Source of the DNA: Westiellopsis prolifica IICB1 | GTDB taxonomy: Bacteria > Cyanobacteriota > Cyanobacteriia > Cyanobacteriales > Nostocaceae | Length of the DNA: 34,787 nucleotides | Reading direction: 5' to 3' | NCBI RefSeq assembly: GCF_004323185.1 | Contig: NZ_NAPS01000001.1 | Location: forward strand, 680,127-714,913 | In this document: piece by piece, positions 1-34,787 of the stretch | How the letters are laid out: each line of letters begins with the position of its first letter | How positions within the stretch are numbered: the stretch's first letter is position 1 | The notes under the pieces: generated by a model | What the model saw: only the letters and a program-made list of their open reading frames with translations | What the model was told of the DNA's origin: nothing | Databases searched by the model: none | Program-made: the position numbers and the translations under genes

Positions 1-123
1 CGAGTATCAAACATTCGTCGTGAGTATCAAACACTCGTACTCGAGTATCAAACACTCATCGCCGAGTATCAAACACTCGTCGTGAGTATCAAACACTCGT
101 CGTGAGTATCAAACACTCGTCAG
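1..123. repeat. Short tandem repeat tract, 20/21-bp hairpin units (6 copies)
   Basis: Six head-to-tail units begin at 2, 22, 43, 64, 84 and 104. Each has the core GAGTATCAAACACTCGT (one copy ATTCGT, one ACTCATC). Four units are 20 bp and the two between 22 and 63 are 21 bp. Each unit contains a small inverted repeat, (C)GAGT ... ACTC(G), with a 7-nt loop, so the tract is a row of potential hairpins. It lies just beyond the 3' end of ppx and continues off the left edge. It resembles the short tandemly repeated repetitive sequences of filamentous cyanobacteria. No unique spacers are present, so it is not a CRISPR array. Confidence 0.85.
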
Positions 124-152
124 CGAAATACAAATTATGCGTCTTTACTTGT

Positions 153-1802
153 TTACTGAACTATCACAGCAGATTTTTCCAAATTTGCTACTAATTTCAC
201 ATCAAATTCTGACTCAAATACTCCTTTTTTATAATCCAAATTCCAGAGTTCTAAAGAGCATTGATCATCAGGACGAGATGGGAAAACTCGCATTTTCAAT
301 TCTCGTGTATTTGGAATAAATTCACATTGCAATTCCTGGATTGCTCCGATTTGTCGCCGATCTAGTGCAACTGCTAATCGTAGAATTGCACTCAAATGAC
401 TCACGATTTGTCGGTGTTCTTTGTGTAGCAAATTGCGAAAATTCTCATGTTTTTTCTTGGGTGGGGATTTGCGATGATAACGGGCTATATTGGCGATAAT
501 TTCCATCTCGGTTTCGCTGTAACCGAGCAAGTCGCCGTTACGAATTAAGTAGTATGAATGTTTGTGATGAGAGTCATGGTTGACAAAATGACCACAATTG
601 TGAAGTATTGCCGCAGCCCACAATAATTGTCTTTGTTCACTTTCCCAATTGTGGAGTATGCCTTGAGTTTGATCAAAGATACTTAGGGCAAAGACTGCAA
701 CGCGATCGCTATGTTCTAAGTTGACATGGTACTTCTTAGCAGTTTTAAGCACACTGCGCTGGCGCACCGAACTTTGGTAGCGTAGGCGGTCTTCAATTAA
801 GCCGTGGGTGAGCATCCAGTCTACAATCACGCCTTCACGGAGGGCGCGTTCACAAACTGCGATTGTCTCTAACCCTAACAAATTCATTGCTTCCTGTAAT
901 ATTACTGCCCCAGCCAGTATCACTTCTGACCGTTTCTCTGGCATTCCAGGAATAGTCGCTCGTTCGAGGTTAGTCATTTTCCGCAAACGATTTACCCACT
1001 CCCGCAAGTCTTTGAGGCTAAACTGATAACCATTGAGGGTAGAGGGAACAAAACCTAATTTGTCACGGGCGTTGATCATCGCCAGAGTTTCAATCGAACC
1101 GGATGTTCCTACTAAGCGGGGTTGTTCACCATATTCTAGATTTGCCAGTACTTCTTCTACAGAACGTTCTAACATTCCCCGTGCATAGGCTTGTAGGTAC
1201 TGAAACTCAGCATTACTAATAGGATCGCTGTTAATTAATTCATTTGTCAGGCGAACTGCGCCTATTTTGGTACTGGTGAGAGTTCGTGCTTGGTGAGTGT
1301 CACCCAAAATGAGTTCTGTGGAACCACCACCAATATCAACTATCATGTGGGGTTGGTTATTAAATTCCATCCCCGACAGTACACCCAGATAAATCCGGCG
1401 TGCTTCTTCGGGACCAGATATCAAATCAATGCTCAAACCCAACTCAACTTCTACCTGATGTATAAACTCTTTACCATTGGGTGCTTCTCGGACAGCACTA
1501 GTAGCGACAGCAATGATTGTTTCGACGTTGAGAGTTTTAGCAACTTCTTGGAAACGTCGCAAGCAAGCGATCGCTCTTTCGATCACTTCTGCTTTTAAGC
1601 ATCCTGTGACGAGATCGCGATCGCCCAATCTCACAGTTTCCTTTTCTCTACCAATAATGCTGAATGCTGGTAGTGTTGTTTCAATCCGCACAATTACCAT
1701 GTGCAGAGAATTGGTTCCCAAATCAATCGCTGCGATGATTCGCTGTTGCTTGTCTGTTTGAGTTGGCGTACTCCCCCAGCTAGCAGAAACCAAATTGACC
1801 AT
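153..1802 (-). CDS. ppx: Exopolyphosphatase, Ppx/GppA family with C-terminal HD-like domain
   Basis: This 549-aa protein is predicted to remove terminal phosphate from inorganic polyphosphate and/or (p)ppGpp in the cytoplasm. The actin-like ASKHA fold is shown by the first phosphate loop AAIDLGTNSLHMVIV (residues ~24-38) and the second loop VDIGGGSTELILG (~155). The Ppx/GppA core spans about residues 20-315. It is followed by an HD-type helical domain containing LLWAAAILHNCGHFVNHDSHH (~415-435), the usual two-part architecture of long bacterial Ppx proteins at ~500-550 aa. The start at 1802 gives a short hydrophilic leader before the phosphate loop. It is divergent from ubiA, with a 389-bp spacer containing several TTGACT motifs. 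Family assignment is firm; whether polyphosphate or pppGpp is the main substrate cannot be told from sequence. Confidence 0.93.
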   Translation of the reverse strand: MVNLVSASWGSTPTQTDKQQRIIAAIDLGTNSLHMVIVRIETTLPAFSIIGREKETVRLGDRDLVTGCLKAEVIERAIACLRRFQEVAKTLNVETIIAVATSAVREAPNGKEFIHQVEVELGLSIDLISGPEEARRIYLGVLSGMEFNNQPHMIVDIGGGSTELILGDTHQARTLTSTKIGAVRLTNELINSDPISNAEFQYLQAYARGMLERSVEEVLANLEYGEQPRLVGTSGSIETLAMINARDKLGFVPSTLNGYQFSLKDLREWVNRLRKMTNLERATIPGMPEKRSEVILAGAVILQEAMNLLGLETIAVCERALREGVIVDWMLTHGLIEDRLRYQSSVRQRSVLKTAKKYHVNLEHSDRVAVFALSIFDQTQGILHNWESEQRQLLWAAAILHNCGHFVNHDSHHKHSYYLIRNGDLLGYSETEMEIIANIARYHRKSPPKKKHENFRNLLHKEHRQIVSHLSAILRLAVALDRRQIGAIQELQCEFIPNTRELKMRVFPSRPDDQCSLELWNLDYKKGVFESEFDVKLVANLEKSAVIVQ

Positions 1803-2052
1803 TTATTGTTCTCTCTGTAAATGAAGTAAAAGAAGGCAAAAGCTGACTTGCGGACGATAACAAAGTTTGTTTGTTCACAAAGTAGATAATCAAATTGACT
1901 CTGTTTTTGACTATGCCTGAGTTTTTGACTCTCTCTGTGAGGTCAAGCAAAGTGACTATTTCTTTTGAGTCAAAGTTGCCACTTTAGCTGTTGCTTATAT
2001 AAATATCAAATAAAGTTATTCTATATATGTGAAGATGTGTGAATTAAGGATC

Positions 2053-2090
2053 GGGGATAAGGGATCGGGGATAAGGGATCGGGGATCGGG
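2053..2090 (+). promoter_or_regulatory. G-quadruplex-capable tract upstream of ubiA
   Basis: G-runs occur at 2053-2056, 2061-2063, 2067-2070, 2075-2077, 2081-2084 and 2088-2090, separated by 3-4-nt loops (ATAA, ATC). This fits the G3+N1-7 quadruplex pattern. It is built from a ~14-bp direct repeat (GGATCGGGGATAAG). The C-rich repeat at 2118-2190 is partly complementary, for example GGGATAAGGGA against TCCCTTATCTCCC. Function is inferred only from position, 100-140 bp before the ubiA start. Confidence 0.45.
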
Positions 2091-2143
2091 AGATCCGCAG
2101 AATCTATCAAAAATCTCTCCCTTATCTCCCTTCCAATCCCCTG

Positions 2144-2190
2144 TCCCCAATCCCCTGTCCCCAATCCCCTGTCCCCTTTCCCCTGTCCCC
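2144..2190. repeat. C-rich tandem repeat abutting the ubiA start codon
   Basis: The unit CCCCTGTCCCCAAT recurs about three times, then degenerates to CCCCTTTCCCCTGTCCCCT immediately before the ATG at 2192. It resembles the C-rich short repeats of filamentous cyanobacteria. Because it touches the start codon, there is no purine-rich Shine-Dalgarno sequence upstream of ubiA. Confidence 0.65.
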
Positions 2191-2191
2191 T

Positions 2192-3073
2192 ATGCTCAGT
2201 ACGCCAGAACATAATCAGGAACCTACTTGGCTTGTGATTATCCGATTATTACGGTGGCACAAACCGGAAGGACGTTTAATTTTGATGATACCTGCCTTAT
2301 GGGCTGTATTTTTAGCAGCGTCTGGAAAGCCGCCTCTACCATTGGTGGGCGTAATCATTTTAGGAACGCTTGCTACAAGCGCTGCTGGCTGTGTTGTCAA
2401 TGATTTGTGGGATAGAGATATAGATCCAGAAGTGGAAAGAACGCGCGATCGCCCCCTTGCATCGCGGGCGCTTTCTGTAAAAGTTGGTATTGTGATTGCG
2501 ATCGTGGCTTTAGGATGTGCTGCGGTTGTTGCTTTCTATCTTAACCCCATCTCTTTTTGGTTGTCTGTGGCAGCAGTGCCAGTGATTTTGCTGTATCCAG
2601 CCGCAAAACGAGTATTTCCTGTTCCCCAATTGGTGTTATCAATTGCTTGGGGTTTTGCGGTGTTGATTAGCTGGAGTGCAGTTACACAAAATCTTTCCCA
2701 ACCGACTTGGCTACTTTGGGGCGCGACTGTACTTTGGACGCTGGGATTTGATACTGTTTATGCTATGAGCGATCGCTCTGACGACAAACGTATTGGTGTA
2801 AATTCCAGTGCTTTATTTTTTGGTGATTATGCTGCGATCGCCATTATAGTTTTCTTTACTGGTACTATATTTTGTCTTGCTTGGTTAGGAATAGCTATTC
2901 ATCTTCACCTAGCTTTTTGGTTTAGTCTTGTCGCTGCTACTGCTGGTTGGATTTGGCAGTCTGTTCGCTTAAATCAACAAAATTTACCTAATTCAGCATA
3001 TGGTGAAATGTTCCGACAAAACGTTTGGATTGGTTTCATCCTACTGGCTGGTATGATTTTTGGTAGCTTTTAA
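2192..3073 (+). CDS. ubiA: 4-hydroxybenzoate polyprenyltransferase (UbiA family, plastoquinone pathway)
   Basis: This 293-aa integral membrane prenyltransferase is expected to transfer a polyprenyl chain (solanesyl in cyanobacteria) to 4-hydroxybenzoate, an early step of plastoquinone synthesis. Two Asp-rich motifs are visible: NDLWDRDIDPEVERTRDRPL from N70, and DTVYAMSDRSDDKRIG from D187. They bind Mg-diphosphate in this family. About eight hydrophobic segments separate and follow them. Length matches the family (~290 aa). The N-terminal PTWLVIIRLLRWHKPEGR and LILMIPALWAVFLAA are typical of cyanobacterial UbiA proteins. The ATG at 2192 follows a C-rich repeat directly, so the true start is slightly uncertain; the next in-frame Met lies inside the first conserved segment and is unlikely. 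It is divergent from ppx. Confidence 0.92.
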   Translation: MLSTPEHNQEPTWLVIIRLLRWHKPEGRLILMIPALWAVFLAASGKPPLPLVGVIILGTLATSAAGCVVNDLWDRDIDPEVERTRDRPLASRALSVKVGIVIAIVALGCAAVVAFYLNPISFWLSVAAVPVILLYPAAKRVFPVPQLVLSIAWGFAVLISWSAVTQNLSQPTWLLWGATVLWTLGFDTVYAMSDRSDDKRIGVNSSALFFGDYAAIAIIVFFTGTIFCLAWLGIAIHLHLAFWFSLVAATAGWIWQSVRLNQQNLPNSAYGEMFRQNVWIGFILLAGMIFGSF

Positions 3074-3165
3074 GATCACGAAGGCAATCTTAATCAGAAA
3101 AAGACAAGAGGGAGCAACGAGCAGGAAGACAAGGGAGTGTGGGGGAAGTGTGGGAAGAATAACCA

Positions 3166-3200
3166 ATGCCCCATGCCCCATGCCCCATGCCCAATCCCCA
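3166..3200. repeat. Heptanucleotide repeat CCCCATG
   Basis: Three to four tandem copies of CCCCATG, decaying to CCCAATCCCCAT, lie in the 249-bp gap between ubiA and the next gene. Such heptanucleotide repeats are typical of Nostocales intergenic DNA. No function is assigned. Confidence 0.7.
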
Positions 3201-3322
3201 TTTTCTTATACTGCTTTAATAAATTTTCTGTAAATTTTGCGTAAATGTACTTAGAATCTATTCCGGAATTCTACGATTTTAGATAAAAGTTGGGTATACA
3301 ATCATCATGAAAACCCAACTCA

Positions 3323-3934
3323 ATGAAACGAAGTTTGCCAAAAAGACACTATGCGTCTGCACAACTTGTACAAATTGCCATCATTGTTTTCATCTTTGTT
3401 GGCAGTATTGGTATTGTTGGGGTAGGTTTCGTTTTTAGACAAGCTTTTAACAGCAACAATCAAGTTAAAACTATACAAGATGCTTCACGTTACCCAGAAA
3501 TACGGCATAAACTTTGGTTAAATCAAAACCAAGTCAGACATTTTCCCTATAAAATTCCAACTAATGCCTCGAATGTTCGTCTTGGTTACTCTCGTGGCAT
3601 TTTACAAGGAAACAACAATAATTTTTTTCAACTTCGCTTAAAACTTCCACAAGAACAGATAAACAATTTACATAATCAATACGAAGCTATAGCTAAACAC
3701 AAATACATTGGTGGTAACACTAATATTCATGCCAACCTAGCTAATGGTGTTCCTACTACTTTTTTTTATACTAGTAACTCTCAACAAGATTCCTTTCCTA
3801 ACTCCTATGAAATATTAGTGTTGGGTGCAAACGATAGAAGTAGTTCTGATTTTAAGTGGAATCATGGCGATAGTTATGGTGTCGCCATTGATGTATCAGC
3901 TTCAGAGATCATCTACTGGGCTGAAGAATGGTAG
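3323..3934 (+). CDS. Hypothetical protein with one N-terminal membrane anchor
   Basis: Not recognised. The 203-aa product starts with a basic stretch (MKRSLPKRHY), then one strongly hydrophobic segment at ~residues 15-38 (LVQIAIIVFIFVGSIGIVGVGFVF). A ~160-residue polar domain rich in Asn, Gln and Tyr follows, consistent with a signal-anchored protein facing the periplasm. No Cys pair, enzyme motif or repeat is evident. The C-terminus (SGFK-like DFKWNHGDSYGVAIDVSASEIIYWAEEW) looks like a compact folded end, not a truncation. A second in-frame ATG is not present near the N-terminus; an upstream ATG at 3307 is in another frame. It is a monocistron followed by a long gene-poor spacer. Coding status is supported by length and by a coherent membrane/soluble layout. 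Confidence 0.7.
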   Translation: MKRSLPKRHYASAQLVQIAIIVFIFVGSIGIVGVGFVFRQAFNSNNQVKTIQDASRYPEIRHKLWLNQNQVRHFPYKIPTNASNVRLGYSRGILQGNNNNFFQLRLKLPQEQINNLHNQYEAIAKHKYIGGNTNIHANLANGVPTTFFYTSNSQQDSFPNSYEILVLGANDRSSSDFKWNHGDSYGVAIDVSASEIIYWAEEW

Positions 3935-4066
3935 GTGGTTGGCGAGGGTTGTTATTTGTCATACCCTGCGGGGACCGCTGGCGCGTCTACGTCATTTGTC
4001 ATTCGTTTTTTGTTATCTGGTGGTGTACGGTTCGGATAATCAAAATCGATTCATATTAAACCCACC

Positions 4067-4092
4067 AGAGACGCGCTGTTTGAAGCGTCTCT
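4067..4092. repeat. Palindrome of the GAGACG family (imperfect core)
   Basis: AGAGACGC (4067-4074) pairs with GCGTCTCT (4085-4092) across a 10-nt loop, and the arm continues CTACA. It has the same arms as the palindromes at 4969, 14511, 21046, 23429, 28039 and 34400, with a different interior. Confidence 0.7.
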
Positions 4093-4340
4093 ACATACCC
4101 AAAATTATGACAAAAAATTCTTAATCGAATTGTATTGGGTTAAATTTACCAGATAACTCTTATTGTTAGCATTATTATAGATGTTAATTTGAATGTTATT
4201 TGATTTTTGAGATTTTAAAATCAGAATATTCATGCAAACTACTTATATTACTTATTTGATGTTTTTGTACAATGTTTATTGTCAAGCTCCTACTTGATGC
4301 ATGTATCAATATAACATTCCTAAATCATTTGTGAGATACA

Positions 4341-4373
4341 AGAACCCCCACTTCTTTAATAAGTGAGGGTTCT
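4341..4373. terminator. Hairpin, possible terminator or repeat
   Basis: GAACCC(C)CACTT pairs with AAGTGAGGGTTC around a short AT-rich loop. There is no clear U-tract, so it may be a repeat-type hairpin and not an intrinsic terminator. It lies ~400 bp past the gene ending at 3934. Confidence 0.45.
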
Positions 4374-4869
4374 GGGATTTGCGATGATGACAAATCATCT
4401 AGGATTGCCATATCTCTCTTTAAAATAGTTTTGTTTGTTTTTAGCAAGTATTATTTGAAAAATACAAAAGAATCGATATATTCGTCATTCCATGCAACGA
4501 TATAATCAATCCAAGCAAATTATCGCGAGTTATGCTAGAAATTAGCTACTTGAAATAAATATAAACATTACTGTAAGATTGTTGCATGACATAGATGGCT
4601 TTTAGAAAACCCTTTGAAAGCTAAAAATACTTTGCAGCAGCAAGTAAATAATGCTATTTTTTGCTTTTAAAGCTGGTCAGTAATGAATTTTGAATTCTAC
4701 CTTATTTTGACGATTGCGATTTTAATATAGGTTGCAAATAGCTGACATATGATATCAAGTCCGGCTAATTACTTACGATATGGTTGGTTTTGTTGGTAAT
4801 AGGTAACTGATTTTTCCCATTACCCATTACCTACAGTTGTTCACATATATGATAAGTGTTCAAAAGGAT

Positions 4870-4894
4870 ATGATATGAAAATAATTCATATCAT
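4870..4894. promoter_or_regulatory. Perfect 10-bp inverted repeat, ATGATATGAA/TTCATATCAT
   Basis: The arms 4870-4879 and 4885-4894 are exact inverted copies separated by AATAA. This could be a regulator site or a hairpin. It sits ~630 bp upstream of the GH10 gene. No regulator is assigned. Confidence 0.4.
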
Positions 4895-4945
4895 GTTTGC
4901 CTGGATACGTGATGGTAAATTTTGCATGATTTGATCATCCATCAA

Positions 4946-5039
4946 TAGACATAGGCGTGAAAAAGAATGTAGAGACGTAGCACTGCTACGTCTCTACCAG
5001 GGTTCTGGATAACGCATATTTAATTTCACCAGATGTCTA
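4946..5039. mobile_element. MITE-like element, family 1, copy A
   Basis: This 94-bp element has imperfect terminal inverted repeats: left TAGACATAGGCGTGAAA, right TTTCACCAGATGTCTA. A near-perfect 29-bp palindrome (4969-4997, GTAGAGACGTAGCA...TGCTACGTCTCTAC) sits inside, followed by the conserved stretch GGTTCTGGATAACGCATA. It aligns along its whole length with 14490-14580, where the palindrome core is different. It encodes no protein, so movement would need an enzyme supplied in trans (inference). Confidence 0.75.
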
Positions 5040-5519
5040 ATAGATATATATGTGCATTCTCAGTGTAGCTAGCTACAAAAAAACCTTTTTGTTTCTAAAG
5101 ACACAATCTAGAGCGAGTTAATAAATTGGCTCGAATGAAAATAGCAACTTCAGTAATAAAATGCTGATTTTTGCGTAAAATTAGAGCAAATACAAATTAA
5201 TAAATATGTGATTAATATAGTTGATTAGAACTTAGATGGTCTTGTTGATCTCAGTTCTAACAATACAAATTGCTTATTGTTTATTTAATAATGAGTAGTT
5301 TGAATCACAAAAAATATTGAAGATAAAGTTTAATGTTTTTGATAATATCTATCTCAAGTCTAATTGACTCAAGCATTGTTTTTTTCATATTTAATAAGCT
5401 AGAGGCAAAGTTAAAAAACAAAATAATCAATTCTATAAGCTTTGCTATCTCAGCTAATTATTATGATGTTTAACATAAGCAAAACTTGTTTTACATAAAG
5501 ACCATTTGCTAGCCTATAT

Positions 5520-6683
5520 ATGCTCAAAAAAGTATCATTGAGTAGACGACATTTTTTGTATGCGAGCCTATCAGTTTTAGCAGGAACAAGCGCTGTTGGT
5601 ATTGAAACAGATAGAAATTTCATGTACAGTCAAGTACTTGATAATTCAAGCAAAGAATTCAAAGTAGTTGGAAAAACTTCTTTGAAAGATCGTGCCACAG
5701 CGAAAGGATTAATGTATGGGGCTGCTGCTGTACAGGATGATTTGGTATCAAACAAAGATTTGAAAACCAGCTTTATTAGGGAGTGTAATATGCTGGTACC
5801 AGATTATCAGCTGAAATGGGATAATATACGACCTACTCCCAAAAAATTTGACTTTACCAAATCAGATTGGTTAGCTCAGTTTGCACAATTTCACAATATA
5901 TTTTTCCGTGGACATACTTTAGTTTGGCATCAAGCTTTACCTGTGTGGTTTCAAGAAGTAGTTAACTGCAAAAATGCAGAAAACTTTTTAGTGGAACATA
6001 TTAAAACAGTGACTAAACATTATAGGGGGAGAATACACTCTTGGGATGTAGTGAACGAGGCGATAGAACCAGATGATGGACGAGCTGACAGCTTACGAAA
6101 GTCGCCTTGGCTAGAGTTTTTAGGTGTAGATTACATCGAACTTGCTTTTCGGACAGCGGCGGCTAGTGATCCTAAAGCTATGCTGGTCTATAACGATTAT
6201 GGGTTAGAGTATGAAGCTTACCAAGATGGAGCCAAAAGAACTGCTGTTTTGAAGCTGCTAGAGCGACTGAAATCTAGAGGAACACCGATTCATGCTTTGG
6301 GTATGCAATCTCATTTGATGGGTCACATACCAGACTTTAATGCTAAAAAATTGCGAAGTTTTCTTGCAGATGTGGCTAGTCTCGGTCTGAAAATTCTGAT
6401 TACTGAACTAGATGTGATAGATCAAAAATTAACTTCAGATCCGATTGTACGCGATCGCATTGTTGCAGGAATTTATGAAGACTATTTGAACATTGTCCTA
6501 GATGAGCGAGCAGTCATCGCAGTTTTAACTTGGGGATTGAGCGATAAATACACTTGGGTATCAAATTTTTTTCCCCGTTCAGATAAATTAGCAGTCCGTC
6601 CCTTACCGTTGGACTCAAACATGAAATCCAAACTAGCTTGGAATGCTGTAGCTAGAGCGTTTGACCACGCTCCAAAAAGATAA
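5520..6683 (+). CDS. GH10 family glycanase (endo-1,4-beta-xylanase-like), Tat-exported
   Basis: This 387-aa secreted glycoside hydrolase family 10 enzyme would cleave internal beta-1,4 linkages of xylan-like chains. The N-terminus carries a twin-arginine signal (SLSRRHFLYASLSVLAGTSA, ~residues 6-25). The GH10 barrel follows, with HTLVWHQALPVWF (~135), the acid/base region DVVNEAIEP (Glu180), the nucleophile region ITELDVID (Glu296), and a conserved Trp region LTWGLSDKYTW (~340). The Glu-Glu spacing of 116 residues and the length fit the family. No carbohydrate-binding module is present. As first gene of a polysaccharide locus it is more likely to trim or release the cell's own exopolysaccharide than to digest plant xylan; that role is inference. 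The ATG at 5520 gives a complete Tat signal. Confidence 0.9.
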   Translation: MLKKVSLSRRHFLYASLSVLAGTSAVGIETDRNFMYSQVLDNSSKEFKVVGKTSLKDRATAKGLMYGAAAVQDDLVSNKDLKTSFIRECNMLVPDYQLKWDNIRPTPKKFDFTKSDWLAQFAQFHNIFFRGHTLVWHQALPVWFQEVVNCKNAENFLVEHIKTVTKHYRGRIHSWDVVNEAIEPDDGRADSLRKSPWLEFLGVDYIELAFRTAAASDPKAMLVYNDYGLEYEAYQDGAKRTAVLKLLERLKSRGTPIHALGMQSHLMGHIPDFNAKKLRSFLADVASLGLKILITELDVIDQKLTSDPIVRDRIVAGIYEDYLNIVLDERAVIAVLTWGLSDKYTWVSNFFPRSDKLAVRPLPLDSNMKSKLAWNAVARAFDHAPKR

Positions 6684-6765
6684 CCAATCTGTAATTCCAG
6701 AAACTAATTGCATCTACTCAAGTATGTAAAAAACCATACTTGACAATCTTAATTCAGGGTGAACC

Positions 6766-7524
6766 ATGAAGATTAATATTTGTGGTGTGGAAATTGACCA
6801 ACTTTGTTTTAATGAAGTTGTTGAACAGATTGTTGAACACGTACTAGTAGGAAAAGAGCCAAAATATGTTGTCACCCCAAATGCACAACATGTTGTACTG
6901 CTACAAAACGATTCTCGTTTTCGTGAATATTATCGTCACGCTTTTTTAGTAGTACCAGACGGGGTTTCCCTATTATGGGCAGCAAAATTTTTGCAGACAT
7001 CACTGAAGGGTCGAGTCAATGGCACAGATTTGTTTGAAAAATTATGTGCGATCGCATCTCAAAAAGATCTAAAAATCTTCTTCTTAGGAGGACGACCCGG
7101 AGCATCTACAAAAGCAAAGGAAGTTCTAGAAAAAAGATATCCTAATCTTCAAATAGTTGACACATACTGCCCACCATATGGTTTTGAATCACAACCAGAA
7201 GAACTAGCAATTATTAACTCTAAAATTCAAGAAGCAAAACCAGATATTCTTTTCGTAGGTTTAGGTTCTCCCAAGCAGGAATTCTGGATTTATGAAAATT
7301 ACAAAACATTAAATATACCAATTTCAATTGGTATTGGAGTTAGTTTTGAACTTGTGAGTAATATGGTGCAACGAGCGCCATTATGGATGCAAAAATTTGG
7401 CTTGGAATGGTTTTTCCGCTTATTAGTTGAACCCCGACGCCTGTGGAAACGCTATATCATGGGTAATCCTCTGTTTATTTGGTTGGTACTAAAACAACGC
7501 ATTGGAGTGACAAAATTTGAATAA
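6766..7524 (+). CDS. WecG/TagA/CpsF family glycosyltransferase
   Basis: This 252-aa GT26-type enzyme is predicted to add the second sugar (N-acetylmannosamine or mannosaminuronic acid in studied relatives) to a lipid-linked primer at the inner membrane face. Family motifs are present: NAQHVVLL (~40), the VVPDGVSLLW block with the conserved Asp, KIFFLGGRPGAS (~105), ILFVGLGSPKQEFWI (~165), and the C-terminal RAPLWMQKFGLEWFFRLL and EPRRLWKRY helices. Length equals the family norm. The gene lies 82 bp after the GH10 gene and 88 bp (to its GTG) or 130 bp (to its ATG) before the initiating transferase, so the three are probably one operon. The sugar it uses cannot be deduced. Confidence 0.9.
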   Translation: MKINICGVEIDQLCFNEVVEQIVEHVLVGKEPKYVVTPNAQHVVLLQNDSRFREYYRHAFLVVPDGVSLLWAAKFLQTSLKGRVNGTDLFEKLCAIASQKDLKIFFLGGRPGASTKAKEVLEKRYPNLQIVDTYCPPYGFESQPEELAIINSKIQEAKPDILFVGLGSPKQEFWIYENYKTLNIPISIGIGVSFELVSNMVQRAPLWMQKFGLEWFFRLLVEPRRLWKRYIMGNPLFIWLVLKQRIGVTKFE

Positions 7525-7654
7525 AGCTTTTTTATTCAATTTACTAATATTTTCAAAAACTTAGAAACCCATAGTCAAGAAATCATCCAAAACATGAATA
7601 TAAACTTAGTAAGTGCTTGATGTTGGTAAAAAAATCAATTTGGTGATCAAAATA

Positions 7655-9082
7655 ATGACAACTAATACTCTCACAGTTACAACTTTTAAACCAGATTTGA
7701 GGTCAGCGAAAGGTACGACTATCCAAAGAGGATTAAAAATTAGGATACTGCGAGTAATAACGCTGATTTCGTTGGATATTATTGCTCTGACTACGGCATG
7801 GATGTTAGCAGCATATTATGGAACAAGCATAGAATTCCTGTTGGCGGAACAAATATCTTTACTGATGCTTATGTTAGTCACAGGGATAAGTGTAATCGCA
7901 GTTAAAGGACTCTATAAACCGGGAAAAGAACGTCGTAACTATTTTGGTTTGATTCAAGCAGTATCATTATCAGACATTTTACTTTTATGCATAGCCTTTC
8001 TTTACGAACCAGATAGTTATATATCACGGTCTACTTTTCTGATATTTTGGGTTAGTTCTGTAGTCTTTGTTTGTTGCGATCGCTTCATTTTTGAACTGGC
8101 TACAAAACAACTTCGATATCAAGGAGTAATTCGTCATTCAGTTTTTCTTATTACTGATCATAAAGACCAAAAAAATCATACTCAATTAATTGAAAAAGAA
8201 AATTGCTACACAGTGCAAGGAATTGCTGATCCTAGCTGTCTAGATTTGGTAAATCGAGAAGCGACTTTTGAGTATCTTCGTAAACAGGGGATCACAGAAG
8301 CTTTTGTTTCTTGGAACGCCATCAAAAACCGTCTCTATGTTTGTTGGCATTTCCAGACTGCTGGAATTATTTTACGAATTCTACCCATAGAAACTGATAT
8401 TTATTACCCCAAATCAGTCTTTTGGATGCTTGGTCAAGTTCCTTGTATGACAATTCCAGCACCAATTATTGCAGGTAGTGATTTTTGGCTAAAAAGATGT
8501 TTTGATCTTGTGTCTTCAGTCTTACTATTATTATTGTTATCTCCGATTTATTTAGCGATAGCAATACTAATTAAATTAGACTCTCCAGGACCAGTATTCT
8601 TCCAACAGAATCGAGTCGGATTACATGGAAAAAGTTTTAAGATTTGGAAATTTCGGACAATGGTCAACAATGCCGAAAAACTCCAAGCATCTCTGGAAAA
8701 GAACAATGAAATTAAAGATGGTGTTCTTTTTAAAATGAAAAATGATCCTCGAATTACCCAAGTAGGTAAATTTCTCCGCCTTTACAGTTTAGATGAATTG
8801 CCGCAACTCTTTAATGTATTAGTAGGAGAAATGAGTTTAGTTGGTCCTCGTCCTCTTCCTAGCAGGGATGTTGAAAGGTTTCAAACAAAGCACTTTATTC
8901 GTCAAGAAGTTTTACCTGGTATTACCGGATTGTGGCAGGTTTCTGGTCGTTCTGATATTGATAACTTTGAAGATGGGGTGAAACTAGATATTAATTACAT
9001 TGAGAATTGGTCACTTTGGCTTGATTTGAAAATTTTACTAGAAACTGTGAAGGTCGTAGTGCAGAAATCCGGGGCTTATTAA
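7655..9082 (+). CDS. Exopolysaccharide initiating sugar-phosphate transferase (polyprenol-phosphate type)
   Basis: The enzyme is predicted to transfer a sugar-1-phosphate to undecaprenyl phosphate, priming repeat-unit synthesis. The N-terminal half has about four membrane helices (residues ~35-140 from this start) and a weak nucleotide-fold-like middle. The C-terminal bacterial sugar-transferase domain starts at WLKRCFDLVSSVLLLLLLSP (~275). It contains SPGPVFFQQNRVG, FKIWKFRTM, LDELPQLFNVLVGEMSLVGP (Asp-Glu-Leu-Pro motif), RP and GITGLWQVSGRS, all hallmarks of PglC/WbaP-like enzymes. The ATG at 7655 (MTTNTLTV) is chosen; an in-frame GTG at 7613 would add 14 residues, and neither has a strong ribosome site. 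The Wzc-like gene follows after 41 bp. Confidence 0.92.
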   Translation: MTTNTLTVTTFKPDLRSAKGTTIQRGLKIRILRVITLISLDIIALTTAWMLAAYYGTSIEFLLAEQISLLMLMLVTGISVIAVKGLYKPGKERRNYFGLIQAVSLSDILLLCIAFLYEPDSYISRSTFLIFWVSSVVFVCCDRFIFELATKQLRYQGVIRHSVFLITDHKDQKNHTQLIEKENCYTVQGIADPSCLDLVNREATFEYLRKQGITEAFVSWNAIKNRLYVCWHFQTAGIILRILPIETDIYYPKSVFWMLGQVPCMTIPAPIIAGSDFWLKRCFDLVSSVLLLLLLSPIYLAIAILIKLDSPGPVFFQQNRVGLHGKSFKIWKFRTMVNNAEKLQASLEKNNEIKDGVLFKMKNDPRITQVGKFLRLYSLDELPQLFNVLVGEMSLVGPRPLPSRDVERFQTKHFIRQEVLPGITGLWQVSGRSDIDNFEDGVKLDINYIENWSLWLDLKILLETVKVVVQKSGAY

Positions 9083-9123
9083 GTGTGATACATGTATATA
9101 ACCACCACAAGGAAACTTGTTGT

Positions 9124-11307
9124 ATGGAGACTAATAGCTACACACAAGAAACAGAAATTCAACAGTACATACTTGTTCTCAAACGCCGTTGGCAATTGAT
9201 AGCATCAATCATTATTGCTTCCATTGGATTATCAGGTTTAGCTCTATTCATGCAAAAACCTGAATACCAAGCAGATGGTATACTACTTTTCAAATCAGAC
9301 CGTACATCCTCGCTGACAAAAGTAGGGGAAAAAATCGGGGATCTAGAAGCCTTAATGCGTGAGGGTAATCCTTTAGAAACCCAAGCCGTAATTGTAAATT
9401 CCCATCCAATGTTGCAAGAAGTTATTACTGCTCTAGATTTAAAAGATGAGCAAGGAAAAATAATTGACCCGGAATTACTCAAAATCAACGTTAAACCAAT
9501 TGTAGGAACAGACGTTCTCAAAGTTTCCTACGCCTCAAATGATCCTGAATTAGCCGCAGCAATAGTCAATCAATTAATGAAGTCTTATGTAGAGAACAAC
9601 ATTCAAACTAACCGCGCTCAAGTCTCTGCTGCTGGTGAATTTATTAAAGAACAACTACCTAATTCTCGTCGAGAATTAGAAAGAGCAGCTGAAGCATTAC
9701 GTCAGTTTAAAATCCAAAATAGAGTGATTCAGCTTGCAGAGGAATCAAGTGCAGCTATTGATATCATTTCCAAACTTGATCAAGAAATGAATCAAATCAA
9801 GGCTGCATTAGCAGATGTGACTGCTCAAGAAGCACAGATAGCCAGTCAACTAAATGTTAGTGAAAATCAAGCAGTAACTGTTGCTTCCTTAAGTCAAATA
9901 CCTGGTGTTCAAGAAGTTTTGACTGAGTTGCAAAAAGTTCAAACCAAGTTAGCAAACGCTAGGGCAATTTACACTGAAAAAAACCCAATAATTATTGACT
10001 TAAAAAATCAACAATCAACTCTCAATTCTTTACTGCAACAACGAACTCAGCAATATTCAGGAATTCCCTTAGTTTCTCCTAGTAAATTGCAAATAGGCAA
10101 AATAAGGGAAAGCTTGGTTGATAATTATGTGCAGTTAAAAGCAGAACGACAGGGATTAGAGAAAAAATTCCGAACTTTGTTTAATATTCGAGTGAATTAT
10201 CAGCAACAATTGGCGATGATGCCAAGTTTAGAGAAACAGCAACAAAGTTTAGAACGTAAGTTAGAATCTGCTAAAAATGGCTATGAAAATCTTGTTACCA
10301 GATTACAGGAAATTCAAGTAGCAGAAAAGCAAACTATTGGAAATGCCAGAATTGTCCAACCTGCACAAATTCCCAAAAAGCCAGTCATCTCTAAAACCAA
10401 AATTTTGTTAGCAAGTGGGAGTATTTTCGCGGGTGTGTTACTTAGTATTGCTGCTGCATTTTTTGTAGACTTGATTGATCGATCATTAAAGACAGTTAAG
10501 GAAACTGAAACATTTTTTGGTTACACTTTGTTGGGGTTAATTCCTAAATATAAACCGAATAATTTTGTGAGTGCTGTGCAAGATATAGAAGATGGTGTTT
10601 ATCCACAAGTAATTACCACGACTTCACCTCGCACATTAGTTCATGAAGCCTATCAAATGTTGCAAGCAAACCTGAAATTTATTAGCCATCGGAAAGTTCG
10701 CAAAATAGTCGTTACTAGTTCTGTGAGTGCTGAAGGGAAATCAGAAGTATCTGCGAATTTGGCTGCGATCATCGCTCAATCAGGTAAGCGAGTTTTACTA
10801 GTTGATGCAGATATGCGTAAACCAACACAACATCATTTATGGAGTTTAATCAACTCAGTGGGTTTGAGTCATCTCCTTGTTGGTCAGGCAGTTTTTTCGG
10901 AAGCAGTACACAAAGTTACGGAATTTTTGTCAGTACTGACCGCAGGAGTTATACCTCCGAATCCTTTAGCTTTAATTGATTCTGAGGGTATGACCTCTTT
11001 AGTTGATGTTTTTGCAGAAAACTATGATTACGTTATTTTTGACACACCGCCTCTTGTTGGTATTGCAGATGCAGCAGTTTTAGGGAAAATGGCAGATGGA
11101 ATTTTGCTGGTAACTCGACCCGGTGTTTTAGATTCGCCTAGCGCTGGTGCTGCTAAGTCTCTGCTAGAACGTTCTGAGGCGAATGTCTTGGGAATAATTG
11201 CTAATGCTGTTAACGTCAAGCAAGAACCAAATAGTTACTTTTATTACTCAAGCCTTCGCGATCGCAAGAGTGTTGCAGACTTAGAAAGATTAGCAAAAAT
11301 CCAATAG
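9124..11307 (+). CDS. Wzc-like chain-length regulator fused to BY-type tyrosine autokinase
   Basis: This is a 727-aa inner-membrane polysaccharide co-polymerase with a cytoplasmic kinase, controlling chain length and export. The Wzz domain begins with a membrane helix at ~22-42. A long periplasmic coiled-coil region (~150-400) follows, then the proline motif QPAQIPKKPV and a second helix (~440-460). The kinase has a P-loop SSVSAEGKSEVSANLA (~531), Walker A' VLLVDADMRKP (~557) and Walker B YVIFDTPP (~634). The C-terminus has only a small Tyr cluster (SYFYYSS). The P-loop differs from the common PGEGKST form (SAEGKSE). The ATG at 9124 has AAGGA at 9109-9113; the GTG at 9085 would add 13 residues. 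No Wza exporter or Wzb phosphatase is adjacent. Confidence 0.93.
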   Translation: METNSYTQETEIQQYILVLKRRWQLIASIIIASIGLSGLALFMQKPEYQADGILLFKSDRTSSLTKVGEKIGDLEALMREGNPLETQAVIVNSHPMLQEVITALDLKDEQGKIIDPELLKINVKPIVGTDVLKVSYASNDPELAAAIVNQLMKSYVENNIQTNRAQVSAAGEFIKEQLPNSRRELERAAEALRQFKIQNRVIQLAEESSAAIDIISKLDQEMNQIKAALADVTAQEAQIASQLNVSENQAVTVASLSQIPGVQEVLTELQKVQTKLANARAIYTEKNPIIIDLKNQQSTLNSLLQQRTQQYSGIPLVSPSKLQIGKIRESLVDNYVQLKAERQGLEKKFRTLFNIRVNYQQQLAMMPSLEKQQQSLERKLESAKNGYENLVTRLQEIQVAEKQTIGNARIVQPAQIPKKPVISKTKILLASGSIFAGVLLSIAAAFFVDLIDRSLKTVKETETFFGYTLLGLIPKYKPNNFVSAVQDIEDGVYPQVITTTSPRTLVHEAYQMLQANLKFISHRKVRKIVVTSSVSAEGKSEVSANLAAIIAQSGKRVLLVDADMRKPTQHHLWSLINSVGLSHLLVGQAVFSEAVHKVTEFLSVLTAGVIPPNPLALIDSEGMTSLVDVFAENYDYVIFDTPPLVGIADAAVLGKMADGILLVTRPGVLDSPSAGAAKSLLERSEANVLGIIANAVNVKQEPNSYFYYSSLRDRKSVADLERLAKIQ

Positions 11308-11398
11308 AGTGAACGAATACCCTTTCATGTCATGTTCGTTTAAATACTTGTAATGTCGATTTGGCTGGTCAATTTGACAAAACTACCATAGGTCATCA

Positions 11399-11959
11399 AT
11401 GATGAGTATTCAACTAGACTTGCTCGCAAATCAAAAGCAAACAGAAGACTCAAATTTAAGTCTTTGGCAACAAATCAAAGAAGACTGGATAGCTCACGGA
11501 CGTGATTGGACTTTACCTGGGTTCCGCAGTGTTGCTGTTCACCGCTTCGGAGTTTGGCGCAAGAAAATTAAACCCAAAATCTTACAATTGCCTTTTAGCA
11601 TTCTCTACATCATGCTATATCGCAGAATTCGCAATCACTACGGGATTGAACTACTTTACACAGTTAAACTTGGTCGTCGTGTCGTTATTCATCACCAAGG
11701 AACAATTATTATCAACGCCTATGCTTCTATTGGTGATGACTCCCAAATTTGCCAAGGAGTAACATTAGGAAGTCGTTATGCAGACCGTCCCTATGATGCA
11801 CCGAGATTAGGTAAAGGAGTTGAAGTTGGAGCCGGTGCAAAAATATTAGGCAAAGTCACCATTGGTGATTATGCCAAAATCGGTGCTAATGCTGTGGTTC
11901 TCTGCGATGTTCCACCAGGAGCAACAGCAATTGGTATTCCCGCAAAAATTATTAACTAG
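11399..11959 (+). CDS. Serine-acetyltransferase-like hexapeptide acyltransferase
   Basis: This 186-aa left-handed beta-helix acetyltransferase resembles CysE/WcaB proteins. The C-terminal ~100 residues show hexapeptide repeats: VVIHHQGTIIINAYASIGDD, QGVTLGSR, LGKGVEVGAGAKILGKVTIG, AKIGANAVVLCDVPPGATAIGIPAKII. The His-His pair in VIHHQG fits the catalytic region of this family. True serine acetyltransferases usually have a longer (~140-residue) N-terminal helical domain, which is shortened here. Together with the neighbours, this makes O-acetylation of a polysaccharide sugar more likely than cysteine synthesis. It starts 91 bp after the Wzc-like gene. Two adjacent ATG codons (11399, 11402) are possible. 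Confidence 0.88.
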   Translation: MMSIQLDLLANQKQTEDSNLSLWQQIKEDWIAHGRDWTLPGFRSVAVHRFGVWRKKIKPKILQLPFSILYIMLYRRIRNHYGIELLYTVKLGRRVVIHHQGTIIINAYASIGDDSQICQGVTLGSRYADRPYDAPRLGKGVEVGAGAKILGKVTIGDYAKIGANAVVLCDVPPGATAIGIPAKIIN

Positions 11960-12005
11960 AAGTCAGTTTCCCACACCCTTTTACCTCTTCACATAATTCA
12001 GTGTC

Positions 12006-13217
12006 ATGTCAATTAGTCAGATTTTGCTTTTGTCTACTCATGTTATTTTACTAATCAGCACGTCAGTCTTATTGATAGTCTGCTTATTTTTCCTAATAGA
12101 GTGTACTGCTGCTGTGTTAGCGATCGCCTCTTCCCATTGCACAGATCAATGGCAAAATACTAAAGTTACTGTCTTAGTGCCGGCACACAATGAAGAAGTT
12201 GTCATTCGTGACACCTTGGAAAAATTGCTCTGTGCGTTGAAACCACAAGACCGTTTGATTGTGATTGCTGACAATTGTCATGATGCCACAGCTGAGATTG
12301 CTCGTAGTGTGGGCGCTACAGTCATTGAACGCCAAGATGCTATCTGTAAAGGTAAAGGATACGCTCTAGACTACGGCTTACGCTTTATTGAGTCTGAACC
12401 TCCAGACATAGTTGTAATTATTGATGCTGATTGTACAGTCTATCCAGACGCGATCGCTCAACTAAGTGAGTGTGCGATCAAAAGCAATCGACCAGTACAA
12501 GCTACTTATTTAATGCTCAGACCAAAAAACTCTCACTCATCAAAAGACCAAATCTCTCAATTTTCGATTATTCTTAAAAACTTAGTTCGTCCTTTGGGAG
12601 CATCCCGCTTGGGAATGCCTTGCTTGTTGTATGGTACAGGTATGGCTTTTCCTTGGTCAGTCATTCGCTCAGTAAATTTAGCAAGTGGTCATATTGTCGA
12701 AGACTTAAAACTTGGTTTGGATTTGACCATTGCAGGACACAAACCACTATTTTGTCCAGAAGCAAAAGTTACTGGCTATTTACCACAGCAGTTACAAGCA
12801 GCCAAAAGCCAAAAAACTCGCTGGGAACACGGTCTTTTACAAACTATGCAGACTTATGTTCCTCTTTTGTTGAAGGAAGCAATCTATCAAAAAAGATTGG
12901 ATTTGTTAGTAACTGCTCTAGATGTATGCGTACCGCCTTTATCTCTTTTAGTAATCATTTGGTCGGTATTGATGACACTTTCTCTAATTTTTGGAATATT
13001 AGCCGGAGCATGGATACCAGCTATCATAGTTATTTTTTCTGGCTTTTGTTTCTTTTTATCAATACTTTTAGCTTGGAGTCAATTTGCTGATCAAGATTTA
13101 CATATTCGTCAAATTTTGACTATACCTTTTTATATTTTATGGAAAATACCTATTTATTTAAAATTTATATTTTTACCTGAAAAAATATGGATTCGTACCG
13201 AAAGAGACAAAGTTTAA
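12006..13217 (+). CDS. Membrane glycosyltransferase family 2
   Basis: This 403-aa processive-type GT2 is predicted to extend the lipid-linked glycan on the cytoplasmic membrane. An N-terminal membrane helix (~8-40) precedes the GT-A domain with VTVLVPAHNEE (~57), the nucleotide-binding ADNCHDAT, the metal-binding DADCT (~144), an acidic VEDLKLGLDL (~235) and QKTRWEHG (a Q-x-x-R-W-type motif, ~275). Three to four C-terminal membrane helices follow (~300-390), including one ending WIRTERDKV. Layout matches cellulose-synthase/hyaluronan-synthase-like GT2 enzymes. The gene is 46 bp after the acyltransferase and 33 bp before the polymerase. Donor sugar is unknown. Confidence 0.9.
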   Translation: MSISQILLLSTHVILLISTSVLLIVCLFFLIECTAAVLAIASSHCTDQWQNTKVTVLVPAHNEEVVIRDTLEKLLCALKPQDRLIVIADNCHDATAEIARSVGATVIERQDAICKGKGYALDYGLRFIESEPPDIVVIIDADCTVYPDAIAQLSECAIKSNRPVQATYLMLRPKNSHSSKDQISQFSIILKNLVRPLGASRLGMPCLLYGTGMAFPWSVIRSVNLASGHIVEDLKLGLDLTIAGHKPLFCPEAKVTGYLPQQLQAAKSQKTRWEHGLLQTMQTYVPLLLKEAIYQKRLDLLVTALDVCVPPLSLLVIIWSVLMTLSLIFGILAGAWIPAIIVIFSGFCFFLSILLAWSQFADQDLHIRQILTIPFYILWKIPIYLKFIFLPEKIWIRTERDKV

Positions 13218-13250
13218 GAATTTAGTAATCAGATTTTTGAAGCATAGAAA

Positions 13251-14522
13251 ATGAAAAAAATCAATATAGGAAAATATCTGAGGTTTGGCGAAAAAGTTTT
13301 GATTATTTCAGGCTTAAGCTTTTTCTCAGGGATATTTGGAACCCAATCAATGGGTATAGTTCTATCTGAGGGATTGATCACCTTCATCAGATTCTCACTT
13401 TGGGGAATATTTACCTTGCTAGTTTTTCTCTTTTGGCAAGATGCGATCGCCATCATCAATCGTAACAAGATACTTTTTATATTAACAGCAATAGCTTATT
13501 TTTCATTTCTCTGGTCAGACTTTCCAGACTATACCTTCCTTAACTCCAGAGATATCTTGATGATGACCAATTTTGGTTTATATTTTGCTATACGATTTAG
13601 CTTGAAAGAACAAATAAAAATTCTTATTTATACTCTCTTGATAGGCATGTGTTTAAGCTTATTTTTTGTGTATGTATTTCCTGGTATAGGGAGACATTGG
13701 GTAGATCATCCAGGAGCTTGGAAAGGAGTATATGGTCATAAAAACTATCTTGGCAGCATGATGGTGTTAAGCTCATTAGCTTTTTTATCTTTGGCGAAAG
13801 ATACTTTGTTGATATACAGAATTTCTGGGCTTTTTCTGTCATTGATATTTATGTTTTTTTCCACTTCAAGAACTTCTCTAGTTCTTTCTTTTATATTAAT
13901 GTTAATTATCATATTCTATAAAAAATTTCGCTGGCGAGGAAAAGTTAGCGTTATTTATATAGATATTACAATTCTACTTTTGGGATGTATTTCCTTACTA
14001 GTTTTTACTTATTGGGTAGAAATAATTACTGGTTTAGGTAGAGACCCAACTATAACAGGGCGGACAATAATTTGGAATGTAGCACTAACTCGATTCATGG
14101 AAAAACCATTCTTAGGTTATGGACGTGGTGCATTTTGGGCGCCTAAAAGTAATTACGCACTTGAAACGAGTCAAGCAATTGGTACAGGCTGGGTTCCACC
14201 TCATGGTCATAATGGCTTTGTTGATACGGCACTTGATGTTGGTTTAATTGGTTTAGGGCTATTTTTATTTTGTTATTTTATGACTTTTGCGAGAGCTTTA
14301 AAATTAGGATATGCGAGTAAAAAGCCAGAAGATATTTGGCCTTTAATATATTTGATATTTTTGGCGATCAACAATATTACAGAGAGTTGTTTATTATATT
14401 TACCTAATCTTTATTGGGTTTTATTTATGACGATTTCTTTTACTATTAACAAAACCAAACCAATAACACATCACAAAAGTATAAACAACAGACCTCTGGT
14501 GAAAAAGAATGTAGAGACGTGA
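13251..14522 (+). CDS. Wzy-like polysaccharide polymerase / O-antigen ligase family protein
   Basis: This 423-aa polytopic membrane protein has about 11 hydrophobic segments. It is predicted to join lipid-linked repeat units on the periplasmic face. O-antigen ligase/polymerase family signs are KGVYGHKNYLGSMM (~160), the long periplasmic loop with GYGRGAFW (~285) and WVPPHGHNGFVDTALDVGLIGLGLF (~310-335). In this locus, with a Wzx-like flippase and Wzc-like protein, polymerase is the better call. Oddly, the last ~11 codons (RPLVKKNVET region) and the stop codon lie inside a MITE-like repeat (14490-14580), so the original C-terminus was probably replaced by repeat-derived sequence. No function is known for that tail, and the last helix is complete before it. 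Confidence 0.88.
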   Translation: MKKINIGKYLRFGEKVLIISGLSFFSGIFGTQSMGIVLSEGLITFIRFSLWGIFTLLVFLFWQDAIAIINRNKILFILTAIAYFSFLWSDFPDYTFLNSRDILMMTNFGLYFAIRFSLKEQIKILIYTLLIGMCLSLFFVYVFPGIGRHWVDHPGAWKGVYGHKNYLGSMMVLSSLAFLSLAKDTLLIYRISGLFLSLIFMFFSTSRTSLVLSFILMLIIIFYKKFRWRGKVSVIYIDITILLLGCISLLVFTYWVEIITGLGRDPTITGRTIIWNVALTRFMEKPFLGYGRGAFWAPKSNYALETSQAIGTGWVPPHGHNGFVDTALDVGLIGLGLFLFCYFMTFARALKLGYASKKPEDIWPLIYLIFLAINNITESCLLYLPNLYWVLFMTISFTINKTKPITHHKSINNRPLVKKNVET

Positions 14523-14580
14523 AATTTCACGTCTCTACAAGGATTTTGGGCAACGCATAGTTAATTTCTGAAGATGTCTA
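14490..14580. mobile_element. MITE-like element, family 1, copy B (overlaps the end of the polymerase gene)
   Basis: This 91-bp copy matches 4946-5039. Its left end AGACCTCTGGTGAAA is complementary to the right end of copy A (TTTCACCAGATGTCT). GTGAAAAAGAATGTAGAGACG is shared exactly with copy A, as are CGTCTCTAC, AACGCATA and AGATGTCTAA downstream. The internal palindrome is a perfect 28-mer (14511-14538) whose core, TGAAATTTCA, differs completely from copy A yet is fully self-complementary. The polymerase stop codon (14520-14522) lies in this core. The element ends ~10 bp before the ribosome site of the next gene. Confidence 0.8.
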
Positions 14581-14590
14581 ACAGGAAGAA

Positions 14591-14597
14591 AGGAGGT
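14591..14597 (+). promoter_or_regulatory. Strong Shine-Dalgarno sequence deciding a TTG start
   Basis: AGGAGGT at 14591-14597 is placed 7-8 nt before the TTG at 14605. It directly follows the family 1 repeat. No in-frame ATG is near, so translation of the GT2 gene is predicted to begin at TTG. Confidence 0.75.
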
Positions 14598-14604
14598 ACA
14601 TAAC

Positions 14605-15600
14605 TTGCAATTAATTGGAGTTGTTGTCATTGGACGCAATGAAGGGAAGCGTCTTCAGCAGTGCTTGCTATCAGTAATTGGTAAAGCAACAACTGTGGTC
14701 TATGTTGATTCTGGGTCAACAGATACGAGTGTGGCGCTGGCTGGTTTGCTTGGGGTTCATGTTGTAGAACTCGATTTATCTATTCCCTTTACCGCAGCTC
14801 GTGCGAGAAATGCAGGATTTGAGTATCTGTTGCAAGTTAAACCAGAAGTTGAATATGTGCAGTTTGTAGATGGAGACTGTTGGATTGTGGAGGGATGGTT
14901 AGAAACAGCAGTGCGTGAATTAGATACTCATCCAGAGGTTGTGGTGGTCTGTGGTCGGCGTCGGGAGGAATTTCCCGAAAATTCTATATATAATCGCCTG
15001 TTAGACATTGAATGGAACACTTCTGTAGGTGAGGCTAAAGCCTGTGGTGGTGACTCAATGATCAGAGTGACAGCCTTGAAAAAAGTAGGGGGATTCAATC
15101 CGTTATTAATCGCCGGCGAGGAACCAGAACTGTGTGTGCGCCTGCGACAAGCTGGCGGCAAAATTTTGCGTCTCGATGCAGACATGACATGGCATGATGG
15201 GCAAATGATTCGTTTTGGTCAATGGTGGAAACGTTCAGTTCGCAGTGGTCATGGTTATGCTGAAGGCGCTTGGCTACACGGTCGCAGTCCCGAACACCAT
15301 TGGGTAAAAGAAAGTGTACGGATTTGGGTGTGGAGTTTGATTTTGCCTTTATTAGCGATCGCAACTTTTTTACCAACTCACGCTTTAAGTTTTTTGTTAC
15401 TACTTCTAGCTTACCTTTTCTCTGGTTATCGAGCTTACAAGTATACACAAAATAGATGTTTTGCGAAAAAAGACGCGATCGCCTATGCCTTATTTTGTCT
15501 TTTAGGTAACATCCCGCAATTAATTGGTCAAAGCCAATTTTTCTTGTATAAATTATCAAATCGACAAGCAATTATAGTGGAATATAAAGGAGCATTTTAA
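14605..15600 (+). CDS. Glycosyltransferase family 2 with C-terminal membrane helices
   Basis: This 331-aa GT-A enzyme has the N-terminal GVVVIGRNEGKRLQQCL, YVDSGSTDTS (~38), FTAARARNAGFEYLL (~65), the metal site FVDGDCWIVEGWLE (~90), GGDSMIRVTALKKVGGF (~148) and an acidic GEEPELCVRLRQAGG (~170). Two membrane helices close the protein (~245-280 and a shorter one near 300). It begins with TTG behind a near-perfect ribosome site. The TAA stop overlaps the next ATG by one base (TAATG at 15598-15602), indicating translational coupling to the oxidoreductase. It probably adds a side or backbone sugar; the donor is unknown. Confidence 0.9.
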   Translation: MQLIGVVVIGRNEGKRLQQCLLSVIGKATTVVYVDSGSTDTSVALAGLLGVHVVELDLSIPFTAARARNAGFEYLLQVKPEVEYVQFVDGDCWIVEGWLETAVRELDTHPEVVVVCGRRREEFPENSIYNRLLDIEWNTSVGEAKACGGDSMIRVTALKKVGGFNPLLIAGEEPELCVRLRQAGGKILRLDADMTWHDGQMIRFGQWWKRSVRSGHGYAEGAWLHGRSPEHHWVKESVRIWVWSLILPLLAIATFLPTHALSFLLLLLAYLFSGYRAYKYTQNRCFAKKDAIAYALFCLLGNIPQLIGQSQFFLYKLSNRQAIIVEYKGAF

Positions 15601-16826
15601 TGCTGGTTAAGACTTTAACCAAAGCTGCTCGTCTTGTGATCAAACCAGGGGAAGCAAAGCTCAATTCCAACTCTCTAAGCGTTAATGATCAATCTAAAAA
15701 AACCATCGCTATTGTTGGCTGTGGCTATGTAGCAGACTATTACCTCAAAACACTTTCCCTGCATCCACAATTACAGATATCAGGAGTAATGGATCGCATT
15801 AGCGATCGCGCATACAAACTTGCTGCGTATTATGGCATTCCTCGTGTTTATGGTTCCTTAGAAGAACTCCTTGATGATTCTCAAGTTGATATCGTCTTAA
15901 ATTTAACTAATCCCAGCAGTCATTATTCTGTTTCTAAAGCTTGTTTAGAAGCTGGTAAACACGTTTATTCTGAGAAACCTTTAGCAATGGAGATGTCACA
16001 AGCTGAGGAACTAGTCAACTTAGCTCAACGACAGGGTTTATATATTTCCTCAGCACCATGCAGTTTATTGAGTGAAACAGCTCAAACAATTTGGAAAGCA
16101 TTGCGAGAAAATCAGGTTGGCACAGTTCGACTTGTTTATGCTGAAATGGATGATGGATTAGTTCACCTTATGCCTTATCAAAAATGGGTGAGTACATCAG
16201 GTACTCCCTGGCCTTATAAAGATGAGTTTGAAGTCGGGTGTACGTTAGAACACGCAGGTTACTATGTGACATGGCTGACTGCCTTCTTTGGTCCTGCACA
16301 GTCAGTCAGCGCTTTTTCATCCTGTCTGATTCCAGATAAACAAACTGAGTTACCCTTAGATATTAACACTCCAGATTTTTCTGTAGCCTGTATAAAATTT
16401 ACATCTGGTGTAGTTGCCAGATTAACTTGCAGTATTGTTGCACCCCATGACCATTCTTTGAAGATTATTGGTGATACGGGTACACTTGGCATTCATGATT
16501 GTTGGTATTATGGAGCGCCAGTTTACATCAGGCGCAGTATCAACATTCGCCGCAAGAGATTTGAAGGTATTTGGAAGCAAAATTATTCACTCGTGAAACC
16601 TGCTCCCCACTTCAAGTATAAAGGCGCCCAGCAAATGGATTTCTGTCGAGGTGTAGCAGATATGGCATCTGCAATCATTGAAAATCGCCCTTGTCGATTA
16701 TCAGCTGAGTTTTCTCTGCACAATAATGAAATTGTACTTGCGATTCAAAAATCTTTAGACACAGGCTCTCCCTATAAATTAACAACTACATTTGAGCCAA
16801 TTGAACCAATGCCTTGGGCAAAATAG
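15600..16826 (+). CDS. Gfo/Idh/MocA family NAD(P)-dependent sugar oxidoreductase
   Basis: This 408-aa cytoplasmic dehydrogenase probably oxidises or reduces a sugar or nucleotide-sugar precursor. After a ~35-residue polar extension, the Rossmann fold opens with IAIVGCGYVADYYL (~38), NLTNPSSHYSVSKACLEAGK (~100) and the catalytic SEKPLAMEMSQAEELV (~125). The C-terminal alpha/beta domain includes the LEHAGYYVTW helix with a conserved His (~220) and FTSGVVARLTCSI (~260). Length is above the 330-380 typical of the family because of the N-terminal extension. Translation is coupled to the preceding GT2 by a TAATG overlap. The stop codon touches the first unit of a 21-bp tandem repeat. Confidence 0.9.
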   Translation: MLVKTLTKAARLVIKPGEAKLNSNSLSVNDQSKKTIAIVGCGYVADYYLKTLSLHPQLQISGVMDRISDRAYKLAAYYGIPRVYGSLEELLDDSQVDIVLNLTNPSSHYSVSKACLEAGKHVYSEKPLAMEMSQAEELVNLAQRQGLYISSAPCSLLSETAQTIWKALRENQVGTVRLVYAEMDDGLVHLMPYQKWVSTSGTPWPYKDEFEVGCTLEHAGYYVTWLTAFFGPAQSVSAFSSCLIPDKQTELPLDINTPDFSVACIKFTSGVVARLTCSIVAPHDHSLKIIGDTGTLGIHDCWYYGAPVYIRRSINIRRKRFEGIWKQNYSLVKPAPHFKYKGAQQMDFCRGVADMASAIIENRPCRLSAEFSLHNNEIVLAIQKSLDTGSPYKLTTTFEPIEPMPWAK

Positions 16827-16993
16827 ACTTACATTGCGAATGTATCGACTTACATTGCGAATGTATCGACCTACATTGTTAATGTATCGACCTACATTGT
16901 TAATGTATGGACTTACATTGTTAATGTATCGACCTACATTGTTAATGTATCGGCTTACATTGTTAATGTATCGACTTACATTGCGAATGCAGC
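16826..16993. repeat. 21-bp tandem repeat, eight units, each a hairpin
   Basis: Units begin at 16826, 16847, 16868, 16889, 16910, 16931, 16952 and 16973. The consensus is GACYTACATTGTTAATGTATC. Within each unit TACATT pairs with AATGTA around a 3-nt loop (GTT or GCG), giving eight successive small hairpins. The array begins on the last base of the oxidoreductase stop codon and occupies most of the gap to the epimerase gene. Because 21 is a multiple of three, both strands show spurious open frames of a seven-residue repeat; I do not regard them as genes. Confidence 0.88.
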
Positions 16994-17071
16994 CGTCTGT
17001 ACTGTTCATATTGACAGATCCAGATAACCCCTAGAAATATACAACAGTAAAAATACGGTCATTTTTTGTAT

Positions 17072-18103
17072 ATGAAATTGCTAATAACAGGAGCATCCGG
17101 TTTTCTTGGACAGTACACCGTTGCTGAAGCACTGCGACGTGGGTTTCAGGTACGCGCTGTTGTCAGACCAACAAGTATTGCCAATCTACCTTGGTGCAAT
17201 CATCCGGGATTAGAATTAGTCCACATAGATTTACTACAAAAACCAGATAACCTAATCAATGCATTGCAAGGTGTAGATGTCGTAATGCACATAGCAGCAG
17301 CCACAAAGGGAGATTTTGCTACCCAGTATGCTAACACTGTTGTGGCAACAAAGAACTTACTGAAAGCAATGGTTGCATCTGGAGTGTGGCGACTGGTGGC
17401 TATTAGTAGCTTTTCAGTATTTGACTATTTACGAATTGATTCTGGTGCAACTATCACTGAAGATTCACCCATTGAGCATCAACCTGCAATGCGAGATATC
17501 TATACCCAGACTAAGCTGATGCAAGAACAGATTGTGCGTGACTTTGAGACAAAAAATGCTGGAAAGGTGACAATTGTCCGCCCTGGGATGATTTACGGGC
17601 GATCGCATTTATGGAATGCTTTGTTGGGTGTTAAGGTGAGCGATCGCCTATGGATTCGCATTGGTAGAAATGCTCAAATACCTCTAACTTATGTAGAAAA
17701 CTGTGCAGAAGCGATCGTTAATGCAGCTGAAACTGATAAAGCGATTGGTAAAACTCTAAATATCGTCGATGACGATTTGCCAACTCAGAGTGTATATGCT
17801 AATCAATTAGTAAAAATAATGCCAAGCTCACCTCATACCATTACAATTAGCTGGACACTCATGCGCCTGCTGGCTCATACAATTTGGCTGTGTAACCAAT
17901 CGCTTTTAACTGGCAAGATCAAACTACCTCACATTCTAATCCCAGCAAGATTGCACGCTCGGTTCAAACCACTACGCTACAGCAACACTCGCGCCCAGCA
18001 AGTATTGCACTGGAAACCAAAATATTCACTAGTTACAGCCTTAGAACGAAGTTCTAGCGATATTGATTTATTGGATATCCAAGTTTCACCTATTTCCATC
18101 TAG
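17072..18103 (+). CDS. NAD-dependent epimerase/dehydratase (extended SDR)
   Basis: This 343-aa extended short-chain dehydrogenase probably acts on a nucleotide sugar for the polysaccharide. It opens with the Rossmann motif MKLLITGASGFLGQYTV (TGxxGxxG), followed by VDVVMHIAAATKG (~70), AISSFSVF with the catalytic Ser region (~115), the catalytic YTQTK (Tyr ~150, Lys ~154) and IVRPGMIYG (~175). The C-terminal half is more divergent, typical of substrate-specific epimerases. The ATG at 17072 places the motif at the usual N-terminal position; an in-frame TTG at 17066 would add two residues. The TAG stop lies inside the left end of a repeat element (18100-18231), so the C-terminus may have been altered by insertion. 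Confidence 0.88.
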   Translation: MKLLITGASGFLGQYTVAEALRRGFQVRAVVRPTSIANLPWCNHPGLELVHIDLLQKPDNLINALQGVDVVMHIAAATKGDFATQYANTVVATKNLLKAMVASGVWRLVAISSFSVFDYLRIDSGATITEDSPIEHQPAMRDIYTQTKLMQEQIVRDFETKNAGKVTIVRPGMIYGRSHLWNALLGVKVSDRLWIRIGRNAQIPLTYVENCAEAIVNAAETDKAIGKTLNIVDDDLPTQSVYANQLVKIMPSSPHTITISWTLMRLLAHTIWLCNQSLLTGKIKLPHILIPARLHARFKPLRYSNTRAQQVLHWKPKYSLVTALERSSSDIDLLDIQVSPISI

Positions 18104-18231
18104 TAGTCTGTCACACAAAGTATACCGGGTGAATTAACTTCTCAAATTCTCTTTTTTTCTTGTTCTTGGCGCACTTGGCGTCTTGGCGGTTTACTACTCT
18201 ACCCCTCAAAGTAAGGTTGTCAGACCACTAG
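18100..18231. mobile_element. Repeat element with terminal inverted repeats overlapping the epimerase stop
   Basis: The left end CTAGTAGTCTGTCAC (18100-18114) and right end TTGTCAGACCACTAG (18217-18231) are inverted copies matching at 12 of 15 positions. The interior holds tandem CTTGGCG motifs (18156-18188) and no ORF. The right end resembles 34561-34592 (ACCCCTCAGAAC...ACAGACTACTAGTT). The TAG stop at 18101-18103 is part of the left terminal repeat. Confidence 0.6.
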
Positions 18232-18271
18232 TTGATTTGATGAATTTGAATTTTAAATTTTAAATTAAACT

Positions 18272-19561
18272 ATGCGTATTGCTTATCTAACTGGGGAATA
18301 TCCCAGAGCAACAGATACCTTTATCCAGCGAGAAGTCGCAACCCTGCGAGAAATGGGTGTCGAGGTACATACATTTTCTGCTCGTCGCACAGATGATGAA
18401 CATATAGTTGGAGTGGAACAGAAACAAGAACGCGATCGCACTTTCTATATTCTGCCTCCAAACCCAATTAATTTATTTTTATCACACCTGAGTTTATTGT
18501 TAGCTTCTCCTAAGAGATATTTCAAAACAATCAAACTTGCATTTACAACCAGTCAACCAGGATTACGGGGTGGTTTATATCAGTTTTTCTACTTTTTAGA
18601 AGCGGGTATTGTAGCTCAACAAATTAAAAACAGACAAATCGAGCATTTGCACAACCACATTGCTGAAGCTAGTGGTACTGTTGCTATGCTGGCGGCTGAA
18701 ATGGGTGGTTTTACTTATAGCTTTACGCTCCATGGGCCGTATATTTTTCTGCGTGCGTATCAATGGCGACTAGATGAAAAAATCAAGCGATCGCTATTTG
18801 TTTGTTGTATTAGTTACTATGCTCGTAGCCAAGGGATGATTTTTGCACCCACTGAAAAGTGGAACCGAATGCATATTATTCATTGTGGTATTGATCCAGG
18901 ATTATTTGATGTGGTTTCTCACAAGGAATCAGGAAAACGTCTACTATTTGTGGGGCGATTGGCGGAGGCGAAAGGATTACCAATCTTACTTGAAAGTCTA
19001 GCTTTATTAAAACAAACTCATCCAGATATTGTCTTAACAATCGTTGGTGATGGTCCAGATCGTCAAAAGTTGCAACAATTAACTTTCCAGTTGAAATTAA
19101 CTGAAAATGTCAATTTTGTTGGTTATAAATCTCAAACTGAGGTACGCGACTATTTTCAACAAACAGATGTTTTTGTAATGTCTAGTTTTGCAGAAGGAAT
19201 ACCAGTAGTCTTAATGGAAGCAATGGGAGCTGGTGTACCTGTAGTCGCTACTCAGATAGCAGGAATCAGTGAATTAGTGGAAAATGGTGTTAATGGCTAC
19301 TTAGTTCCTCCTGGTGAAGCAAATATATTAGCAGAATACATAGAAAAATTACTGAACAATCATTTAATCAGAGCTAAATTTAGCACAGCATGTCGAGCTA
19401 AAGTCGAAAAAGACTTTAACATTCACTATGAAGTTGCACGACTACATCGCCTCATGACAAGTGCTTTGAAAGGTCATGTAGAACCAATTCGTCCGAATTT
19501 GCTAGAACATGATAATTCACAAAAACAGGCAATAAATATTAACTCAACAATCTATAATTAG
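18272..19561 (+). CDS. Glycosyltransferase family 4 (GT-B)
   Basis: This 429-aa retaining GT4 transferase builds the repeat unit in the cytoplasm. The N-terminal Rossmann half has MRIAYLTGEYPRATDTFIQRE, the start often seen in colanic-acid-type GT4 enzymes, and LHNHIAEASGTVAMLAAEM with the substrate-side loop FTLHGPYIF (~155). The C-terminal nucleotide-sugar half has HIIHCGIDPGLF (~205), LLFVGRLAEAKGLPILLESL (~225), VGDGPDRQKLQQL, and the E-x7-E block FAEGIPVVLMEAMGAG (~310) with VENGVNGYLVPPGE. All family signatures are intact. The next gene starts 8 bp after its stop, indicating cotranscription. Sugar specificity is unknown. Confidence 0.92.
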   Translation: MRIAYLTGEYPRATDTFIQREVATLREMGVEVHTFSARRTDDEHIVGVEQKQERDRTFYILPPNPINLFLSHLSLLLASPKRYFKTIKLAFTTSQPGLRGGLYQFFYFLEAGIVAQQIKNRQIEHLHNHIAEASGTVAMLAAEMGGFTYSFTLHGPYIFLRAYQWRLDEKIKRSLFVCCISYYARSQGMIFAPTEKWNRMHIIHCGIDPGLFDVVSHKESGKRLLFVGRLAEAKGLPILLESLALLKQTHPDIVLTIVGDGPDRQKLQQLTFQLKLTENVNFVGYKSQTEVRDYFQQTDVFVMSSFAEGIPVVLMEAMGAGVPVVATQIAGISELVENGVNGYLVPPGEANILAEYIEKLLNNHLIRAKFSTACRAKVEKDFNIHYEVARLHRLMTSALKGHVEPIRPNLLEHDNSQKQAININSTIYN

Positions 19562-19569
19562 TTTCAGAA

Positions 19570-20910
19570 ATGACATCTATCAAAAAACTAGCCATTCGTG
19601 GAGCTATCTGGACTATTCTTGGTTTTGGAAGTATTCAAATTCTACGATTTGGCAATAATTTAATTTTAACTCGTCTCCTACAACCAGAATTTTTTGGTTT
19701 GATGGCTTTGGTCAATACCTTAAGAATGGGTTTGGAATTATTCTCAGATATTGGTGTTGCTCAAAATATAGTTAATAATAAAAGAGGCGATGAACCTACT
19801 TTTCTCAATACTATTTGGACTCTCCAAGTCATTCGTGGTGCAGTAATTTGGATTCTTGGTTTAATTCTTGCTTTTCCAATTGCAAATTTTTACAATGATC
19901 AACGTTTACTATGGTTAATTCCAATTGTTGTATTTACTTCATTTATTGAAGGTTTTAATTCTACCAGTTTACACACTCTTCATCGTCAGATGAAACTGGG
20001 TAAACTTTCCATTTATGAACTTCTTTTTCAAGTTTGTTATTACTCAACTTTAATTTTTTTGGTTTGGTTACATCCAAATATCTGGTCTTTAAGTATCGCC
20101 ATAGTAATTTCAGGGATATATAAATTAGTGAGTAGCTACTGGTTAATCCCAAAATATTCTAATCACTTTGAATGGGAGCCAAAAACAGTAAAAGAAATTC
20201 TTTCGTTTAGTAAGTGGATGTTTATTGCATCAACATTAATGTTTGCTGCTGAACAAACTGACCGCCTTGTTTTGGCTAAGTTATTGTCATTTGAAATTTT
20301 AGGTGTGTATACAGTAGCCTATACTCTAGCTAGTATCCCTAGAGATGTGATTAGACAACTTAGCTTTAGAGTGATTTTTCCTGCAATCTCCCAACAATCT
20401 CACTTACCAAGGGCTACTTTGCGGCAAAAAATTATTCCTCAACGGCGATTAATATTATTAGCGTCTGCAATTATATTGGCAATGTTAATCACTGTTGGAG
20501 ATTTAGTAGTTTCATCTTTATATGATCGAAGATACGCTGCTGCAACTTGGATGATGCCTATTTTATGTAGTGGAATTTGGTTTTCTTTGCTATTTTACAC
20601 TACTAGTCCTGCTCTGTTAGCAATTGGTAAACCCCTGTATTCAGCCCAGAGCAATTTTGCTAGATTCGGAATCATAGCTTTGGGTGTACCTTTAGCCTAT
20701 CAAAGCTTCAGCGTCTTAGGAGCAATTATTGTCATTGCATTTAGTGATTTGCCTTTATACATAGTTAATCTCTATGGACTCTGGCGAGAAAAACTTTCTT
20801 GTTTTATTCAAGATATTCAAATTACTGCATTTTTTATCGGCGTACTAGCTTTATTTCTAGCAATTAGGAGTTGTTGGGGATTTGGTTTACCAATTCAATC
20901 ATTATTATAG
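19570..20910 (+). CDS. Wzx-like polysaccharide flippase (oligosaccharide flippase family)
   Basis: This 446-aa MOP-superfamily protein has about 12 hydrophobic segments and is predicted to flip the undecaprenyl-linked repeat unit across the inner membrane. The N-terminus ASIKK-like segment TSIKKLAIRGAIWTILGFGSIQILRFGNNLILTRLL is typical of the family. LLQPEFFGLMALV and FSDIGVAQNIV follow (~35-65), and a repeat of the helical pattern appears in the second half (FSKWMFIAS, ~215). Length fits (400-500 aa). The gene lacks HIP1 sites and is AT-rich compared with the flanking housekeeping genes, as are its neighbours at 19.5-22 kb. It is the last gene of the tight operon, followed by a hairpin at 20946-20984. 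Confidence 0.9.
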   Translation: MTSIKKLAIRGAIWTILGFGSIQILRFGNNLILTRLLQPEFFGLMALVNTLRMGLELFSDIGVAQNIVNNKRGDEPTFLNTIWTLQVIRGAVIWILGLILAFPIANFYNDQRLLWLIPIVVFTSFIEGFNSTSLHTLHRQMKLGKLSIYELLFQVCYYSTLIFLVWLHPNIWSLSIAIVISGIYKLVSSYWLIPKYSNHFEWEPKTVKEILSFSKWMFIASTLMFAAEQTDRLVLAKLLSFEILGVYTVAYTLASIPRDVIRQLSFRVIFPAISQQSHLPRATLRQKIIPQRRLILLASAIILAMLITVGDLVVSSLYDRRYAAATWMMPILCSGIWFSLLFYTTSPALLAIGKPLYSAQSNFARFGIIALGVPLAYQSFSVLGAIIVIAFSDLPLYIVNLYGLWREKLSCFIQDIQITAFFIGVLALFLAIRSCWGFGLPIQSLL

Positions 20911-20945
20911 GACTCATATTTGATTTCTGAAATACACGTAGGGGA

Positions 20946-20984
20946 GGCAAAAAGGGGTGTAGATTTTCTTCCCCCTTTATTGCC
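20946..20984 (+). terminator. Hairpin after the flippase gene
   Basis: GGCAAAAAGGGG (20946-20957) pairs with CCCCTTTATTGCC (20972-20984) with a single bulge and a ~14-nt loop. It lies 36 bp past the flippase stop and could terminate the operon, although no U-tract follows on the plus strand. Confidence 0.5.
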
Positions 20985-21005
20985 GTTGTGTTACGCCAAA
21001 GGCTA

Positions 21006-21097
21006 ATACCATTTCACGTTAATCGCGATACATATAAATTTTGTTCCAGACGCGATATATCGCGTCTCTACGGGTCTGTATTTGTATCAGATTTTTT
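21006..21097 (+). mobile_element. MITE-like element, family 2, copy 1
   Basis: ATACCATTTCACGTTAAT, GCGATACATAT and CCAGACG, then CTGTATTTGTATC near the right end, align with the reverse complement of 21951-22062 at most positions. The inner palindrome here is AGACGCGATATATCGCGTCT (21048-21067), unlike copy 2. The right terminal repeat is lost or diverged where the methyltransferase leader begins. Confidence 0.7.
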
Positions 21098-21121
21098 ACT
21101 TAAATCATGCGGAGGATAAAA

Positions 21122-21802
21122 ATGATAAGAATTTTAAGTAAAGTATATGATCATCGTGATTCGGACTCGTGGGCTAATAGTCTCAGAAAACAGCGTTTCT
21201 CTTTGTTTACATCTATTTTGGAATCACTGTCCTTACCTATAAAAATACTCGATGTTGGAGGAACAGTAAAATTTTGGGAGAACACAGGTTTGCTGGATCA
21301 AGAAAAGAAAAACATAGACATTACTCTACTAAATTTAAGCTTTCCCACAATCAACTCAACATACACAAATATCAAGCAAGTTGTTGGAGATGCAAGGAAC
21401 ATGGTAAATTTTTACTCCAATGAATTTGATATAGTTTTTTCCAATTCTGTAATTGAACATGTAGGAAGTTATCATGAACAGCGCCAAATGGCTAATGAAG
21501 TAATGAGAGTGGGTAAAAGATATTATGTTCAAACACCTTATCTTTTCTTTCCGATTGAACCCCACTTTATTTTCCCTTTCTTTCAGTTTTTTCCCTTAAA
21601 TCTTCGGGTATGGCTACTAACTAATTTTTCCCTTGGATGGTATGGTAAAGTGGCTCCTCAGCATGAGGCTAGAGAGATAGTTACTTCAATTAGGCTGCTC
21701 AGTCAGAGAGAATTTGTAAATCTGTTCCCCGAAGCGAAACTTTACAAAGAAAAGTTGCTTGGTTTAACTAAGTCTTTGATAGTCTATGGAGAATGTCCCT
21801 AA
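21122..21802 (+). CDS. Class I SAM-dependent methyltransferase
   Basis: This ~226-aa cytoplasmic methyltransferase resembles the Methyltransf_11/FkbM-like proteins found in polysaccharide loci. Motif I is IKILDVGGTVKFWENT (~37), motif II-like DARNMVNF (~90), and the motif IV region FDIVFSNSVIEHVGSYHEQ (~103). A hydrophobic substrate-side region follows (PYLFFPIEPHFIFPFFQFF, ~138). GGAGG at 21111-21115 selects the ATG at 21122; an ATG at 21107 would add five residues but lacks a ribosome site. The gene is separated from the flippase by 211 bp and is bracketed by inverted copies of one repeat element. A role in methylating the exopolysaccharide or its precursor is inferred from position only. 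Confidence 0.85.
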   Translation: MIRILSKVYDHRDSDSWANSLRKQRFSLFTSILESLSLPIKILDVGGTVKFWENTGLLDQEKKNIDITLLNLSFPTINSTYTNIKQVVGDARNMVNFYSNEFDIVFSNSVIEHVGSYHEQRQMANEVMRVGKRYYVQTPYLFFPIEPHFIFPFFQFFPLNLRVWLLTNFSLGWYGKVAPQHEAREIVTSIRLLSQREFVNLFPEAKLYKEKLLGLTKSLIVYGECP

Positions 21803-21846
21803 GTCAGGGATTTTTTATCTATAGGTAGTATATTGATAGAGTGTTC

Positions 21847-21879
21847 AGATCCCCGACTTTTTCAAAAAGTCGGGGATCT
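21847..21879. terminator. 33-bp hairpin repeat, copy 1 (between convergent genes)
   Basis: AGATCCCCGACTTTTT pairs perfectly with AAAAAGTCGGGGATCT around a single C. It lies 44 bp after the methyltransferase stop and before the convergent metalloprotease gene. The T-run and A-run allow bidirectional termination. Copies occur at 30435-30467 and 34516-34548. Confidence 0.7.
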
Positions 21880-21950
21880 TATCGTTTACGCATGATTTAC
21901 TAAGATTGAGTCTTTTATACTCAGAACTTACGCAAAAATCGCCAAGACGC

Positions 21951-22062
21951 CTTATACCATTTCACAAAAATCTTGATACAAATACAGGTGTGTACCAGAC
22001 GTAGCATTGCTACGTCTGGTACAAGATTCATATGTATCGCTATTAACGTGAAATGGTATAAG
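21951..22062 (-). mobile_element. MITE-like element, family 2, copy 2 (112 bp, 15-bp perfect TIRs)
   Basis: CTTATACCATTTCAC (21951-21965) and GTGAAATGGTATAAG (22048-22062) are perfect inverted repeats. A 31-bp near-perfect palindrome sits between them (21992-22022, GTACCAGACGTAGCA...TGCTACGTCTGGTAC). There is no coding capacity. It is inverted relative to the copy at 21006-21097. It ends 6 bp before the metalloprotease stop codon. Confidence 0.8.
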
Positions 22063-22068
22063 TCCTAA

Positions 22069-24771
22069 TTATCTTGAAAGCAATCGGGCGTTTAATGCTT
22101 TGGTGATGCGATCGCTTGTTTCTTCAAGATGAGCTAGTGTATAAATATCAAGATTTTCATTTTGGTACTTCAGGCTAGTATCAATGGCTTGGCGTAGTTG
22201 GCGCAATTCAAACCAAGCTAGTGTTCGCCCATCTTCTGGTACATCTGTAGTACGCAACACCATATCGAGCAAAATATCTAAGTGTTCTCGCTGCAAGGAA
22301 CGACGGATACTAGAAATTGGTTTTGCTTTTCTAGCATCTACAACTTCTGTCCAAATGTCTTTTTGCAGAGTGTTGAACAATTCTGGCATGGAAAGCGCTT
22401 TTCCGGCGGTTGTTTTGAATTCGATATCCCTCAGACGGTTAAGGCGATCGCTATCTAAAAGCGATCTTAATATAACACCTTGAAAACGCTGAATACGTTC
22501 GTGAATTGGATAATCAAGGCGAGATACAGGTATAAAGTTACCCCAGTGTTGCCAACGTGAAGGTGCTAGCTGATTCAATAATTGTGGCGAAAAACTGAAA
22601 GCATCCTCAGCAAATACATATTCTTGCAGTTTTGCTAATACCTGACGTTGCTGTTCTAGAGAAACTGCTACAAAACTGGGGCGCATATTTTCATCAGCAT
22701 GATGACGCTCAAAAGATTGTCCACCTATATATTGAGTCAACAAAGACGCATTCCGAAAATAATATTTGAGAATGCTGTTAAACAAGACCCGCAAGTTACT
22801 ATAACTTTCTCCTCTTACAGGGTAACGCTGATCAAGACGCTGCCACATAGCGCGAGCATTATCCATTTGCCATTGGGAATAAACTAGCACATCACTACTT
22901 ATATCCCAAACATTTGCCAGAGGATTGATATCCCAGATATCTTCATCTGTTGCGTAAGATAATTCTGGTTGCAAAGACGCCAAAGCAATCTTTTCCAAAA
23001 ACTCTTTTTCAGCTTCGGGAATTACTGTTTCTGCTGTCAAATTTTGGTGAGGTTTGTAACCATACTCAATTGCCCATTCATCGTAAGGGCCAACAACTGT
23101 GGGAAAATAGTCGCCTTGCTGTGTTCCTTGAGGTGCTATATTCACAGGCAAATAATCCATCACTGAACCGACCAAACCCTTGGTATGAGTGATTTCTGTG
23201 TTATTTAATTCCTGGGGTGCTAACATAGTGCTGCCGTGGAAATTGTGACGCAAACCTAGTGTGTGTCCGACTTCGTGAGCAATGAGAGAACGTATATATT
23301 GATGTAAGTATTCTTTCATTTGATCACTACTTGGTGTCGCATCTTGCAAAAGTGACAACGCCAGCGCCCCCATCGCTGCTTGGGTTGAAGATTCCATCCC
23401 ATAGCAGAAGTCAGAATCTTGTTGAGAAGTAGAGACGCGATGAATCGCGTCTGTACAATTGTGATTCATCGCGTCTGTACTTGACTCCATCAAAGCACGA
23501 TATTCTTGCTGAATTGAGCGCACCATATTAGCATCAACAATAATATCTGCGTCTAAAATTTCTCCTGTTAGGGGGTTAACGCGGGCTGGGCCTCTAGCAA
23601 AACCTGCATCTAAAGAATTGAACCAGCGAATTGTGTTGTAGCGCACATCTGCTGGATGCCAATCAGCATCATCTGGCATTTGTCGGACTTCAATCGCATT
23701 TTGAAATCCTGCTTTGGCAAATGCTTGATTCCACATCAGCACACCTTCCCGCATGGCGTCGCGATATTCTAATGGCACAGCATTTTCAATCCAAAATATT
23801 ATTCGTTTTTTCGGTGGAGATAAAGGTGCATTGGGATCAGACGGTTCAAGATGCCAACGATTTATATAACGTACAAATGATTCTTTGCTGTTATTATGAG
23901 AAAAATCTTGAAAAGCAGTAATAAAATATCCTACTCTATCATCAGCAAGTCTAGGGATGTAACCATTGTTTTCGGGTAGTTGGGAAAAACTGTAGTGTAC
24001 TTTTAAAGTTAACGCTCTGCTATCAGGTAATGTAACTAAATATGCTCCCTCTGGTGATGAAAAGCTGTAGATAGATTCAATCTCTAAGTTCAGAGGAAAG
24101 CTGTCAATATCACCAAAATATGACCTATTTTTTTCCAGGTGGTAATCAGCCCGCAAATAATATTTTAATAAAGAAGTTAATCCGGGAAAATCCTGTATCA
24201 GTAAGTCATTGAGGTCAATCAGAATATTTTTATTATATGGATCAATACTGTCAATTTCCAGAGCATAAAGAACTGAATCACTAAATGAGCGAGCAAGCGA
24301 TCGCAATTCTGGTTCATCTTGTTCTGTACGGAATTTAACATTACGAACAACAAAATGCAAATGATTATTTACTCGTCGGAAGTAAAACAGAAAATCTTGC
24401 AGAGGTAGTCCACTATAAATTCCACTTTCTCCAATCCCAGATTCTAGTGTGACTGTACAAAGATAATTTTTATTAAGTTGTTCTGGCTTCAGTTCCAAAA
24501 ATATTTTATCGTCTTCCTGACTACGATAAATTGTGAAGACTCCGTCTAATTTATTCGTTCCTTTGACTGCCTCACGAAATCGCCAAAAATCTTCTTTTCT
24601 GCTTTCTTTAAAATTATAATCAGTACTTGCTAATTGTTCAATACCTGGTAATGTATTGAGTTGCTGTACATAAATATCTGCCATTTGATTAGCCAATGCA
24701 TAATTATTACCAAATAGCAAGTAATAAAATAACAATATATATACAGTTAACTTTGCGATCCAGTTATTCAT
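22069..24771 (-). CDS. Secreted zinc-dependent metalloprotease (DUF5117-type, metzincin-like)
   Basis: This 900-aa exported peptidase starts with a signal peptide (hydrophobic ~8-24, likely cleavage after YALA at ~27). The N-terminal half is beta-rich (KVHYSFSQLP, DDRVGYFITAF). The catalytic block is HEVGHTLGLRHNFHGS, HExxHxxGxxH with His499, His503 and His509, preceded by the zinc-protease fold region VLMWNQAFAKAGF (~345). A long C-terminal helical region follows (to 900), as in the large metzincin-like proteins of bacteria. Oddly, residues ~431-448 (TDAMNHNCTDAIHRV) are encoded by a dispersed palindromic repeat inserted in frame at 23429-23480. The gene is convergent with the methyltransferase. 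Peptidase activity is expected; substrate is unknown. Confidence 0.88.
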   Translation of the reverse strand: MNNWIAKLTVYILLFYYLLFGNNYALANQMADIYVQQLNTLPGIEQLASTDYNFKESRKEDFWRFREAVKGTNKLDGVFTIYRSQEDDKIFLELKPEQLNKNYLCTVTLESGIGESGIYSGLPLQDFLFYFRRVNNHLHFVVRNVKFRTEQDEPELRSLARSFSDSVLYALEIDSIDPYNKNILIDLNDLLIQDFPGLTSLLKYYLRADYHLEKNRSYFGDIDSFPLNLEIESIYSFSSPEGAYLVTLPDSRALTLKVHYSFSQLPENNGYIPRLADDRVGYFITAFQDFSHNNSKESFVRYINRWHLEPSDPNAPLSPPKKRIIFWIENAVPLEYRDAMREGVLMWNQAFAKAGFQNAIEVRQMPDDADWHPADVRYNTIRWFNSLDAGFARGPARVNPLTGEILDADIIVDANMVRSIQQEYRALMESSTDAMNHNCTDAIHRVSTSQQDSDFCYGMESSTQAAMGALALSLLQDATPSSDQMKEYLHQYIRSLIAHEVGHTLGLRHNFHGSTMLAPQELNNTEITHTKGLVGSVMDYLPVNIAPQGTQQGDYFPTVVGPYDEWAIEYGYKPHQNLTAETVIPEAEKEFLEKIALASLQPELSYATDEDIWDINPLANVWDISSDVLVYSQWQMDNARAMWQRLDQRYPVRGESYSNLRVLFNSILKYYFRNASLLTQYIGGQSFERHHADENMRPSFVAVSLEQQRQVLAKLQEYVFAEDAFSFSPQLLNQLAPSRWQHWGNFIPVSRLDYPIHERIQRFQGVILRSLLDSDRLNRLRDIEFKTTAGKALSMPELFNTLQKDIWTEVVDARKAKPISSIRRSLQREHLDILLDMVLRTTDVPEDGRTLAWFELRQLRQAIDTSLKYQNENLDIYTLAHLEETSDRITKALNARLLSR
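23429..23480. repeat. Dispersed palindrome inside the metalloprotease coding region
   Basis: GTAGAGACGCGAT...ATCGCGTCTGTAC (23429-23456) is followed by AATTGT and another half-copy (GATTCATCGCGTCTGTAC, ending 23480). The first 34 bp match the intergenic copy at 34400-34433 with one mismatch. On the minus strand it is open and encodes about 18 residues within the metalloprotease. Confidence 0.82.
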
Positions 24772-25344
24772 TCTTTGGCTACCTTATGAAGCGCTTTTCT
24801 TCTTTACAAGCCGCTTGAGTAATAAAATAGCTATTTTTTATCTTTCATATAGTCCTGTTTTTACTGAATTACTGGCAAATTATGTAATTAATTATTATTT
24901 TGTTTTTATCTTCAAACAATTATTTCAGATAGCTTGAATTTATTCAGCCAATCTCGATGTTTTAAATCTGCATAAGCGCAGACATATATAGCAATATATA
25001 AGCTCGGTTCATTATGGGAAGCAATAACTAATGAATCTAATTTCATAAGTAACTAGTACCAATTTAATGTGAAGCCACACTAAATGATTAACTCTCTACT
25101 CTTGGCGTTTTACCGTTTCGTATTAATCCTAAATTCTACGTTAACCACAATAAATGTCTGTGGCTAATGTTACAGCATAATATTCAACATTAGAGTATAG
25201 TCTTTTTTTGATTTCAGCAGAAAAAAGTTTTTATTGCTAACTTCCTTTAAAAAAGTAAACCCAATTCCTTGCTGTTCACATGAGCCTAATGGATGAGATT
25301 TTGACGAGTATTACATCTAGTTAATATTAAAGTGATGCTCACGG
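24772..25344. other. Intergenic region, no gene seen
   Basis: This is 573 bp of AT-rich DNA (very low GC from 24831 to 24960) between the metalloprotease promoter side and the TetR 3' end. It contains one weak inverted repeat (ATTTAATGTG/CACACTAAAT near 25070-25096) and a short CTTGGCG-type repeat scrap near 25103. No ORF, RNA or terminator is convincing. Confidence 0.5.
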
Positions 25345-25911
25345 TTAACTTCCATCAATGAGAATAGATAAAGCTTGACGAGCATATTTTGCTCCTGCTG
25401 GAGTTCCTTCAATTGTTGCCATCAGACTAGCACCACCAATTAATAGTAAGTATTGCTGAGAGAATGCTTCTGGATTACTAACTTCGGCTTCTGTTGCTAG
25501 TTTCATAATGTGAGTGCGGATCGCTTCACGTAACGATACAGAAATATAATGAGCGGGATGATTTGCATCAGCAATTTCTAGGACTGCATTAATAAATGGA
25601 CATCCGCGAAAATCTGGTTGAGCATACCACTCTTCCATCACATCAAAGGTTGCGAGTAGTTTTTCTTTAGGTGTTTTCCCTCGCTCCTCAACAGACTTTT
25701 GAAACCACTGCAACCACTGCTTTTCGCGATCGCGCATTACCTCTAATATAAGTTGCTCTTTTGAAGGAAAATATTTATAAAACGTCCGTTTGGCGACGTC
25801 GGAAGCAGCGATTACCTCATTAATCCCGACGTGCTGAATCCCCTTTTGGTAAAAAAGCTGGGAAGCAGTTTCGAGAATGCGATCGTAGATTTTATTAGTT
25901 TCTGGTGCCAT
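25345..25911 (-). CDS. TetR/AcrR family transcriptional regulator
   Basis: This 188-aa one-domain repressor has the N-terminal HTH spanning ~residues 8-55: RILETASQLFYQKGIQHVGI, NEVIAASDVAKRTFYKYFPS, KEQLILEVM. This is a textbook TetR pattern, with the recognition helix at VAKRTFYKYF. The remaining helical domain would bind a ligand and contains Cys107-type CPFINAVLEIAD. The gene is divergent from the carboxymuconolactone-decarboxylase-like gene. A 20-bp perfect palindrome (25925-25944) lies 13 bp before its ATG, so it probably represses itself and the neighbour. The ligand is unknown; an AhpD-like neighbour suggests an electrophile or oxidant signal (inference). Confidence 0.92.
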   Translation of the reverse strand: MAPETNKIYDRILETASQLFYQKGIQHVGINEVIAASDVAKRTFYKYFPSKEQLILEVMRDREKQWLQWFQKSVEERGKTPKEKLLATFDVMEEWYAQPDFRGCPFINAVLEIADANHPAHYISVSLREAIRTHIMKLATEAEVSNPEAFSQQYLLLIGGASLMATIEGTPAGAKYARQALSILIDGS

Positions 25912-25924
25912 AGATAGATCATTT

Positions 25925-25944
25925 AGTAGACAATATTGTCTACT
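25925..25944. promoter_or_regulatory. Predicted TetR operator, 20-bp perfect palindrome
   Basis: AGTAGACAATATTGTCTACT is identical to its reverse complement. It lies 13 bp upstream of the TetR start codon and 107 bp upstream of the divergent gene. TetR repressors usually bind such palindromes in divergent promoters. Confidence 0.8.
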
Positions 25945-26051
25945 TAGGATACTCTACTCAAAGTGACAAGTGTGTAATTAGCATTTTTGACAGGGTTTTT
26001 ACCCTTCGACAGGCAACGTCGATAGTACCAATACTTAAAACATACAGCACA

Positions 26052-26606
26052 ATGGAATTCACTATTTATACTCTCGAAACAGCACCAAGAGAATCTCAAG
26101 AAGCTCTGCACCATGTTAAGGAAACATTTGGCTTCATTCCCAACCTAGAGGGTATCTCTGCTGAAGCACCTGCACTTTTGCAGGGTGGTATGGCTCTATG
26201 GGATATTTTCAGCACAACCAGCTTTAGTCCAATCGAGCAGCAAGTAGTCTACCTGGCAGCAAATTATGAAAATGACTGTCACTACTGTATGGCAGCACAC
26301 TCAGGCTTGGCAAAAACGGTTGGGATGTCCACCAAAGATATAGACGCTATGCGAAATGGTGAACCCCTGCAAGATCCAAAACTCCAATCACTCCGGGAAT
26401 TTACTCAGCGAATGGTACAAACTCGTGGTTGGGTATCTGACGAAGAAATCGAAACATTTATGAAAGCTGGTTACACAAAGCAGCAGGTTCTGGAGGTAAT
26501 TCTCGGTATCGCTGTGAAAGTTATTCACAATTATACCAATCACATTGCTCAAACGCCACTTGATAAAGAGTTTAAACCTCATGCTTGGTCAAAACCTAGC
26601 GTGTAA
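26052..26606 (+). CDS. Carboxymuconolactone decarboxylase / AhpD-like family protein
   Basis: This 184-aa, all-helical protein of the AhpD/CMD superfamily has the redox centre NDCHYCMAAHSGLAK with Cys76, Cys79 and His83, matching the E/N-x-C-x-x-C-x-x-x-H pattern of alkylhydroperoxidase-D-like proteins. The second conserved helix is VLEVILGIAVKVIHNYTNHIA (~150). Length fits the family. The intact Cys pair points to a thiol peroxidase or disulfide reductase role, more than decarboxylation. It is divergent from the TetR gene and shares its operator region, so it is the likely regulated target. No Shine-Dalgarno sequence is obvious before the ATG. A hairpin follows 37 bp after the stop. Confidence 0.9.
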   Translation: MEFTIYTLETAPRESQEALHHVKETFGFIPNLEGISAEAPALLQGGMALWDIFSTTSFSPIEQQVVYLAANYENDCHYCMAAHSGLAKTVGMSTKDIDAMRNGEPLQDPKLQSLREFTQRMVQTRGWVSDEEIETFMKAGYTKQQVLEVILGIAVKVIHNYTNHIAQTPLDKEFKPHAWSKPSV

Positions 26607-26643
26607 AACAGCATCACAGTCTCGTTAAGTATGAACCAACAAT

Positions 26644-26673
26644 CCCCCCGCCTTTAGGCAGGAGGGGAGTGTC
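26644..26673. terminator. GC-rich hairpin between convergent genes (possible IS200/IS605 end relic)
   Basis: CCCCCCGCCT pairs with AGGCAGGAGGGG around TT, with two single-base bulges, followed by AGTGTCAAC. It separates two convergent stop codons (26606 and 26676) and could terminate both. The order imperfect hairpin, GGGGA, TGTCAA also resembles the right end of IS200/IS605-type elements; no transposase or TnpB is present. Confidence 0.5.
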
Positions 26674-26675
26674 AA

Positions 26676-27554
26676 CTAAGCTTGCTTTAACTCGTTGGAT
26701 GAGGCTGATTCTGTTTTTTCTAATTCTACCTTCTCTGATTTTGGCTCACTTGTTTGTTGTTGCACTTGGTTAAGATGAATGTTATTTACTTGAATAATAA
26801 AGTATTCCAGTGCCTGACTTGCTTTTTGTTGCTGTTGTAATTCATCAGACACATCATAGCAACGATAAGGTGGAGTCACTCCTAGTATAAATTTCTCTTG
26901 TTCAGCCTCTAACAATTCAACAGCTGTATTCGCAGAAATTGAGTTTTCTTGGAAAGGAAAAGAGGTGACTATACTAGCAACAATAGAAGCAAGGGCTGGG
27001 CAGAGTACTGGAAGCCACTTGAGCCAAGCTTGTCCTGCTTCTAACTTATCTACCAGAACTAAGATTGGTGTAACTCCTGATAAAATGACTGTTCCAATTT
27101 GCAAAGTATAATAAAGATTTCTCGATACATTGCGAATTCTTTTGTAATCATCAATCAAGTCTTGACTGTATTGTAAAGCCTTTCTTCTTGTTAAAGTAAG
27201 TGTATTTTGATTCCAAGAATTATGATTATTTAAGAGATAAGTATATATTTCAGCTTTCCTGGTAATATCAGACAGATTTGCAGAGTTTTTAGAGTTTTGA
27301 AAAAGTTGTCTATTGATCAGTAACAAGAAAAACAAAATAATTAGAGAAACTGCTCCTGCACTGACGATGGTTTTATCGTTTTGGAAAAAAATAACCAAGA
27401 TACCAGATGAGAAAAAACCTGCAAGTAGTAAGTACTCAATTACCTTAAAGGTAAACACTTTTTTTTGACTTGATGAAGAGGAGTAATCATCAATTCTGTC
27501 AGAATATAAACTCTGGTTTTTCTGCTCAAGATTAGTTAATTCAGAAGTAGTCAT
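26676..27554 (-). CDS. DUF4231/SLATT-like membrane protein
   Basis: This 292-aa protein has two hydrophobic pairs: ~38-60 and ~64-84, then ~150-172 and ~180-200. The second pair, preceded by YSQDLIDDYKRIRNVSRNLYYTLQIG and followed by FPFQENSISANTAVELLEAEQEKFILG, looks like the DUF4231/SLATT two-helix module. SLATT proteins are predicted membrane effectors in some nucleotide-signalling defence systems. No cGAS/SMODS cyclase, reverse transcriptase or other defence partner lies nearby, so a defence role is not supported here. The C-terminal ~35 residues are charged and low-complexity (EPKSEKVELEKTE). It is convergent with the AhpD-like gene. Family call is moderate. Confidence 0.65.
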   Translation of the reverse strand: MTTSELTNLEQKNQSLYSDRIDDYSSSSSQKKVFTFKVIEYLLLAGFFSSGILVIFFQNDKTIVSAGAVSLIILFFLLLINRQLFQNSKNSANLSDITRKAEIYTYLLNNHNSWNQNTLTLTRRKALQYSQDLIDDYKRIRNVSRNLYYTLQIGTVILSGVTPILVLVDKLEAGQAWLKWLPVLCPALASIVASIVTSFPFQENSISANTAVELLEAEQEKFILGVTPPYRCYDVSDELQQQQKASQALEYFIIQVNNIHLNQVQQQTSEPKSEKVELEKTESASSNELKQA

Positions 27555-27625
27555 TTATTCTTAGCTCAATTACTTACAACTTAAATCTGATAAATTGCAA
27601 TTCACCTAATCATTTGTACTCTATA

Positions 27626-27656
27626 AGGTGAGTAAAATGATTACTTTTACTCACCT
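27626..27656. promoter_or_regulatory. Perfect 12-bp inverted repeat upstream of the DUF4231-like gene
   Basis: The two arms are exact inverted copies with a 7-nt loop (TGATTAC), 72-102 bp before the minus-strand start at 27554. It could be a regulator site or a leader hairpin. No regulator is known. Confidence 0.5.
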
Positions 27657-28038
27657 ATGGAATAGTTCATTTGATAATCACTTATGCAAAGCTCTATGAA
27701 ATTAAGGTTTCAAAGTCAGCAACTAAGCTTTAAATAACCATGTTAAAGTCACTTTTCAAATAATCTCAAATTTATTCACAATATGCAATGACAGATAAGA
27801 CAGTTAAGAAGACAGTTAAGACACTTAAGACATTTAAGAGAATATTATACCTCTTGCAAAAGTCGAATTGACCCCCTCAATCTTCCCCTTCACGGAGGGA
27901 AGATTTAGTTCCCTCCCCATTTACCAGGAGGTTTAGGGTAGTGTATGACAACAACTTTGTTACCAAATTTTGAGTAAAATTAAGTAAGTCAGCAGAAATC
28001 AACCTAACTTTGTTACGGAAAGTAAACAACCCCAAAAA

Positions 28039-28068
28039 GTACAGACGGGATGTTCCTTGCGTCTCTAC
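28039..28068. repeat. Decayed GAGACG-family palindrome
   Basis: GTACAGACG...GCGTCTCTAC keeps the conserved arms but has a mismatched interior (GGATGTTCCTT). It is flanked by the same CATTGGT-type low-complexity DNA, on the opposite strand, as the copy at 34400. Confidence 0.6.
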
Positions 28069-28251
28069 CAATAACCAATGAGAAATGAAAAATGACAAAT
28101 GGCGATCGCACAGTATCATTATTATATATTCCTAGTAGATGATACCAAGCTAAATACTTAAATTTAATTTGCTGTATCGGTAATTAGTAATGAACCTATT
28201 AAAAATTAAATACCAGCAAAATTATTAAACAAACGAGTAGAGGATAAACAA

Positions 28252-29193
28252 ATGAAATTTGGGATAGATAGCGGACATAATTGTCCACCAGACACGGGTG
28301 CGAGAGGAATTAAAATTGAGGATAATCTAACTTTAGATGTAGGTAACAGAGTTATATCTAAGTTAAAAGCTTTAGGGCATCAAGTTGTAGTCTGTAAACC
28401 AGACAGAGCTTCAACAGTGGGGGAATCCCTGAGGAAGAGATGTGATATAGCAAATGCTAATAAAGTAGACCTTCTCGTATCCATTCATTTTAATGCCTTT
28501 AATCGCCAAGCCAATGGTACAGAAGTATTTGCAGTTAGCGATACAGGCAGAAAATTTGCCAAACCAGTATTAGATGAAATCGTAAAATTAGGCTTTTTTA
28601 ATCGCGGCGTCAAAAATGGTAGTCACCTTTTTGTCCTGAGAAATACCAATATGGTTGCAATTTTAATAGAATGTTGCTTTATAGATTCACAAAAAGACAT
28701 GAATCTGTATAATCCAGAGGCAATGGCGAATGCGATCGTCAAAGGTTTAACTGGTCAATTACCTACTACTCCTGTGACTCACGTAGTCGATGAAGAAGAA
28801 AATCCAGACACAACTATTAAAAGATTGCAACAAGCTTTAAATCGACTCAAGATCACTGATAAAAATGGTAGATCTTTGTTAGAAGATGGTTTCAATGGTG
28901 CTGCAACAAAATCAGCTATCGAAAAATTTCAGAATATTGTTGGTATTCAACAAACAGGAATACTTGGAGAAACTACTTGGAACGCAATTAATCAAATTTT
29001 AGCGAAACGAGTTATTAGATTAAATCATGCAGGTGGTGTAGTTGTTAGATACTTACAATTCCGCTTAGGTGTAGAAATTGACGGTGTTTATGGACCACAA
29101 ACAGAAGCAGCAATGAAGAGATTTCAGCAGCAAAATGGTTTAACGTCTGATGGGATTATTGGTCCGATTACTTGGCAAAAATTAATTGGTTAA
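28252..29193 (+). CDS. N-acetylmuramoyl-L-alanine amidase (amidase_3) with two peptidoglycan-binding domains
   Basis: This 313-aa zinc amidase would cleave the bond between MurNAc and L-Ala. The catalytic domain (residues 1-~172) begins MKFGIDSGHN (His9 zinc ligand), with the second ligand probably Glu23 (KIEDN). VDLLVSIHFNAF gives His79, and AILIECCFID (~142) supplies the catalytic Glu. Two PG_binding_1 repeats follow: ~183-243 (DGFNGAATKSAIEKFQ, GILGETTW) and ~250-313 (EIDGVYGPQTEAAMKRFQQ, DGIIGPITWQKL). There is no signal peptide, so export needs lysis, a special secretion route or an unrecognised start; AGAGGA precedes this ATG well. It is followed by a second hydrolase gene, probably in one operon. 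Confidence 0.92.
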   Translation: MKFGIDSGHNCPPDTGARGIKIEDNLTLDVGNRVISKLKALGHQVVVCKPDRASTVGESLRKRCDIANANKVDLLVSIHFNAFNRQANGTEVFAVSDTGRKFAKPVLDEIVKLGFFNRGVKNGSHLFVLRNTNMVAILIECCFIDSQKDMNLYNPEAMANAIVKGLTGQLPTTPVTHVVDEEENPDTTIKRLQQALNRLKITDKNGRSLLEDGFNGAATKSAIEKFQNIVGIQQTGILGETTWNAINQILAKRVIRLNHAGGVVVRYLQFRLGVEIDGVYGPQTEAAMKRFQQQNGLTSDGIIGPITWQKLIG

Positions 29194-29199
29194 TAGATG

Positions 29200-29256
29200 T
29201 TGTTTGTTGTTGGTTGTTTGTTAGTTGGAAAAATCAACAACCAACGAGCAACAATT
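29200..29256. repeat. Low-complexity inverted repeat between the two hydrolase genes
   Basis: GTTGGTTGTT (29209-29218) pairs exactly with AACAACCAAC (29236-29245) across a 17-nt loop. The pairing extends imperfectly on both sides (TTGTT.../...AACAA). It may be a hairpin that tunes expression of the downstream gene, or simple repeat expansion. Confidence 0.55.
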
Positions 29257-29282
29257 AACAAAGAACATTTAAGGTAAATTTT

Positions 29283-30362
29283 ATGGCTTTTAATATCACT
29301 GTACTAAAATTACCAGTTCTCAGACTTGGTTCTAATGGAATCTATGTGAGTGCTTGGCAAAGTTTTTTGAAAGAAGCTGAATATCCGATTCAAATTGTTG
29401 ATGGAGACTTTGGTCAAGGAACTGACCAAGCTACTCGTCTTTATCAACAAAGAAATAATTTACAAGCCGATGGAATTGTTGGTAATGGCACATATAGTAA
29501 AGCTGCTACTCAAGGTTTTATTGCTAAGATACCTAACCTGTCAGCTAATACATTGTTGAGTTATCTCGGTTTTGGTGAGATAGAAGTTAAGGATTTACAA
29601 AAGTGTTTGAATCAGATAGCACAACTCAATCCTTCATTAACAATAGATGGAGATTTTGGTAATACCAGTGTTAAAGGTTTAGCTGAAGCATATAAAAAAA
29701 GGGATGTACGTCTACGTGGTGAATTAGAGCAAGCTTTGAGTAATGCAACTAAGCAAAAATTGGGGACAGATTTTACTCAAGCAATGGATATATTTAATGC
29801 TTATGCAAAAGTACAAAGATTTCGTCTCAGTGGCGCTCATTGGATTGAGTATTTTCCTACAAGTAAGTTAATTGCTGATTTAGCTTCTCCATTTCGTCAA
29901 AAAGTCGAAGCATTTCAAAAAGCTTTAGTTGATGCTGGTTGTCAGGTGATTGTTACTGCTACCCATCGTCCCAAAGAACGTGCTTACTTGATGCATTATT
30001 CTGCAAGAATTAATCGCCAAGAAATTTCTCCTCAATATGTACCAGCAATGAGTGGAGTTGATATTGAATGGGTGCATTATACGAATGTAGGATCACTGCA
30101 AGCTGCTAAAGATATGTTAGAAGCTTATGGTGTTGGTGGTAATCCTGTATCTTTAAATTCTCGCCATATTCAAAGATTAGCAATTGATTGGAATGTAACC
30201 TGGGATGGCAAGATTAATATTCAGGATAAAAACGGGAGAGTGGTTAGCATTGGTGAACCGTGTAATGCTGCTTTGAATAAAAATTTATGGAAGGTGGGCG
30301 AATCTTACGGTGTATATAAATTGAGTAATGACCCTCCTCATTGGTCAGTGGATGGTTATTAA
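29283..30362 (+). CDS. Peptidoglycan-binding protein with C-terminal M15-like peptidase domain
   Basis: This is a 359-aa protein. The N-terminal PG_binding_1 domain (~10-75) contains VDGDFGQGTDQATRLYQQ and ADGIVGNGTYSKA. A second, weaker one lies at ~90-140 (IDGDFGNTSVKGLAEAYKK). The C-terminal ~190 residues look like an M15/VanY-type D,D- or L,D-peptidase: ATHRPKERAYLMHYSARI (~222), then SRHIQRLAID with His295 and Asp302, and PPHWSVDGY with His353 at the end, which would make the zinc site. The C-terminus is complete. No signal peptide is seen. The two-gene pairing with an amidase resembles a lytic module, but no holin or phage gene is nearby. Substrate bond is unproven. Confidence 0.82.
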   Translation: MAFNITVLKLPVLRLGSNGIYVSAWQSFLKEAEYPIQIVDGDFGQGTDQATRLYQQRNNLQADGIVGNGTYSKAATQGFIAKIPNLSANTLLSYLGFGEIEVKDLQKCLNQIAQLNPSLTIDGDFGNTSVKGLAEAYKKRDVRLRGELEQALSNATKQKLGTDFTQAMDIFNAYAKVQRFRLSGAHWIEYFPTSKLIADLASPFRQKVEAFQKALVDAGCQVIVTATHRPKERAYLMHYSARINRQEISPQYVPAMSGVDIEWVHYTNVGSLQAAKDMLEAYGVGGNPVSLNSRHIQRLAIDWNVTWDGKINIQDKNGRVVSIGEPCNAALNKNLWKVGESYGVYKLSNDPPHWSVDGY

Positions 30363-30434
30363 TAACGAAAGTGCAGTCTCATAAAAATCCTAAATCATAA
30401 GCCCTTTGGGCAGGCTGCGCCAACGTGAGAGGCG

Positions 30435-30467
30435 AGATCCCCGACTTCTTAGAGAAGTCGGAGATCT
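30435..30467. terminator. 33-bp hairpin repeat, copy 2 (between convergent genes)
   Basis: AGATCCCCGACTTCT pairs with AGAGAAGTCGGAGATCT. The interior differs from copies 1 and 3 but still pairs. It lies 72 bp after the M15-like gene and faces the cyanophycinase gene. Confidence 0.65.
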
Positions 30468-30565
30468 GAGATATCGAACTCAGGTTAAAACAAGAAAACT
30501 CAATAATCTATCAAATCAAATTAAAAAATAATGGTGGGTTAGGCTGAAGCCATAACGCACCCTAC

Positions 30566-30744
30566 TGGCGTGGCAAGGCTAAAATGATGCAATAAATCTC
30601 TTCTTCCTTCTCTGCGTTCTCTCTCTTGAAAAGCTTTGATCGCCGGAAACCGGCGCACCCTAACGGGAAGCCGCAAAGCGTCTACAAACTTTTCGCTGCT
30701 TCCTCTGCGGTTTATTAATGCACTATTTTAAGCTTGCCACGCCA
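30566..30744. mobile_element. MITE-like element with ~30-bp imperfect TIRs and a possible 4-bp target duplication
   Basis: The left end TGGCGTGGCAAGGCTAAAAT (30566 onward) and the reverse complement of the right end (TGGCGTGGCAAGCTTAAAAT, ending at 30744) match at about 25 of 30 positions. CTAC occurs immediately outside both ends (30562-30565 and 30745-30748), a candidate target-site duplication. The interior has another repeat scrap (GGGAAGCCGC...GCGTCTAC) and no ORF. Confidence 0.7.
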
Positions 30745-30770
30745 CTACACTATATATAAAACAAAAATTT

Positions 30771-31616
30771 TTATTGGGTATTTACTACTGGCTGTAATGG
30801 TACAGATTGACCATTAAAAATTGGTCTATGAGTTTTCAAATCAAATTTATATCCGTGTGGCAAAATATGAAGTCTGGCTCCACAAATTGCTAAAGCTTCA
30901 TCTCTCAATATTTCGTCAATATTGTTATGTATTACCTCTGATTCATCTACAATTGTTACAGACCCTTCTCCAATAACTTCAATTTGGCTGTCGGTAACAA
31001 CCATGGCGGTATTTTCATCAATACCAAATCCTAGTACAGCAGGCTGTTGCGCTAAAGCTGAGATTAACCTTCCTAAACGTCCTCTTTGAGAGAAATGTTG
31101 GTCAATTACTACCCCAGGTAGAAAAGCTAAACCGGGACCCATATCTACAATTTCGATACGAGGATTTGTTTCTGAATCACCTTCTACAATCATGACATCT
31201 GGCATGACCGCAGCTCCAGCACTTGTCCCTCCGACTACTATACCTTCAGAAAAGCGTTTGTGAATAGCTGCATCGATTTCAGTATCTTTAAGAATACTAG
31301 TAATCCTTGCTTGATCTCCGCCGGTAAAAAATACTCCTGTTGCTTTGCTAATTGCTTCCAAAGCAGTAGATGAAGAAGCATCATCACGGGTTTCTGTATC
31401 AATTATGCGAGCATCTTCTGCTCCCAGGCGCTCGAATACTCTTATATAATTTTCTCCTACTTCTCTAGGTAGTTCTGTCGCTGCTGTCATAATCACAATT
31501 CGCGCTTTAGTACTACCAGCACGACGCACAAACTCCCGGAGAATTTGACAGTCTCCCTCTTTATCTTCTGCTCCCCCAATAATCACCAACTGCCGTTTAG
31601 TTTGGCTATCTGACAT
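30771..31616 (-). CDS. cphB: Cyanophycinase
   Basis: This 281-aa serine-type exopeptidase of the S51 class degrades cyanophycin to beta-Asp-Arg dipeptides in the cytoplasm. GGTSAGAAVMPD holds the nucleophile Ser132. His174 (VIDQHFSQ) and Glu201 (GIDENTAMVV) fall exactly at the triad positions I recall for Synechocystis CphB. FFTGGDQARI (~97-106) forms the oxyanion/substrate side. Length matches the family (~270-290 aa). It shares an orientation with the 67-aa gene upstream and is divergent from cphA2. This arrangement resembles the second cyanophycin locus of N2-fixing filamentous species. The hairpin at 31711-31740 lies in its leader. Confidence 0.95.
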   Translation of the reverse strand: MSDSQTKRQLVIIGGAEDKEGDCQILREFVRRAGSTKARIVIMTAATELPREVGENYIRVFERLGAEDARIIDTETRDDASSSTALEAISKATGVFFTGGDQARITSILKDTEIDAAIHKRFSEGIVVGGTSAGAAVMPDVMIVEGDSETNPRIEIVDMGPGLAFLPGVVIDQHFSQRGRLGRLISALAQQPAVLGFGIDENTAMVVTDSQIEVIGEGSVTIVDESEVIHNNIDEILRDEALAICGARLHILPHGYKFDLKTHRPIFNGQSVPLQPVVNTQ

Positions 31617-31710
31617 AGAGCCTCCAAGTATGGATTTGTATCACAAAACGAGCCAATAATTACTAATTTTTGAAATCAATTAATAATTATTTATGTTGAA
31701 TCGGTCAATA

Positions 31711-31740
31711 ATACTCCCGCACTGGAGAATACGGGAGTAT
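31711..31740. promoter_or_regulatory. Hairpin between the 67-aa gene and cyanophycinase
   Basis: ATACTCCCG (31711-31719) and CGGGAGTAT (31732-31740) are exact inverted copies with a 12-nt loop. On the minus strand it lies after the 67-aa gene and 95 bp before the cphB start. It could stabilise, attenuate or terminate the upstream transcript; no U-tract follows. Confidence 0.55.
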
Positions 31741-31807
31741 ATTGGTTCAGAACTGAGTAATTTGATAATTTAATACAGTTTTCTCAGCTATTCTTTGAAC
31801 AAAAAAT

Positions 31808-32011
31808 CTAATTTACTTGGTTGTTAAACAGCAGATTTACTAGAAAAGTGTGTGCTTCTTCCAATGGTAAATGTCTTGGTTTTCCTTGGAAGACTATTTG
31901 ATATTCGTTAACATCTGGCCCATCTCCAAAGCCAGAAATTAACTTACGATGAAAAGCTTCCTCAGCTAGATAGTGAACTTCTTTTCTGAGAGCAGCTTTG
32001 GTGACATTCAT
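31808..32011 (-). CDS. Small protein of unknown function in the cyanophycin locus (67 aa)
   Basis: Not recognised. The product is soluble, with a helical N-terminus (VTKAALRKEVHYLAEEAFHR), a central Gly/Asp turn (SGFGDGPDVNEY), a short strand pair (YQIVFQGKPRHLPL) and a C-terminal helix (EEAHTFLVNLLF). It has no Cys, membrane segment or nucleic-acid motif. The frame has a normal ATG with a purine-rich leader (TAGGAGACAG on the coding strand), and the composition is balanced, so it is likely real. Its place between cphB and cphA2 suggests a role linked to cyanophycin turnover, but this is guilt by association only. Confidence 0.7.
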   Translation of the reverse strand: MNVTKAALRKEVHYLAEEAFHRKLISGFGDGPDVNEYQIVFQGKPRHLPLEEAHTFLVNLLFNNQVN

Positions 32012-32470
32012 GATTCTGCTGTCTCCTAAGTTTTTTGATTTTACTTGTTCATTTATTATTTATATGTATTTGAGGATCATATTTCACCCTTCAAAGGTTA
32101 TAAATATTTGGGTATATAAAATAATTTAATTTTTGGGTGGTGGTTGGTTTGTTGGTTTGCTTCCTTGTCCCCCTTATCCCCTGACTCTCAACTTTTATAC
32201 CCTGGGGTAGCTCAAAATTTTTCTCAATAGGGTTACACTGATGCCTGGATACACAATAACTTTGACAAATTGATTCAGCAGCAATTAGCCGTGAAATAAA
32301 TTTCCGGCTTAAAGCTTAAACCCATTAAAATGGGTTAAAACCTGAGCCAGTCGGGTTTTAACTGACTTTAGCTTTAAGCGCAAATTTGGATTTAGGGTTA
32401 GGTGCAAGCTATAAGGTAAACGCAAATTAGCATCCAGACACCAGAGTGTTTCGTCAAAGGTATATAGCCA
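32012..32470. other. Divergent promoter region upstream of cphA2 with a nested hairpin
   Basis: This is a 459-bp spacer without a gene; an 80-aa minus-strand frame over 32309-32551 overlaps cphA2 and is rejected. It contains a TTGGTTTGTTGGTTTG low-complexity stretch (~32144-32160), a C-rich stretch (32161-32185), the nested hairpin at 32307-32379, and AAAGG (~32456-32460) ahead of the cphA2 ATG. Confidence 0.55.
32307..32379. repeat. Nested palindrome in the cphA2 leader
   Basis: The outer arms GCTTAAAGCT (32307-32316) and AGCTTTAAGC (32370-32379) are exact inverted copies. Inside, AAACCCATT/AATGGGTT and AAAACC/GGGTTTT form two further stems. It looks like a compact three-stem element 90 bp before the cphA2 start; it may be a dispersed repeat or a leader RNA structure. 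Confidence 0.6.
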
Positions 32471-34381
32471 ATGGTTCAAGATAGAAGTAGCGATGCAGTC
32501 CGCATTAATGCTAGAAAAACAGATGCTTTTGATATTTTCAACTTTCAACACTATATTGGGCCGAACCCTTACTTAAATACGGGAGCGCTAATATTTGATT
32601 TTACTCTGACAGAGTCTTGGCGATCGCTACCTGTTGAAGATTATGTGGAAATTATAGGCGATCGCTATCCGCAACTCAAAACCGAAACCTATGATTCTCA
32701 CGCTCAACTGTTTGCACGCACCGTATCAGAAGTAAATAAGCTGGATATGGATTTGCACTTTGAGTGCTGGAGTATTCAACCCAATGGTCGATATACCAGA
32801 ATTGCTGTACAATCTCTACACGAAGATACTACACGATCTGTAGCTTATTTTGTTTGGGATTGGTTTGAAGCGATTACTCGTGAAGATAATATAGATTTTG
32901 AAGAACAATTACGGACGCTGCAAAAAAAATTCCGACTCTCCGCTTACGGTGGTCCCACAATTTACTCTTTATTGCAAACAGCTTCCAAAAAAGCAATTCC
33001 GACCTTTCATATATGGGAGGAGAGACTAACACAATACGGTTACGGTAAAAAACAAGTTCGCGGTATCGCCACAACATTTGACAGTGATAGTCACCTAGAC
33101 TCAGACTTTACTACCCGCAAAGATGACTGTAAAGAATTCTTAAAAATCTTAGGTTTTCCAGTACCCAAGGGTGATATAGTTTTCTCTAAAAAAGAAGCTT
33201 TGGCGGTAGCTAGAAAAATTGGTTATCCAGTTGCAGTCAAACCTGTAGTTGGTCACAAAGGTATTGGTGTCACCGCAGATGTGCGAGATGAAGATGATTT
33301 AGAAGCTGCTTATGGTAGAGCAGTCGAAGCGATCCCTGAAAATGAGCCTATCCGGATCATCGTAGAAAAAAGTATTCGCGGTAAAGATTATCGCTTGCTG
33401 TGTGTAAATGGTAAATTCGTCGCCGCTACCGAACGTTGTCCAGCATCAGTTATTGGTGACGGGTATTCAACAATTGACGAGTTAATCGAAAAAGAAAATC
33501 GTAAACCTGCTCGTTTAGACACACCCACCTCACCCATGAGTAAAATTCAGCGTGATGAAGCGATGGAATTATATCTAGAGGAACAGGGTTTGTCCTTAGA
33601 CAGCGTGATTGACACAGACACAACTGTTTATCTTCGCAAAGTTGCTAATCTTTCTGCTGGTGGTATGAGTATTAATGCTACACACAATGTTCACCCAGAT
33701 AATATTATTTTGGCACAAGACATTGCCCAGCACTTTCGGTTAGTTTGTCTTGGAATTGATGTCATTTCCGAAAATCTTTCTCAATCGTGGAAGGAAAATG
33801 GATTTGCAATTTTGGAAATCAATGCAGCTCCTGGTATTTTAATGCATCTTAACCCCGCCGTTGGTGAAAGTGTGGATGTACCTGCATATATTTTAGAAAC
33901 CTTTTTTAGGACAGATACTGATGCGAGAATTCCAATTCTCACCTTTAACAAAATTTCGGTGAAAGAATTACAAGAAACTGTTGATCATATTCTTTTACAA
34001 AATCCAAATTGGACAATCGGAGCGGTTTGTCGCGGAGGTGTTTTTGTGAATCGCTCCGAAAAATATTTTCATCAAAATTACAATAGTAACGTCTATACTT
34101 TGTTGCGGAATCCGAAACTAGATTTATTAATTGCTGAATACCAAGATGAAATTTTAGAAAAAGAGGGTATGTTCTATGACCGTAGCAATTTAGTAGTGTT
34201 GAATAATCCTACAGAAATCGAGATGATGTTGATGCGGGATGTGTTGGAAAACTCGACTGTGGTCATTAGAAAAGGAGAGACTATTTCAATTCACCGCCAG
34301 GGTTTAATTGAAGAGTATACATTGGGAGAAGATGAACCATTTACTAGGGTTTATTTGAAAGAAATCAGCACTATTTTGTGA
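32471..34381 (+). CDS. cphA2: Short cyanophycin synthetase-like protein (CphA2 type)
   Basis: This 636-aa ligase is predicted to build cyanophycin. The N-terminal domain (~1-215) is followed by an ATP-grasp domain (~216-480) with DCKEFLKILGFPVPKGDIVF, GYPVAVKPVVGHKGIGV, IVEKSIRGKDYRLLCVNG (~300) and the metal-binding FAILEINAAPGI (~448). CphA1 continues at this point with a Mur-ligase domain starting near a GTNGKTT P-loop. Here the corresponding stretch reads RIPILTFNKISVKEL (~485), and only a shortened remnant follows (IGAVCRGGVFVN, YDRSNLVVLNN). That matches CphA2, reported to join beta-Asp-Arg dipeptides instead of free amino acids. Pairing with cyanophycinase supports recycling of its dipeptide product. 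Confidence 0.92.
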   Translation: MVQDRSSDAVRINARKTDAFDIFNFQHYIGPNPYLNTGALIFDFTLTESWRSLPVEDYVEIIGDRYPQLKTETYDSHAQLFARTVSEVNKLDMDLHFECWSIQPNGRYTRIAVQSLHEDTTRSVAYFVWDWFEAITREDNIDFEEQLRTLQKKFRLSAYGGPTIYSLLQTASKKAIPTFHIWEERLTQYGYGKKQVRGIATTFDSDSHLDSDFTTRKDDCKEFLKILGFPVPKGDIVFSKKEALAVARKIGYPVAVKPVVGHKGIGVTADVRDEDDLEAAYGRAVEAIPENEPIRIIVEKSIRGKDYRLLCVNGKFVAATERCPASVIGDGYSTIDELIEKENRKPARLDTPTSPMSKIQRDEAMELYLEEQGLSLDSVIDTDTTVYLRKVANLSAGGMSINATHNVHPDNIILAQDIAQHFRLVCLGIDVISENLSQSWKENGFAILEINAAPGILMHLNPAVGESVDVPAYILETFFRTDTDARIPILTFNKISVKELQETVDHILLQNPNWTIGAVCRGGVFVNRSEKYFHQNYNSNVYTLLRNPKLDLLIAEYQDEILEKEGMFYDRSNLVVLNNPTEIEMMLMRDVLENSTVVIRKGETISIHRQGLIEEYTLGEDEPFTRVYLKEISTIL

Positions 34382-34399
34382 TTTGATGGTTGGTCATTG

Positions 34400-34433
34400 G
34401 TAGAGACGCGATAAATCGCGTCTGTACAATTGT
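34400..34433. repeat. GAGACG-family palindrome, intergenic copy
   Basis: GTAGAGACGCGAT...ATCGCGTCTGTAC followed by AATTGT. It matches the copy embedded in the metalloprotease gene (23429-23462) at 33 of 34 positions. Confidence 0.8.
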
Positions 34434-34515
34434 CATTAGTCATTTGTAGCTGGAGACTATAAGCAATAATCAAAATATTTCTAGTGATCTATCAGATTGA
34501 TTTTGCTGGGTTGCA

Positions 34516-34548
34516 AGATCCCCGACTTTTGAAAAAAGTCGGGGATCT
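34516..34548 (+). terminator. 33-bp hairpin repeat, copy 3 (after cphA2)
   Basis: AGATCCCCGACTTTT pairs with AAAAGTCGGGGATCT. It is located 135 bp past the cphA2 stop. Same length and arms as copies at 21847 and 30435. Confidence 0.65.
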
Positions 34549-34688
34549 GTCTCCTCGTAACCCCTCAGAACTTATGCGACAGACTACTAGTTATCTTGTA
34601 TATAAAAGAGTATTTTTGAGTAGCTTTGAGTAGTTTAACGGATTTAAAAGTTAAGCGATCGCCAAAACGGTAATTACTGTCACGACTA

Positions 34689-34787
34689 CCAAAATGCTTT
34701 TTGTATGCGCCAAAATGCTTTTTGTATGCGCCGAAATCATTTTTGTATGCGCCGAAATCATTTTTGCGCTCGCCGAAATCATTTTTG
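34689..34787. repeat. 21-bp tandem repeat, four full units plus a partial one
   Basis: Units start at 34689, 34710, 34731, 34752 and 34773. The consensus is CCRAAATSMTTTTTGTATGCG, with unit four ending GCGCTCG. The two halves change in concert (AAAATGC in units 1-2, GAAATCA in 3-5). The array continues past the window edge. It resembles a short tandem repeat tract, not a CRISPR array, because there are no spacers. Confidence 0.85.

Follow-up and report, generated by a model that had tools for sequence, protein, structure and literature searches.

A dispersed palindromic repeat in frame in a hypervariable loop of a cyanobacterial Met-zincin protease

We found that a dispersed palindromic repeat lies in frame in the gene of a Met-zincin metalloprotease encoded in the window (the whole stretch of 34,787 nucleotides that was analysed), in a loop where orthologues from other genera carry repeats of other kinds. 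The explanation that best covers the evidence as a whole, and that we consider very likely, is that a tolerant loop has been entered repeatedly by dispersed repeats, the window palindrome among them. The loop, flanked by one helix ending at about residue 433 and another beginning at about residue 459, would be neutral and tolerate many in-frame sequences, and dispersed repeats would have entered it many times. The palindrome would have arrived a single time, presumably by transposition, in an ancestor shared by three sampled members of the genus, and its target would most likely have been an existing heptamer array. Selection would remove copies that break the frame and leave those that preserve it, and the window gene would later have lost the rest of the old loop, including a conserved cysteine. 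Because the palindrome encodes Cys439, the window protein still has a cysteine in the loop.

The window protease belongs to the DUF4953 Met-zincins, as its Pfam match lies far over the cut-off (1.5e-85, 287.7 bits against 24.2) and it carries an HExxH motif. Within this motif, H499, E500, G502 and H503 were invariant and V501 nearly invariant among 47 sequences. DUF5117 matched at 1.4e-35, and DUF5118 at 4.7e-05 (23.5 bits, under the cut-off of 27). A sequence search of solved structures with the protease gave nothing useful (best E 0.029), and NCBIfam held no family for it. Judged by eye, its N-terminus looks like a signal peptide. An AlphaFold2 model computed from 47 aligned sequences reached a mean pLDDT of 57.9 and a pTM of 0.43, with the loop predicted as coil between helices 414-433 and 459-473 and block means of 23-28 at residues 431-460. 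This prediction fits a flexible loop and proves little, since the model is poor and cannot place the cysteines. A paralogue in the same genome (L304, G000:C1:1533100-1535900), grouped with L305-L323, is 56-60% identical, has a better conserved loop and keeps both of the cysteines described below.

Table 1 Coordinates of the protease gene, its loop and the repeat copies in the window.
Feature	Position	Strand	Basis
Met-zincin metalloprotease gene, 900 aa	22069..24771	-	ORF; Pfam DUF5117, DUF4953, weak DUF5118
HEVGH zinc-binding motif, residues 499-503	23263..23277	-	sequence, alignment
Hypervariable loop, residues 429-461 (putative repeat sink)	23389..23487	-	bin-length variation; repeat matches
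Codon 456 (TGC, Cys of the CYG motif), probable disulfide partner	23404..23406	-	sequence, alignment
Full 28-bp GTAG-ended palindromic repeat unit	23429..23456	.	sequence; repeat comparisons
Codon 439 (TGT, Cys): last two palindrome bases and one spacer base	23455..23457	-	sequence, alignment
7-bp spacer between the two repeat copies	23457..23463	.	first six bases, AATTGT, also follow the 34400 copy
17-bp half copy of the palindrome	23464..23480	.	inverted arms 23427-23446 / 23463-23482, 95%
Intergenic copy of the same repeat family	34400..34437	+	95% over 38 nt against 23429-23480

An earlier note on this DNA had described a 52-bp repeat copy at 23429-23480, in frame in the coding region, about 50 residues ahead of the HExxH site and nearly identical to an intergenic copy at 34400. 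Each of these points was borne out: the frame runs uninterrupted through 900 amino acids, the insert lies 51 residues ahead of the motif, and the intergenic copy agrees as listed in Table 1. The 52 bp are made up of a 28-bp palindrome, a 7-bp spacer and a 17-bp half copy of that palindrome. These bases touch codons 431 to 448 of the protease, and the peptide TDAMNHNCTDAIHRV forms residues 432-446. Weaker relatives of the palindrome occur in the window at 14511 and 21044. Across the genome (7.3 Mb in 29 contigs), the palindrome pattern with up to three mismatches gave 334 forward and 342 reverse matches, and the reversed pattern, used as a control in the same genome, gave none. Because each palindrome is found on both strands, these figures stand for roughly 340 genomic places, and matching by chance is excluded. 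The 28-bp copy in the gene fits the searched pattern without a mismatch.

The palindrome has the size and distribution of a small REP: its 28 bp fall in the 20-40-bp class, and its many copies are mostly intergenic. It ends in GTAG, yet many copies show CTAC at the other end, so that GTAG is part of the palindrome itself. In random samples from 15 related genomes, only one of 41 REP-like copies lay well inside an ORF of at least 200 amino acids, against the 65.5% of bases that such ORFs occupy; genic copies are therefore rare or mostly purged. We inspected 29 exact-pattern copies together with the 1.5 kb flanking each of them on both sides. Open frames longer than 700 codons hold two of them (in the window protease and L016), six lie in or at the edge of frames of 100-250 codons, and 21 in shorter ones; the copies in L003, L005, L008 and L009 lie within TGGTCAT-type arrays. 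Over the 16 possible centres of the palindrome, one reading frame is open in all 16, one in 13 and one in none. One frame is free of stops on both strands whatever the two central bases, and the palindrome thus suits selection that preserves the frame.

Other repeats were also seen in the window. Two MITE-like pieces with ATACCATTTCAC ends lie at 21003-21097 and 21951-22062, the first surrounding the palindrome relative at 21044, and ends similar to ATACCATTTCAC flank palindrome copies in L015, L020 and L024; some copies may therefore be carried within a larger element. Another dispersed family of palindromes (AGATCCCCGACTT...AAGTCGGGGATCT) is intergenic at 4341-4373, 21847-21879, 30435-30467 and 34516-34548, and tandem arrays outside long ORFs span 16823-16989 (unit 21), 34689-34772 (21), 1-126 (20-21) and 2133-2188 (14 bases). 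The genome has four Y1_Tnp transposase genes. L303 (1111-1914, minus strand) matched REP_Tyr_transpos at 71.9 bits, under the cut-off of 80, and the distance to one palindrome copy is about 1.1 kb; no REP-like match was found at the other Y1 transposase loci, L300-L302. L303 is a candidate only, both as a REP-associated tyrosine transposase and as the mobiliser of the palindrome.

The window, which lies in Fischerella or adjoining it, has relatives that allow the insertion to be placed in time. The closest named ones are Fischerella muscicola PCC 73103, Pelatocladus maniniholoensis, Fischerella PCC 9431 and F. muscicola PCC 7414. In a gene tree built without the loop, the window gene, PCC 9431 (L032) and PCC 73103 (L060) stood apart from Pelatocladus (L031) and the outgroups (support 96). 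The palindrome stands at the same codon in these three genes and is absent from L031, L061 and L033 (F. muscicola PCC 7414); it is present in three of the four sampled members of the window's genus and absent from the fourth and from the nearest outgroups. The simplest reading is therefore a single inherited insertion, whose frame was preserved over a synonymous divergence of 0.27-0.33. With the gene intact and otherwise conserved, the insert absent from relatives and shared by three members of the genus, and dN/dS near 0.1, the comparison supports the earlier proposal that a non-coding palindrome became part of an intact coding sequence.

The same note had stated that the copy adds about 18 residues (431-448), or exactly 18 codons. 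The codons occupied are as described, but the history is not. At the insertion site, L060, which retains most of the old loop, has a block of 66 nt against 9 nt in L031, a net gain of 57 nt or 19 codons, and we rejected the figure of exactly 18. The distance from the DADI motif to HEVGH was 97 residues in the window protein, 119 in L031, 115 in L032 and 138 in L060 (6 of 70 loci were left out, the motif not being found). The window protein is thus 22 residues shorter over this interval than its repeat-free sister L031, despite the insert, because most of the ancestral loop sequence is missing. The loops of L031 and L061 contain what appears to be a decayed GTCAATG-type heptamer array. Because of these array-like loops and the genomic copies within TGGTCAT-type arrays, we think it probable that a heptamer array was in place first and received the palindrome.

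We next consider the loop across orthologues. In keeping with the earlier note, this particular insertion was absent from most of them; the flanking residues, which had been expected to be contiguous, were for the most part not, and most orthologues have some other variable stretch at that place. Among 69 aligned orthologues (1 of 70 left out), the bin of residues 421-440 varied from 9 to 20 residues in length (SD 2.9) and the bin 441-460 from 10 to 91 (SD 16.8). The other 20-residue bins with an SD above 2 were 681-700 (8.6) and 861-880 (4.6), and most were constant within a residue. When 15 orthologue genes were each compared with 160 kb of random DNA from their own genome (E up to 0.001), all 53 matches fell in the loop, in five of the 15 genes, and none elsewhere in those 15 genes; in this count a palindrome can match one place on both strands. 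When 110 orthologue genes were compared with a pool of random DNA (2.4 Mb, 15 genomes), we obtained 390 matches in 16.5 kb of loop (21 of the 110 genes) versus 69 in 289 kb outside it (27 of the 110). The repeat-match density of loop DNA is about 100 times that of the rest of the gene. The 110 genes include five duplicate pairs (105 genes when merged), none of which has a repeat match. Of 122 distinct genomic places matched by loop DNA, 13 lay inside an ORF of at least 150 amino acids. Among the 40 listed of the 69 matches outside the loop, many lie near residue 690 (L077/L236, L078), and a shared match of 22-24 bases to one place in L176 was seen repeatedly. Near residue 690 the protease has another variable site, in L077, L236, L078 and L265, with about 50 extra residues and in part with matches to heptamer repeats.

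The excess of repeats in the loop was modest when genes were compared under the strictest rule, which requires at least two distinct intergenic partners in the own-genome sample: 2 of 15 DUF4953 genes passed, versus 8 of 958 random genes of at least 250 amino acids (Fisher p 0.009). In the pooled comparison, 89 of the 110 loops had no match to the sampled repeats, and much of the loop's diversity may therefore be drift or decayed repeats. On a tree of 107 of the 110 genes, the presence of a repeat match in the loop required 12 changes, a number that missed repeats inflate, versus a mean of 19.4 when labels were shuffled. The repeats are therefore partly inherited and partly new. One missed repeat is that of L068, which had no match in the pooled comparison, yet its hairpin core recurs elsewhere in its genome.

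The repeats themselves differ in kind. The loop of G048 holds a different palindrome, with 126 forward and 129 reverse matches in its genome and none for the control, and that of G074 a palindrome with six genome matches, its own copy included. A hairpin occupies the loop of G005, and heptamer arrays, of the general kind named STRR in cyanobacteria, occupy those of G116, G135 and G108. Within one genus, the hairpins in the loops of G092 and G061 share a position but are different, and G111, G011 and G142 have no insert. The hairpin cores of G092 and G061 recur in these genomes; the long insert pattern of G061 has only its own copy in the G061 genome and two in that of G092. From these comparisons, the loop appears to be a recurrent sink for repeats, of unrelated kinds in different genera.

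The same palindrome was found in a second protein of the window's genome. L016 (G000:C1:966246-969273) contains an M16 peptidase (frame 657-3026) with the palindrome in a linker, read in the same frame as in the window protease and giving the peptide RDAINRVST. The M16 linker carries the palindrome in the window's genome (G000), G057 and G004 and lacks it in G008. Across 28 of 30 aligned orthologue loci the linker is variable, often with heptamer-type peptides, and 2 of 7 M16 genes passed the strict own-genome test. The repeat sink is therefore not special to the Met-zincin.

We then analysed the cysteines of the protease in 138 sequences (from 170 loci, with 5 left out and identical frames merged). 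The window protein has three cysteines, of which those at columns 439 (124 of 138) and 456 (131 of 138) are conserved and that at 105 is not (14 of 138); 56 of the 138 sequences also have a cysteine in the Tyr11 column, close to the N-terminus. All 131 sequences with the cysteine of the CYG motif have at least one loop cysteine. That cysteine is absent from seven sequences, six of which also lack a loop cysteine, and the seventh, L043, keeps one alone. The association was scored at Fisher 8e-10 (with the sequences treated as independent despite kinship and duplicates), and the seven sequences fall in about two lineages, hence about two independent losses. This pattern suggests a conserved cysteine pair that brackets the loop and forms a disulfide. 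The loop cysteine of L031, L032 and L060 lies in an AEC motif, a stretch that is gone from the window protein; the codon aligned to 439 encodes Gly in L032 and Cys in L060. Cys439, the upstream cysteine of the pair, from the palindrome-derived codon, is the sole loop cysteine of the window protein and probably pairs with Cys456. A bolder proposal, which we offer tentatively and think rather doubtful, is that the palindrome has been exapted: it would supply the Cys439-Cys456 disulfide after deletion of the ancestral cysteine, and the loop would be a landing site through which the protease family repeatedly takes working parts from the repeat stock.

Variation of the loop might also have been favoured in its own right, with repeats feeding a selected hypervariable module that adjusts how easily the active site is reached or how well the enzyme resists proteolysis. 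Its length variation, by far the largest in the protein, the several kinds of repeat in it and the repeat-encoded cysteine in place of a conserved one would all suit such a module. However, the M16 linker behaves alike, which fits tolerance equally well, and the loop of the paralogue is better conserved, and we regard selection for variability as unlikely. Somewhat less probable still is that an RNA hairpin in the transcript, affecting mRNA stability or translation, is what matters and that the peptide is a by-product. The coding strand at 23420-23490 does fold strongly (-29.7 kcal/mol, z -5.6, none of 200 shuffles as good), but the same would be expected of every copy of such a palindrome, and only three sampled orthologues carry it, other lineages having unrelated sequence and some of them heptamer arrays.

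It seems very improbable that the window gene is decaying into a pseudogene, with the insertion as debris. Outside the loop, dN/dS was 0.07-0.11 across all ten pairs from five genes and 0.087-0.105 between the window gene and four relatives, values of about 0.1 that indicate purifying selection. The window gene is open over its 900 amino acids (22069-24771, minus strand), without a stop or frameshift, and keeps the HExxH residues. Single in-frame stops do occur in three more distant orthologues, G002 (TGA), G003 and G122 (both TAG), at L079, L048 and L051. The earlier note had named frameshifts as a sign of decay and a like peptide with non-repeat codons in all orthologues as a sign of convergence; the window gene has no such lesion, and the orthologues lack such a peptide. 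Convergence or ordinary drift, by which low-constraint coding sequence chanced to resemble the repeat, would agree with the variable loop of type A orthologues and with the 89 of 110 loops without a repeat match, but is scarcely credible beside a mismatch-free 28-bp copy with a 17-bp half copy, 334/342 genome matches versus zero for the control, genes that differ by a whole block (66 nt in L060, 9 nt in L031) and sites without the insertion in L031 and L061. Repeated entry of dispersed repeats into a tolerant loop remains the preferred reading.

In-frame palindromes are already known; what seems new is one loop holding unrelated repeats across genera, together with the apparent replacement of a conserved residue by a repeat-encoded one. 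In a search of the open-access literature, we recognised no description of this loop or of repeat-filled loops in DUF4953 or M16 proteins. The known in-frame palindromes are mostly isolated examples, with unclear consequences for the protein. The protease loop offers a natural series, with recognisable repeats of several kinds in 21 of 110 orthologue genes, relatives with an empty site, and one case in which a repeat seemingly took over a conserved residue. This series makes it directly testable whether non-coding repeats in a protein are useful or merely tolerated.

Among known systems, the window insertion resembles the Rickettsia palindromic elements (RPEs), short dispersed palindromes that form in-frame parts of conserved genes and are reported in 19 reading frames, in the part of that account available (PMC2229807). 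There, a guanylate kinase bearing an RPE was translated and active with its insert. RPEs measure 105-146 bp (PMC2229807), against a unit of 28 bp plus a half copy in the window, and, unlike in the RPE account as far as available, a single loop of a single gene is occupied by different repeat families from genus to genus. Nostoc GGGGA(C/T)T heptamers were described in a study of G-quadruplexes and gene regulation, according to the available portion of which 68% of the G-rich repeats in PCC 7120 are intergenic and the rest intragenic (PMC4692102); the arrays in the G116, G135 and G108 loops are heptamers of this general cyanobacterial kind, mostly of other sequences. By description, the window palindrome, GTAG-ended and intragenic, also resembles GTAG-tagged REPs (PMC3733652). 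The accessible sections of that work report families GTAG-12, -15 and -16 in Anabaena and Nostoc and in-frame palindromes for GTAG and CGTC REPs, with intragenic GTAG-REP dimers or groups encoding 20-30 residues. They also place REPs at about the same site in recB of X. campestris and X. oryzae, and the authors suggest that REPs insert in flexible linkers or loops (PMC3733652). The protease differs from the accounts given in those sections in that one loop is used by unrelated repeats and a conserved residue appears to have been replaced by a repeat-encoded one.
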